In this document: positions 1 to 54,834 of the stretch, piece by piece
Layout: every line of letters begins with the position of its first letter
How positions within the stretch are numbered: position 1 is the stretch's first letter
Origin: Phocaeicola plebeius
Lineage (GTDB): Bacteria > Bacteroidota > Bacteroidia > Bacteroidales > Bacteroidaceae
Direction: 5' to 3'
Assembly: GCA_022767125.1 (NCBI GenBank)
Contig: JALEPZ010000092.1
Span: forward strand, 1 to 54,834
DNA: 54,834 bases
Position numbers and translations under genes: made by a program
Notes under the pieces: generated by a model
Told to the model about the DNA's origin: nothing
What the model saw: the letters and a program-made list of their open reading frames with translations, nothing else
Databases searched by the model: none

Positions 1-1024
1 ATACCTTGCCGATACATTCGGCAGGGAGAATATCGTGTCGGCAGTCCTACACATGGACGAGCAGACACCGCACATACACGCCACCCTTGTCCCGATAGTC
101 AAAGGTGAGCGCAAACGCAAGAAGAAAGAGGAACAGGTGAAGAAGCGATACCGCAAGAAACCGACAGACACAGCCCGACTGTGTGCCGATGAGATTATGA
201 CACGTGCCAAGCTCAAATCCTATCAGGACACCTACGCCCAAGCCATGAGCGGTTACGGGTTGCAGCGTGGCATTGACGGCTCAGAAGCGAAGCATATCAC
301 CACACGGCAGTATTACCGTGATCTGATGCAGCAGACGGAACAGTTACGAACAGACATCGGACAACTACAAGACCGAAAGGAAACGGCACAGGAAGAACTG
401 AAACGAGCCAAGAAAGAGGTGCAGACCGAGAAGCTGAAAGGTGCAGCCACAACAGCTGCCACCAACATAGCGGAAAGTGTCGGTTCTCTTTTCGGAAGTA
501 ACAAGGTCAAGACATTGGAGAGGGAGAATGCCGCATTGCATCAGGTAGTTGCCACCCACGAAGAAACCATCGAAACGCTGCAAAGTCAAATACAGACCAT
601 ACAGGCAGACCACAGCCGTCAAGTGTTGGCTATGCAGCAGAAGCACATCAAGGAATTGCAGGTGAAGGAAATCGAACACAAGAAAGAGGTGGCAGGGCTT
701 ACTATCTTGTTGAACAAGGCAGTAAGATGGTTCCCTCAAATAAAGGGTATGCTCAATCTCGAAAGGGTGTGCCTTGCCGTAGGTTTCAGCCAAGAGCAGA
801 CGGCGGTACTGATGATGGGCAAGCCCATTGAATATAGCGGTGAACTCTATTCAGAAGAACACAAACGGAAATTTATGGCAAAAGAGGTCATAGCCAAAGT
901 GTTCTCTGACAATGGAAAGTTTATCCTTACGATTGACTTGCAACCGATTGGGGCTTGGTTCAAGGAGCAATTTGAGAAGTTAAAGCAAGGTCTCAATGTT
1001 CGGCAAAGTCAATTCAAACTATAA
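1..1024 (+). CDS. MobV/Pre-type relaxase, 5'-truncated by window edge
   Basis: Mobilization relaxase that nicks oriT and starts conjugative transfer of a mobilizable element. The reading frame is open from base 2, so the start lies outside the window. The GTG at 35 falls inside the conserved catalytic block and is not a start. The metal-binding motif of the MobV/Pre family, HMDEQTPHIHAT, lies at about 50-85 and has the expected histidine triad (H-x-DE-x-TPH-x-H). A basic stretch follows, then a long coiled coil (about residues 95-215 counted from the GTG), then a C-terminal region without recognisable features. The motif III spacing and coiled coil are typical of Bacteroides mobilizable-element Mob proteins. 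It ends in a TAA, followed by a dyad and the promoter of the next cassette. The family call is firm; the kind of element (plasmid, IME or ICE) cannot be decided here. Confidence 0.88.
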   Translation, partial: YLADTFGRENIVSAVLHMDEQTPHIHATLVPIVKGERKRKKKEEQVKKRYRKKPTDTARLCADEIMTRAKLKSYQDTYAQAMSGYGLQRGIDGSEAKHITTRQYYRDLMQQTEQLRTDIGQLQDRKETAQEELKRAKKEVQTEKLKGAATTAATNIAESVGSLFGSNKVKTLERENAALHQVVATHEETIETLQSQIQTIQADHSRQVLAMQQKHIKELQVKEIEHKKEVAGLTILLNKAVRWFPQIKGMLNLERVCLAVGFSQEQTAVLMMGKPIEYSGELYSEEHKRKFMAKEVIAKVFSDNGKFILTIDLQPIGAWFKEQFEKLKQGLNVRQSQFKL

Positions 1025-1038
1025 ATCGAAGTGAAAAC

Positions 1039-1073
1039 CGTGATATTTGGCACTTTATAAGTGTTATATCACG
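1039..1073. repeat. two-arm inverted repeat between relaxase gene and nuclease/DUF262 cassette
   Basis: CGTGATAT (1039-1046) pairs with ATATCACG (1066-1073). Nested inside, CACTT (1051-1055) pairs with AAGTG (1059-1063) around TAT. The dyad begins 14 bases after the relaxase stop and ends 10 bases before the -7 box at 1083. It could be the relaxase terminator (no clean T-run follows) or an operator over the -33 region of the next promoter. The symmetry is seen directly; the role is inferred. Confidence 0.6.
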
Positions 1074-1082
1074 GATATTTTG

Positions 1083-1090
1083 TACTTTTG
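1083..1090 (+). promoter_or_regulatory. -7 promoter box of the nuclease/DUF262 cassette
   Basis: TACTTTTG matches the Bacteroidota -7 consensus TAnnTTTG and lies 33 bases upstream of the first ATG at 1123. No good TTTG is seen at the -33 spacing; that position falls in the dyad at 1039-1073. Confidence 0.55.
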
Positions 1091-1122
1091 TAATGGTTTA
1101 TAAAATTTTAATCGTTTAATAG

Positions 1123-2340
1123 ATGACAGATACTCTTAATTGGAATTTTTTCAGTGAGACATATCACCTAAAAAATGATAAATACGTTCAAGATGTTGCT
1201 TTGCTACAAAGGTTACAAAGGACTGATTGTTACCCCGTGATATTGTATCCTGAGTTACTCTGTGAACAATTAGCGAAAAAATTTTTGATTGGTTCTGTTG
1301 GTGTTGGGAAAGATAAATCTCATATCTTCCTCCATGATTTCTTAAATGCAGCCAAGCAGTTGAACATTAAAGGTGATGACTGGCAATTTTTGATTCATCC
1401 ATTTAATCCTAAGGATGCTACTGTGCCACAAAGACCTCATATACCGACAGAAAAAACAGAATGTTATGAGTCGCATAATTGGGGATGCTTGATTCCTGTA
1501 CTCATAATGGTCATTCTTTTTACACTTCCTGCATTTTTTATATCACCAGAAGACCCAGGGTTAGGTGTAATTGTTGCAATTTTATGGATTCCATTCATTT
1601 TGCTCATGGCACATAAAATGGGTGTTGGAAAATCTGAGACAAAAGTGCGGACAAGGAAATTAACACAGCATGAAATTAATCAACTGGAACAGGAGGCATT
1701 AAAGAAATATCAAAATAATCTTGAGGCATATCGAAAATTAAGAGCAGAGTACGATGATAAAAAAATGGAATTTGAACAACGCTTAGATTCACAAGCTAAA
1801 TTGCTTGATAGGCATTCTAATCGTATCGTTGCATCAATATTTAAGCGTTGCTTAATAACTTATCATCAACTGAAAAATAACAATGAACCTCCGCAACGGG
1901 GAGCTTCCGAGAATGATTTATTCTATGCTTTAATGAAGGAATTTCCTTCTTATATTAAGATAGATAAGGTTCTTGGAGCATACTCTCCAGATTTGGTTTT
2001 ATATAATGGTTGTTCATGCCCTATTGATATAGAAATTGATGAACCTTATGAATTTCAAACAAAGAAAGAAATTCATTATATTGGGGGTGGAGATGAAGAA
2101 AGAAATAAGTTCTTTGTCCAAAACAATTGGTTTGTTCTTAGGTTTTCTGAGAACCAAATAAATAACCATCTCAAAGAGTGCGTAAATATTGTTAAAGCAT
2201 TGGTTGATTTTATAGAATGGGGAGACACTTCAAAATTATATAACGTTGAAAAAACTATTGCAAATATCCAAGAGCAGCGCTGGACTAAAGAACAATCAAG
2301 GATGTTTGTGATAGAAAATTATCGTTCAAAATATAGATAA
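1123..2340 (+). CDS. two-TM membrane protein with C-terminal PD-(D/E)XK-like nuclease domain
   Basis: A 405-residue protein I cannot assign to a named family. N-terminal residues 1-110 look soluble. Two hydrophobic segments at about 122-140 and 146-164 form a hairpin anchor. A charged helical, probably coiled-coil stretch follows (176-230). The C-terminal region from about 258 resembles the PD-(D/E)XK nuclease fold of the Vsr/DUF559 kind: E263 in the first helix, P289-D290, then IDIEIDEPY (301-309) with E304 where the central acidic residue is expected, and a later FVLRFSE segment. The usual lysine of E-x-K is D306, so catalysis is plausible but unproven. The gene is AT-rich against its surroundings. 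It ends one base before the DUF262 start (TAA-A-ATG), so the two are probably translated together. Likely role: the effector of a two- or three-gene defence-type cassette carried on a mobilizable element (inference). Confidence 0.7.
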   Translation: MTDTLNWNFFSETYHLKNDKYVQDVALLQRLQRTDCYPVILYPELLCEQLAKKFLIGSVGVGKDKSHIFLHDFLNAAKQLNIKGDDWQFLIHPFNPKDATVPQRPHIPTEKTECYESHNWGCLIPVLIMVILFTLPAFFISPEDPGLGVIVAILWIPFILLMAHKMGVGKSETKVRTRKLTQHEINQLEQEALKKYQNNLEAYRKLRAEYDDKKMEFEQRLDSQAKLLDRHSNRIVASIFKRCLITYHQLKNNNEPPQRGASENDLFYALMKEFPSYIKIDKVLGAYSPDLVLYNGCSCPIDIEIDEPYEFQTKKEIHYIGGGDEERNKFFVQNNWFVLRFSENQINNHLKECVNIVKALVDFIEWGDTSKLYNVEKTIANIQEQRWTKEQSRMFVIENYRSKYR

Positions 2341-2341
2341 A

Positions 2342-3520
2342 ATGAGCAACAATAGAATATATTATGGCGAGTATTCATTAGCCTATTGGATACAGATGAT
2401 ACTCAAAGGCAATATAGTACTACCTGAATATCAACGTACATTTGTATGGAATAAAGATGATTATACTAATCTGATTGATTCATTTAAAGAGAAACAATTC
2501 ATACCTCCTGTTACTATTGGAGCTTACAAAACAACCAATGGGCAAGATAACTTGATTATTGATGGGCAGCAAAGGCTCACATCTGTATTTTTGGCATATA
2601 TTGAACGATTTCCCAAAAAGGAAGCAGGAACTGGAAATATAGAGAATCTTGTAAATGAAAACGATGATGACTCAGATGATGATGAACAGGAAAACATGAT
2701 AGAATGGACTTTCAAAGATCTATTAGCAAAAGGTAACAACAAAGGGGAAATTATTGCGAAATGTCCTCAAGAAAAATATGAAATCCTCGACCATCTGGAT
2801 GACGACTTCTTTAATAAGAATTTTTTGGGTTTTGCATATATTGTACCTTCAACGAGTACAGAGGAAGAACAGCAGAAGTTTTTCTCCACCTTGTTTAGAA
2901 ACATCAACATACGTGGAAAATCTCTTTACGTATTGGAAAGCCGAGCTTCCCTTTACTTCCTGAACCATCAGCTCAAAGAGTGGTTTAATCCTGAATTTTG
3001 CAAAGAAATATCAAGTAGTATCGTGGATAAGTCCCGAAAAAGCAGCATGGACTTTGTTCGATATGTAGCACTGCTCTCACAATATAAGAAAAAAGGCTCG
3101 GAAAGAGGCATTGGATACGGATATGCAAGCAAAATGGAGAACTATTATGAAACATACATATATTCTGTTGTCGGTAATAAAGACTCTATCATATTCGGAA
3201 AGTTTAGCGATATTTTCACTGACAAAAATTATAAACCATATCTTGACGAGATAGACAGGCTTATTACGGAATTAAATTATAGAAGACGTTTTCAATCAAT
3301 CATAGACTTGGATCTTTATTTTTTCGGGCTTATCTATTTTACCGCTTTTGAAAAACGGGTATTAGATACATCCAGAAAAGATGCATTAGAGGGAGAATTG
3401 AAAAATGCAATCAATGATATTAAAGGTAATGGTCTGCATACAAAATCACCTGCATGCCTTAAATATTTACGTGAAAGAATTTTCAAATCAATTGAAATCT
3501 ATCAGAAATATCTAAATTGA
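2342..3520 (+). CDS. DUF262 domain protein (GmrS/ParB-like NTPase-nuclease family)
   Basis: A 392-residue DUF262 protein. Signatures are LPEYQRTFVW (about 27-36) and DGQQRLTS (74-81), the ParB-like nucleotide-binding/nuclease motif of this family. An acidic insert with many D and E residues lies at about 103-118. DUF262 proteins include the GmrS half of type IV GmrSD restriction and the N-terminal part of SspE. Here the protein stops without a visible DUF1524/HNH domain, so any nuclease partner must be separate; the upstream PD-(D/E)XK-like membrane protein is the obvious candidate. The start ATG follows the previous stop by one base, and the next ORF starts two bases after this stop. AT-rich composition matches its cassette neighbours. 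The family call is firm, the defence role is inferred. Confidence 0.85.
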   Translation: MSNNRIYYGEYSLAYWIQMILKGNIVLPEYQRTFVWNKDDYTNLIDSFKEKQFIPPVTIGAYKTTNGQDNLIIDGQQRLTSVFLAYIERFPKKEAGTGNIENLVNENDDDSDDDEQENMIEWTFKDLLAKGNNKGEIIAKCPQEKYEILDHLDDDFFNKNFLGFAYIVPSTSTEEEQQKFFSTLFRNINIRGKSLYVLESRASLYFLNHQLKEWFNPEFCKEISSSIVDKSRKSSMDFVRYVALLSQYKKKGSERGIGYGYASKMENYYETYIYSVVGNKDSIIFGKFSDIFTDKNYKPYLDEIDRLITELNYRRRFQSIIDLDLYFFGLIYFTAFEKRVLDTSRKDALEGELKNAINDIKGNGLHTKSPACLKYLRERIFKSIEIYQKYLN

Positions 3521-3522
3521 CA

Positions 3523-3801
3523 ATGAGTGTACATTCTGACTTTATACTAGCGCCTGTATCAAACATTTTGTGTGATACATCCACTATAACCCAATCCATG
3601 AGTTGGGGAATAGAAATGTATCCATTGTGGGACAATATCATGCAATCTATCTTCATGAAAATGACAGGTGCGCAAGAGCAAAAAATGAAATGTATATGCT
3701 GGGAAATCGCCACCATAGACTTTGATTTGCGACGTGATATATACTTTTCCTGGAATTTGAATGAATGTTCCCAAATAACTGATAAAAGAAAAGTGACATG
3801 A
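3523..3801 (+). pseudogene. third cassette gene, 3' end cut off by the IS3-family element
   Basis: An open frame of 92 codons starting at ATG 3523, two bases after the DUF262 stop. It continues the AT-rich composition and codon use of the cassette. The product has a helical, charged segment around GAQEQKMKCICWEIA. I do not recognise the family; a HEPN-like helical protein is a guess. The last codons (3794-3801) and the stop lie in the left inverted repeat of the IS, so the natural C-terminus is lost and the protein is probably truncated. The rest of the gene is not found on the far side of the IS. Alternative: a short natural gene that ends at this position by chance. Confidence 0.5.
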
Positions 3802-3818
3802 TACAGATTTACTTCACA
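3794..3818 (+). repeat. IS left inverted repeat
   Basis: Starts TGACATGATACAG and ends ATTTACTTCACA. It overlaps the stop codon of the truncated cassette gene. It pairs with the right repeat at 5312-5336, perfectly over the inner 12 bases and imperfectly outside. Confidence 0.75.
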
Positions 3819-3847
3819 CGTAATTAACAATTAAATCGTGTAGTATC

Positions 3848-4255
3848 ATGTCAAAAGTAAGTGTAAAACGACAACAATTCAGTATGGATTTTAAGCTCCA
3901 GTTGCTGAAAGAGTATTATGAGAGCGGCAGCTCGATGTATAGCATAAGTAAGAAACATGGGATTGATGATGTGACATTTCTTCGTTGGGTCAAGTCCTTT
4001 GAATCAAAATCATTATCTTTGCCAGAGGAATTGAGCGAATTAGAGAATCAGATATATATGGTACGTAAGAAATCCATAGACGGGAAGCCTTCCCCTGAAA
4101 TGACGGAACTTGAGAGGCTCCGTGACGAGAACCTCCGTCTTCGTAAGGCCTTGTCGTATTCCGAACTGCGCAATGAGGCCCTCCATGAGGTTCTGAAAAT
4201 AGGTCGCGACCGATATGGTATAGACCTGCTAAAAAAAGCTGGCGCCAAGCAGTAG
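3848..4255 (+). CDS. IS3-family transposase OrfA
   Basis: A 135-residue DNA-binding half of the transposase. It has an N-terminal helix-turn-helix (FSMDFKLQLLKEYYESGSS to about TFLRWVKSF) and a C-terminal leucine-zipper-like helix (ELERLRDENLRLRKAL). OrfA proteins recognise the element ends and, as free protein, repress transposition. The frame passes through an A7 run at 4231-4237 and stops at 4253-4255; a -1 slip there produces the OrfAB fusion. The start at 3848 is the first ATG inside the left end, 30 bases from the inverted repeat. Confidence 0.9.
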   Translation: MSKVSVKRQQFSMDFKLQLLKEYYESGSSMYSISKKHGIDDVTFLRWVKSFESKSLSLPEELSELENQIYMVRKKSIDGKPSPEMTELERLRDENLRLRKALSYSELRNEALHEVLKIGRDRYGIDLLKKAGAKQ

Positions 4256-4302
4256 ACACCCTTCGGCTCAGGCATCCCGATGCCTCCATCGGGAGCCTGA
4301 GC
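4231..4302 (+). other. programmed -1 ribosomal frameshift signal of the IS
   Basis: Seven consecutive A at 4231-4237 are read as A-AAA-AAA in the orfA frame, a standard slippery heptamer. A one-base slip back joins orfA to the frame that runs open to 5115. Downstream is a long stem: GCTCAGGC (4266-4273) with GCCTGAGC (4295-4302), extended by CCCGAT (4276-4281) with ATCGGG (4288-4293). The spacer of 28 bases is longer than usual for a stimulatory structure. Confidence 0.8.
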
Positions 4303-5115
4303 GGACTGTTTGGCAAGAGCCGCGAAGGTTATTATTCTGTAAGCAAGGAGAAGCGCATGCGTAAGGAACTGTCCGAAACAGAGGTCATCACTACAGTGAA
4401 GGAAATCCGTAGTCAGGCTCCCGGAATCGGAGCCTATAAGCTTTTTCTGATGCTCCGTGAGTTGTATCCCGAAGAGATGAAGGGACGCGACTGGTTCTAT
4501 AGACTGATGCATGAGAACCATCTTATGCTGAAGCCACTGAAACGCCGCCATACGACAAATTCCAATCATAACTATCGTAAATACAGTAATTTGATAAGAG
4601 GAATCTCTATCGTACATGCCAACCAGTTGTGGGTGGCCGACATTACTTATATAGACACGGATACGGGAGTTGTCTATCTGCATCTGCTCACTGACGCGTT
4701 TACCCATGAGATCATCGGATGGGTCCTCTCTGACAGTCTTGTCTCCTCCAATACCGTGGCTGCCTTGGATATGGGCATCGAGAAAGTCGCATATCTGGGG
4801 TTTGAGGGATTGATTCATCATTCCGACCGTGGTGTCCAATACTGCTGTAACCTGTATATAGAACATCTGGAGGCTATCAATGCCACCGTCAGCATGACGG
4901 AGGACTATAAGCCTACGGACAATGCCATAGCAGAACGCGTGAACGGCATCATCAAGCAGGAATGGCTTTATAAGATGAAACGTCCCCATGACCTTGAAGA
5001 AGCGAGGAGATTGATGACTGACATTATTGAGTTCTACAATACCAAGAGGCCACACAGAAGCAATACGAACATGTTGCCGCCCAAAAGGATGAGGGAGTCG
5101 CTCTATGTACATTGA
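4237..5115 (+). CDS. IS3-family transposase OrfB (DDE integrase), made as OrfAB fusion
   Basis: Catalytic half of the transposase. After the -1 shift the frame continues SWRQAVDTLRLRHPD and then SGLFGKSREGYY, the N-terminal region usual for IS3 OrfB, before the internal ATG at 4357. The rve/DDE catalytic triad is complete. Numbered from the ATG at 4357, it is D95 (WVADITYID), D157 (HHSDRGVQY) and E193 (AIAERVNG), with the 35-residue D-E spacing of IS3 elements. No internal stop or deletion is seen, so the element appears intact. Translation mainly by frameshifting is inferred from the slippery site; initiation at 4357 would remove part of the N-terminal domain. Confidence 0.92.
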   Translation, partial: SWRQAVDTLRLRHPDASIGSLSGLFGKSREGYYSVSKEKRMRKELSETEVITTVKEIRSQAPGIGAYKLFLMLRELYPEEMKGRDWFYRLMHENHLMLKPLKRRHTTNSNHNYRKYSNLIRGISIVHANQLWVADITYIDTDTGVVYLHLLTDAFTHEIIGWVLSDSLVSSNTVAALDMGIEKVAYLGFEGLIHHSDRGVQYCCNLYIEHLEAINATVSMTEDYKPTDNAIAERVNGIIKQEWLYKMKRPHDLEEARRLMTDIIEFYNTKRPHRSNTNMLPPKRMRESLYVH

Positions 5116-5180
5116 AAGGCTCAATGGAGGCTTTGCGCCTCCAGCCGCAAGGCTTCCTCCGCAGTGTTTTTCATGATTGA

Positions 5181-5211
5181 TTTGCATTGCTAAATAAAGT
5201 GCGTATCTTTG
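5181..5211 (+). promoter_or_regulatory. outward-facing promoter near the IS right end
   Basis: TTTG at 5181-5184, a 19-base spacer and TATCTTTG at 5204-5211 match the full Bacteroidota promoter. It lies in the non-coding tail of the IS and points into the chromosome. The predicted transcript starts near 5218 and contains a hairpin (ATCCTGT near 5247 with ACAGGAT near 5272). No plus-strand gene follows; the first gene met is fucP on the opposite strand. Confidence 0.6.
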
Positions 5212-5311
5212 TACTTGTGAACTGGATTAGGAACAACAAACAAATCCTGTAAAGCATCTTAGGAAAACGATACAGGATATATGAAGTAAAGTAGTAAATA
5301 AACAAATAATC

Positions 5312-5336
5312 TGTGAAGTAAATTCAGTCATAGTCA
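5312..5336 (-). repeat. IS right inverted repeat
   Basis: TGTGAAGTAAATTCAGTCA followed by TAGTCA. Its complement matches the left repeat at 3794-3818, perfectly over the innermost 12 bases. It ends directly against GAACGAAGTGAGAAATC, a chromosomal repeat also found at 42578. Confidence 0.7.
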
Positions 5337-5373
5337 GAACGAAGTGAGAAATCTGTTAGAGCAAAGTAGATGT
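5337..5373 (+). repeat. half copy of dispersed palindromic repeat at the IS junction
   Basis: By eye, 34 of 37 bases match 42578-42614, including GAACGAAGTGAGAAATCTG. The full copy at 42.6 kb is preceded by TGTCATTTC and has a right arm. This copy lacks the upstream part, which is replaced by the IS end, and has no right arm. It marks the chromosome side of the junction. Confidence 0.75.
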
Positions 5374-5392
5374 GACAACTGGCCCAAAAAAC

Positions 5393-5480
5393 GCAGGTAT
5401 CTGCGTTGGCTCTTGCAGGTATCTGCGTTGTGCATCGCAGGTATCTTCGTTGAGCATCGCAGGTATTGCTGTGTTATGAC
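5393..5480 (+). repeat. 22-bp tandem repeat array, four units, palindromic core
   Basis: Units start at 5393, 5415, 5437 and 5459, exactly 22 bases apart. The first two share GCAGGTATCTGCGTTG; the third reads GCAGGTATCTTCGTTG; the fourth keeps GCAGGTAT and then diverges. The core of units 1 and 2 is a small palindrome, GCAG-GTAT-CTGC. No gene lies in 5337-5558. Function unknown. Confidence 0.8.
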
Positions 5481-5483
5481 GAA

Positions 5484-5510
5484 GGAGGGTGTGAAATTGA
5501 CACACCCTCC
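5484..5510. terminator. hairpin downstream of fucP
   Basis: GGAGGGTGTG (5484-5493) pairs perfectly with CACACCCTCC (5501-5510) around a 7-base loop, 49 bases past the fucP stop. No strong T-run flanks it on either strand, so it is a candidate terminator or RNA-stabilising stem. Confidence 0.5.
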
Positions 5511-5558
5511 CTTATGGAAACAGCGGGTACATCCGCTGCAAGTATCACGGATGGCGGC

Positions 5559-6863
5559 TCATCGTTTTGTGGTGCGGTGTCCGTAGATGGTCACCATGAT
5601 GAAACAGATGAGCGGAAGAACAAAGGAGAGGTTGACAGCCGGGAAACCACCGATGGTGCCCATGTCGATGATGGAAGCCTGCATAGGCGGCAGTATCGAA
5701 CCGCCCAGGATGGCCATAATCAGACCGGCGGCACCGAATTTCGTGTCATCGCCCAGGCCTTTCAGGGCAATACCATAAATGGTGGGGAACATGAGTGACA
5801 TGCAGGCCGATACTCCTACCAGGCAATAGATGCCCCAATAGTTCTGGAAACTGATGACGCCCAGCGTACAGATGCAGGCTGCAATCGCCAGTGTCTTCAG
5901 CAAGGCGCCCGGATTGAAGTATTTCAGCAGGAACGTGCAGATGAAGCGGCTGGCGCAGAAGATGCTCATGGCAATGATGTTGTATTTCTGTGAGAGGACT
6001 TCTGCCTCCTGTTCTCCCATGCCGTAGGAGGTGAACAGGCGCGTTCCGTACTGGATGATGAACGTCCAGCACATGATCTGTGCGCCTACATAGAAGAACT
6101 GGGTGATGACCCCTTCGCGGTAGTTGGCTACACGGAAAATGCGGCGCAGGGTGGGGAGGAAGTCAATCCGTTTGTTCTGGTCGGTGTAGCTGGGCATCTT
6201 CTTCAGACGGATGACGATGAGCATGATGAGAATGACAGCACCGATGATGAGGTAGGGAGTGACCAGGGTATTCAGGTCGGCATCCCGGATTACCTCGAAT
6301 TCTTCCTGCGAGAGGGTGGCACGTTCGGTCGTGTCCATGGGATGCAGGCGGTTCTGGATGAAATTCATGGCCACATACATGCCCAGCAGCGACCCCATCG
6401 GGTTGAAGGCTTGCGCCATGTTGAGGCGGCGGGTCGCCGTTTCCTCCGATCCCATGGAGAGGATGTAGGGATTACAGCTGGTTTCCAGGAACGACAGGCC
6501 GCAGGTGAGGATGAAATAGGCCAGCAGGAAGGGGTAATAGTTGCCCATCTTCATGGCCGGATAGAACAGGAAGGCGCCGAAGGCATACATGCCCAGACCG
6601 AGCAGGACACCGGCCTTGTAGGTGTAGCGACGGATGAACATGGCTGCCGGGAAGGCCATGGCGAAGTAGCCTCCATAGAAGGCGACCTGTACCAGGGTGC
6701 CTTCGGTGACACTCATCCGGAAGATTTTCGAAAAGGCTTTCACCATGGGGTTGGTGATGTCGTTGGCAAATCCCCATAGGGCAAAGCAGGAGGTAATGAG
6801 AATGAAAGGTACGACATAACTGATGTTGCCGTCGTGTAGGATACGTTGGTTGTTTTTATTCAT
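5559..6863 (-). CDS. fucP: L-fucose:H+ symporter
   Basis: A 434-residue major-facilitator permease of the FucP family (fucose/glucose/galactose:H+ symporters) in the inner membrane, with about 12 hydrophobic segments. FANDITNP in the first helix and FLETSCNPY in the fourth carry acidic residues at the positions of the substrate/proton residues D46 and E135 of E. coli FucP (alignment by eye). It is the last of three same-strand fucose genes, 85 bases after fucO. The adjacent lactaldehyde reductase and fucose isomerase make L-fucose the likely substrate. No own promoter is seen in the gap, so it probably shares the transcript with fucI and fucO. Confidence 0.9.
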   Translation of the reverse strand: MNKNNQRILHDGNISYVVPFILITSCFALWGFANDITNPMVKAFSKIFRMSVTEGTLVQVAFYGGYFAMAFPAAMFIRRYTYKAGVLLGLGMYAFGAFLFYPAMKMGNYYPFLLAYFILTCGLSFLETSCNPYILSMGSEETATRRLNMAQAFNPMGSLLGMYVAMNFIQNRLHPMDTTERATLSQEEFEVIRDADLNTLVTPYLIIGAVILIMLIVIRLKKMPSYTDQNKRIDFLPTLRRIFRVANYREGVITQFFYVGAQIMCWTFIIQYGTRLFTSYGMGEQEAEVLSQKYNIIAMSIFCASRFICTFLLKYFNPGALLKTLAIAACICTLGVISFQNYWGIYCLVGVSACMSLMFPTIYGIALKGLGDDTKFGAAGLIMAILGGSILPPMQASIIDMGTIGGFPAVNLSFVLPLICFIMVTIYGHRTTKR

Positions 6864-6948
6864 AGTTGGCGGTTAGGATAAAAATGTTAATAGCAGCAGG
6901 CAGGAGAGACCTGCCTGCTGCACATCTGTCTGTATGCGGAAAGAGGGA

Positions 6949-8103
6949 TTACAATACTTTCTTGTACAGTTCGAGGATAATGTCCTTGTCCACTTCGCGC
7001 GGGTTGCCCGGTGTGCAGACATCGGCGAAGGCAGCTTCAGCCAGACGCGGCAGGTCTTCGGCATGGATGCCCAGGTCGGTGAGATGTTGCGGAATACCTA
7101 CCCGTACGGACAGTTCCTTGACCGCCTTGACGGCAGCTTCGGCGGCTGCCTCGCGGCTCATGCCCCGTTCATAGACTCCCATGGCCTTGGCGATGTCCAC
7201 GTACTTGTCGAGGGCGGCAGGCGCATTGAATTCCATGATAGTAGGCAGCAGCAGGGCGTTGGCTACGCCGTGGGGAATGTCGAAAATGGCTCCCAACGGG
7301 TGGGCCATGCCGTGTACGACACCCAGGCCTACATTCGAGAAGGCCATGCCGGCAATGTACTGGGCCACTGCCATGCCGTTGCGCGCCTCGGGATTTTGCG
7401 GCTCGTTAACAGCAGTTTCCAGGTAACGGGCAATCATTTCGATGGCCTTGATTTCGAACATGTCGCTCATTTCCCAGGCACCCTTGGTGATGAGGCCTTC
7501 GATGGCATGTGTCAGGGCATCCAGTCCTGTAGCAGCCGTGAGGCTCTTGGGCAGGGTGTACATCAGTTCGGCGTCGACGATGGCGATGGCAGGGATGTCG
7601 TTCGGGTCGACACACACCATCTTCTTCTGGTGTTCCTCGTCGGTAATGACATAGTTGATGGTCACTTCGGCAGCTGTACCTGCTGTAGTAGGCAGGGCGA
7701 TGATGGGCACTGACTTCTTCTTGGTGTCGGCTACGCCTTCGAGCGATACGACATCGCTGAAGTCGGGATTGTTGGTGATGATGCCGATGGCCTTCGAGGT
7801 GTCGATGGAGGAGCCTCCGCCGATGGCGAGGATGAAGTCGGCACCCGATTCAGCGAATGCCTTCACGCCTGCTTTCACATTGGAAACAGTGGGGTTGGGC
7901 TTGATGTCGGTAAAAAGCTCATAGGGAATCGATGCGTTGCGCAACACTTCGAGCACCTTGTCGGCAACTCCGAACTTTACTAAGTCTTTATCGGTGGCTA
8001 CAAAGGCCTTGTGCAGGCCCAAACGGCTGATTTCTTTTGGCAGCACTTCGCGTGCGCCGGGACCGAAGTAGGATACTTCATTCAATACAAAACGGTTAAT
8101 CAT
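6949..8103 (-). CDS. fucO: lactaldehyde reductase (iron-dependent alcohol dehydrogenase)
   Basis: A 384-residue group III iron alcohol dehydrogenase reducing L-lactaldehyde to L-1,2-propanediol with NADH. The dinucleotide motif GGGSSIDTSK is present. All four iron ligands of E. coli FucO can be placed with the right spacing: D and H of GLDALTHAIEG (4 apart), the H of VVHGMAH, and the H of DIPHG 14 residues later. Length is the same as the family norm. It lies between fucI and fucP on the same strand. Related alcohol dehydrogenases share the fold, but the context and close motif match favour FucO. Its presence implies anaerobic fucose or rhamnose use with excretion of propanediol. Confidence 0.9.
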   Translation of the reverse strand: MINRFVLNEVSYFGPGAREVLPKEISRLGLHKAFVATDKDLVKFGVADKVLEVLRNASIPYELFTDIKPNPTVSNVKAGVKAFAESGADFILAIGGGSSIDTSKAIGIITNNPDFSDVVSLEGVADTKKKSVPIIALPTTAGTAAEVTINYVITDEEHQKKMVCVDPNDIPAIAIVDAELMYTLPKSLTAATGLDALTHAIEGLITKGAWEMSDMFEIKAIEMIARYLETAVNEPQNPEARNGMAVAQYIAGMAFSNVGLGVVHGMAHPLGAIFDIPHGVANALLLPTIMEFNAPAALDKYVDIAKAMGVYERGMSREAAAEAAVKAVKELSVRVGIPQHLTDLGIHAEDLPRLAEAAFADVCTPGNPREVDKDIILELYKKVL

Positions 8104-8181
8104 AGTTTTTTAGGGGTTAATGTTGTTGTTATACGAATCATTCATGAGGTTTTCGGAGAGAAGACCGGCCCAATAATGAGT

Positions 8182-8219
8182 GGTGACACAAAGAAACCAA
8201 TGTGTCTCTTTGTGTCACC
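8182..8219. terminator. GACACAAAG hairpin between fucI and fucO
   Basis: GGTGACACAAAGA (8182-8194) pairs perfectly with TCTTTGTGTCACC (8207-8219). It is 8 bases downstream of the fucI stop on the minus strand. No T-run follows. A related hairpin with the same GACACAAAG core lies at 30089-30141. Could attenuate or stabilise the fuc transcript. Confidence 0.5.
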
Positions 8220-8226
8220 TCCTTAT

Positions 8227-10002
8227 TTACTTGTATATCGGTCCGTAGTTCTGGCAGGCACGATAGTCAGCACCTTCCTTGTCCATGCCGAAGGCATTCC
8301 AAGCGGCCGGACGGAACAGACGGTCTTCATCGATGTTGTGCATGCAAACCGGGATGCGGAGCATGGAGGCCAGGGTGATGAGGTCTTCGCCGATATGGCC
8401 GTAACTGATGGCACCGTGGTTGGCGCCCCAGTTGTTCATGACAGAATAGACATCGCGGAAGGCAGGCTTGTCGCACAAGCGGGGAACGAACCAGGTAGTC
8501 GGCCATGTGGGGTCGGTACGCATGTTCAGCTTGTCGTTGATTTCCGGATCAATGTTGACCGTCCATCCTTCGGCAATCTGCAGCACGGGGCCAAGACCCT
8601 TCACGAGGTTCAGACGCATCATGGTGACGGGCATGCCGCCTTTCGACAGGAAATTGCTGGAGAAGCCTCCGCCACGGAAGTAGTCGCGGTCGGCCGGATA
8701 CCAGGTGGTGGCCTTCAGGCAGGCTTCCACATCGGCTTCCGTCATCTCCCAGCTCGGCTTCATGCAGGGTTCGCCGGCAGCGTTACGGCTTTCGCCCGTT
8801 GCATCGAGGGTAGTGGCACCCGAGTTGATGAGGTGGATGAATCCGTTCTTGGCCATACCGGTCACTTCCTTGCCCGTCACGCGCTTCACGGCTTCAGGAC
8901 TCCAGTAGGTACGTACGTCCGAGAACATCTGTCCGCAGCCCGTCAGCAGGTGTCCGAAGAGCATGGCTACTCCGTTGCAGGCATCGTTTTCCGTAGCCAG
9001 CACATACGCTTCGCGGATGCCGTTCCAGTCGAACGTCGTGTTCATCAGCGATTCGGTGAAGTCGCCGTTCGGTTTCCAGTCGGTCCACTGGCGCTGTCCC
9101 TGGAAGCCGGCGGCGATGGCATTATGCCCGATGGCCTCTTCCTTGTAGCCCAGTTCCTTCAGTCTCGGGTTGCCGATCATCAGGTCGCGGATGATAAGGG
9201 TCATCTTGACAATGAATTCCCAGTCTGCATCCTTTTCTTCGCGCGTCTTGCGCTTTTCGGGACGGTTCTTGAAGTCTTCTCCTTCGTTGGGCTTGCAGTA
9301 CTTTTCGGTCCATGCCATGGCCTTGGCGTACTCTTCGTGGTCGTAGATGCCTTCTTCCATGCGGCGCAGGATTTCGGTTTCATCGACACTTTCGTTGCGC
9401 ATGCCGAGGTATTCCTGGAAGAAATTCGGGTCGACGATAGAACCGGCGATTCCCATGCAGACACTACCGAAGGACAGGTAGCTCTTGCCGCGCATGTTGG
9501 CTACGGCCATTGCGGCACGGGCAAAGCGGAGCAGCTTTTCAGCCACATCGGCGGGGATGGTGTTGTCATCCAGATCCTGCACGTCGTGTCCGTAGATGCC
9601 GAAGGCCGGCAATCCTTTCTGGGCGTGGGCAGCGAGCACCGCAGCCAGGTAAACAGCTCCGGGACGTTCGGTGCCGTTGAATCCCCAGACAGCTTTCGGC
9701 CAGTGAGGATGCATGTCCATGGTTTCTGAACCATAGCACCAGCAGCTCGTGACGGTAATGGTGGCTCCCACACCTTCACGCTCAAATTTTTCAGCACAGG
9801 CAGCACTCTCGCCGACACGGCCGATGGTAGAGTCGGCAATGACGCATTCTACGGGACTGCCGTCACCGTTCTTCAGGTTCGTGGAAATGAGTTCGGCCAC
9901 AGCCTTGGCCAGATTCATGGTTTTTTCTTCGAGGCTTTCACGTACGCCTCCCTGACGTCCGTCGATAGTAGGACGGATACCGATTTTAGGGTACTTTTTC
10001 AT
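8227..10002 (-). CDS. fucI: L-fucose isomerase
   Basis: Mn2+-dependent ketol isomerase converting L-fucose to L-fuculose; many members also act on D-arabinose. At 591 residues it has the same length as E. coli FucI. Metal ligands are visible: E in ATENDACNG and D in MFSDVRTYW, exactly 24 residues apart as for E337 and D361, and a histidine in the C-terminal [14 protein letters not shown] region corresponding to H528. The start at 10002 ([19 protein letters not shown]) matches the usual N-terminus. It is upstream of fucO and fucP on the same strand. Only 63 bases separate it from the outer-membrane protein gene before it, without a clear promoter. Fuculokinase and fuculose-phosphate aldolase genes are not in the window. 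Confidence 0.95.
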
Positions 10003-10065
10003 TTTATTCGATTTATAGGGTTTTAATAATAGTGGTATCTGATATCATCCGGTCTCATGGGCCGG

Positions 10066-10683
10066 TCAACGGTAGCCTACTGGATAGCGTGTCCCTTCGA
10101 AACCGATGCCGATGGAAGCGCTTTCCCCGACCTTGAAGTTGACCATACCGCCTATGCGGTCGGCATTGAACTGGGGCAGGGGAACGTAGAAGGGGGAGGC
10201 ATGTTGCGGAGTCAGGGACTTGTTGCCGTAGGCATACAGGCTGATACGGTCGTTGAGTCGGTAGGCGGCAATGGCGGCAAGGCCCACATTGCGGTAGCTG
10301 ATGCGGCCCCAGTCGAGGTTGCTGGCATAGACACCGCCTGCCACACTGAGACGGGAGGTAAGGGGAGCGGCATAGAGCAAGGCGACATCCTGGCCGAAGC
10401 CCACTCCTGAGGGCATCCATGAACTGGGACTGAAGGTGAGGCTCATCCCAATCTGGGCATTCATGCCGGGATGGAGTTCCCAGGCTGCGTAGCTATAGCT
10501 GAGCGGCGTGATGCCGTAGATGTCGAAGGGGGCGGGAACGGGCGCCGTCAGCAGGTCGCCACGGAAGGTGGCGCACAGGGTATCGGCTTGGGTTGCCTCG
10601 TCAGCAGAAGGGATGTCTGCCGTCTGTGCACCGAGCAAAGACGGCAGACATCCCATCAGTAAGCATATTATGTATTTCATCAT
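10066..10683 (-). CDS. small outer-membrane beta-barrel protein, unknown function
   Basis: About 205 residues, starting at the tandem ATGs at 10683/10680 rather than further upstream, because they follow the -7 promoter box at 10708-10715 by about 25 bases. A signal peptide (MKYIICLLMGCLPSLLGA) is followed by alternating hydrophobic/polar strands with repeated Gly and aromatic residues (GITPLSYSY, LSVAGGVYA, DRISLYAYGNKS), as in an eight-strand barrel. I do not recognise a specific family. It precedes fucI on the same strand by 63 bases and may be co-transcribed, but a functional link to fucose is not shown. Confidence 0.6.
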   Translation of the reverse strand: MMKYIICLLMGCLPSLLGAQTADIPSADEATQADTLCATFRGDLLTAPVPAPFDIYGITPLSYSYAAWELHPGMNAQIGMSLTFSPSSWMPSGVGFGQDVALLYAAPLTSRLSVAGGVYASNLDWGRISYRNVGLAAIAAYRLNDRISLYAYGNKSLTPQHASPFYVPLPQFNADRIGGMVNFKVGESASIGIGFEGTRYPVGYR

Positions 10684-10707
10684 ATGAGGTCCTTTTATAT
10701 TTCTTTC

Positions 10708-10715
10708 CAAAGATA
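10708..10715 (-). promoter_or_regulatory. -7 box, outer-membrane protein (and possibly fuc) promoter
   Basis: CAAAGATA on the plus strand is TATCTTTG on the minus strand, a full TAnnTTTG match. It is the only such box between the ABC-F gene and fucP and could serve fucI-fucO-fucP too. Confidence 0.6.
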
Positions 10716-10767
10716 GAAAAATAGCCGGAAACCACCGAAGAAAACCGTTGAAATTTGAGAATAATTA

Positions 10768-12372
<1,605 letters not shown>

Positions 12373-12409
12373 TTACCTTATTTATATTACTATTTGTTCT
12401 CTTTGCCGA

Positions 12410-12417
12410 CAAAGATA
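12410..12417 (-). promoter_or_regulatory. -7 box of the ABC-F gene
   Basis: Minus-strand TATCTTTG, 44 bases upstream of the start codon at 12366. Confidence 0.6.
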
Positions 12418-12461
12418 CGCATTTTATGCGGAACAGCTATGACAGTGTGGCATATTTTTAG

Positions 12462-12469
12462 TAATTTTG
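12462..12469 (+). promoter_or_regulatory. -7 box of the grpE-dnaJ operon
   Basis: TAATTTTG, about 112 bases before the grpE ATG, giving a leader of about 105 bases. The leader holds a short stem GGTCG-TGTAT-CGACC. No CIRCE element is seen, so HrcA control is not indicated. Confidence 0.55.
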
Positions 12470-12580
12470 CAGCCCGACTGAGGCAGACAGGAGGTTAGGC
12501 ACACTTTTTGCTGGTCGTGTATCGACCTACGGGTCAGAGATATATTCAATAATAGTTGCACATATAAAAAACATCACAAT

Positions 12581-13162
12581 ATGAGTACACAAGAAAATCA
12601 TCCCTCACAAGAGGAAGAAGTAGTAAAGAACCAAGAAGGTACCCCTGCCGAAGAAACACAGGAAGTTGCAGCCGACCAGAAGGAAGAAACTGCTTGCTGC
12701 GACGAACAGGCAAAGGAATTGGCTGAAACCAAGCAGGCTCTTGAAGAAATGAAAGACAAATACTTGCGTTCTGTAGCCGAATTCGACAATTACCGCAAGC
12801 GGACGCTGAAGGAGAAGGCCGAACTGATCAAGAACGGTGGCGAGAAAGCCATCACCGCTATCCTGCCTATTCTGGACGACCTGGAACGGGCATTGTCCAC
12901 GATGCAGAAGAGCGACGATATAGCCGCCATCGTTCAGGGAGTTGACCTGATCTACCAGAAGTTCCTGAAAGGACTTGGCCAGGAGGGGCTGGAGAAGATG
13001 GAGCCTGTCGGACAGCCGTTCGATACGGACTTCCACGAGGCCGTCGCACTGGTGCCGGCTCCCGATGAAGAGCAGAAGGGCAAGGTGCTCGACTGCGTGC
13101 AGACAGGCTATAAGCTGAATGAGAAGGTGATTCGCCACGCGAAGGTAGTGGTGGCACAGTAA
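12581..13162 (+). CDS. grpE: nucleotide exchange factor GrpE
   Basis: A 193-residue co-chaperone that releases ADP from DnaK. An acidic, low-complexity N-terminus (residues 1-45, rich in E and Q) leads into the long dimerisation helix (about 46-105, with YLRSVAEFDNYRKR). The C-terminal beta domain contains GQPFDTDFHEAV and the terminal VRHAKVVV-type motif (VIRHAKVVVAQ). Length and architecture are normal for Bacteroides GrpE. It is followed after 38 bases by dnaJ and forms a two-gene operon ending at the terminator at 14431-14490. dnaK is not in the window. Confidence 0.96.
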   Translation: MSTQENHPSQEEEVVKNQEGTPAEETQEVAADQKEETACCDEQAKELAETKQALEEMKDKYLRSVAEFDNYRKRTLKEKAELIKNGGEKAITAILPILDDLERALSTMQKSDDIAAIVQGVDLIYQKFLKGLGQEGLEKMEPVGQPFDTDFHEAVALVPAPDEEQKGKVLDCVQTGYKLNEKVIRHAKVVVAQ

Positions 13163-13200
13163 GAAAAGAATGTTTCCTTCGATAGACGGATATAAACATC

Positions 13201-14397
13201 ATGGCAAGAAGAGATTACTACGAGGTGCTGGGGGTTGCCAAGACAGCCACAGCAGATGAAATCAAGAAGGCTTACCGCAAGAAAGCCATCCAGTATCATC
13301 CCGACCGCAATCCGGGTGACAAGGAAGCGGAAGAGAAGTTCAAGGAAGCGGCCGAAGCCTATGAAGTGTTGAGCAATCCGGACAAGCGTTCGCGTTATGA
13401 CCAGTTTGGCTTTGCCGGTGTGGACGGGGCAGCCGGTGGCGGAGGTGCCGGTGGCTTCGGCGGCTTTGGTGGACAGGGAATGTCGATGGACGATATCTTC
13501 TCGATGTTCGGCGACATTTTCGGTGGTCATTCCGGCGGCTTCGGAGGCTTTGGCGGCGGTTTCGGAGGGGGCGGCGGACAGTCGCGCCAGCGGAAATTCC
13601 GTGGATCGGATTTGCGCGTGAAGGTGAAGCTCTCGCTGAAGGAAATCTCTACCGGTGTAGAGAAGAAGTTCAAGTTGAAGAAATATGTGCCTTGCAGCCA
13701 TTGTCACGGAACCGGGGCTGAGGGAAGTGACGGGGTGGAAACCTGTCCGACGTGTCACGGTACCGGCAGTGTGACCCGTACTCAGCAGAGCATTTTCGGG
13801 ATGATGCAGACGCAGACGGTGTGTCCGCAATGCGGCGGTGAAGGCAAGATTGTCAAGAACAAGTGTAAGGTCTGCGGCGGAGAAGGCATTGTCTACGGCG
13901 AGGAAGTCGTGACGGTAAAGATTCCTGCCGGTGTGGCCGAGGGTATGCAGGTGACGCTGAACGGCAAAGGAAATGCCGGCAAGCACAACGGCGTTCCGGG
14001 CGATCTGCTGGTCATGATTGAGGAGGAAAAGCATCCTGATCTGGTTCGTGACGAGAACAACCTGATCTATAACCTGCTGCTGAGCGTTCCTCAGGCTGCC
14101 CTGGGAGCATCGGTGGAGATTCCTACCGTGGACGGACGTGCCAAGATCAAGATCGAGCCGGGCACCCAGCCGGGCAAGGTGCTCCGCTTGCGGGGCAAGG
14201 GATTGCCGAATATCAACAGCTACGGTTACAATACCGGTACGGGCGATCTGCTGGTGAATGTCAGTGTCTACATTCCGGAAACGCTGACCAAGGAAGAACG
14301 CCAGGCACTGGAGAAATGGCAGGAGTCGGAAAGTTTCCAGCCGAATCCTACGCTGAAAGAGAAAATCTTCAAGAAGTTCAAGAGCCTGTTCGAGTAA
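13201..14397 (+). CDS. dnaJ: chaperone DnaJ (Hsp40, type I)
   Basis: A 398-residue DnaK co-chaperone with all type I domains in order. The J domain carries HPD at 33-35; a Gly/Phe-rich linker spans about 66-130. Four zinc-binding CxxCxGxG repeats ([32 protein letters not shown]) are followed by the C-terminal substrate-binding/dimerisation region, ending near FKSLFE. No deviations are seen. Second gene of the grpE operon; a perfect 18-bp-stem terminator starts 34 bases after the stop. Confidence 0.97.
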
Positions 14398-14430
14398 CGG
14401 GTTCTGAATGAGACGGACAATTATTGTATA

Positions 14431-14490
14431 CAACGAGAGCGTGTCAACAGGAAGCTGACTTCCAAGGTTGACACGCTCTCGTTGTTTTTT
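14431..14490 (+). terminator. intrinsic terminator of grpE-dnaJ
   Basis: An 18-base stem, 14431-14448 with 14467-14484, is perfectly complementary (core GAGAGCGTGTCAAC). The loop is 18 bases and contains a small GGAAG/CTTCC pairing. Six T follow at 14485-14490. Confidence 0.95.
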
Positions 14491-14519
14491 CCTGCAGCCT
14501 GCCGTCTGCCTATATAAAA

Positions 14520-14599
14520 ATTGTCATGCTGAACAGCTGGAAAATCTGCATACATCGACAGATGCTTTACAGATGCCTCGCTATGCTCAGCATGACAAT
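14520..14599. repeat. dispersed palindrome, TGTCATGCTGA type
   Basis: ATTGTCATGCTGA (14520-14532) pairs perfectly with TCAGCATGACAAT (14587-14599). The interior contains CAGATGC motifs also seen at 42.6 kb. It lies between the dnaJ terminator and the convergent ppiD-like gene. Confidence 0.75.
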
Positions 14600-14645
14600 G
14601 GAAAGTAACCCAGTCAGCGTGGGACTGGCTATGTTAGAAGTTACG

Positions 14646-16781
14646 TTAGAAGTAGAGATAACGTTCGTCTACAACTTTCGCTTTCTCACGAAGTTCGTAA
14701 ATGGTCTGGCTGGCGAAACGCATCGCCATGCCCGACAGGGTAGTTTCTTCCTTTTTCTCGTCGAACTCTTCGGCACTCTTGTTTTTGGACAATACCTGAA
14801 TCAGGTAGACACCGGCATTGCCCTTGATGGGAGCTGAAACCTGACCTTCTGCCGTCTTGGCAGCTACGGCACTGACAACCGGTTCGCTGGCACGGGCTAC
14901 AGAGATATAAGCCGGCGCGGAGAAGGTGACATGTTTCACGGTATCGCTGACAGCGTCCTTCAGGGCTGTCACCTGTGACAGGGCATTGAATCCCTGCATC
15001 TGACTCATAATCTGGGCAGCCTTCTTGTCACGGCGGATTTCGGCACGCAGCATGTCGGCCACCTGGTTGATGTTGACATATCCTTTCTTATTGATCCGTT
15101 CCAGTGCCACTACCATCAGGTGGTCGTTATCGCCGCATTCATAGAGCGGAGATACCTGGCCCTGCTTGGCTTCGAAGACCCATTTCAGGGCTTCGCGAGT
15201 GGATTTCACGCCACCTACATAGTGTTCGGCGCTACTGAATCCCTGGCGGGGAATCACGGTGTAGCCGCTTTCTTCAGCATTCTTCTCCATGTCGGCCAGT
15301 GTTGTGTTGGCAGCCACGAACTGGCTGAACGCATTGTATGCCTTGTTGTAGGTCTCCTTGCTGAATTCTACGGGACGCTTCACGATAGCTACCTTGTATT
15401 TGTCTTTCATCACCTTCTTGGCGGTTACTTGCAGGATGACATTGGCCTGACCTACTTTCAGGTTGGTCAGTTCGTTCACCGGCTGGCTGATGAGGGCATT
15501 GATGAATCGGGCGTTGTCGGCATCCAGTGTGGCGCTTTCCCAAGTCGGTGCGCTGATCCAGTTGGCTGTGCCTTCCTGTCCGTAAATCTTGGCGATATCG
15601 GCAAAGTTGGCGCCTCCCTTCAGGGCCGTGTAGATACTGTCGGCCAAAGCTGTGGTCTTGGCTTCCGTGTCGGTATAGACCTGAATCTGACGGAATTCAA
15701 TCGAGTCGGGAGCAGTGGTCTTGGCGACAATCTTGAAGGCATTGTAGGAGTCTTCTGTCTGGTTGTAGTACGGACCATAGACTTCACCGATGGAAACGGA
15801 ATCCAGACGGGCTGCTACATCCGACGGCAATACGGTCTTATTGACCGGAATGTCGGCATAGATGACGGTGGAACCCGTAGAACGGACAAATGCACCGAAA
15901 TCGCTGGTAACGTCTGCCAGTTGGTTGCTGTATTCAGTGACTTCCTGAAGTACTTCCTGACGGTCGGTTTCGGAGGGAGTGACCCGGAAATCGATGTACT
16001 TGATGTCGCGGGTTTCTACCGGCTGCTTGAACGTCTCTTTACGTTCTTCGTAGAGCTTCTTGATGTCGGCATCGCTGACGGTCACGGTCGAGTCGCTGAT
16101 TGTGGAGTAGGGGATGCCTGCCAGCAGGATGTCCGACTCCTGGGTGCGGCCGTTGAATGCATCTTCGGCAGCGATGGGGTTCGAGATGAAGGATTTGGCG
16201 ATCAGATCCTGGTATTTCTGGGCTAGTGTGGTCTGCTTCAGGGTCTTTTCGATGAAGTTCCAGAAGTTGCCCATTTTCTGATAGTATTCAACAAACTGTG
16301 CGCTCATGTTGGAACTGCCGAGATTGGCATAGGTCACCAGGAACTGCTTCAGCATGTCCTTGTCGAAGGCGCCGGTCTGCGGGTTGCGGAACGGTGTCTG
16401 CGATAGCAGCGGATGTGTGCCTTCCTCGATGATGTTCTGGATTTCCGCGTTCGTCACGGTCAGTCCCAGTTTTTCGGCTTCGGCTGCAATGAGTTCGTTG
16501 TTGACATACGTCTGCCATACCTGGTCCTTGATTTGCGTCAGCTGTTCTTCGGAGAGGGCACTGAGGCCGTTCGTCAGTTTGATGACTTCGCTCATTTCGT
16601 CCACCAGCTTCTGGTAGTCCTGTGCTGAAAGAGCGGTTCCGTTCACTTCTCCTACGTTCTGCTTGCCTGTATGCGGCTGGAGGACTTTCCAGGCGTCGCC
16701 TGCGATAAAGGCGAAAAGGGCAAGACCGATTACAATGACCAACAGGGGTCCTTTGCTTCTGATTTTTTGTAATGTTGCCAT
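14646..16781 (-). CDS. PpiD/SurA-type periplasmic peptidylprolyl isomerase
   Basis: A 711-residue membrane-anchored foldase. One N-terminal transmembrane helix (about 11-28, LLVIVIGLALFAFIAG) follows a short basic tail. A SurA_N-like helical region comes next (about 40-210). A parvulin-type rotamase domain is centred near 340-440 (EFRQIQVYTDTEAKTTALAD to FADIAKIYGQEG), and a second parvulin-like or helical region extends to the end. The layout is that of PpiD, which assists folding of outer-membrane and secreted proteins at the exit of the Sec translocon. Last gene of the coaX operon; a 103-base gap without a clear promoter separates it from the CNNM/CBS gene. Isomerase activity was not checked residue by residue. 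Confidence 0.88.
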   Translation of the reverse strand: MATLQKIRSKGPLLVIVIGLALFAFIAGDAWKVLQPHTGKQNVGEVNGTALSAQDYQKLVDEMSEVIKLTNGLSALSEEQLTQIKDQVWQTYVNNELIAAEAEKLGLTVTNAEIQNIIEEGTHPLLSQTPFRNPQTGAFDKDMLKQFLVTYANLGSSNMSAQFVEYYQKMGNFWNFIEKTLKQTTLAQKYQDLIAKSFISNPIAAEDAFNGRTQESDILLAGIPYSTISDSTVTVSDADIKKLYEERKETFKQPVETRDIKYIDFRVTPSETDRQEVLQEVTEYSNQLADVTSDFGAFVRSTGSTVIYADIPVNKTVLPSDVAARLDSVSIGEVYGPYYNQTEDSYNAFKIVAKTTAPDSIEFRQIQVYTDTEAKTTALADSIYTALKGGANFADIAKIYGQEGTANWISAPTWESATLDADNARFINALISQPVNELTNLKVGQANVILQVTAKKVMKDKYKVAIVKRPVEFSKETYNKAYNAFSQFVAANTTLADMEKNAEESGYTVIPRQGFSSAEHYVGGVKSTREALKWVFEAKQGQVSPLYECGDNDHLMVVALERINKKGYVNINQVADMLRAEIRRDKKAAQIMSQMQGFNALSQVTALKDAVSDTVKHVTFSAPAYISVARASEPVVSAVAAKTAEGQVSAPIKGNAGVYLIQVLSKNKSAEEFDEKKEETTLSGMAMRFASQTIYELREKAKVVDERYLYF

Positions 16782-16884
16782 TTAAAGTTGTTATTTTATT
16801 ATTGTTTTTTCGTATATCCGAATTTAGGGCACGAAGATACAAAAAATGCCGTTTCGTTGCTATATTTTCCGATGAAAAAAAACG

Positions 16885-18141
16885 TCAATTATTCACTTTC
16901 AGCTTCACCAGCTCGATTTTCGTGGCAGTAGCCTTGATGATGCGGAACTGGAACTGCTGGATATGGATGAGTTCGTGCGGCTTGGGGATGCTTTGGTATT
17001 CGTGCAGGATCAGTCCGCCGATGGTCTGGTACTCGTCGCTTTCGGGAAGGTCCAGGCCGAACTCTTCGTTCGCCCGCTCGATCTCCAGCCGACCGGAGAA
17101 GATGTATTCGCCGTTGTCGAGTGCCTTAGCCACCGTAGAGTCGATGTCGTGTTCGTCTTCGATGTCGCCCAGGATTTCTTCCACGAGGTCTTCCAGGGCC
17201 ACGATGCCGGAGGTGCCGCCGAACTCGTCCACCACCACGGCCAGCGACCGCTTCTGCTGCATGAACAGCTTCATCAGCTTGTGGGCGCTCATCGTTTCGG
17301 GAACGATAGGAATCGAACGGATGTTTCTCCGCCAGTCGGTTTCGGCCTTGAACATTTCAGACGAGTGGATGTAGCCCACAATGTTGTCGATGTTTTCCTT
17401 ATAGACGATTACCTTGCTGATGCCGTTTTCGATGAAGGTGTCTTTCAGCTCTTCCAGTGGTGCATTGACTTCGATGGCAATGATTTCCGTACGGGGTACC
17501 ATGCAGTCGCGGATGCGGATGTTGGAAAAATCCAGGGCGTTCTGGAAAATCTTAATCTCGGTGCCGATTTCGTTCTGGTCTTGGATGTCGTCGATGCTGC
17601 TTTGGATGAAATAGTCGAGATCTACTTTCGTGAACGCTTTTTCCTGGGCTTCTTTGTTGATGCGGATTCCCGTCAGGCGCAGCAGCATCCGGGAGATGAA
17701 GGTCGAGAAAAGGCTGATGGGATAGAGCACCACGTAGCCGATGAAGGCCGGCAGGGCAAAGATGCGCAGGGTGGCGTTCGGGTCGATCTTGAAGAGGGTC
17801 TTCGGCAGGAACTCGCCCGTCACCAGGATGATGAGGGTGGAGATGATGGTCTCGAAAGCCACCAAGGCCGCTTCGTTGACCAGATAGCCGTCGGGGATGA
17901 AGCCCTCGATGATGCGGGCAATCCAGATACCGTAGATGACCAGTGCAATGTTGTTTCCTACCAGCATGGTGGAAATGAAGTTGTTCGGATAACGGTAGAA
18001 GATGGAAAGGATACGGGTCGTCAAGTCATTGCCTTTGCCCAGCTCGAAGCGGAGCTTGTTGGAGGAAACAAAGGCAATCTCCATTCCTGAGAAGAAGGCG
18101 GAAAACGCCATTACGATAAGTAGTTCTATATATAGTCCCAT
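16885..18141 (-). CDS. CNNM/CorC-family membrane protein with CBS pair (hemolysin-like)
   Basis: A 418-residue inner-membrane protein. An N-terminal DUF21/CNNM domain has about four hydrophobic segments (residues 1-140, beginning MGLYIELLIVMAFSAFFSGMEIAF). Two CBS motifs follow at about 200-320 (DCMVPRTEIIAI; GGTSGIVALEDLVEEILGDIEDEHD), then a small CorC_HlyC C-terminal domain (TIGGLILHEYQSIP). Such proteins are linked to Mg2+/Co2+ efflux or metal homeostasis; some Bacteroidota relatives are called GldE. It lies 15 bases downstream of lptC in the envelope operon. Hemolysin is a historical name without support here. Confidence 0.9.
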   Translation of the reverse strand: MGLYIELLIVMAFSAFFSGMEIAFVSSNKLRFELGKGNDLTTRILSIFYRYPNNFISTMLVGNNIALVIYGIWIARIIEGFIPDGYLVNEAALVAFETIISTLIILVTGEFLPKTLFKIDPNATLRIFALPAFIGYVVLYPISLFSTFISRMLLRLTGIRINKEAQEKAFTKVDLDYFIQSSIDDIQDQNEIGTEIKIFQNALDFSNIRIRDCMVPRTEIIAIEVNAPLEELKDTFIENGISKVIVYKENIDNIVGYIHSSEMFKAETDWRRNIRSIPIVPETMSAHKLMKLFMQQKRSLAVVVDEFGGTSGIVALEDLVEEILGDIEDEHDIDSTVAKALDNGEYIFSGRLEIERANEEFGLDLPESDEYQTIGGLILHEYQSIPKPHELIHIQQFQFRIIKATATKIELVKLKVNN

Positions 18142-18156
18142 GTCGGTGTGGATTTT

Positions 18157-18771
18157 CTAATGTTGTTGCGTGCTGTCCACCGGTGCCGTATCCTCGACGG
18201 TAAAGATGCCGGTGTTGTTGAAAATCTGGTATTCAGTCATCTGTTGGTTCGATTCGAAGCCATAGCCGGTGAGTACCTTGTCGACCTGTTCGATGCGGAT
18301 GAAGCGGTCGGAATAAATCTGTTCTTTCCCTTGGTCCCAATACAGCAGTTGGGTATCGAACTTGTCGCCTTTCTGGCTGCGGATGTGTACGTTGCCACGC
18401 AGCTCCCACAGCTTTTTCCGGTCGTAATAGTAAGCGGTGTCGGCCTTGATGCTGGCATCCACGCGGAACAGGGTGTCGAATTTTTCCAGGTAGATACCCT
18501 TTTTGAAGGCCCAATAGGGAGAATCGATGCGGCTGTAGACCAGCCATTCGGAGGTGATGATCTTGTAGCGTATCAGTCCGGAGTCGGAGATGAAGGTCTG
18601 CACTCCGGTGGTGCGCATGTCAGGAATGGAGTCCTGCTCCCTGACTGCATCGGCAAGGTTTTTCTTCTGGCCGTTGCAGGCAGGCAAAAAAAGCAACATA
18701 ACAGTTGCCGATAGGGCAACTGTTATGTTGAGTAACATCCTATGATTCTTTTCGTTGTGTCTAACTGACAT
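18157..18771 (-). CDS. lptC: LPS export protein LptC, lipoprotein form
   Basis: About 204 residues. An N-terminal hydrophobic segment ending LLFLPAC gives a lipobox with cysteine near residue 32, followed by a beta-rich periplasmic domain typical of LptC (SEWLVYSRIDSPYWAF, GNVHIRSQKGDKFDTQLLYWDQ, SDRFIRIEQVDKVLTGYGFES). LptC bridges LptFGB in the inner membrane to LptA in moving lipopolysaccharide. A downstream Met at 18738 is an alternative start that keeps the signal. It lies between a TPR protein (11 bases) and the CNNM gene (15 bases) in the envelope operon. Confidence 0.85.
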   Translation of the reverse strand: MSVRHNEKNHRMLLNITVALSATVMLLFLPACNGQKKNLADAVREQDSIPDMRTTGVQTFISDSGLIRYKIITSEWLVYSRIDSPYWAFKKGIYLEKFDTLFRVDASIKADTAYYYDRKKLWELRGNVHIRSQKGDKFDTQLLYWDQGKEQIYSDRFIRIEQVDKVLTGYGFESNQQMTEYQIFNNTGIFTVEDTAPVDSTQQH

Positions 18772-18782
18772 GACGTTGGAGA

Positions 18783-20141
18783 TTATCGGATGGTGGTTGT
18801 TTCGCCGATCCAGCCACCGATGGTGACGGAGTTACCCTTCTTCAGTCCGAGGAAGAACAGGTCTTCGTCCTTCGGAGTGTAGGCAGCGTATGTGCGGATC
18901 AGCTTGTCAGCTTCTTCAGCCACGCTGGGGTCTACGCTCTTGGCACGCTGCAGCTTGTCGATGGCGGCAAAGTAAGTACACTTGTTCAGCGCACCTTCGT
19001 CGCTCCAGTTGGGGCTGGCACCGTACATCTGTGCAATCAGGATATATGCCTTGCCGCAGTTGGCATTGTTGGCGATGGCCTTGTTGGCATAGGTCTTGGC
19101 ACGTCCGTACATCTTCTTGCTCATCAGCACCACAGCAGCGTTGTAGCAGTTGTCGCTCTTCTTGAGGGGGTCGCTTTCCAGTTCGATGGCCTGGTCGAAG
19201 TAGCTGATGGCCTTTTCCAGGTCACCTTTCTTATAATACATGTAACCGCAACCGGCAGCTGTAGCGGAAGTCGGTTCGATGGCATGAGCGAATTCAGAAG
19301 CCTGGAAGTAAGCTTCCTCTTCTGTACATCTCAGCAGCTGCATTACGCTGATTACCTGTTTCAGATAGTCCAGGTTCGTCTTGTTCTGGGCCACTTTCGG
19401 GCCGTAGATGTTCTGCAGGTTTTCGCACGATGCGGCACCCGAGTTGATGAAGTAGGCGTCTACATTGTCCTTGGCCGTCTTCAGGTTCTTCTTGGCTGAT
19501 TCCTTAGTAGCAGCATTATAAGCTTCGTCGGCATAGGCAGCGGCAGCCAGGTAGTCCTGGATGAACTGTTCCTTGTGGGCATCGTCAATCTTCAGCTTCT
19601 TCGACGACATGTCCATGTAGTCCTGCAGCATGAAGTAGTCGCTATTGGCTTTTTCCAGATCGACGGCTTCCTTTACGATGGCATAGGCAGCGTTTACGTC
19701 CAGATTGGCACCCGAGAAGGCGATCATGTCGTGTGCTTTCATGCCGAGGATGGATCCCTTGGTTTCGGGTCTCTTCACGAGCTTGTTCAGTTCGTCCAGG
19801 TATTTGATACGCTGGTCGTGAACACCCATCAGCTCATTCTGATAGTTCTTCTGCTGGGCAGCATCCTTGGTGCTGGCGATGAGTCCGCGCAGGATCTTTG
19901 CACCGTTCGTATAGGTGCTCACCTGTGCGAGAGGAGCATCAGTGAAAACGGCTTTCCAAGGCGTATAGGCATCCTTGAAATTGTTCGTCTTCACATATTC
20001 GGTGTAGATACTGATGTTCTTCAGACAGTTCAAGCTGTCTTCACCATGACCGAATCTTGTTCCGGATGCTAATCCGGTTTGAGCAAAAGCTGTTGTACCC
20101 ATTGACAGTGCAAACAGCATTGTAAACATCTTCATTTTCAT
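18783..20141 (-). CDS. secreted tetratricopeptide-repeat protein
   Basis: A 452-residue periplasmic protein with a cleavable signal peptide (MKMKMFTMLFALSMGTTAFAQ). The body is helical, with several TPR-like repeats; the clearest is at about 290-325 (AAGCGYMYYKKGDLEKAISYFDQAIEL). These act as protein-interaction scaffolds. Position between an outer-membrane protein and lptC suggests a role in envelope assembly, but no partner can be named. The 106-base gap upstream shows no TAnnTTTG box, so it is probably read through from coaX. Confidence 0.8.
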   Translation of the reverse strand: MKMKMFTMLFALSMGTTAFAQTGLASGTRFGHGEDSLNCLKNISIYTEYVKTNNFKDAYTPWKAVFTDAPLAQVSTYTNGAKILRGLIASTKDAAQQKNYQNELMGVHDQRIKYLDELNKLVKRPETKGSILGMKAHDMIAFSGANLDVNAAYAIVKEAVDLEKANSDYFMLQDYMDMSSKKLKIDDAHKEQFIQDYLAAAAYADEAYNAATKESAKKNLKTAKDNVDAYFINSGAASCENLQNIYGPKVAQNKTNLDYLKQVISVMQLLRCTEEEAYFQASEFAHAIEPTSATAAGCGYMYYKKGDLEKAISYFDQAIELESDPLKKSDNCYNAAVVLMSKKMYGRAKTYANKAIANNANCGKAYILIAQMYGASPNWSDEGALNKCTYFAAIDKLQRAKSVDPSVAEEADKLIRTYAAYTPKDEDLFFLGLKKGNSVTIGGWIGETTTIR

Positions 20142-20247
20142 CGTAGTATGTAAATATTAAGTTTTTAAGTTTCCGTTGTTTCTTGTTTCGGGTGAACGTT
20201 TGGGGGCGTTTGGGGAAGTCCGTAGGCAGCGGCACCTCCTGGCTCCG

Positions 20248-21516
20248 TCAGTTCACTTTCCACTTCATGAACCAGTGCTCGATGAAGGTCAGCCCGATTT
20301 TCAGTTCGAAGCGGTTCTCCGACAGCAGGTGGCCGGCCGATGGCTTCACGCGGGTATATTGTCCCGTGACACTCAGTACGGTGTTGCGCTGGTACAGGTG
20401 AAGGGGCAGTCCGAAGCCGGCACTGACGCCATATTCCTTCGGCCCGTCTCCCGTGGGCAACTTCAGGTACGAGGACGAGTAATGCACTCCCGCCCGGTAG
20501 CGTATGCGTTTCCAGTAGGCGCGTCCATATGGGTTGGGCAAGAACTCCATGCCGGCAGCCACCCGGTGACGGTCGTTATAGTTCCCTTTCTCTCCGCTGT
20601 ATTCCGTGTCCGACCATTTCTGCAATTCGTAGTCAATGCCGGCGGTGAGGTTGCTCTTTTGCTGGTAAACCACTCCCACACCGAACGTTGTGGGGAGACC
20701 GTAGGTGTCTTCGGTCAGTTCTTCGTCCTTCGCCGAATAGCTGGGTTGCGAGGCGTTCTCCACAATCTGTATGCCTTTCGTCTCCTTACAGTTCAGCTGG
20801 TGTCCCAGTCCGTAGACTACTCCCAGCGTAAAGCTGTGGTCTTTGTCGAGCTGGTAGGTATATTGCACACCCACATCCGCCTTATAACTCTTGACGCTGA
20901 CATTGTTGTAGACAATGCTCCGGTCGCTGGTCGTGCTCAGGCTCAGTCCGGTACTGTAGTCCAGATTGCCGTACAGGTAGCCTACATTGGCTCCGACAGA
21001 CAGGTTGGGCAGTATGCGGAATCCCAATCCGGCAAACACCTGATGCAATCCCCCTTCGCCGTAGAACAGATTGGTGGCCGTCACCTCCTCGTTGCCCGGT
21101 ATGGACGACGTGCGACTGAAATTGTAGCCTACATTGGAGTAAGGCAGCAATCCCATGGCAAATCCCAGCCGCGGAATCAGGCGGAACTGCATGACCATGT
21201 AGTCGAACGTAGAATTTTTAGCGTTGGTCTTGTAGCCGTTTTCCTCGAAGTTCGATCGTGTCAGGGTCAGTCCTGCGTCGAACATGAACGTCAGCGAGTC
21301 GACAGCTGAATAGGAGGCCGGATTCAAGGTATTGATATGGCTGTTCGTACGCAGGCCATATCCCATACCACCCATGGCAGCATTGTTGACGAAAGCCTGG
21401 TCGGACAACTGGCCCAATCCATACCTCGTATAAGGAGAGTTAGTACTGATCTGGGCGTAGGTAGTCAGTGAACCCGCCAGCAGGGCAGCGCTAATAAGTA
21501 CATTCTTAGTTGACAT
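20248..21516 (-). CDS. outer-membrane beta-barrel protein (FadL/OmpP1-like)
   Basis: A 422-residue exported protein with signal peptide ([21 protein letters not shown]). The mature part begins [18 protein letters not shown] and continues with many amphipathic strands ([40 protein letters not shown]), resembling Bacteroidota OmpP1/FadL-like barrels. Substrate unknown. Its start codon overlaps the end of coaX by 11 bases, so it is translated from the same message. The C-terminus does not end in the usual aromatic residue. Confidence 0.75.
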
Positions 21517-22231
21517 TGTAATTCAATATTCTGTTTAAACCTTTCAACACTAAAAATCTATCTGCAAAGATGATACTTTTTAAGTTTGTTTCAAAAGAAA
21601 ATCTATCTCCGCCTGTTAAAAAAACCAAAAGTCCTGGATATTTCTTTTGCAATAGGGCAATATAGCCGGCAATTTCAAATTCCATCCCTTTGATGACTCC
21701 GGCCCGGATAGCTGTTTCGGTGCTGTAGCCGAAGTCCGGACTGTCGCCTTCCTTGTCGATGAGGGGCAGCTTGTCGCAGCAAGCATTGAGGGCCTTGAAG
21801 CGGGTATAGATGCCCGGCGATATGTTGCCGCCCCAATAACGGCCTTCCTTGTCAATAAACTCGTAGGTGACGGCGGTTCCGGCGTCGATGACCAGCAGGT
21901 CTTTTCCTGGCAGCAGATAATTGGCTCCCACAACGGCTGCCAGCCGGTCCATGCCCAGTGTCTGGGGCGTCTTGTAGCAGTTCGTAATCGGAACGGGGGT
22001 ATTGCAGGTCAGTTCCATCACCGGAAATCCTGCCTTGGCTAACTGGCGGCGGATGGTCTTGCTCAGGGTGATGACCGATGCGATGATGCCCCGTTCAATG
22101 GGATACTTGCCGCATATCATCGACAGGCAGTCCAATGAATGGTTCGAGCCTCGCAACACTTCTACCACTTCATCCTGGTCGAAGACGGCAAGCTTAGCGA
22201 CCGTATTGCCTATGTCTATTACTAAATTCAC
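21506..22231 (-). CDS. coaX: type III pantothenate kinase
   Basis: CoaX phosphorylates pantothenate in the first step of coenzyme A synthesis; type III enzymes are not feedback-inhibited by CoA. The protein begins [16 protein letters not shown], with the ASKHA phosphate-1 motif DIGNT. Later motifs are [25 protein letters not shown] and GGNISPGI, all typical of CoaX. I chose the GTG at 22231, giving 241 residues, rather than an ATG at 22288. The extra residues are not conserved, and the ATG lies upstream of the likely -7 box at 22256-22263. First gene of the operon leading to ppiD; overlaps the next gene by 11 bases. Confidence 0.92.
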
Positions 22232-22255
22232 GTTCGTCTTTTTGTTTTCCGACTG

Positions 22256-22263
22256 CAAAGTAA
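22256..22263 (-). promoter_or_regulatory. -7 box of the coaX envelope operon
   Basis: Minus-strand TTACTTTG, one mismatch to TAnnTTTG, 25 bases upstream of the GTG start. It supports the short coaX start. Confidence 0.45.
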
Positions 22264-22304
22264 CGCAAAAAAAAAATACTACCGACAATAAATTGAAGAT
22301 TTTA

Positions 22305-22337
22305 TTTGAATGTTATCAAATATTAGGCGTACTTTTG
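22305..22337 (+). promoter_or_regulatory. promoter of the DUF4105 gene
   Basis: TTTG (22305-22308), a 21-base spacer and TACTTTTG (22330-22337). It fixes the downstream start at ATG 22361 and excludes the ATG at 22310, which lies inside the promoter. Confidence 0.75.
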
Positions 22338-22360
22338 CACCCGAAACAACGTATTCCATC

Positions 22361-23533
22361 ATGACAAGAAAAATAAAATACCTGCTTATGTGCCTGCTGG
22401 CTGCCGTTTCCGTTCCGGGATGGGCCGTTCAGGACAGTCTGCGTTTCAGCCTGCTGACCTGCGAGCCGGGACCGGAAATCTACGCGCTTTTCGGACACAC
22501 GGCTCTTCGCTGTCAGCGTCCGGCCCTCGGGACCGATGTGGTGTTCAATTACGGAATGTTCAATTTTCATACGCCGCATTTCGTGTTGCGGTTTGTCAAA
22601 GGCGAGACGGACTACCAGCTGGGCGTGATGCCTTATCCTTATTTCGAGAGCGAGTATGCACTCCGCGGTTCCTCGGTATACGAGCAGGAACTGAACCTGA
22701 CGGCTCCCGAAAAACGGCGGCTGCTTGAATTGCTTGAAGACAATTACCGCCCGGAGAACCGGGTCTATCGCTATAATTACTTTTATGACAACTGTACGAC
22801 CCGGGCCCGCGACCAGGTGGAACGGGCAGTGGAAGGACAGGTGGTCTATCCCGATTCTTTGCCCGGCAAGTCGTTTCGGAGCATCGTTCATGAGTTTACG
22901 TCGGACTCTCCGTGGGGGGAGCTGGGCATCGACTTGTGTCTCGGTGCCGAGGCCGACCGCGAAATAGGGCTGAGACAGCAGATGTTTGCTCCGTTCTATC
23001 TCTATGGCTATGCAGAGCGTGCTTACATTATTAATAAAGACGGTACCCGCCGGCCGCTGGTCTGCCGAACGTCGAAAATCATCGATGCTGCGCCCGAAAC
23101 GTCGGACCCCGGCTTCCCTATTTCTCCGTTGTCCTGTGCCTGTATCCTGCTGGCCGTGGCCGTGGCCGTGGCGGTCTGCCAGTGGAAGACGGGCCGGGTG
23201 TACTGGGGATGGGAAGTCCTGCTGATGGTGCTTCAGGGAGTGGCGGGATGCATCATTGCCTTCCTGTTTTTCGTTTCTGAGCATCCCACCGTGGGGTCCA
23301 ACTGGATGCTCTGGCTCTTCAATCCGGTGCCGCTACTCTATGCTCCGGTGTTGGCCTATCGGTGCGTTAAGGGCCGAAAAGACCTTTATCCGCTGATAAA
23401 TTCCGTGTATTTAATGTTTTTTATGATAATTGTCGCCTTCAAGTGCCAGGATTTTAATTTATCGGTTGTACCTTTGGCACTGACTTTGTTGGTGACATCA
23501 GCAAGTCATGAATTAATAGTGAGAAACAAATGA
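22361..23533 (+). CDS. DUF4105 membrane protein (probable Lnb-type lipoprotein N-acyltransferase)
   Basis: A 390-residue protein with an N-terminal signal/TM segment (MTRKIKYLLMCLLAAVSVPGWA), a periplasmic DUF4105 domain and four or so C-terminal transmembrane segments (from about residue 255). Conserved family residues are visible: H46 in YALFGHTALR and C145 in YNYFYDNCTTRARDQ, which would form a Cys-His pair as in NlpC/papain-like acyltransferases. From memory, DUF4105 proteins of Bacteroides have been reported as the lipoprotein N-acyltransferase Lnb, which completes triacylation where Lnt is absent; I hold this with moderate confidence. The start follows the promoter at 22305-22337. The stop overlaps the next gene by four bases (ATGA), so the two are translationally coupled. 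Confidence 0.82.
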   Translation: MTRKIKYLLMCLLAAVSVPGWAVQDSLRFSLLTCEPGPEIYALFGHTALRCQRPALGTDVVFNYGMFNFHTPHFVLRFVKGETDYQLGVMPYPYFESEYALRGSSVYEQELNLTAPEKRRLLELLEDNYRPENRVYRYNYFYDNCTTRARDQVERAVEGQVVYPDSLPGKSFRSIVHEFTSDSPWGELGIDLCLGAEADREIGLRQQMFAPFYLYGYAERAYIINKDGTRRPLVCRTSKIIDAAPETSDPGFPISPLSCACILLAVAVAVAVCQWKTGRVYWGWEVLLMVLQGVAGCIIAFLFFVSEHPTVGSNWMLWLFNPVPLLYAPVLAYRCVKGRKDLYPLINSVYLMFFMIIVAFKCQDFNLSVVPLALTLLVTSASHELIVRNK

Positions 23534-25119
23534 TGAAAGAACGTATCTTGTCTTCCCTGATAGCCGTCATAGTGGTGTCCTCGTTGCAGGCCCAAGGAGG
23601 TGATGCGGCAGTTCCCCGTCTGGTGGTGGGGCTGACCATCGACCAGCTCCGCACGGACTATATCGAGGCCTTTTCGTCGCTTTACGGCGAGCGGGGGTTC
23701 AAGCGTCTGCTGCGCGAGGGACGGTTCTATTGCAATGCCGAGTACGATTTCATCAATGTGGATGCGGCCTCGTCGGTGGCGGCGGTCTATACCGGAACTA
23801 CACCTTATTATAATGGTATTCCCGGTGAATGCTGGATGGACCGTGCTTCGCTCCGCATCATCAAGAGCGTGGACGATGCCTCGTACATGGGTATCTATAC
23901 CGGCGAAAGCACTTCGCCCCAGCGTCTGCTCGTTTCTACACTGTCCGACGAACTGATGGTAGCCACGCAAGGCGGTGCAGAGGTCTATTCTATTGCACCC
24001 ACCCGTGAGATGGCGGTCCTTGCGGCCGGCCATGCTGCCAAGGGTGCGTTCTGGATCAATGACGATACCGGCAAGTGGAGCGGATCGACTTTCTATGGCT
24101 CCTTCCCCAACTGGGTGACCTCTTATAACGACCGCGAGGGATTGGATTTCCGTATCGACAATGTGGCCTGGGCGCCTTATCTGCCGGTGACCTCCTACCG
24201 TTTTGTCACTTCCGCAGCCAAACAGGTTTCGTTCAAGCACGATTTCTCGGCCGAGCGACGAAGCAAATACAAGAAATACAAGACCAGTCCGTATGTAAAC
24301 GATGAGGTGAACCGCCTGGTCAATGCTTGCCTGTCGAACACTCCGGTGGGTCAGGACAATGTACCCGACCTGCTGACCCTTTCGTATTATGCCGGCAATT
24401 ACGGCCATGCGTCCAATGCTGAATATGCCATGGAAATCCAGGATGCCTACGTGCGGCTGGACAACAGCATTGGCGACTTGCTCGATATGCTCGACCGCAA
24501 GGTGGGCTTGCGAAATACCTTGATATTCATTACCTCTACCGGTTATACAGACCCCGACCCGCAGGATCCGCCCCAGTTCAAGGTGCCCGGCGGTGAGTTC
24601 CACATCAAGCGGTGTGGTGCCTTGCTCAATATGTACCTCATGGCTCTCTACGGCCAAGGACAGTATGTCGAGACCCAGTACGACCGACAGATTTACCTGA
24701 ACCACAAGTTGATTGAGGACAAGAAACTCAATCTGACAGAAATACTCGACCGCTCGGCCGACTTCATTGTCCAGATGAGCGGTGTCCGCGACGCCTATAC
24801 CTCTCAACGCCTGGCTTTGGGAGCCTGGACTCCGCGTATCGACAAGATACGCAATAGTTTCCATCCGCGTCTTTCGGGCGACATCTATGTGGAAGTCATG
24901 CCCGGCTGGACAGTCGTCGACGAATATTCACAGACCTCCACGGTGGTGCGTGAGACCTATTCCTCTATGCCTTTGGTCTTTTTCGGCAATTCCGTCAAGC
25001 CCGAAGTGGTCTACACCCCGGTCAAGATGGCTATCGTGGCTCCTACGGTAGCCCATTGTATGCGTATCAGGGCCCCCAATGCGGCGATTTCTGCTCCCCT
25101 GAACGGCCTCCGCAAATAA
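23530..25119 (+). CDS. alkaline-phosphatase-superfamily protein with lost active site
   Basis: A 529-residue exported protein with signal peptide (MMKERILSSLIAVIVVSSLQAQ). It is a clear relative of PafA-type phosphatases/phosphodiesterases: GLTIDQLRTDY, then GFKRLLREGRFY, AAVYTGTTPYYNGIPGECW, YVRLDNSIGDLLDMLDRKVG and TPVKMAIVAPTVAHCM all align. Of the metal-binding and catalytic residues only the first aspartate (D38) remains. The nucleophile region reads NVDAASSVAAVYTG without the Thr/His pair. The D-x-x-G-H ligand site reads YYAGN. The A-D-H-G site reads TSTGY. The C-terminal T-x-H site reads ETYSS. It is therefore predicted to be a pseudoenzyme or binding protein. ATG overlaps the DUF4105 stop (coupled); secA follows after 101 bases with its own promoter. 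Confidence 0.85.
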   Translation: MMKERILSSLIAVIVVSSLQAQGGDAAVPRLVVGLTIDQLRTDYIEAFSSLYGERGFKRLLREGRFYCNAEYDFINVDAASSVAAVYTGTTPYYNGIPGECWMDRASLRIIKSVDDASYMGIYTGESTSPQRLLVSTLSDELMVATQGGAEVYSIAPTREMAVLAAGHAAKGAFWINDDTGKWSGSTFYGSFPNWVTSYNDREGLDFRIDNVAWAPYLPVTSYRFVTSAAKQVSFKHDFSAERRSKYKKYKTSPYVNDEVNRLVNACLSNTPVGQDNVPDLLTLSYYAGNYGHASNAEYAMEIQDAYVRLDNSIGDLLDMLDRKVGLRNTLIFITSTGYTDPDPQDPPQFKVPGGEFHIKRCGALLNMYLMALYGQGQYVETQYDRQIYLNHKLIEDKKLNLTEILDRSADFIVQMSGVRDAYTSQRLALGAWTPRIDKIRNSFHPRLSGDIYVEVMPGWTVVDEYSQTSTVVRETYSSMPLVFFGNSVKPEVVYTPVKMAIVAPTVAHCMRIRAPNAAISAPLNGLRK

Positions 25120-25157
25120 TTTTCTTCTCGGAAAGGGGAAGATAACCGTAATTTGGT

Positions 25158-25165
25158 TATCTTTG
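25158..25165 (+). promoter_or_regulatory. -7 box of secA
   Basis: TATCTTTG, 55 bases before the secA ATG. It overlaps the short dyad ATAACC (25143-25148 region)/GGTTAT just upstream. No TTTG at -33. Confidence 0.55.
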
Positions 25166-25220
25166 CGCCCGTATTTTTACAAATTACTAATTACCGATAA
25201 TAATAAAACAATAACATACA

Positions 25221-28526
<3,306 letters not shown>

Positions 28527-28546
28527 TCGATAGATTGATAATAGTC

Positions 28547-28602
28547 AGAGGGCGTGTCGAATTGGGATAGTGGCTATCGCATTTCGACACGCCCTCTTTT
28601 TT
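28547..28602 (+). terminator. intrinsic terminator of secA
   Basis: AGAGGGCGTGTCGAA (28547-28561) pairs perfectly with 28583-28597, followed by a T-run to 28602. It lies 20 bases after the secA stop. Confidence 0.93.
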
Positions 28603-28642
28603 ACGCTGTTGTACGTATGAGCTGCTGTGTGACTGGGAGCCG

Positions 28643-30016
28643 TCAAGGACGGACACAGGTTTCCTCGTTCTCGTCCAGCCGGTCGCTCCACAGGTATTTC
28701 TGCGTTTCCTTCATCGCCACGCCCGAGAGCAGGAGCAACGAAATCAGGTTAGGGATGGCCATCAGCGCATTCATGCAGTCTGCAATGTTCCATACCACCG
28801 TCAGGTTCAGGATGGATCCTGTATACAGCGAGAGAATCCAGACAACCCGATAGAGGCGGATGAGCCGCGGACGGTGTCCGACTAGGTATTCCATGGCCTT
28901 GCTTGAATAGTAGCTCCAGCCCAGAATGGTCGAAAAGGCGAAAGTGACGATGCCGAAGCTCAGGATGGACGTGCCGATGTAGGGGATTTTCCCGAAGGCC
29001 GCCTTGGTTAGTGCACCTCCGTGCGTATAGTCGATGTCGGGGTAGGCGAGGATGCTGCTCACCACCACCAGTCCCGTCAGCGCACAGATGATGACCGTGT
29101 CCCAGAACGTGCCGGTAGAGGACACCAGGGCCTGTCGCACCGGGTTGCGGGTCTTGGCAGCCGCTGCCACGATGGGGGCCGAACCCATGCCCGACTCGTT
29201 CGAGAACAAGCCGCGGGCGATGCCGTAATGTGCCGCCAGCATGAAACTGCTGCCGATGAATCCGCCACCGGCAGCGGGGGGCGTGAAGGCCGAACTGACA
29301 ATCTGTTCCACGGCCGGCCACAGGAAGTCACGGTTGACGAACAGGATGTAGAGGCAGCCCACAATGTAGAGCAGGGCCATGAACGGCACCATCGCCATAC
29401 ACACCCGGGCAATGCCCTTCACTCCGAACAAGATGACCAGCGCCACACCCAGCACGATGAGGCCTCCCGTCAGGTGCTCGCTGATGCCGTAGGTTTCATA
29501 CAGCAGCAGGGAGATGGAATTGGCCTGCACGGTGCCGCCGATGCCGAAGCTGGCCAGGGCCGTGAAGATGCAGAACAGTATGCCCAGCCATTTCATATTC
29601 AGGCCGCGTTCCAGGGCATACATGGGACCTCCCGTCATTTCCCCCTTCTCGTTCTTGACGCGGTACTTGATGGCCAGCAGCCCTTCGGCATATTTGGTGG
29701 CGATGCCGAACACACCGGTCATCCAGCACCAGAACACGGCACCCGGACCGCCGAAGGCTACTGCTGTCGCCACGCCGATGATGTTGCCGGTGCCGATAGT
29801 AGCCGCCAGCGAGGTGGCCAGTGCGCCGAATTGGCTGACATCACCTTCGCTGCCGGCATCCCGGCTGACGGACAGGCGGATGGCGGTCAGGATTTTGCGT
29901 TGCGGAAAGCGCAGGCGGATGGTGAGGAACAGGTGGGTGCCCAGCAACAGGATAATCATGGGCCAGCCCCACAGGAAGGAACTGATTTCGGCAGTAATCG
30001 TTTCGAATGTATTCAT
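28643..30016 (-). CDS. sodium:alanine/glycine symporter (AGCS family)
   Basis: A 457-residue inner-membrane permease with about 11 hydrophobic segments. Family signatures include the segment with GDVSQFGALATSLAAT, then IGTGNIIGVATA with PGAVFWCW, and further on GLFSNESGMGSAPIVAAAA. AGCS transporters import alanine, glycine or related amino acids with Na+. Substrate within the family cannot be told. It stands alone on the minus strand, converging on secA; the upstream gap to the trpB gene (30017-30191) holds a hairpin but no obvious -7 box. Confidence 0.9.
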   Translation of the reverse strand: MNTFETITAEISSFLWGWPMIILLLGTHLFLTIRLRFPQRKILTAIRLSVSRDAGSEGDVSQFGALATSLAATIGTGNIIGVATAVAFGGPGAVFWCWMTGVFGIATKYAEGLLAIKYRVKNEKGEMTGGPMYALERGLNMKWLGILFCIFTALASFGIGGTVQANSISLLLYETYGISEHLTGGLIVLGVALVILFGVKGIARVCMAMVPFMALLYIVGCLYILFVNRDFLWPAVEQIVSSAFTPPAAGGGFIGSSFMLAAHYGIARGLFSNESGMGSAPIVAAAAKTRNPVRQALVSSTGTFWDTVIICALTGLVVVSSILAYPDIDYTHGGALTKAAFGKIPYIGTSILSFGIVTFAFSTILGWSYYSSKAMEYLVGHRPRLIRLYRVVWILSLYTGSILNLTVVWNIADCMNALMAIPNLISLLLLSGVAMKETQKYLWSDRLDENEETCVRP

Positions 30017-30088
30017 ATTTTAATGGTAGCTTAAGTTATTATTATAATGGCCCAACGAGTAGGCGACGGGCGGTTGTCGGGAGAAGCA

Positions 30089-30141
30089 AAAGACACAAAG
30101 AACCAAAGCGCCGACAGGCCGGCTTTGTTCCTTGTGTCTTT
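30089..30141. terminator. GACACAAAG hairpin downstream of trpB
   Basis: AAAGACACAAAGAACC (from 30089) pairs, with a few mismatches, with TTCCTTGTGTCTTT (ending 30141). The loop is GC-rich and itself contains GCCG/CGGC. It lies 51 bases past the trpB stop on the minus strand. It shares the GACACAAAG core of the hairpin at 8182-8219. Confidence 0.5.
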
Positions 30142-30191
30142 CATCGCCCGGTTTCGCAGGGTCTCCCCTGAGACGATTGTTTCTTAGCGAA

Positions 30192-31562
30192 TTATCGGTT
30201 GAGCGAGTCGGCATCGGCCAGGCTCTTCTCGATTTCTTCTTCAGGCAGGCTATAGTTGGTCAGGTTGCCGGCCAGGTACTGGTCGTAGGCCGTCATATCA
30301 ATGAGGCCGTGGCCCGACAGGTTGAACAGGATGACCTTCTCTTCTCCCGATTCCGTACATTTCTTCGCCTCTCGGACGGCGGCTGCGATGGCATGGCAGG
30401 ATTCCGGAGCGGGAATGATGCCTTCGGCACGGGCGAACAGGCAGCCTGCGTCGAACGACTCCAGCTGCGGAATGTCCACAGCTTCCATCAGCTTGTCCTT
30501 CAGCAGTTGCGAGACGATGACACCGGCACCGTGGTAGCGCAGGCCGCCGGCATGGATGTTGGCCGGACGAAAGTTATGGCCCAGCGTAAACATGGGTAGC
30601 AACGGCGTATAGCCCGCCTCGTCGCCGAAGTCGTATTCGAACTTTCCGCGCGTCAGTTTCGGACAGGAAGCCGGTTCGGCCGCCACATAACGGGTCTGTC
30701 GGCCCTCCAGGAGGGTGTGGCGCATGAAGGGGAAGCTGATGCCGCCGAAGTTCGAGCCACCGCCGAAGCAGCCGATAATGATATCCGGATATTCGCCGGC
30801 CATTTCCATCTGTTTCTCGGCTTCCAGCCCGATGACCGTCTGGTGCAGGGTGACATGGCTCAGTACCGAGCCGAGGGTGTATTTGCAGTTGGGCGTGGTC
30901 ATGGCCAGTTCGATGGCCTCCGAGATGGCCGTTCCCAGCGAACCTTGATGGTTGGGATATTTTGTCAGGATGTTCTTGCCCGCCCGGGTCGACATCGACG
31001 GCGAGGGAGTAACCTGTGCCCCGAAGGTCTGCATGATGCTGCGGCGGTAGGGCTTCTGTTCATAGCTGATTTTTACTTGATAGACAGCTGCTTCCAGTCC
31101 GAACACCTTCGAAGCGTAGGAGAGGGCGGCCCCCCATTGTCCGGCGCCGGTTTCCGTAGTCACGTTCGTCACCCCTTCCCGCTTGCAGTAGTAGGCCTGT
31201 GCCAGTGCTGAGTTCAGCTTGTGTGAGCCGACGGGGCTGACACTCTCGTTCTTGAAATAGATGTGGGCCGGTGTGCCCAGTGCCTTTTCCAGTCCGTAGG
31301 CGCGTACCAGCGGTGTGCTGCGGTAGTACTTGTACATTTCGCGCACTTCTTCGGGGATTTCGATCCAGGCATCCGTCTGGTTCAGTTCCTGCCGGGCCAG
31401 TTCCTCGGCGAAGATCGGGTAGAGGTCTTCGGGCTTCAGGGCCTCTTTGGTTTTCGGATTCAGCGGCGGCAGTGGCTTGTTTTTCATGTCCGCCTGGATG
31501 TTGTACCAAAATTTAGGTATTTCGTCTTCTTGGAGGAAGAATCGTTTCTGTTTGTTGCTCAT
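30192..31562 (-). CDS. trpB: tryptophan synthase beta chain, TrpB2 type
   Basis: A 456-residue PLP enzyme joining indole and L-serine to tryptophan. The start at 31562 (MSNKQKRFFLQEDEIPKFWYN) is chosen over an ATG at 31652 because the promoter boxes at 31591-31622 lie between them. The PLP lysine is K115 in VGSHKLNSALAQ, and the phosphate-binding loop CFGGGSNFGG is present. The extra N-terminal region and overall length mark the TrpB2 subfamily, which often works without TrpA. No trpA or other trp gene is adjacent. It may salvage external indole (inference). Confidence 0.92.
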   Translation of the reverse strand: MSNKQKRFFLQEDEIPKFWYNIQADMKNKPLPPLNPKTKEALKPEDLYPIFAEELARQELNQTDAWIEIPEEVREMYKYYRSTPLVRAYGLEKALGTPAHIYFKNESVSPVGSHKLNSALAQAYYCKREGVTNVTTETGAGQWGAALSYASKVFGLEAAVYQVKISYEQKPYRRSIMQTFGAQVTPSPSMSTRAGKNILTKYPNHQGSLGTAISEAIELAMTTPNCKYTLGSVLSHVTLHQTVIGLEAEKQMEMAGEYPDIIIGCFGGGSNFGGISFPFMRHTLLEGRQTRYVAAEPASCPKLTRGKFEYDFGDEAGYTPLLPMFTLGHNFRPANIHAGGLRYHGAGVIVSQLLKDKLMEAVDIPQLESFDAGCLFARAEGIIPAPESCHAIAAAVREAKKCTESGEEKVILFNLSGHGLIDMTAYDQYLAGNLTNYSLPEEEIEKSLADADSLNR

Positions 31563-31590
31563 AATTCCTGATTCGTTTGAAAAATTTTGC

Positions 31591-31622
31591 CAAAAATAGG
31601 GATTTATATGATATCTTGCAAA
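31591..31622 (-). promoter_or_regulatory. promoter of trpB
   Basis: On the minus strand TTTG (31619-31622), a 20-base spacer and TATTTTTG (31591-31598). It lies 29 bases upstream of the chosen start, back to back with the trkH promoter. Confidence 0.7.
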
Positions 31623-31641
31623 CAAAAGGAGAAAATTGTTG

Positions 31642-31649
31642 TATATTTG
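31642..31649 (+). promoter_or_regulatory. -7 box of trkH-trkA
   Basis: TATATTTG, 41 bases before the trkH ATG. No clear TTTG at -33. Confidence 0.6.
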
Positions 31650-31690
31650 CACCTGTCATTGAATCTCGTAAATGGAATGATCAATAAATT

Positions 31691-33523
31691 ATGCTGGACA
31701 AATGGGATGAACTTTTCCTCTTTCGGAAGAAGATGGTGCTTCCGAAAGTCTACCAGTTGATGCACTGGATGTCGGGCGTGGTCTATGCCTGCGCCTTCCT
31801 GTTCCTGATGGCTGCCATCTATGAATACGGTTTCCGCATTTCCATCAGTGAGGCCGATGTCATCCACACCTTCTTCCAGGTGGTGTGGGGTGTGTTTTTG
31901 GTCTATACTACTCTGAAGCTGGCTGTGGGTGACGAGGAAGGAAGGTCGCGCACTACCGTGTGGACGGTGGCCCAGCACGTGCTTCTCTACCTTACTTTAT
32001 TGCCCGTGGTCTTCCACCGTCCTGAGCCCGAAACGGGCGTGCTGTGGGTATGGCTGCTTTTCCATCATCCGGTCTATCGGGGCATGGTGCTGACACTGCT
32101 CTCCTTGTCCCAGCTCTCTGGTGGACTGGTGCGGTTGCTGGGGCGGCGCACCAACCCTTCCGTCATTCTGGCCTGTAGTTTTCTGGTCATCATCTTTGTC
32201 GGGTCGGGCTTGCTCATGCTGCCCGAGTCCACTGTGGGCGGTATCGGCTGGCTGGATGCCCTGTTCACAGCCACCAGCGCCACCTGTGTGACCGGTCTTT
32301 CCACCATCGACATTTCTGAAGTGCTGACTGAGAAGGGACAGCTCGTCCTGCTGGTGCTCATGCAGATCGGCGGACTGGGAGTGATGACCCTGACCAGCTT
32401 CTTTGCTATGTTCTTCATGGGACGCACATCGCTCTACAACCAACTGATGGTGGGCGACATGATCAGTTCCGAGTCGCTCAACTCGCTGTTGAACACGCTG
32501 CTGTCCATCCTCGGCTTCACCCTTGTCATCGAGGGGACCGGGGCCGTACTGATTTGGCTGGATATCCATCAGGCGTGGGGAATGACTTCCGACGAGGAAT
32601 TGTATTTTGCTGTCTTCCACTCCGTATCCGCTTTCTGTAATGCTGGATTCTCCACCTTGTCCGGCGGACTGGGGAATCCGTTGCTGATGGGCGGCCACCT
32701 GCCGTTCTACCTGGTGGTGAGCGGACTCATTCTGTGCGGAGGCATCGGCTTTCCTGTCTTGCAGAACCTCCAGATGAACCTGTGGTACGGGCTGCGTTGG
32801 GCCAAGTGGCGGCTGCTGGGGCGCAGATACCCTTTCCGTCGCCAGGTCCATCTTTACCAGCTCAACACAAAAATCGTATTGCTCGTTTCCGCCTTGCTGC
32901 TTGTGGGAGGTACCCTGGCCATTGCAGCCTTGGAGTGGAACCGCTCGCTGGCTCCGCTGCCGGTGGCCGACCGCTGGGTCCATGCCTTTTTCAATGCCGT
33001 CTGTCCCCGCACGGCGGGATTCAATAGCGTGAGCTTTCTTGATATGTCCACCCAGACTCTCCTTGTCATGGGAGCACTAATGCTCGTGGGTGGCGGCACC
33101 CAGTCGACGGCAGGCGGTGTGAAGATGAACGTCGTTGCCGTGATTTTCCTCAACCTCTGGGCGGTGGTGCGCGGAGCCGACCGGGCCACCGTCTTCCGTC
33201 GGGAGATTTCCCCCGAGTCCATCAGCCGGTGCGATGCCGCCTTTCTGCTCTTCCTCTTGCTCTTCGGGGTGGGGGTGTTCGCTCTCTCCGTGGCCGAGCC
33301 GCAGGCTTCGCTCCGGCAGGTCTGCTTCGAGTGCATGTCGGCGCTGAGCACGGTTGGGTCGACGCTCGACTTGACACCCCGGATGGGCATAGCCGGCAAG
33401 TGCATCATCATTTTCCTTATGTTCGTGGGGCGCGTAGGAGCCTTTACCCTTGCCTCAGGGCTGATTAAGCAGGTGAAGAAGCGCAATTACCGCTATCCGA
33501 GTGACCATATTATCATCAACTGA
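31691..33523 (+). CDS. trkH: potassium uptake channel subunit TrkH/KtrB with N-terminal extension
   Basis: A 610-residue K+ transport protein of the inner membrane. The four pore loops of the family can be traced by their glycine filters (TATSATCVTGL; HSVSAFCNAGFS; NAVCPRTAGFNS; ECMSALSTVGST). It is about 130 residues longer than E. coli TrkH. The extra part is N-terminal and holds about four additional hydrophobic segments (from VVYACAFLFLMAAIYEYGF on) before the core begins. The regulatory subunit gene trkA follows after 19 bases, so the pair forms a complete Trk/Ktr system. Confidence 0.93.
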   Translation: MLDKWDELFLFRKKMVLPKVYQLMHWMSGVVYACAFLFLMAAIYEYGFRISISEADVIHTFFQVVWGVFLVYTTLKLAVGDEEGRSRTTVWTVAQHVLLYLTLLPVVFHRPEPETGVLWVWLLFHHPVYRGMVLTLLSLSQLSGGLVRLLGRRTNPSVILACSFLVIIFVGSGLLMLPESTVGGIGWLDALFTATSATCVTGLSTIDISEVLTEKGQLVLLVLMQIGGLGVMTLTSFFAMFFMGRTSLYNQLMVGDMISSESLNSLLNTLLSILGFTLVIEGTGAVLIWLDIHQAWGMTSDEELYFAVFHSVSAFCNAGFSTLSGGLGNPLLMGGHLPFYLVVSGLILCGGIGFPVLQNLQMNLWYGLRWAKWRLLGRRYPFRRQVHLYQLNTKIVLLVSALLLVGGTLAIAALEWNRSLAPLPVADRWVHAFFNAVCPRTAGFNSVSFLDMSTQTLLVMGALMLVGGGTQSTAGGVKMNVVAVIFLNLWAVVRGADRATVFRREISPESISRCDAAFLLFLLLFGVGVFALSVAEPQASLRQVCFECMSALSTVGSTLDLTPRMGIAGKCIIIFLMFVGRVGAFTLASGLIKQVKKRNYRYPSDHIIIN

Positions 33524-33542
33524 ACTGTAACTGCATAAAGAC

Positions 33543-34232
33543 ATGAAATACATTGTGATAGGCTTGGGCAACTATGGAGCTGCCCTGGTAGAAGGACTCA
33601 CGGCGATGGGTCATGAAGTGATTGGCGTGGATGCCAATGAACAGAATGTGGAACGCCTCAAGGACAGGATGGTGACTTCGTTCGTCCTCAATGTGACGGA
33701 CGAGGCTGCACTGACAGCCCTGCCGCTCACGACAGTGGACATCGTCATCGTGGCCATCGGTGAGGACTTCGGTGCGTCGGTGCGCGTGGTGGCCTTGCTG
33801 AAGAAGAACAAGGTAAAGCACATCTTCGCCCGGGCGGTGGACGATGTGCACAAGGATGTGCTGGAGGCTTTCTCCCTCGACCGCATCCTGATGCCTGAGA
33901 AGGATGCGGCCGGTATGCTGGTCCAGTCGCTGTCCTTGGATGCCCGCATCACCCCTTTCTGCATTGACCGCGACCATTATGTCTTCCAGTTCGCCGTCCC
34001 CGACCAGCTGGTGGGCTATCCCATCAACGACCTGGAGGTGAACCGGAAGTTCGGGCTGAAGCTGATTGCTTTGAAGCGCGGTCGCCGCGTGGTAAACAGC
34101 CTGGGCTTCTCGGTGCTGGAACAGCAGGTGGAGAACACGTTTCCGGACAACTATGAGCTGCAGCCCGACGATGTGCTCGTGGGCTATGGCAGCTATAGTC
34201 AGTTCATGGATTTCTGGGAGTCGTGCCGGTGA
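33543..34232 (+). CDS. trkA: potassium channel regulatory subunit TrkA/KtrA
   Basis: A 229-residue cytoplasmic RCK protein. The N-terminal Rossmann domain starts MKYIVIGLGNYGAALVEGL (GxGxxG) with acidic D after the second strand (VIGVDANEQNVERLKD). The C-terminal RCK_C domain is at about 150-225. It has one RCK unit, as in KtrA, not the two of E. coli TrkA. It gates TrkH in response to nucleotide. Its stop is nine bases from the end of the convergent TonB receptor gene. Confidence 0.94.
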   Translation: MKYIVIGLGNYGAALVEGLTAMGHEVIGVDANEQNVERLKDRMVTSFVLNVTDEAALTALPLTTVDIVIVAIGEDFGASVRVVALLKKNKVKHIFARAVDDVHKDVLEAFSLDRILMPEKDAAGMLVQSLSLDARITPFCIDRDHYVFQFAVPDQLVGYPINDLEVNRKFGLKLIALKRGRRVVNSLGFSVLEQQVENTFPDNYELQPDDVLVGYGSYSQFMDFWESCR

Positions 34233-34241
34233 GCCGCAAGG

Positions 34242-36545
34242 TCAGTAGCTGATCTTCAGCCCGGCGAAGAACGAGCGGGGCATTCCCGGACCGTAGATGT
34301 AGCCTGAGTCGCGGTCGGGGCCCTGGTCAAAGTCCTTCTGGTAGGCATTGAAAAGGTTCTGCACGCCGGCGTTGACTTCCAGTGTCACGTTTTTGTAGAG
34401 GTGGAAATCGTGGCCCGCCTTGATGTTCACTTCCATGAAATCCCCCGTCTTCTCGGTACGGTCATGCTCGATGTAGCCCGACCGGTGCTCTACCAGCATA
34501 CTGCCGGTGTAGGTGCCCGAGAACGAGAGGTTCAGGTGTTCCGTAGCCTGGCAGCTTAGCGTGAAGTACCCATAGGCTTTCGGGGTGCGGAACATCCGCT
34601 TTTCCTGCCCCAGCGATTCGTCGTCGCTCCAGTTGCGGGCTTCCTTGTATTCAGCGTTCTGCAGGGTCATTCCCGCCTGCAGCTGCACCCGGTCGCGCCA
34701 GGCCAACTTGCCTTCCAGTGTCAGTCCGTACACCCGTGCGCCCGACTCGTTGTAGCGTTCGTTCATCAGGACGCCGTCTATCGTGCCCACTTCGCGCAGG
34801 GCGAACACATCCGAGAGGTTCGTATAGAATCCTTCCACCAGCAGGTTGCCTTGCCAGTTCCCCCAGCGGCGGTACATGTCGGCCGAGAGGCTCAGGCTTT
34901 GCGACTTTTCCTCCGTCAGGTTCTCTGCCAGCCGGATCATCGACACCGTGCCGCCCACGTTCGCGATGTGCAGGTCCTCGTCGAAGGCCTGCGGGGCGCG
35001 GAAGCCGTAGGAGTAGCTGGCGCGGAAGTTCAGGTTGTCCGTCGGATTGAAGCGCAGGTTGGCCCGCGGACTGAAGATGACATGGTCCATCAGGTTATGC
35101 TTGTCCAGCCGTCCGCCCAGCAGGAAGCTCCATTGCCGGTTCTTCCATTCATTCTGGAAGAAGGCGCTGGCGATGTGGATGTTCTGTTCCGTATGTCGTC
35201 CGTAGCCCCACATGTTGTCGTCCAGATTGTCCTGGTTGTATTCGATACCTCCCGTCAGCTCCGCCGGCAGGAACAGGCAGTGGTCGAACTGGTAGTTGTA
35301 TTGCGTGCCGGCCACCCATGTCAGGTCCTTCGTCGTTCCATAGGCATTCAGGTCGTGTCCGCCTCCGTAGTAGCTCTCGCGGTGGATATGCTGCATTGAG
35401 GCATACACGCTCAGCCGATGCTTCTCGTTGGGCGAGAAATAGTCGAATTTCAGTCCGCCCGTGTTGATGTCGTGTTCGGTCTGTTCTGCCACCTCCGCAT
35501 CGTGAGGCGGTCGGTTCACCTGGTCGCCACCCCGACGGTATTCCTGCAAGTGGTGGTATTCGAAGGTCAGCTTCGAGTAGGTGCCCGTCTTGAGGTACGA
35601 GCGAACGCCCAGAGTCTGGTTGTTCAGCTGGGGCAGCTCGGTGAATCCGTCGTTGTCATGGTCGTAGGCCGTGCGCTCCTTGTTTTGCGCAAAGAGGTAG
35701 AGGCCTGCCTTCTGGTTGTCGGTTACCAGCGAGGCGTTCAGCGTGGTGTTGTTGTCCCAATCCGACAGTCCTCCGATGCCGGTCATCGTATGCGCCACTT
35801 GCCCCGAATTGCGCAGTGGCTCCTTGGTGATGATGTTGATGGTGCCCGCTATGGCAGACGAGCCGAAGAGGGCCGAACCGCCGCCACGCATCACTTCCAC
35901 GCGCTCGATCATGTTGGCTGGAATCTGTTCCAGTCCGTACACTCCCGAGAGGGCACTGCAGATGGGGCGCGAGTCAATGAGGATCTGCGTGTAGGGACCG
36001 TCCAGACCGTTGATGCGCACTTGCTGGAAACCGCAGTTCTGGCAGTTGTTCTCCACCCGTACGCCCGGCTGGAAGTTCAGACCCTGAGCCAAACAGCTGG
36101 CGTTGGTGGTCTCGAACAGCCGCGTGTCCATCACGTTCACCAGCGTAGGAGCCATGCGTCGGGTGGTCTCGTTGCGGTTGGCCGATACTACCACTCCGTC
36201 CAGGGCAATCAGGTCTTCCTCGATTTCGAAGTTGATTTCCAGCGTCTGCCCCTTCTTCAGGTGCACCTCCCGCTGCTGGGAGCGGTAGCCCACCGCGTTC
36301 ACCTCCACGATGAAGCGTCCCTCCGGAAGGTTCTTCAGAAAGTAGTGTCCCGTGTCGTCCGTCAGGGTGCCGATGGTTGTTCCCTTCAGCAGAATCTGGA
36401 TGTACGACAGGTGTTCTTGGGTATGTTTGTCCGTCACGTGGCCAATGATGTTGGCGTCCGACTCTCTCAGTTCGGTGGCATACGTCGCCACCGGAGATGC
36501 TGCACCGAGCAGCATCCCTATTATAATAAGGATGAATTTTTTCAT
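34242..36545 (-). CDS. TonB-dependent receptor with CarboxypepD_reg-like domain (metal-type context)
   Basis: A 767-residue outer-membrane receptor. A signal peptide (MKKFILIIIGMLLGAASPVATYA) is followed by a carboxypeptidase-regulatory-like beta domain at about 30-115 (GHVTDKHTQEHLSYIQILLKG). The plug follows at about 130-240, containing NNCQNCGFQQVRINGLDGPY and MIERVEVMRGGGSALFG, then a 22-strand barrel ending NAGVQNLFNAYQKDF to FFAGLKISY. The plug carries a Cys pair (NCQNC). It is 76 bases downstream of a small His-rich membrane protein and probably co-transcribed with it. That pairing suggests a transition-metal or metal-chelate substrate rather than a glycan; no SusD gene is present. Substrate is not established. 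Confidence 0.87.
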   Translation of the reverse strand: MKKFILIIIGMLLGAASPVATYATELRESDANIIGHVTDKHTQEHLSYIQILLKGTTIGTLTDDTGHYFLKNLPEGRFIVEVNAVGYRSQQREVHLKKGQTLEINFEIEEDLIALDGVVVSANRNETTRRMAPTLVNVMDTRLFETTNASCLAQGLNFQPGVRVENNCQNCGFQQVRINGLDGPYTQILIDSRPICSALSGVYGLEQIPANMIERVEVMRGGGSALFGSSAIAGTINIITKEPLRNSGQVAHTMTGIGGLSDWDNNTTLNASLVTDNQKAGLYLFAQNKERTAYDHDNDGFTELPQLNNQTLGVRSYLKTGTYSKLTFEYHHLQEYRRGGDQVNRPPHDAEVAEQTEHDINTGGLKFDYFSPNEKHRLSVYASMQHIHRESYYGGGHDLNAYGTTKDLTWVAGTQYNYQFDHCLFLPAELTGGIEYNQDNLDDNMWGYGRHTEQNIHIASAFFQNEWKNRQWSFLLGGRLDKHNLMDHVIFSPRANLRFNPTDNLNFRASYSYGFRAPQAFDEDLHIANVGGTVSMIRLAENLTEEKSQSLSLSADMYRRWGNWQGNLLVEGFYTNLSDVFALREVGTIDGVLMNERYNESGARVYGLTLEGKLAWRDRVQLQAGMTLQNAEYKEARNWSDDESLGQEKRMFRTPKAYGYFTLSCQATEHLNLSFSGTYTGSMLVEHRSGYIEHDRTEKTGDFMEVNIKAGHDFHLYKNVTLEVNAGVQNLFNAYQKDFDQGPDRDSGYIYGPGMPRSFFAGLKISY

Positions 36546-36621
36546 TTTTTGTTTGGATAGAATTTATGGATACTTCTTGTCTTGTGCGCCGGATGGCGCA
36601 GGGACGGGCACGATGAGGCCT

Positions 36622-36975
36622 TTACCGTCCCGTGATAGCGGTGGGCGGTGCACGCAGGCCGTTGGCCCAGCTCCGGTCTGCAACACACTTGGCGGGGAGG
36701 GCAGGGGGAAGCAAGGCGGCAAGAAATATCAGTAGGGGAGTGAGCAGGAACTGCGGCACCACACGGTCGAAGGCCGCATAGTGCGTCAAGTTGAAGATGG
36801 TCTGCAGACCCTGCTGGGAGTGGGTGTGACCGGTCTTTCCCGGGTGAGAGTGGACAATGACCACTCCGTCCACCACGTGCGAGTGGGTGAACAGTATATT
36901 CCCCACGCTGTACATCACAAACAGCAGGGGGAAGAAGAACCGCAGCAGGTTCCTGAGTCTTTGATGGGTCAGCAT
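36622..36975 (-). CDS. small His-rich membrane protein paired with TonB receptor
   Basis: A 117-residue protein with one hydrophobic segment near residues 13-28 (FFFPLLFVMYSVGNILF) and a second at about 89-108. Between them lies a His-rich loop: FTHSHVVDGVVIVHSHP and then GHTHSQQG, with six His within about 25 residues. The loop is likely periplasmic and could bind Zn, Cu, Ni or Co. I recall similar small proteins beside Bacteroidota TonB receptors, but no named family. The start at 36975 is 28 bases after a TACTTTTG box. It lies upstream of the receptor gene on the same strand. Confidence 0.7.
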   Translation of the reverse strand: MLTHQRLRNLLRFFFPLLFVMYSVGNILFTHSHVVDGVVIVHSHPGKTGHTHSQQGLQTIFNLTHYAAFDRVVPQFLLTPLLIFLAALLPPALPAKCVADRSWANGLRAPPTAITGR

Positions 36976-37002
36976 CCTTAGTCTTTCTCAAAAAAATCGG
37001 TG

Positions 37003-37010
37003 CAAAAGTA
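37003..37010 (-). promoter_or_regulatory. -7 box of the His-rich protein/TonB receptor operon
   Basis: Minus-strand TACTTTTG, a full TAnnTTTG match. No Fur-like dyad is evident by eye around it. Confidence 0.6.
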
Positions 37011-37118
37011 GCAAAAAAAAAGAAAAACCGGAAAGATTTCTGTCCCTGCATGTTCTTTTTTTAACGTTTTCCCTCATCTTTCTGTCCCTGCAGCAGACTG
37101 TTTCTGACCGATTCTGTG

Positions 37119-37126
37119 TATATTTG
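37119..37126 (+). promoter_or_regulatory. -7 box of the TlpA-like gene
   Basis: TATATTTG, 46 bases before the ATG at 37173. The -33 box is weak. Confidence 0.55.
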
Positions 37127-37172
37127 CGGTGTTATAAAACGAAAATTACCAATTCATTAAACTACAAGAAAG

Positions 37173-38180
37173 ATGAAAGCAATGAAAACAATGGGAACGA
37201 TGCTGACAGGTATGTTGGCTTGGGGACTGGCGGCCTGCGGACCGCAGTCGAAAACGGAGGGGTACCTCCTGCAGGGTGAAGTGGCCGACATGACGAGCGG
37301 CACCATTTACCTGAAGTGCTACCGCAACGGGGCGTTCGAGAATGTTGATTCCGCCACGGTGCAGGAGGGGCACTTTACTTTCCAGGGGACTGCCGGCGAG
37401 CCACTGGCCTACGCACTGACCACAAATCCGGCCAGCCGCCGTCCGTTGACCTTCTTCATGGGCAACGAACAGGTGACCGTGCGGCTTAATGAGTCAGAAA
37501 AGCAACTCCAGGTGACGGGAGCCGCCGATAACGACGAGTGGCTGCAGCTGCAGGAGCAGACACGCAACGAGAATTATACGGTAGACAGCCTGCTGGCTCG
37601 CCATGCCGCTTCGCCCGTAGGGGTCTATGCCTTCCTGCGCACCTACTCCTCTCGCTTGGGCTATGCCGAGGTGAAGGCGTTCCGCGAGCGGCTGGATGCT
37701 TCCCTCGAAGGGTCGGCCTACGTGAAGGAGGTGGATACCCTGCTGGCCAAGCTGGAACGGCTGCAGGACGGTGCCGAAGCTCCCGACTTTACTCTGCCCG
37801 ATGCAGAAGGGCGTCCGGTTTCCCTGTCTTCCTTCCGGGGCCAGTATGTGTTGGTGGATTTCTGGGCCGCCTGGTGTCCCGACTGCCGCCGGGAGAACCC
37901 CAACGTGGTGGCCGCCTACAAGCAGTATCAGAAGAAGAACTTTACCGTACTGGGCGTATCGCTCGACCGCGACAAGGACAAGTGGCTGGAAGCCATCGAG
38001 AAGGACGGCCTGACGTGGACACACGTCTGCGACTTCCAGTACTGGAGTGGTCCAGTCGTCGATCTCTATGCCGTGAAATGGATTCCGAAGAGCTTCCTCA
38101 TCGGTCCTGACGGGCGCATCCTTGCCTCCGGCCTCGAAAGTCAGGCCCTGCTGGACAAGCTGGCCGAGGTGGTGAAATAA
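37173..38180 (+). CDS. thiol-disulfide oxidoreductase lipoprotein (DUF4369 + TlpA/ResA)
   Basis: A 335-residue periplasmic lipoprotein. The signal peptide ends LAAC with the lipid-bearing Cys at 22. An N-terminal DUF4369 beta domain spans about 30-120 (GYLLQGEVADMTSGTIYLKCY). The C-terminal thioredoxin fold has the redox motif C235-P-D-C238 in FWAAWCPDCRRENP and a later cis-proline segment. Such proteins reduce or shuffle disulfides of envelope proteins. It stands alone, convergent with the serine dehydratase gene, with only three bases between the two stops. Confidence 0.9.
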   Translation: MKAMKTMGTMLTGMLAWGLAACGPQSKTEGYLLQGEVADMTSGTIYLKCYRNGAFENVDSATVQEGHFTFQGTAGEPLAYALTTNPASRRPLTFFMGNEQVTVRLNESEKQLQVTGAADNDEWLQLQEQTRNENYTVDSLLARHAASPVGVYAFLRTYSSRLGYAEVKAFRERLDASLEGSAYVKEVDTLLAKLERLQDGAEAPDFTLPDAEGRPVSLSSFRGQYVLVDFWAAWCPDCRRENPNVVAAYKQYQKKNFTVLGVSLDRDKDKWLEAIEKDGLTWTHVCDFQYWSGPVVDLYAVKWIPKSFLIGPDGRILASGLESQALLDKLAEVVK

Positions 38181-38183
38181 GTG

Positions 38184-39392
38184 TCAGTCCATCTGGCGGT
38201 AGTTCTTTGCCAGTCCTCCCTCGCTCGTTTCCTTGTAGAGCGAGGGCAGGTCATGCCCCGTCTGTTTCATCACTTCCACTACGCGGTCGAACGACACACG
38301 GTGATGTCCGTCGGTGAATGCCGAGTAGATGTTGGCATCCAGTGCTCGGGCCGCTGCGTAGGCATTGCGCTCGATGCAGGGAATCTGCACCAGTCCGCAC
38401 ACGGGGTCGCACGTCATGCCCAGGTGGTGTTCCAGTCCCATTTCCGCCGAATATTCAATCTGTGCCGGACTGCCTCCAAACAGCTGGCTGGCAGCCGCCG
38501 AGGCCATTGAGCATGCTACTCCCACTTCCGCCTGACAGCCTGCTTCCGCTCCCGAAATGGAGGCATTGTACTTCACCACATTGCCCACCAGACCCGCCGT
38601 GGCCAGTGCACGAAGAATGCGGGCATCAGAAAATTCGCGGCTGGTCTGTAGGTGATAGAGCACGGCAGGTACCACGCCGCAGGCGCCGCACGTGGGGGCC
38701 GTCACAATCCGCCCGCCCGAAGCGTTCTCTTCGCTCACCGCCAAGGCGTACGAGAATACCAGTCCGCGCGAACGGAGCGAGTCGCGGTAGCCCTTCGCCT
38801 TGATGTAGTACGACGATGCCTTGCGCCGCAGGTTCAGCGGGCCGGGTAGCACCCCTTCGGCATCCAGTCCGCGCTCCACGGCGGCCTTCATGGTCCGCCA
38901 TACTTCCGCCAGGTAGTCCCATATTTCCTTGCCCTCGCACTGCTCTACGTATTCCCAGAAGCTGCGTCCCGTGCGTTCGCTCCAGAAAAGGATCTGGCTC
39001 ATGGTATTCATGTCGTAGATGTCGGGTGAACTGCCCTGCGGCTGCCCTTCTTCGGCCAGCGCACCGCCGCCTACGCTGAACACCGTCCATTCCTCGGTCT
39101 TGTTGCGGTTGGCATCGAACGACTTGAATGTCATGCCGTTCGGATGGAAGGGGAAGAACACCTGGGGCTTCCAGACGATTTCCACGGGTGCGTGGGGCTG
39201 CAGTACGTCAAGGATGGCTACATCTGTCATGTGGCCCTTGCCTGTAGCGGCCAGACTGCCATAGAGGGTGACTTCGAAGGAGGTGGCTTCCGGATGCCGG
39301 GCCAGGAACTGTTCGGCTGCCTTGCGCGGTCCCATGGTGTGACTGCTGGAAGGACCTGTGCCGATGCGGTATAGTTCTTTGATGGATTTCAT
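38184..39392 (-). CDS. sdaA: L-serine ammonia-lyase, one-chain [4Fe-4S] type
   Basis: A 402-residue enzyme deaminating L-serine to pyruvate and ammonia. The N-terminal ASB domain begins [26 protein letters not shown]. The catalytic iron-sulfur domain has cysteines in [10 protein letters not shown] and [19 protein letters not shown], which supply the cluster ligands. It is the single-polypeptide bacterial form, normal length. The C-terminus (ending NYRQMD) would sit near the active site as in characterised members. Own promoter at 39450-39481. Confidence 0.94.
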
Positions 39393-39449
39393 TGTTCTCA
39401 GTTGGTTAAAGGTTTTTTCTTATGTTGGATGTTGGTTTTAATACAGAAA

Positions 39450-39481
39450 CAAAGATACACATAAGTTTTCAAACCTCCAAA
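39450..39481 (-). promoter_or_regulatory. promoter of the L-serine dehydratase gene
   Basis: Minus-strand TTTG (39478-39481), 20-base spacer, TATCTTTG (39450-39457), 57 bases before the start. Confidence 0.7.
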
Positions 39482-39550
39482 TCACTTTTCGGAAAATGTC
39501 GATGGAACTCCGGCATTATAAATGGGTATGTAAAGTCGGTTGCAGATACT

Positions 39551-42055
39551 TTACTGCAGATCCACCACCGTGATGCCGGCCCCTCCGAACTGCACGTGCT
39601 CGTCCTTGAATTCCTTTACGCCCGGAACGGTAGCCAAGTACTGACGGATCAGCGTCCGTAAGATGCCTGTGCCCGTTCCGTGCAGAATGCGCACCCGGTT
39701 CACCCCGACGAGGATGGCATCGTCGATGAAATACGTTACCGCCTGCACCGCCTCGTCCCCACGCATGCCCCGCACGTCGATGTCCTGCTTGAAGTTCAGG
39801 CGTTTTTCGTGCATCTGGTCTTGCGTGGCAGCACTGATGAAGGTCGCTTTGGCAGGCGCAGTGTCCAGTTTCGGCGCATCCGCCAGCTCCAGCCGGTCCA
39901 ACTTCACGTTCGTCTTCATCAGCCCAAACATCACCACGGCGTTCCTGCCATTCAGTTCGAGTACTTGGCCCACACTGCTCTGTCCCTTGATGCGTACGTA
40001 GCTGTCCGCCATAATCGGTTGGGCCTTCTGCACTTCGGCTGCCTGCGCTGCCTTTTGCGCCTTCCGTTCCTTCTTCCGCTCCTGCTTCTGGCGCAATTGC
40101 TCCATCTTGCGGGCGATGGCCTCTTCCGTCGCCGCCGTGTCGATGGCCTCCACCTGCTGGCGGAAGTCCGTCAGTCCCTGACGGGCATCGCGCGTACGTT
40201 CCTTCTCTGCCTGCGCCTCCTTGATGGAGCGAATCGTGTTCTCGATGCGGGCGTTCGACTCCTGCAACAGCTGTTCCGCCTCCTCCTTCGCCTTCTTCAG
40301 AATGCTCTTGCGGTTCGTTTCCAATTCTGCAATTTCAGCCTCGTAACGGGCGATGGTGTCCTCCATTTGCTTCTCCCGCTTGCGGATGTTCTGCCGCTTC
40401 GTCTCCCAGTACCGCTTGTCGCGGACTATGTCCTGCAGGTATTTGTCACTCTGGATGTACTCGCTACCTACGATTTCCGAAGCGTCGGCAATGACCTCTT
40501 CGGGCAGGCCGATCTTGCGGGCAATCTCTACGGCAAACGAGCTGCCCGGATTGCCGATCTGCAGCTGGAAGAGGGCCCGCATCTCGTGGCGGTCATAGAG
40601 CATGGCACCATTCACCACGCCCTCGTGGTCTTCGGCGAAGTGCTTCAGATTCTGGTAGTGTGTCGTGATGACCCCGAAGGTCTGTCGTTCGTTGAAACGT
40701 TTCAGTAGGGCCTCGGCGATGGCACCGCCTATCTGCGGCTCCGTGCCGCCCCCGAACTCGTCGATGAGAATGAGACTGCGCCCGTCGCATCCTTTGAGCA
40801 TCATCTTCATGTTCGTCAGGTGCGACGAGTAGGTGCTCAGGTCGTCCTCAATGCTCTGCTCGTCGCCGATGTCGATGAAAAGGTGGCTGAACACACCGGC
40901 ATGACTGCGTTCGTTCATCGGAACAGGCAGGCCGCACTGTAGCATGTACTGGAGCAGTCCTACTGTCTTCAGGCAGACCGACTTGCCGCCTGCGTTGGGG
41001 CCCGAAATCAGCAGGATACGCTGCTTGCGGGTAAGCTCGATGTCTAACGGCACCACTTTCTTGCCGTGGCGGGCAAGGGTGAACTGGAGCAGCGGATGGA
41101 CCGCCTCGAACCAGTCCAGCACCTGGTGGTCCTCGAAGGCTGGCTTCACGGCGTTGGTGTCGATACTGAACACGGCCTTGGCACGGATGAAGTCGATATC
41201 AGCCAGGAACTCGTAGGACTGCAACAAAGCGGGTACCTGCGGACGGAGGGTAGCGGAGAACTCAGTGAGGATGCGGATGATTTCGCGCCGTTCCTCTCCC
41301 TCCAGTTCCCGGATGCGGTTGTTCGCTTCCACTACCTCTGCCGGTTCGATGAAGACCGTCTTTCCGGTGGACGATTCGTCGTGGACGATGCCCCGTATCT
41401 TGCGTTTCATGCCCGGAGCCACGGGAATGACCAGACGGCCGTCGCGCAGGGTGGGGGTCACGTCTTTTTCCACGTAGCCCTCTGCCTGTGCCGAGCGCAG
41501 GATGGAGTTGAGGCTGCGTGAGATGCTGCCCGTCGTGGCCGACAGCTCTCGGCGGATGCGGAGAAGCTCGCTGGAGGCATTGTCGCGCACGTGGCCGAAC
41601 TTGTCGAGGATGTCGCCGATGCGGGCGATGAGCTGTGGAAAGGTCAGGATGTCACCCGCCAGTTCACGTAGGGCAGGGTAGGGCGAGGTGCCGCCGTACT
41701 CCTCCTCGTCGTCACCGTCCGTCTGTTGGAGGAAGCGTACGATGTCGCGGATGGTCTCCAGTGAGCGGCGCAGGTCGAACAGTTCCTGCTCGTTGAGATA
41801 GAGCCCTTCCACGCGGATGCGTTTCAGTGAAGGGCGCACGTCGAAATAGTACTGGCAGGGGAATTCGTCCTCCTCCTGGACGATGCGGACAAACTCGGTG
41901 GTCTGCTCCAGGCGGCGATTGATTTCATCGAACTCGTCGCTGAAGCCCATGTCGTCCACACGCTCCTGTCCCAGTGGGCCGAGGCACTTCTGCTTCAGGA
42001 GCTGGCGTATTTGAGTAAATCCTATCTTCTGTTCGAAATTCTGCGGATAAATCAT
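39551..42055 (-). CDS. mutS2: MutS2 family DNA/ribosome-acting ATPase with Smr nuclease domain
   Basis: An 834-residue protein. An N-terminal helical MutS core-like region leads to the ABC-type ATPase with Walker A GPNAGGKSVC (about residue 352) and Walker B LILIDEFGGGTEP. A long coiled coil follows at about 520-660, rich in E, K, R and Q. A KOW-like linker comes next. The C-terminal Smr domain has DVRGMRGDEAVQAV and RILHGTGTGILR. MutS2 lacks the mismatch-recognition domain; members suppress recombination or rescue collided ribosomes. The DVRGM segment stands where many Smr domains have the LDxR motif. Own -7 box at 42136-42143. Confidence 0.94.
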   Translation of the reverse strand: MIYPQNFEQKIGFTQIRQLLKQKCLGPLGQERVDDMGFSDEFDEINRRLEQTTEFVRIVQEEDEFPCQYYFDVRPSLKRIRVEGLYLNEQELFDLRRSLETIRDIVRFLQQTDGDDEEEYGGTSPYPALRELAGDILTFPQLIARIGDILDKFGHVRDNASSELLRIRRELSATTGSISRSLNSILRSAQAEGYVEKDVTPTLRDGRLVIPVAPGMKRKIRGIVHDESSTGKTVFIEPAEVVEANNRIRELEGEERREIIRILTEFSATLRPQVPALLQSYEFLADIDFIRAKAVFSIDTNAVKPAFEDHQVLDWFEAVHPLLQFTLARHGKKVVPLDIELTRKQRILLISGPNAGGKSVCLKTVGLLQYMLQCGLPVPMNERSHAGVFSHLFIDIGDEQSIEDDLSTYSSHLTNMKMMLKGCDGRSLILIDEFGGGTEPQIGGAIAEALLKRFNERQTFGVITTHYQNLKHFAEDHEGVVNGAMLYDRHEMRALFQLQIGNPGSSFAVEIARKIGLPEEVIADASEIVGSEYIQSDKYLQDIVRDKRYWETKRQNIRKREKQMEDTIARYEAEIAELETNRKSILKKAKEEAEQLLQESNARIENTIRSIKEAQAEKERTRDARQGLTDFRQQVEAIDTAATEEAIARKMEQLRQKQERKKERKAQKAAQAAEVQKAQPIMADSYVRIKGQSSVGQVLELNGRNAVVMFGLMKTNVKLDRLELADAPKLDTAPAKATFISAATQDQMHEKRLNFKQDIDVRGMRGDEAVQAVTYFIDDAILVGVNRVRILHGTGTGILRTLIRQYLATVPGVKEFKDEHVQFGGAGITVVDLQ

Positions 42056-42135
42056 AGCTTTTCTTTTCTATTGGGTTTGAGGCGCAGGCGCGATTCATGT
42101 CTTCAGCCGACGGTGATCTTCACCTGAACGCCCTG

Positions 42136-42143
42136 CAAAAGTA
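42136..42143 (-). promoter_or_regulatory. -7 box of mutS2
   Basis: Minus-strand TACTTTTG, 80 bases upstream of the start and divergent from the tRNA promoter. Confidence 0.55.
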
Positions 42144-42192
42144 CGACAAAAGGATGAGATGAGAAAAAAAAGGCGAAAAAACTGCTCAATAA

Positions 42193-42223
42193 TTTGCGGA
42201 TTCGGAAAAAAGTCGTACCTTTG
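42193..42223 (+). promoter_or_regulatory. promoter of the tRNA-Ser operon
   Basis: TTTG (42193-42196), 19-base spacer, TACCTTTG (42216-42223), 39 bases before the first tRNA. Confidence 0.8.
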
Positions 42224-42262
42224 CAGCGCTTTTAAAAGGAAGTGCGTTCAGAGAGCGTTTTA

Positions 42263-42347
42263 GGAGAGGTGGCAGAGTGGTCGATTGCGGCGGTCTTGAA
42301 AACCGTTGTACCGCGAGGTACCCGGGGTTCGAATCCCTGTCTCTCCG
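42263..42347 (+). tRNA. tRNA-Ser, anticodon UGA
   Basis: An 85-base class II tRNA. The acceptor stem GGAGAGG pairs with TCTCTCC, discriminator G at 42347. The anticodon arm CGGT-CTTGAAA-ACCG gives UGA at 42298-42300 approximately. A long variable arm (TACCGCGAGGTA) and T loop TTCGAAT are present. CCA is not encoded. Confidence 0.97.
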
Positions 42348-42372
42348 CTTCCAATAGCAAGCGACAACCCAT

Positions 42373-42460
42373 GGAGAGGTGCTCGAGTGGTTGAAGAGGC
42401 ACGCCTGGAAAGCGTGTATACGCCAAAAGCGTATCACGAGTTCGAATCTCGTTCTCTCCG
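42373..42460 (+). tRNA. tRNA-Ser, anticodon GGA
   Basis: An 88-base class II tRNA, 25 bases after the first. The acceptor GGAGAGG pairs with the 3' TCTCTCC, discriminator G at 42460. The anticodon arm CACGC-CTGGAAA-GCGTG gives GGA. The long variable arm is ATACGCCAAAAGCGTAT; T loop TTCGAAT. CCA is not encoded. Confidence 0.97.
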
Positions 42461-42469
42461 CACACCCTT

Positions 42470-42506
42470 GGCTGTTACGTAATTTTTTACGCGACAGCCT
42501 TTTTTT
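42470..42506 (+). terminator. intrinsic terminator of the tRNA-Ser operon
   Basis: GGCTGT (42470-42475) pairs with ACAGCC (42494-42499), extended by CGTAA with TTACG, and seven T follow from 42500. Confidence 0.9.
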
Positions 42507-42568
42507 ATGCTCCAGCCGGGTTGCCTCCCAGGCTGTCCGAGAATTGTTTTCCGCTTTCCTTTTTTTTC

Positions 42569-42647
42569 TGTCATTTCGAACGAAGTGAGAAATCTGTTAG
42601 CGAAAAGTGGATGTATTCAGATGCTTCACTTCGTTCAGCATAACAGT
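42569..42647. repeat. dispersed palindrome, GAACGAAGTGA type
   Basis: GAACGAAGTGA (42578-42588) pairs with TCACTTCGTTC (42626-42636). The outer TGTCATTTC and AGCATAACA extend the arms imperfectly. Near-identical over 37 bases to the half copy at 5337. The rest of the 42507-42737 gap holds no gene. Confidence 0.8.
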
Positions 42648-42737
42648 TAGATAGGTGGCCCAAGGTTTTCGGACAGGCTCCCCCTAGACAGACGAATAAA
42701 AAACTCCCAAATAGTTGCCGGTTTGAGAATAAAACGT

Positions 42738-42745
42738 TAGATTTG
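42738..42745 (+). promoter_or_regulatory. -7 box of nhaA
   Basis: TAGATTTG, 52 bases before the nhaA ATG. Confidence 0.55.
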
Positions 42746-42797
42746 CAAAAATGTTAAACCCTGCTACCATTTATTAATCAGATAGAGAAAACAGACT

Positions 42798-44159
42798 ATG
42801 ATGTTAAAGAGCTTTCGATTCCTGAGTATGTTTCGTGCATACGTCACTTCCAGCATGCTGCTGGTGCTGGCTACCGCGTTAGCATTGATTATCGCCAATT
42901 CTACGGCCAGTGATGCCTACTTTGCCTTCTGGAACCAACCGGTTTCCCTTTCGGTAGGCGAGTTTAATCTGTTTAGTCACGCCGGCCATCCCATGACCTT
43001 GATGGATCTCATCAACGACTTCTTCATGGCCATCTTCTTCCTGATGGTGGGACTGGAAATCAAGCGGGAAATCCTGGTGGGCGAGTTGTCCTCGCCGCGC
43101 AAGGCCCTGTTGCCGCTGATCGGTGCCTGCGGAGGCATGATTGTCCCCGTGGTGGTGTTCTGGCTGCTTACCCCCGATGACCCTGTGATGCTACGTGGAC
43201 TGGCCGTACCCATGGCTACGGATATCGCCTTCTCCCTCGGCGTGCTGTCGGTGTTTGGCAAACGCGTGCCGCTCTCGCTGAAGATTTTCCTGGCCACGCT
43301 GGCCGTGGCAGACGACCTCGGGGGCATCATTGTCATCGCTACCTGCTACTCCAGTCACATCGACATGATTTACCTGTTCTACTCCGTGATTTTGGTGGCC
43401 GTCCTCGTAGTGGGCAGCCTGCGGGGCGTGCGTGCCAAGGTTTTCTATGCTGTTTTTGGAATGGCCTTGTGGTATACGGTGCTCAATTCGGGCATCCACG
43501 CCACGATAGCGGGTGTGGTGCTTGCGTTCTGCATTCCGGCTTCGATGAAGCACCGGGTGACCTATTTCATTGAGCGTATCCGCGAATGCGTGTCCACTTT
43601 CCCCGTCATCCCCATTACCGGGAAGCACCTCAAGGGGGCAATGCTGACCCACGAACAGATAGACACCTTGAAGCAGATAGAGAGTGCGTCCGATCGCATC
43701 ATCAGTCCCTTGCAGGACATGGAGGATAACCTGCATACCCCGGTGAACTATTTCATTATTCCCCTGTTTGCCTTTGCCAATGCCGGCATCAACATGGAGG
43801 GCATGGGAATCGACAGTCTCTTCTCCGGCGTGGGCTTGTCGGTCATGGCAGGTCTGGTCATCGGTAAGTTCCTCGGTGTGTTCCTCTTCTCTTGGCTGTC
43901 CATTCAGACAGGGCTCGTGCAGCTGCCTTCGGGCACGTGCTGGAAGTCGTTTGCCAGCGTATGTATGCTGAGCGGCATCGGGTTCACCGTCGCCCTGTTC
44001 ATTGCCGATCTGGCTTACGACTCGGCCGACGCAGCGCAGATGGTCCTGCTGTCCGATGCCAAGCTGGGTATCCTTGTGGGCTCCTTGGTTTCAGCCTTGC
44101 TGAGCGTCATTCTGCTGAATTTCGCGTTGCCGAAGGCCGAAATGTCCTCGGGACAGTGA
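42798..44159 (+). CDS. nhaA: Na+/H+ antiporter NhaA
   Basis: A 453-residue inner-membrane antiporter exporting Na+ (or Li+) for protons. The key residues match E. coli NhaA with the same spacing: D142 in ATDIAFSLG and D172-D173 in VADDLGG (E. coli D133, D163, D164, also 30 apart). About 12 hydrophobic segments. It is longer than the E. coli protein (388); the extra part is a polar loop near 255-315 (HRVTYFIERIRECVSTF to SDRIISPLQDMEDNLH), common in this phylum. Single gene with own promoter. Confidence 0.95.
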   Translation: MMLKSFRFLSMFRAYVTSSMLLVLATALALIIANSTASDAYFAFWNQPVSLSVGEFNLFSHAGHPMTLMDLINDFFMAIFFLMVGLEIKREILVGELSSPRKALLPLIGACGGMIVPVVVFWLLTPDDPVMLRGLAVPMATDIAFSLGVLSVFGKRVPLSLKIFLATLAVADDLGGIIVIATCYSSHIDMIYLFYSVILVAVLVVGSLRGVRAKVFYAVFGMALWYTVLNSGIHATIAGVVLAFCIPASMKHRVTYFIERIRECVSTFPVIPITGKHLKGAMLTHEQIDTLKQIESASDRIISPLQDMEDNLHTPVNYFIIPLFAFANAGINMEGMGIDSLFSGVGLSVMAGLVIGKFLGVFLFSWLSIQTGLVQLPSGTCWKSFASVCMLSGIGFTVALFIADLAYDSADAAQMVLLSDAKLGILVGSLVSALLSVILLNFALPKAEMSSGQ

Positions 44160-44217
44160 TGCAGTATGGCGGGATGCAAAAATGGTAAAAACAGTTGGTA
44201 ATGTGCCGGAGTTTTTT

Positions 44218-44225
44218 TAATTTTG
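44218..44225 (+). promoter_or_regulatory. -7 box of the NagB-like/LmbE gene
   Basis: TAATTTTG, 22 bases before the ATG at 44248. Confidence 0.6.
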
Positions 44226-44247
44226 CCTCTATAAACCTTTAAAACAT

Positions 44248-46239
44248 ATGTCCATGAGAACCAATTTAAGTTCGCAGATTTCCCTCAACCGGGTATCTCC
44301 CAAGTATTATAAGCCTGAGACGATGGTCGACCGTTCGGTGTTGACCCGTTTCGAGAAGATTCCTACCAACATCTTCGAATCAACGGAAGAAGGTGTCCGG
44401 AGTGTGGCCGGCGAGATGGTCCAGAAAATCCAGGAAAAGCAACGCGACGGTCAGTTCTGCACCCTCGCCTTAGGTACAGGCGCTTCGCTGCGGCCGCTGT
44501 TTGCCGAACTGGTGCGTCGCCACCGCGAGGAGCAGGTGAGCTTCCGCAATGTGGTGGTGTTCAACCTTTACGAATTCTATCCGTTGGCAGAAGGCCAGGG
44601 CGGCAGTTTCCAGCAGCTGCAGGAGTTGCTGGTGAACCAGGTGGACATCGACCCGCAGAACGTGTTTACGCCGAGTGGCAAGGTGGCTCAGGAGGCAGTG
44701 ACGGAGCATTGCCAGCTCTACGAGCAGCGAATCAAGACGTTCGGGGGCATCGACCTGGTGGTGTTGGGCATCGGACGCGAAGGGAATATCGGCATGAATG
44801 TGCCGGGTTCGTCGGCCATGTCGGCCACTCGCCTGATTCTTGTGGATGCCGTGTCGCGTGCTGAGTCGGCCTGTAACCTGGGGGTAGACAACCTGCCTCC
44901 CTGTTCCGTAACGATGGGTATCGGTACCATCCAGCAGGCCCGTAAGGTGTACTTGCTGGCCTGGGGCGAGGAAAAGGCGGATATTATCTGCCAGGCCGTC
45001 GAGGGGAAGATGACCGATGTGCTGCCGGCTTCCTACCTGCAGATGCATCCGCATGCCGTAGTCTGTGTGGACTTGCCGGCGTCGATGCACCTCACCCGCA
45101 TCCAGCGCCCGTGGCTGGTGACGAGTTGCGAGTGGAACGACAAACTGATCCGCAGTGCGATTGTCTGGTTGTGTCAGACCATCAAGAAGCCGATTCTGAA
45201 GCTCACGAACAAGGACTACAATGAGAACGGTCTGAGCGAACTGCTGGCTCTTTATGGCTCGGCCTACAATGTGAATATCAAGATTTTCAACGACTTGCAG
45301 CATACCATTACCGGATGGCCGGGCGGCAAGCCGAATGCCGACGACACCTATCGTCCCGAACGTGCCAAGCCTTTCCCCAAGCGGGTAATTGTCTTTTCGC
45401 CGCATCCCGACGACGATGTTATCTCGATGGGCGGCACGCTGCGCCGACTGGTGCAGCAGGGACATGAGGTGCACGTGGCGTATGAAACATCGGGCAACAT
45501 TGCCGTGGGTGATGAGGAGGTGATTCGCTTCATGCATTTCATCAACGGTTTCAACCAGCTCTTTGACGGCAATCAGAACGAAACCATCCGGACGAAGTAT
45601 GCCGAAATCAAGCAGTACCTGCTGGCCAAGAAGGAAGGTGACCTGGATACGCGCGACATCCTGACCATCAAGGGGCTGATTCGCCGCGGTGAGGCACGCA
45701 CCGCCAGCACCTACAACCAGATTCCGCTGGATCGGGTGCATTTCCTCGACCTGCCGTTCTACGAAACGGGACGCATTGCCAAGAATCCGATCAGTGAGGC
45801 GGACGTAGAGATTGTGTTGGACCTCCTGCGGAAGGTGCAGCCGCATCAGATTTATGTTGCCGGCGACCTGGCCGACCCGCATGGAACGCATCGTGTATGT
45901 ACGGATGCGGTGTTCGCCGCCATTGACGAGGAGAAGAACGCCGGTGCCGAATGGCTGAAGGACTGTCGCATTTGGATGTATCGGGGTGCCTGGGCGGAAT
46001 GGGAAATCGAGAACATCGAGATGTGTGTTCCGCTGAGTCCGGAAGAGTTGCGTGCCAAGCGGAATTCCATCCTGAAGCACCAGTCACAGATGGAGAGTGC
46101 GCCCTTCCTGGGAAACGACGAGCGTCTGTTCTGGCAGCGCAGTGAGGACCGCAACCATGCCACCGCCGCTCTCTACGACCATCTGGGCCTGGCCTGCTAC
46201 GAGGCCATGGAAGCGTTTGTAGAGTATAAGCCGCTGTAA
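44248..46239 (+). CDS. NagB-like (inactive) + LmbE/PIG-L deacetylase fusion
   Basis: A 663-residue cytoplasmic two-domain protein usually labelled glucosamine-6-phosphate deaminase in Bacteroides. The N-terminal NagB-like domain (about 25-320) keeps the fold and phosphate-contact residues such as the R of MSATRL and the K of GEEKADI. All four catalytic residues of E. coli NagB appear replaced: D72 by Y108 (FNLYEF), D141 by E178, H143 by N180 (GIGREGNIG) and E148 by V185 (MNVP). The C-terminal domain (from about 378) is an LmbE/PIG-L zinc deacetylase with H386-P-D-D389 and H545-x-x-H548 (DPHGTHR), so its metal site looks intact. Likely an N-acetyl-sugar deacetylase with a sugar-phosphate-sensing domain (inference). 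Monocistronic with own promoter and a following hairpin. Confidence 0.88.
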   Translation: MSMRTNLSSQISLNRVSPKYYKPETMVDRSVLTRFEKIPTNIFESTEEGVRSVAGEMVQKIQEKQRDGQFCTLALGTGASLRPLFAELVRRHREEQVSFRNVVVFNLYEFYPLAEGQGGSFQQLQELLVNQVDIDPQNVFTPSGKVAQEAVTEHCQLYEQRIKTFGGIDLVVLGIGREGNIGMNVPGSSAMSATRLILVDAVSRAESACNLGVDNLPPCSVTMGIGTIQQARKVYLLAWGEEKADIICQAVEGKMTDVLPASYLQMHPHAVVCVDLPASMHLTRIQRPWLVTSCEWNDKLIRSAIVWLCQTIKKPILKLTNKDYNENGLSELLALYGSAYNVNIKIFNDLQHTITGWPGGKPNADDTYRPERAKPFPKRVIVFSPHPDDDVISMGGTLRRLVQQGHEVHVAYETSGNIAVGDEEVIRFMHFINGFNQLFDGNQNETIRTKYAEIKQYLLAKKEGDLDTRDILTIKGLIRRGEARTASTYNQIPLDRVHFLDLPFYETGRIAKNPISEADVEIVLDLLRKVQPHQIYVAGDLADPHGTHRVCTDAVFAAIDEEKNAGAEWLKDCRIWMYRGAWAEWEIENIEMCVPLSPEELRAKRNSILKHQSQMESAPFLGNDERLFWQRSEDRNHATAALYDHLGLACYEAMEAFVEYKPL

Positions 46240-46258
46240 ATATTTTCTGTGTCATTCT

Positions 46259-46318
46259 GAGCGCAGCGAAGAATCTGTACAGTAAGTAGTGACTGTATGC
46301 AGATTCTTCGCTGCGCTC
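46259..46318. repeat. dispersed palindrome, GAGCGCAGCGAAGAATCTG type
   Basis: A 19-base arm (46259-46277) is perfectly complementary to 46300-46318, with a 22-base loop. TGTCATTCT precedes it as in the 42.6 kb copy. It lies between two convergent genes and may also terminate transcription. Confidence 0.85.
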
Positions 46319-46415
46319 TCTCTTTGATAGTCTGATAGATTCCACCGAATCTTTTCATGCCTGCCTTCTTTCGTTCATTTTTCTCTTTCGGATAGCCGGC
46401 AGACGCTGCGGCCGC

Positions 46416-47777
46416 TTACCGCTGCAGCTGCATCCGTTCGTATTCTACGGAAGCTATGATGAAGGTGCCGATGGCCTTCCCTTCGTTCTCCACGACTGTG
46501 ACATCCTTTCCCGCCAGGTAATAATTGGCGGTTCCCGTGCGCGAGGGATCCTTGGCCGGGCCCAGTCCTGCAGAAGCACATACCTGGATGATGTCCAGCT
46601 TTCCCGTTTCTTTGTTCTGACGGATAAACGTATTAATCAGTCCCTGATAGGCTTTTTCGGCTACCGGAAGATACGTATCGCGGTCCAGCAGTCCCAGTTG
46701 CAGGCCCTTCAGGTACGCATACGTAAAGATGCTGGATGCCGAGGCTTCCAGGTAGTTGGGCTGGTGGCCCTGGTTGTACACTTTGCCGTTTACCGTATCC
46801 CCGATGCCGTCTGCCGTTTTCGAGGCATCATACTGTAGTAGTTGGTACCATACGCCTGAAGCAGGATCTTGCCAACGCTTCAGTCCGGCGGCTACCTGAC
46901 GGAGAATGCCTACTATCTCCCCATAGTCCTTATGTCCCTTCGGCATGTATTCCAGCACATCCACCAGGGCGGCGAAGTACCATCCCATACCTCTTCCCCA
47001 AAACTCGCGGCTGCACCCCTTATGCGGTCCGTCAGGTTGCGCCCAGAACGAATTCTCCTCTTCCGGTGTCGCCGACCAGGCATGATAGTTCAGCTGCTTT
47101 TCCGCATCGTACGTATAGCGGTGGATGGTCTTGAACTGTAGGGCGATGTCGGACCAACTCTCCTCGTTGTCCTTCGTATTGAAGTCCCCGAAGTAGTGTT
47201 GCCACTGGGCATAGATAGGAGACCCCATGAACAGTCCGTCCAGCCACATTTGGTTCGGATAGACCGCCTTGTGGAAGAAGCCCCCTTCGCCGGGCATTCC
47301 CTGTGCAATGCGTGAATGGTCGTACTTCAGCTTGTTGCGTATCAGGGTGGCGGCCGTCTTGAAGCGTTGCGCCTCTTCAGTGTGTCCTTGCCGCTTTTCC
47401 TCCTCCTGGAGAAGGAAGAAGACATTTCCCGCGGGCAGGTCGTCGATATTGCTGTGACGAAGAGCCGGCTGTCCTTTGGCATTCAGGATGACAGATCCGT
47501 CGGCTGAGGTACTGTTGTCGGCGAATGCCTTGACAGCAGCATAATAAGTTGTTTTTTCAGGATAGAGAGCCCATGTCTTGAGTACGGCGTTGGCGACCAG
47601 ACCGGATACATAGTCCCATGCCGCACTGTCCAGTTCGGCTTGATAATGGCGGTTGCAATAAAAATCCACGATGCCGTGGGATTCTACCATCTTCTGGGCA
47701 TACGATACGGATTGTGCGGAAGCAGCGGTGCAACTCAGGCAGCACGCAGTCCATGCATAAATGAGGTGTTTTTTCAT
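46416..47777 (-). CDS. glycoside hydrolase family 105 (unsaturated rhamnogalacturonyl hydrolase)
   Basis: A 453-residue exported enzyme with signal peptide (MKKHLIYAWTACCLSCTAASAQS). The (alpha/alpha)6-barrel signatures of GH105 are seen: QMWLDGLFMGSP near residue 178 with the catalytic Asp, EFWGRGMGWYFAALVDVLE, and later NYLEASASSIFTYAYLKG. GH105 enzymes remove the terminal unsaturated uronic acid from pectin (rhamnogalacturonan) fragments after lyase attack. No other pectin gene is adjacent, so it is an isolated member rather than part of a polysaccharide utilisation locus. Substrate detail is uncertain. Own -7 box at 47809-47816. Confidence 0.9.
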   Translation of the reverse strand: MKKHLIYAWTACCLSCTAASAQSVSYAQKMVESHGIVDFYCNRHYQAELDSAAWDYVSGLVANAVLKTWALYPEKTTYYAAVKAFADNSTSADGSVILNAKGQPALRHSNIDDLPAGNVFFLLQEEEKRQGHTEEAQRFKTAATLIRNKLKYDHSRIAQGMPGEGGFFHKAVYPNQMWLDGLFMGSPIYAQWQHYFGDFNTKDNEESWSDIALQFKTIHRYTYDAEKQLNYHAWSATPEEENSFWAQPDGPHKGCSREFWGRGMGWYFAALVDVLEYMPKGHKDYGEIVGILRQVAAGLKRWQDPASGVWYQLLQYDASKTADGIGDTVNGKVYNQGHQPNYLEASASSIFTYAYLKGLQLGLLDRDTYLPVAEKAYQGLINTFIRQNKETGKLDIIQVCASAGLGPAKDPSRTGTANYYLAGKDVTVVENEGKAIGTFIIASVEYERMQLQR

Positions 47778-47808
47778 TCTATAGTAGGTTTAGTCATTTC
47801 AATTTGTG

Positions 47809-47816
47809 CAAATATA
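47809..47816 (-). promoter_or_regulatory. -7 box of the GH105 gene
   Basis: Minus-strand TATATTTG, 31 bases upstream of the start at 47777. Confidence 0.6.
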
Positions 47817-47911
47817 GGATGTTTTTTGGAGATGAAGGGGTAGATTCTGGTTTATTTCATCCACACGCCGGCAAATACTTCAACGCATCTGCAAATTTTT
47901 TCATTCTCCGA

Positions 47912-47942
47912 TTGTCATGCTTCACTGACATTCAGCATGACA
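47912..47942. repeat. short dispersed palindrome, TTGTCATGC type
   Basis: TTGTCATGC (47912-47920) pairs with GCATGACAA (47934-47942). It is a compact relative of the palindrome at 14520-14599. The region 47817-48015 holds no gene otherwise. Confidence 0.65.
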
Positions 47943-48015
47943 AGTCGTAAGGGGACTCCTTCTGAAAGAAATTCAGTGTGCTCTATGTCTCTGTGTTGAA
48001 CAGCAAACAGCAAAA

Positions 48016-48045
48016 GCGGCCGCCTTCTTTTCAGAAGACCGCCGC
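48016..48045 (-). terminator. terminator of the 30-codon gene
   Basis: Read on the minus strand, GCGGCGGTCTTCT pairs (with G-U and a mismatch) with AGAAGGCGGCCGC around a GAAA loop, then TTTTGCTGTTT follows. Confidence 0.7.
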
Positions 48046-48102
48046 AATGCTACTCTCTTTTTCTTACGAATCCAATGGAATGACTGGATTGTTAATATTA
48101 CC

Positions 48103-48195
48103 TTACTTGTTCTGCAAATCGTTCAACATGACAACACCCCAGATGTTAGGGTCTGCATTGACCATTTTGCGGAAAATGTTCTTTACCTTTTTCAT
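48103..48195 (-). CDS. 30-residue small protein, unknown function
   Basis: A 30-codon open frame from ATG at 48195 to TAA at 48103, too short for routine gene calling. The peptide begins MKKVKNIFRKM and ends LNDLQNK. It has a basic amphipathic N-terminal half and a central ADPNIWG segment. AAAGGA lies about 9 bases before the ATG, a rare good ribosome site for this organism. It has its own -7 box at 48345-48352, a leader of roughly 140 bases containing a short GCCT/AGGC hairpin, and a terminator at 48016-48045. So it is a free-standing transcription unit. I do not recognise a family; alternatively the locus is a structured RNA with an incidental frame. Confidence 0.65.
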   Translation of the reverse strand: MKKVKNIFRKMVNADPNIWGVVMLNDLQNK

Positions 48196-48344
48196 AATGT
48201 TATCCTTTCTTGTTTAGTTAATAATGTGTGCGGAAGGGGCGAGCCTCACGGTAGGCCACAATCCTGAATCTTACCTTAAAAACTTACCTATATTCTAATC
48301 GTTTAGCTTTGTCCTATAGAACTTGTTTCCTTTTGATTTCGATG

Positions 48345-48352
48345 CAAAGGTA
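48345..48352 (-). promoter_or_regulatory. -7 box of the 30-codon gene
   Basis: Minus-strand TACCTTTG, full consensus, 149 bases upstream of the ATG. Between box and ATG no other start or gene is seen. Confidence 0.6.
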
Positions 48353-48427
48353 AGACTTATTCAGATTCCGCGTATGTTTTAGAACATGTATTTTCGGATT
48401 CCTTCCATTTTCTTGACCTGTGTCAAG

Positions 48428-50833
48428 TCAGAAGCAGAAGCGCACCTCCACACCCCCTTGGACGGGTCTCCCTGACTGGGCAAATCCCCGGTTCATGGTT
48501 TCGAAGTAGAAGCTGCAATAGTCCTTGTTCAGTGCATTCTGCACCCACAGTGCGATTTCTCCCTTGCCCTTGCTGAACGCTACCCGTCCGTTCAGGGTGC
48601 CGTAGAAGGCCTGGCTCACATCATTGGCCTCCGTCCAGTAGATGCGTCCTGCTGCCTTGTAGTGCGTGGTCAGCGTGATGCGGTCGAACAGCTGATGCCG
48701 GTGTAGGCGGAACACATATTGGGCGCCGGCGGTCAGCGTATGTTTCGGCACGAACGGTACGTAATGACCCTTGTAGTCCACTTCCACGGTTTCCCCCGCC
48801 GCATTCCGGCCGTCGGTCAGATAGTCCGTGAAGGTGGAGTACGTGTAGCCGTAGCTCCCGTTCAGGCTGAAAGCATCCGTCAGCTGAGCCCGTAAGGCTA
48901 CCTCGCCGCCCAGGCTCCGGCTCTTTCCGGCATTTACCGTGATGCGGCCCATGCCGCTGTCGGCGAAGCGGGAGAGCTGCTGGTCGCGCGTATCCATATA
49001 GAACAGGGACATGTCGGCCTGCAGGCGGCTGTCCAACAGGGTCAGGTGCGCACCCATTTCATAGTTCCACGAATATTCCGGCCGGTAATAGGTCGATTCC
49101 TTCACGTTTACCTCCGCTGCCGGCAGGTCGGGCATCATCGAGGCGAATCGTCCCAACACCTCGTCGTTGCGGATGGCATCCATCATGGCTGTCTGTAGGC
49201 CTCCTTGCAGCAGGTCCGAGAACATCTGAATGTTATAGCCGCCCGATCGGTAGCCTTTGCTCACCGTGGCGTAGACATTGGTCTGGGGGTTCCATGCATA
49301 TTGCAGGGTGAATTTGGGCAGCAGTTGCGTATAGTCCGTAGCTTCCTTGCCCGTCAGTTCCGTGGCTGCCTGGAGCGAACGGCTGATGCCATTGGGAAGA
49401 TAAGGGGCTTTCACATTGAAGTCGAAATCCAGCCCGCAGGCCGATTGGTAGTCCATCTTCAGTCGCTCGTAGTCCAGCCGCAGTCCCACCGTGAAGGAGA
49501 GTCCCTCCACCAGCAGGTCGTTGATGGTCGACTGGTGGTAGATGGCTCCGTTCAGGACAGGGGTCTCAAAGTCCCCCGTCACGGGTAGCGGACGAGTCTG
49601 GATGTGCAGGCCCAGCGTAGGAGCCGAGGGCGGCAGTCCCCCGAAGATGCTGTTGACCGGACCTTCGATGAGGCGGTCGATTCCTTCTTCCTGGAAATGT
49701 ACCGGTCCGTCCGTGTGCAGCCATTGGTAGAATCCGCTTACACCGGTCGTCCACTGCCACCGCTGTCCGGGTTTTGATTTCAGAACCAGCTCCTGCGAGA
49801 GGGTCTTCGAGTTCTGCCGCTGCCGGATGGTGTAAAGGTCTGCTTCGGTGAAGTCCTGGTCCAGGTCCATCTGGTCGTAGAGGTACTGGAATCCCGTCAC
49901 GCTGTTCAGCACGAAGCGGTCGGTCTGGTGCTCTATGTTCACGCCTCCGTTCAGCAGGTTCCGCTTGTAGCCGCATTTCCGGTTGTACGAGATGGTACCG
50001 ATGAAGTCCTTCCGGTCCTCTTCTCCGTTCACCTTGCCCGTATAGGCATACGGGTAACCGTCTTGGTGCGAATATTCATAGTTGACGTTGAAGTCCAGTT
50101 TCGTGTTCTCGTTGGGCAGGTAGATGGCCCGGATGCGTCCGCCGAATTCGTCGCTCGTATCGGCCCGTTTCCCCGTATATCGGTTGCGGAAGAATCCTCC
50201 CTCGTGGCGATAGAACAGGCCTGTCGAGAAAGCCAGCTGTTGGTTGGTGCGGTGGTAGTGGGTCAGCGAGGCCCTGTAGTCGTTGTGGGTAGCTGCCCCC
50301 AGGCGAAGGTCCGTTCCCTGATAGGAGAACGGCGACTTGGTGAAGACACGAATCAGTCCGCCCATCGTGTTACGTCCGTAGAGCGTACCTTGCGGGCCGC
50401 GCATAACATCGATGCGTTCGATGTCTGAGTAGTTGAAGTCGAAGGCCGACTTGTCGATGTAGGGGATGTTGTCGACGTAAAGTCCTACCGCCGGCGTATT
50501 GATGCGCGAGCCGATACCCCTCACGTAGACGGAGGTCGTCAGTTTCGACCCGTAATCGGGTATGAACAGGTTGGGCACCAGTCCCGAGAGCGATTTGATG
50601 GATACGACGGCCTTGTCCTGTAGGTCGGCTTGCGAGAACGAGGTCGACGAAAGTGCCTGCTGGCGCAGCCGGTTGTTCTCTTTCGGGGTGGCGATGATCA
50701 CCACTTCCTCGATGTCAATCACTTTGGTCGTATCTTTGGGATGGGGCAGGAAGCCCGTTTCGGTTGTTGGACCTGCTATGGCAGCTGTAGCACATGCCGC
50801 CATCAGTGGGGTAAGGAAAGTACGTCGTTTCAT
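48428..50833 (-). CDS. TonB-dependent receptor (siderophore/iron-complex type)
   Basis: About 801 residues from the ATG at 50833 (MKRRTFLTPLMAACATAAIAG), chosen because the -7 box at 50863-50870 lies between it and the upstream ATG at 50893. There is no N-terminal carboxypeptidase-like domain. The plug carries VYVRGIGSRINTPAVGLYVD and DVMRGPQGTLYGRNTMGG, and the barrel ends GGVEVRFCF. The NTMGG plug and lack of SusD resemble siderophore or cobalamin-type receptors. It lies 86 bases downstream of a LuxR-type regulator and FAD oxidoreductase on the same strand, which suggests a regulated iron or cofactor uptake unit (inference). Confidence 0.87.
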   Translation of the reverse strand: MKRRTFLTPLMAACATAAIAGPTTETGFLPHPKDTTKVIDIEEVVIIATPKENNRLRQQALSSTSFSQADLQDKAVVSIKSLSGLVPNLFIPDYGSKLTTSVYVRGIGSRINTPAVGLYVDNIPYIDKSAFDFNYSDIERIDVMRGPQGTLYGRNTMGGLIRVFTKSPFSYQGTDLRLGAATHNDYRASLTHYHRTNQQLAFSTGLFYRHEGGFFRNRYTGKRADTSDEFGGRIRAIYLPNENTKLDFNVNYEYSHQDGYPYAYTGKVNGEEDRKDFIGTISYNRKCGYKRNLLNGGVNIEHQTDRFVLNSVTGFQYLYDQMDLDQDFTEADLYTIRQRQNSKTLSQELVLKSKPGQRWQWTTGVSGFYQWLHTDGPVHFQEEGIDRLIEGPVNSIFGGLPPSAPTLGLHIQTRPLPVTGDFETPVLNGAIYHQSTINDLLVEGLSFTVGLRLDYERLKMDYQSACGLDFDFNVKAPYLPNGISRSLQAATELTGKEATDYTQLLPKFTLQYAWNPQTNVYATVSKGYRSGGYNIQMFSDLLQGGLQTAMMDAIRNDEVLGRFASMMPDLPAAEVNVKESTYYRPEYSWNYEMGAHLTLLDSRLQADMSLFYMDTRDQQLSRFADSGMGRITVNAGKSRSLGGEVALRAQLTDAFSLNGSYGYTYSTFTDYLTDGRNAAGETVEVDYKGHYVPFVPKHTLTAGAQYVFRLHRHQLFDRITLTTHYKAAGRIYWTEANDVSQAFYGTLNGRVAFSKGKGEIALWVQNALNKDYCSFYFETMNRGFAQSGRPVQGGVEVRFCF

Positions 50834-50862
50834 TTCATTTCTGATGGTTAAAAATACGGTTG

Positions 50863-50870
50863 CAAAGTAA
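50863..50870 (-). promoter_or_regulatory. -7 box of the TonB receptor gene
   Basis: Minus-strand TTACTTTG, one mismatch to consensus, 29 bases before the chosen start. Same variant as at coaX. Confidence 0.45.
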
Positions 50871-50919
50871 GTGCAATCCGTCGGTACGTACAATCCTCAT
50901 ATATGAGGATTTTTCCTCC

Positions 50920-51504
50920 TTAGATACTGCCTGCTTCGATGTAGCCGTGCATCACGGCATAGATGGCCAGTCCCGATACAGCCTTGATGCCCAGTTTCTC
51001 AGTGATGTTCTTGCGGTGGGTGATGACCGTCGTCAGGCTGATGTTCAGCTTCTCGGCGATTTCCTTGTTGATGAGTCCCTTCACTACCAGCACCAGTACC
51101 TCCTGTTCGCGGGGCGACAGTTCCCGGTAGTTGTCCTGCGCGGCTGCTGATGCGGCAGCGGGATGCGACCGCTCGTGGCCCCGCCTTTGCAGGTCTAGGA
51201 TGGACTTGACCAGTGCATCCTGCGGCAGGAGTACGTTCAGGGTCGGGAGTCCGTTCAGCAGCGGTGTCTCCCCCGTCGTCAGTACAATCGTCTTGCGCTG
51301 CCGTTCGCGGAAGAACGCCGAATGCTCGAAAAACAGTTGCGAAGTGACAAAGTAGTGGGCATACATGTCGGGCGTGTCGTCTGTCAGGGCGCCGAAAGAA
51401 GCGAAAACACGGACAATTGCTGCCGGCAGCATCTCTTCCAGGATGGTCCGCAGCCCCAGGGCAGTGAGTGTGTTTGGCTCGATGATAGCGATTTCCGGCT
51501 TCAT
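50920..51504 (-). CDS. LuxR/NarL-type transcription regulator with degenerate receiver
   Basis: A 194-residue regulator from the ATG at 51504 (MKPEIAIIEPNTLTALGLR), one base after the stop of the upstream oxidoreductase gene (TGA-C-ATG). The N-terminal half resembles a receiver domain but has a glutamate in place of the first acidic pair (IIEPN), and the position of the phospho-acceptor aspartate reads AHYFVTSQLFF. Phosphorylation by a histidine kinase is therefore unlikely. The C-terminal HTH is canonical LuxR: LSPREQEVLVLVVKGLINKE then LNISLTTVITHRKNI. Probably controls the adjacent TonB receptor. Confidence 0.86.
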   Translation of the reverse strand: MKPEIAIIEPNTLTALGLRTILEEMLPAAIVRVFASFGALTDDTPDMYAHYFVTSQLFFEHSAFFRERQRKTIVLTTGETPLLNGLPTLNVLLPQDALVKSILDLQRRGHERSHPAAASAAAQDNYRELSPREQEVLVLVVKGLINKEIAEKLNISLTTVITHRKNITEKLGIKAVSGLAIYAVMHGYIEAGSI

Positions 51505-51505
51505 G

Positions 51506-53158
51506 TCAGTCTCGTTTAAGGTAAGCCGCCACTGCTTCCGCACACCGTTCGCCGTCAACGCCTGCCGACACGATGCCGCCGGCATAGCCTGCTCCCTCAC
51601 CGCAGGGGAAGAGTCCTTCGAGGGTGATGTGCTGCAGGCTGTCCTTGTCGCGCGTGATGCGGACAGGTGAGGAGGTGCGGGTTTCCACCGCTATCATCAC
51701 CGCCTCGTTTGTCAGGAATCCGCGCTGGCTTTTGCCGAAGAGCTCGAAACCCTGCCGGAGCCGGTCGCTGACAAACTTTGGCAGCCAGAAGTGCAGGGGG
51801 GAGGAGACCAGTCCCGGACTGTAGGAGCTGCGGGGCAGGTCGTAGCTCAGCTTACGGCGCGTAAAGTCAGCCATGCGCTGGGCAGGTGCCGTCTGCCGCA
51901 GGTTGCCCTGTTGCCAACATGCCTGTTCCAGCTGTTCCTGTAGGCGCATCATGGCAAGGGGGTGAGGCGATCCGTTGGGGGCGGGAGCCGCCTCTTGGAT
52001 CAGTCGTTCGGTTTCCGCTTCTGCTGAGCCTTCGATGAGATCGGGGGTCTGGAAGCGCAGGTCGGGATGCTCCAGATCCTCCGGCCGTAGTTCCACCACC
52101 ATGCCCGAGTTGCTCCACTGCGTTCCCCGGTTACTGGGACTCATGCCGTTCACCACCAGTTGGTGGGGACCGCTGGCGGCAGGCACCACAAAGCCGCCGG
52201 GACACATGCAGAAGCTGTAGACACCGCGGCCGTCCACCTGCTGCACGAAGCTGTACTCCGCTGCCGGAAGATACTTTCCCCGTCCGTTCTTGTTGTGGTA
52301 CTGCAGCTGGTCGATGAGCAGCGACGGGTGCTCCAGGCGCACGCCTACTGCCAGTCCTTTGAGGTCAATGGGAATCCGGTGGGCGTAGAGCCAGCGATAG
52401 ACATCGCGTGCCGAATGGCCGGTGGCCAGGATGACCGGTCCCCGGAAGGTTTTCCCTGTATGGGTCTCGATGCCTTCCACCCGTCCGTTGTGGACGATGA
52501 GCGCGTCCATCCGGGTCTGGAAGTGCACTTCACCGCCGCAGGCCAGGATGGTGTTCCGCATGTTCTCGATGACACGGGGCAGCTTGTCCGTACCGATGTG
52601 CGGATGAGCGTCGGCCAGAATGGAGGTGCTGGCTCCGTGCTGGCAGAACACGTTCAGAATCTTGTCCACGTTTCCCCGTTTCTTGCTCCGTGTGTAGAGC
52701 TTGCCGTCGGAGTACGCTCCCGCGCCGCCCTCGCCGAAACTGTAGTTCGACTCGGCATCCACCTTGTGTTCGCGGCTGATGCGGGCCAGGTCTTCCTTGC
52801 GATCCCGAACATTTTTTCCCCGCTCCACCACGATGGGACGCAGCCCCAGTTCAATCAGGCGCAAGGCGGCGAACAGGCCGCCTGGACCAGCTCCCACTAC
52901 GATGACCTCGGGTTTCCCTTCTACCTTATTATATATAGTACGCCGGAACTCTTCTTCTGCAGGTGTCTCGTTGACAAACACCCGTGCGGTCACGTTGACA
53001 TAGATGGTGCGCTGGCGGGCATCGATGCTGCGTTTCAGTACCCGCACGGCGGTCAGGGTGCGGAGGTCCAGTCCCTTGTCGCGGGCTATGAACTGTTTGA
53101 GGGCTTGTTCGTTAGCTGCCTGTTCGGGCAGGATGCGGAGTTGGTATTCGTGAATCAT
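51506..53158 (-). CDS. FAD/NAD(P)-dependent oxidoreductase
   Basis: A 550-residue flavoprotein. A roughly 85-residue N-terminal domain (EYQLRILPEQAANEQALKQF) precedes the FAD-binding Rossmann motif VVGAGPGGLFAALRL near residue 88-102. Also seen are FGEGGAGAYSDGKL, an ATGHSARDVYRWLY segment and a C-terminal FAD contact LFPCGEGAGYAGGI. This is the widespread bacterial family often annotated as FAD-dependent dehydrogenase or related to geranylgeranyl reductase; its substrate is unknown. Same operon as the LuxR-type regulator that follows after one base. Own -7 box at 53187-53194. Confidence 0.88.
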   Translation of the reverse strand: MIHEYQLRILPEQAANEQALKQFIARDKGLDLRTLTAVRVLKRSIDARQRTIYVNVTARVFVNETPAEEEFRRTIYNKVEGKPEVIVVGAGPGGLFAALRLIELGLRPIVVERGKNVRDRKEDLARISREHKVDAESNYSFGEGGAGAYSDGKLYTRSKKRGNVDKILNVFCQHGASTSILADAHPHIGTDKLPRVIENMRNTILACGGEVHFQTRMDALIVHNGRVEGIETHTGKTFRGPVILATGHSARDVYRWLYAHRIPIDLKGLAVGVRLEHPSLLIDQLQYHNKNGRGKYLPAAEYSFVQQVDGRGVYSFCMCPGGFVVPAASGPHQLVVNGMSPSNRGTQWSNSGMVVELRPEDLEHPDLRFQTPDLIEGSAEAETERLIQEAAPAPNGSPHPLAMMRLQEQLEQACWQQGNLRQTAPAQRMADFTRRKLSYDLPRSSYSPGLVSSPLHFWLPKFVSDRLRQGFELFGKSQRGFLTNEAVMIAVETRTSSPVRITRDKDSLQHITLEGLFPCGEGAGYAGGIVSAGVDGERCAEAVAAYLKRD

Positions 53159-53186
53159 CGGTTGCTTCAGTTGAAAGTTCGGACTG

Positions 53187-53194
53187 CAAAGGTA
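53187..53194 (-). promoter_or_regulatory. -7 box of the oxidoreductase-regulator operon
   Basis: Minus-strand TACCTTTG, 28 bases before the start at 53158. Confidence 0.6.
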
Positions 53195-53303
53195 GCTAAA
53201 ATCCGCGAACTACCGCATTGCCGAGAGCAATTATTAGCAAGCGACTTGTAGCAGGATGAAATCCGCAGGAAGGCGTGGCTTGTTCCCCTTCGGTGCCTTT
53301 CCT

Positions 53304-53422
53304 GAATGTGGCCGACCTAGGTCGGCCAACCGACTGACCAAGGTCGTCCAATCGACTGACCAAGGTCATCCAATCGACCGACCAAGGTCGGTCAAGTGAA
53401 CGGCCTACGTCTGGCTACATTC
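53304..53422. repeat. 22-bp-period array of five palindromic units inside a larger inverted repeat
   Basis: Cores start at 53314, 53336, 53358, 53380 and 53402, exactly 22 bases apart. Core 1 is GACCTAGGTC, cores 2-4 are GACCAAGGTC, core 5 is GGCCTACGTC. Unit 1 sits in a perfect 18-base palindrome GGCCGACCTAGGTCGGCC (53310-53327). The whole array is bracketed by GAATGTGGCC (53304-53313) and GGCTACATTC (53413-53422), complementary with one mismatch and extended outward by GCCTT/AAGGC. No ORF or promoter box is seen in 53195-53545 apart from this. Confidence 0.88.
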
Positions 53423-53547
53423 CGAAGGCAGGAGTGGCACGATGCGGACAGGCATCCACAGGTTATCATATCCGTCTTCATCAGTTGACTCCGATGCCTG
53501 TTATTCCGATTTCATCCATCTGAAAAGGGTAGGGTGGCTATATTATT

Positions 53548-53592
53548 GGTATGATAATACCATATGTGTGGTATATTTGCCGATATAATACC
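53548..53592. promoter_or_regulatory. paired GGTAT/ATACC dyads upstream of the M28 peptidase gene
   Basis: GGTAT-GATA-ATACC at 53548-53561, and GGTAT (53570-53574) with ATACC (53588-53592). A TATATTTG box (53572-53579) lies in the second dyad. The arrangement suggests operator half-sites around an upstream promoter; no regulator is identified. Confidence 0.5.
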
Positions 53593-53606
53593 AAATTATC
53601 TGTTAA

Positions 53607-53640
53607 TTTGCTTGTGTATTATCATTTTTTTGTAACTTTG
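53607..53640 (+). promoter_or_regulatory. promoter of the M28 peptidase gene
   Basis: TTTG (53607-53610), a 22-base spacer and TAACTTTG (53633-53640). The ATG at 53701 follows after 60 bases. Confidence 0.6.
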
Positions 53641-53700
53641 CAGTCGTTTTAAGGGATGCCGAAATTGAACAGGAGATTAGTTAATGGATATATATTTAAC

Positions 53701-54834
53701 ATGAAAGCAATGAAAAAAGGTTATTTGACATGGATGGCTCTGCTGGGGGCTATGTCGCTCTCGGCGCAGAACAGTCTGCCGGACGCCATCGCATTTAAGG
53801 TAAAGAGTGAAGCCTTTGGCAATTCCAAAATCGAAGAGTTGTCGTCGTTTATGACCGACGACCTGGGTCCGCGCCTTGCTGCCTCTCAGCTGAAGCTCCG
53901 TGCGGAGCAGTTGGTCGTCGGGAAGTTGTCTGAACTGGGACTCTCGAACGCGCATGCTGAGTTTGCCGCCGACTTTACAAAAGGCGGATGGGATAACGAA
54001 CGGAACTATGTGGCCATGACGGCTCCTTACTATTGCAGTTTTGCCGCCAACCCGAAAGCGTGGTCGGGCAGCACTAATGGACTGGTGAAGGCAGAATGTG
54101 TACTGATTGACATCCAGTCGAAAGAAGACATAGAGAAATACCGGGGAAAACTGGCCGGAAAGATTGCCCTGATGCCTGTGCAGCAGACCTATCAAGTCGG
54201 CTTTGAGCCGTTGGCCAAGCGCTTTACGGAAGAATACCTGCAGGAACTGGAGAGCGACCCGCGTCCGGGTACGCACAACTACCGGGGTACGGCATCGCGT
54301 CCTCGCATGGATATGAAGGCGATGATGGCCATGCGCGAACTGCAGAAAGCCATTGCCGATTTCCTGAAGTCGGAAAATGTGGTGGCAGTGGTTAGTGGTG
54401 GCGGTACCTTCAATGTGCCTCGCTCCAGCGGCGTACAATATAAAGTGGGCGACCCCGAACCGACTCCCGAAATCATCCTTCCCATCGAGGACCACGGACG
54501 CATGGCGCGTATGCTGGCCAAGGGCGAGAAGGTGGAAATGGAACTGGACATCCGCAACAAGTTTACAGACAACCAGAAAATCAACAATGTCATCGCCGAG
54601 ATTCCGGGTACGGATCCCAAACTGAAGAACGAGATTGTCCTGATTGGTGCTCACCTGGATTCGTGGCATGGAGGTACCGGAGGTGCCGACAATGCGTCGG
54701 GCTGTATCGTCATGATGGAGGCCATGCGTATCATCAAGACGCTGGGCATCTCGCCCAAGCGCACCATCCGCATCGCCTTGTGGGGCGGCGAGGAGCAGGG
54801 ACTCTACGGATCGCGCGGCTATGCCAACCTCTAT
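53701..54834 (+). CDS. M28 family zinc peptidase, 3'-truncated by window edge
   Basis: The first 378 codons of an exported aminopeptidase-type metallopeptidase; the frame is still open at the right edge. A signal peptide (MKAMKKGYLTWMALLGAMSLSAQ) is followed by an N-terminal region and an inserted PA-like domain at about 95-250 (CVLIDIQSKEDIEKYRGKLAGKIALM). The zinc site then begins: GAHLDSWHGGTGGADNASG gives the first His and the bridging Asp, and WGGEEQGLYGS the catalytic Glu pair. The remaining zinc ligands lie beyond the window. M28 enzymes of this layout remove N-terminal residues or act as carboxypeptidases in the periplasm. The ATG at 53701 is preceded by a consensus promoter. Confidence 0.92.
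   Translation, partial: MKAMKKGYLTWMALLGAMSLSAQNSLPDAIAFKVKSEAFGNSKIEELSSFMTDDLGPRLAASQLKLRAEQLVVGKLSELGLSNAHAEFAADFTKGGWDNERNYVAMTAPYYCSFAANPKAWSGSTNGLVKAECVLIDIQSKEDIEKYRGKLAGKIALMPVQQTYQVGFEPLAKRFTEEYLQELESDPRPGTHNYRGTASRPRMDMKAMMAMRELQKAIADFLKSENVVAVVSGGGTFNVPRSSGVQYKVGDPEPTPEIILPIEDHGRMARMLAKGEKVEMELDIRNKFTDNQKINNVIAEIPGTDPKLKNEIVLIGAHLDSWHGGTGGADNASGCIVMMEAMRIIKTLGISPKRTIRIALWGGEEQGLYGSRGYANLY

Follow-up and report, generated by a model that had tools for sequence, protein, structure and literature searches.

Do the three AT-rich genes that follow a relaxase gene at the start of a Phocaeicola plebeius contig (GenBank assembly GCA_022767125.1, contig JALEPZ010000092.1) form a single defence cassette, in which the nuclease of a DUF262 protein has been split off onto a membrane-bound partner? 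This was the proposal of an initial annotation made from the letters of the window alone, the window being the whole 54,834-nucleotide stretch of DNA analyzed here. Comparison with related loci leads us to another reading, to which we assign a probability of roughly 0.78: the genes that follow the relaxase are variable cargo carried by a mobilisable element of a Phocaeicola genome, and they make up two independent modules, a nuclease-like protein (P1) and a DUF262 protein (P2) with a truncated partner.

Gene layout and mobile context

The three frames encode proteins of 405, 392 and 94 or 92 residues, the last depending on a start at position 3517 or 3523, and the gaps between successive frames are 1 and 2 bases (Table 1). 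Their GC content is 34% for P1 and P2 and 36% for the third frame, against 49% in the relaxase gene and 54% across the window. ORF, GC and profile checks bear out the initial description of the frames, their spacing, their low GC and the upstream relaxase. The mobile context that it claimed agrees with the MobV relaxase profile match upstream of P1, which reaches 103 bits against NF041497 (cut-off 100). A search of positions 1-6000 as DNA against plasmid records returned no match.

Table 1. Features of the analyzed locus, in window coordinates
Feature	Position	Strand	Basis
MobV-family relaxase, C-terminal part (5' part off contig)	2..1024	+	NF041497 E 2e-29, Mob_Pre E 7.7e-18
P1, membrane-anchored PD-(D/E)XK / DUF559-type nuclease-like protein, 405 aa, intact frame	1123..2340	+	ORF, alignments, hydropathy, model, DUF559 matches in family
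P1, pair of predicted transmembrane helices at residues 122-140 and 145-163	1486..1611	+	Kyte-Doolittle; model helices 123-140, 145-165
P1, nuclease domain, ~residues 250-404; E263, D290, E304, D306, H318, R327 invariant	1870..2334	+	Alignments and model
P2, DUF262 (GmrSD_N) protein without GmrSD_C/HNH, 392 aa	2342..3520	+	PF03235 E 1.8e-21 at residues 19-206
Truncated 5' part of DUF262 partner gene (probable HEPN protein)	3523..3801	+	236- and 229-aa proteins are 49% and 40% identical to it at their N-termini
IS3-type insertion sequence	3794..5336	+	Ends inferred from inverted repeats; HTH_Tnp_1 and rve domains
IS transposase OrfA	3848..4255	+	ORF and profile matches
IS transposase OrfB (integrase core)	4357..5115	+	PF00665 E 3.4e-18

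A membrane-tethered nuclease-like protein

The membrane anchor attributed to the first gene was recovered as two hydrophobic helices by a hydropathy scan and in the structural model, and the coiled coil attributed to it fits one long modelled helix (residues 182-244). A nuclease fold had been expected at residues 258-345, and the predicted structure contains one: the C-terminal region is modelled with high confidence as alpha-beta-beta-beta-alpha-beta (secondary structure at 261-342; pLDDT at least 90 for every 10-residue block of 261-400). The top PDB match of the model in Foldseek is 3hrl, a putative endonuclease-like protein, with a probability of 1.00 and a TM score of 0.85 by target length, at an E-value of only 0.13. 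The motif residues named initially fared unevenly: E263, D290 and E304 do not change across hand-picked alignments of the P1 family (n = 10, 50 and 43), while P289 varies; D306 is likewise invariant in the alignment of 43 members. Within E304-I-D306, the position of the usual catalytic lysine is occupied by aspartate, as in DUF559. The features of a DUF559-type PD-(D/E)XK nuclease, namely the alpha-beta core with a conserved E, D and ExD, are all present in P1. Against a nuclease stand the Foldseek E-value, the aspartate in place of lysine, and the absence of a Pfam family match and of a PDB sequence relative for P1.

Profile searches place the family rather than P1 itself. Pfam DUF559 matches 14 of the 43 aligned members and MTES_1575 one, and P1 has no match to any Pfam family, no relative in PDB sequence searches and no match among PADLOC models; across the 43 members only four PADLOC models matched, each in a single member (E 0.0036-0.0093), which speaks against a defence role of P1. 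Through the DUF559 and MTES_1575 matches and the 3hrl fold, the family resembles the DUF559/Vsr-like PD-(D/E)XK nucleases, from which P1 differs by its N-terminal region, two membrane helices and long coiled coil. P1 is a lone, membrane-anchored, predicted DUF559-type nuclease with an intact reading frame, and it is probably defence-related cargo. Tethered to the inner membrane by its helices and coiled coil and standing alone, it would cut DNA at the membrane, whether already there or on its way in, and would serve the element in defence or competition.

The nearest relative of P1, 83% identical, is encoded in Phocaeicola intestinalis (locus L039; the identical L051 was left out), where a relaxase gene precedes it and an unrelated gene for a 256-aa protein follows. 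DNA homology to this contig extends over window positions 1061-2340 (83%) and separately over 12-338 within the relaxase gene (70%), and the shared P1 block ends at 2340, the stop codon of P1. Wider counts describe a sample and not a census, since of the 212 relatives that one peptide pattern found in genome contigs they cover the best 80; the resulting 91 other loci, many of which end at contig ends, exclude the source genome and G202 (a 37-aa stretch only) from the 7 genomes of one search, and include 6 of the 41 plasmid records that hold P1 relatives. P1 found no match in viral contigs or phage records. In 16 of the 91 loci, all cyanobacterial, the P1-family gene lies in an operon with an AAA+ ATPase.

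Among the papers listed in searches of an open-licence library, none described a membrane-tethered DUF559 nuclease, and the P1 family itself looks undescribed. We tentatively suggest that it comprises undescribed membrane-tethered DUF559-type nucleases of Bacteroidota and cyanobacteria, built as YPxxxYP, two helices, a coiled coil and DIEIDEPY, and that these may serve as an exchangeable membrane effector, alone on mobile elements or with varied partners: filamentous cyanobacteria would pair it with a ~250-aa protein and an AAA+ ATPase, a Bacteroidales genome with AbiH, and the genome studied here with the DUF262-HEPN pair. Were the family defensive, it would add a nuclease stationed where DNA enters, and the conserved cyanobacterial nuclease-AAA+ operon is a concrete candidate system that is not visible from the window alone.

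The same neighborhoods give some weight to a different role, in which P1 would be a plasmid or element maintenance or entry-exclusion protein that acts at the membrane on conjugative DNA as it arrives, and not a defence gene. A relaxase gene adjoins P1 in the window and in L039 and lies ~1.1 kb from the P1-family gene of L055, and PLSDB typing assigns 25 of the 41 plasmid records to conjugative and 5 to mobilisable plasmids. However, P1-family genes are also found beside AbiH, EcoEI-type helicase or AAA+ genes, and some in chromosome-titled records, so that we consider this role possible but somewhat unlikely.

The DUF262 protein and its interrupted partner

The translation of P2 carries the DGQQR motif (IIDGQQRLTS), and the initial view of a DUF262 protein lacking the HNH/DUF1524 half holds, with a GmrSD_N match in P2 and PF07510 (GmrSD_C, DUF1524/HNH) absent from P2, P1 and the third frame in a Pfam scan. 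P2 is thus akin to GmrSD, BrxU and SspE in its GmrSD_N domain and DGQQR motif, but the DUF1524/HNH half of these systems is missing from P2 and from the adjoining frames. Its closest relatives are 44% (L132) and 42% (L133/L134) identical. In L132 and L133, homologues of the third frame (236 and 229 aa) directly follow the DUF262 gene, which they overlap by 8 and 11 bases, and the conserved partner of P2 is this third gene. What had been listed as a third small gene is really the cut-off start of a gene of ~230 codons, broken by the IS3-type element.

The break falls at about codon 90; positions ~3523-3793 of the frame are original, and its stop codon lies within the insertion sequence. Of the first 27 bases of the inverted repeats 16 are identical, no target duplication is found at the insertion (flanks AAG on the left and GAA on the right), and the transpos_IS3 match (E 1.9e-9) is under its cut-off. 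The pair is thus not intact in the window. In the proposed mechanism, the DUF262 protein would recognize DNA that is modified or foreign through an NTP-binding DGQQR pocket and then release or activate its RNase partner; since the insertion has cut the partner here after ~90 codons and the half bearing the RX4H motif is missing, we infer that the module is probably inactive in this genome. It is unlikely that misassembly produced the junction and that the organism has an intact pair. The missing target duplication and the partial related IS copies in the same fragmented genome (125 contigs), three of them at contig starts, would suit such an artefact, but identities of 75-87% across ~180-640 bases (95% for a single 60-base piece) show that the other IS pieces are not the same copy, and the C-terminal half of the partner was not found in the window or in the rest of the 93%-complete assembly.

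The motif and the gene order indicate that the DUF262 partner is probably a HEPN-like protein: 1) both full-length partners carry HRNRCAHN, which has the RX4H pattern of HEPN RNases; and 2) among other DUF262 frames of at most 400 aa, five of eight have a Pfam HEPN_RiboL-PSP gene next. The two full-length partners gave no Pfam or NCBIfam match, hhalign of the partner against five RiboL-PSP HEPN proteins returned a probability of 0.1%, and the AF2 model of the L132 partner (pLDDT 41) was unusable; one full-length partner has a weak match to AbiD (E 7.6e-4) and a weaker one to HEC-08. A GOLD_2 match of the third frame (Pfam E 3.4e-4) was below the cut-off and is put down to chance.

Among 251 genomes sampled from the family, the third frame matched the source genome and G840, from which L133 comes; it matched nothing beyond the source genome in plasmid records, phage records and a 296-genome phylum sample. 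The full-length partners, one searched against plasmids and the other against phages, found none, and partner alignments recovered from viral contigs only the contig already known. P2 as a single query found nothing in viral contigs, whereas an alignment of its clade found two loci, one of them the contig already found through the third frame; a scan with a single protein therefore misses relatives. Profiles of the P2 clade (E <=1e-15) and of the partner (E <=0.001), run over 345 genomes sampled from the phylum, each matched only the source genome and G290, where the two genes sit on two separate contig ends.

Among PADLOC models P2 best matches NsnA (E 8e-11, residues 9-359), which we take to be a component of Menshen (NsnA-NsnB-NsnC). 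As in P2, the DUF262 protein of Menshen is without DUF1524 according to a review (PMC10952713), but the partner of P2 is unrelated, and we did not assign P2 to Menshen because the six frames scanned (2 to 5112) include neither an OLD-type nuclease nor an AAA gene. The DUF262-HEPN-like pair is of a known kind, to be compared with PD-T4-2, an anti-T4 system of E. coli ECOR65 that a table in the review enters under both DUF262 and HEPN (PMC10952713), and whose deletion in the native strain raises T4 plating (PMC9519451). P2 matches PADLOC PD-T4-2_A (E 1.1e-10) over residues 17-83 only, and its partner differs in having no RiboL-PSP HEPN match and in being truncated.

Relation between the two modules

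A combined system of membrane nuclease and DUF262 protein is not supported. The initial annotation had named a lack of co-occurrence of the first two genes elsewhere as grounds for rejecting it, and this is the outcome: a DUF262 profile run over the 91 other P1-family loci found a DUF262 gene in two, both long, and a short one in none. In the first (L116), a GmrSD gene complete in both halves lies on the same strand upstream of a P1-family gene whose product shows no membrane helix in a hydropathy scan; a gene of this family can therefore adjoin a DUF262 gene. In the second (L100), the DUF262 match is a frame of 699 aa, which lies on the opposite strand. Conversely, a P1-nuclease profile found nothing near 29 other DUF262 loci (L010-L038, ~1.5 kb flank) or in 7 wider regions; it detected all five positive controls, of which only L116 lay outside the rows used to build it.

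Nucleases of two families, P1 here and YhcG in L134, stand directly upstream of a DUF262 pair and could be a loose third component. A stronger form of this idea, in which the DUF262-HEPN pair would be central and its interchangeable effector a PD-(D/E)XK nuclease, of whatever family, encoded just upstream, seems to us improbable. A nuclease gene is directly upstream in two of the three loci with a visible upstream gene (the window and L134), but these are three loci only, YhcG is common in Bacteroidota, L039 has the P1 block but no DUF262 gene, and at other loci P1-family genes stand alone.

That P1 is the split-off membrane-bound nuclease of the sensor P2, the two forming one defence unit, is the least credible reading, given that the 1-base gap and common low GC in the window, the same-strand GmrSD gene of L116 and the YhcG gene that precedes the related DUF262 gene of L134 at a distance of 11 bases stand against a nearest P1 relative without P2 or any DUF262 gene, nearest P2 relatives without P1, no short DUF262 gene in the 91 loci and DNA homology that breaks exactly between P1 and P2. 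With the two independent modules as the preferred reading, a false combined system is removed and two testable units take its place. The gene content, the intact frame and predicted fold of P1, the separate occurrence of the modules in relatives and the truncation in this assembly are shown directly; for both modules we infer the biochemical activities, the targets and an anti-phage or anti-plasmid role.

The upstream side of L132 is lost at a contig end, and in L139, the third locus with a visible upstream gene, the DUF262 gene is preceded by a 484-aa frame that follows a nucleotidyltransferase-like frame, both as judged by eye.

Separation of P1 from P2

Three ORFs, P1, P2 and a small third ORF, follow a relaxase fragment in an assembly of 125 contigs (see table), and the GC content of each compares with 54% for the window. 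The initial annotation had joined them into a single defence cassette. Its reading of the genes and of the P1 motif residues (E263, P289-D290 and E304, in place on translation) stands, but the proposal that P1 and P2 form one system is not supported: P1 occurs without DUF262 in L039, the other copy from the genus, and P1 is absent from the loci of the closest P2 relatives.

Coordinates of features in the window and in related loci (prefixed L)
Feature	Position	Product	GC
MobV relaxase, C-terminal part	contig left end		
Inverted repeat	1038-1074		
P1	1123-2340	405 aa	34%
P2 (DUF262)	2342-3520	392 aa	34%
Third ORF	3523-3801	92 aa	36%
IS3-type element	3794 to 5336 (both ends inferred)		
Direct repeats	5392-5466		
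Cyanobacterial operon: upstream gene, P1-family membrane nuclease, AAA+ ATPase	L069:1692-5015; L080:4805-8039; also L094, L115, L124, others	~250, ~300, ~525 aa	
P1 relative with AbiH	L052:5968-8158	447 aa (P1 relative)	
Gene overlapping P1-family nuclease start	L106:3491-5683; L121:3488-5680	730 aa	
YhcG/DUF1016 gene with DUF262-partner pair	L134:5631-8792		

Within the genus, Phocaeicola, P1 is present in 2 of 61 genomes, including the window's own. The copy in L039 (= L051, Phocaeicola intestinalis) is 83% identical to that of the window, is preceded by a relaxase 36% identical to the window's, and is followed by a 256-aa gene with a WG-repeat match slightly under the cut-off. DNA homology between the two loci spans window positions 1061-2340, stopping at the P1 stop codon, with a separate block at 12-338 in the relaxase gene (70%). 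This homology begins between the arms of a perfect 9-bp inverted repeat found by eye in the relaxase/P1 intergenic region (CCGTGATAT / ATATCACGG), for which a terminator, an operator or a recombination site are candidate roles.

Matches to P1 were found in 7 of 296 genomes of the phylum sample (its own counted) and in 41 plasmid records, at least 30 of which bear cyanobacterial genus names. A scan of genome_contigs gave 212 relatives out of 244 pattern matches, and the titles of the best 80 of these 212 are nearly all Bacteroidota or cyanobacteria. From these searches, 92 P1-family loci (91 without the duplicate L051) were compared with a DUF262 profile seeded with P2 and 29 other DUF262 genes, which recovered the DUF262 genes of L132, L134, L137 and L139, none of them seeds. 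DUF262 beside a P1-family gene, as the cassette would imply, was confined to 2 of the 91 loci, with a long frame in each: a 699-aa frame on the opposite strand in L100, and a 565-aa frame on the same strand in L116 with both GmrSD halves present. P1 travels without DUF262.

P2 and its partner gene

GmrSD_N is the sole domain above cut-off in P2, in agreement with its earlier description as a DUF262 protein without the HNH half. The closest relatives, in L132 (an IMG/VR contig, 44% identical) and L133/L134 (a genome of the same family, 42%), are followed in L132 and L133 by a gene overlapping by 8 or 11 bases, whose product, the partner, has 236 or 229 aa. The third ORF matches the N-termini of these partners at 49% and 40%, and on sequence comparison the third gene is the predicted conserved companion of P2. 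Profiles of the P2 clade (E <=1e-15) and of the partner (E <=0.001) each match, among 345 phylum genomes, only the window's own and G290, where the two matches sit on different contig ends. The P1-nuclease profile, which recovered 5 of 5 positive controls (four sharing rows with the profile, L116 not), found no match in the 29 other DUF262 loci or in 7 wider re-fetches of them. Eight of these 29 carry a DUF262 frame of at most 400 aa, followed in five by a HEPN_RiboL-PSP gene (above cut-off), in L031 by an AAA_15 gene and in L013 by an unrelated ORF; in L024 the short frame continues into another resembling the HNH half of GmrSD. In L134, the DUF262-partner pair is preceded at a distance of 11 bases by a YhcG/DUF1016 PD-(D/E)XK nuclease gene.

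The partner is likely a HEPN protein, judging from HRNRCAHN in both full-length copies, an R-X4-H motif with the AH ending of five HEPN proteins compared. Neither copy matches Pfam or NCBIfam, hhalign against HEPN proteins gave a probability of 0.1%, the structure model was of unusable quality, and one of the two matches AbiD weakly. Operonic association of HEPN families with ParB-type genes was described in 2013, in a table that applies the ParB-type label to DUF262 (PMC3710099), and a review table enters PD-T4-2 under both DUF262 and HEPN (PMC10952713). The DUF262-partner pair is therefore of a known kind, likened to the DUF262 and HEPN pairing of PD-T4-2. P2 may act as an NTP-dependent sensor, by analogy with SspE/BrxU (PMC10952713), and the partner would be an RNase-type effector, paired by analogy with PD-T4-2.

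The third ORF aligns with the L132 partner as far as window base 3795, and its stop codon lies inside the IS element. The IS ends share 16 of their first 27 bases, and the flanks AAG / GAA form no target duplication. The C-terminal half of the partner was not found in the window or the rest of the assembly (93% complete); since this effector half is missing, the P2-partner module in this genome is probably dead. Just right of the IS lie three direct-repeat copies with 22-bp spacing (CGCAGGTATCTGCGTTG...), and the ORFs beyond it resemble fucose-pathway genes when read by eye.

Predicted membrane anchor and nuclease domain of P1

P1 is modelled as a membrane-anchored nuclease-like protein, and both halves of this description, proposed initially from sequence, were borne out. 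Hydropathy has two peaks (residues 122-140 and 145-163), corresponding to the two-helix anchor. The AlphaFold2 model, built with 43 family sequences (mean pLDDT 83.9), places a helix at 182-244 and then a core in which helix 261-273 leads into strands at 282-284, 291-293 and 301-306, followed by helix 324-333 and strand 337-342, which is the PD-(D/E)XK order; pLDDT is at least 90 in every 10-residue block of 261-400. Foldseek ranks the putative endonuclease-like protein 3hrl first among PDB matches (prob 1.00, TM 0.85 by target), though with an E of 0.13. Residues invariant across the 43 members, hand-picked from the window and 80 loci of the genome_contigs scan and mainly bearing membrane helices, include G260, E263, D290, D302, E304, D306, E307, H318, D324, R327 and E343. 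Fourteen of the 43 match DUF559 (best E 4e-6) and one MTES_1575; P1 itself matched no family in the same scan. Across the 91 loci, hydropathy gives two membrane segments before the motif in 42, one in 12, three in 2 and none in 35, many of the last being ~205-aa Nostoc-type forms. P1 would be a lone nuclease tethered to the inner membrane and, in the simplest view, would cut incoming DNA.

Neighbours of the P1 family and the cyanobacterial AAA+ operon

The membrane-tethered nuclease family and its cyanobacterial AAA+ operon remain of interest. Sixteen of the 91 loci have, downstream of the P1-family gene, a member of a single AAA+ family (complete copies are ~525 aa), and in 12 of them it follows within 30 bases; the 16 loci represent the organisms of 13 records, three genomes supplying two loci each, and all titles are cyanobacterial, mostly Nostocales. 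The AAA+ protein matches PF00004 (E 5.6e-21) and, far under the cut-off, models of CDC48 and the anti-phage ATPase IteA. A ~250-aa gene of one family, with no Pfam match, lies upstream in 14 of 91 loci (within 30 bases in 9). The following gene is on the opposite strand, more than 30 bases away or missing in 73 of 91 loci (listed as 41 opposite, 27 same strand beyond 30 bases, 4 none), as is the preceding gene in 66 of 91 (listed as 32, 34 and 6); most P1-family genes thus stand outside tight operons. Neighbours seen once are an EcoEI-type helicase (L059), a NERD-UvrD helicase (L066) and a relaxase near L055. As raw counts, the neighbours are no more than suggestive of defence or mobile cargo.

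In L052, a Bacteroidales MAG, the end of a full-length P1 relative (30% identical) is overlapped 11 bases by AbiH (PF14253, E 2.6e-46). In two cyanobacteria a 730-aa gene overlaps the nuclease start by 4 bases, and its L106 copy matches YpsA-type SLOG, with a weak match to a DUF488 model as well. Five Bacteroidota loci (L043, L044, L085, L122 and L130) have the P1-type nuclease domain inside a long ORF, 657-996 aa in length.
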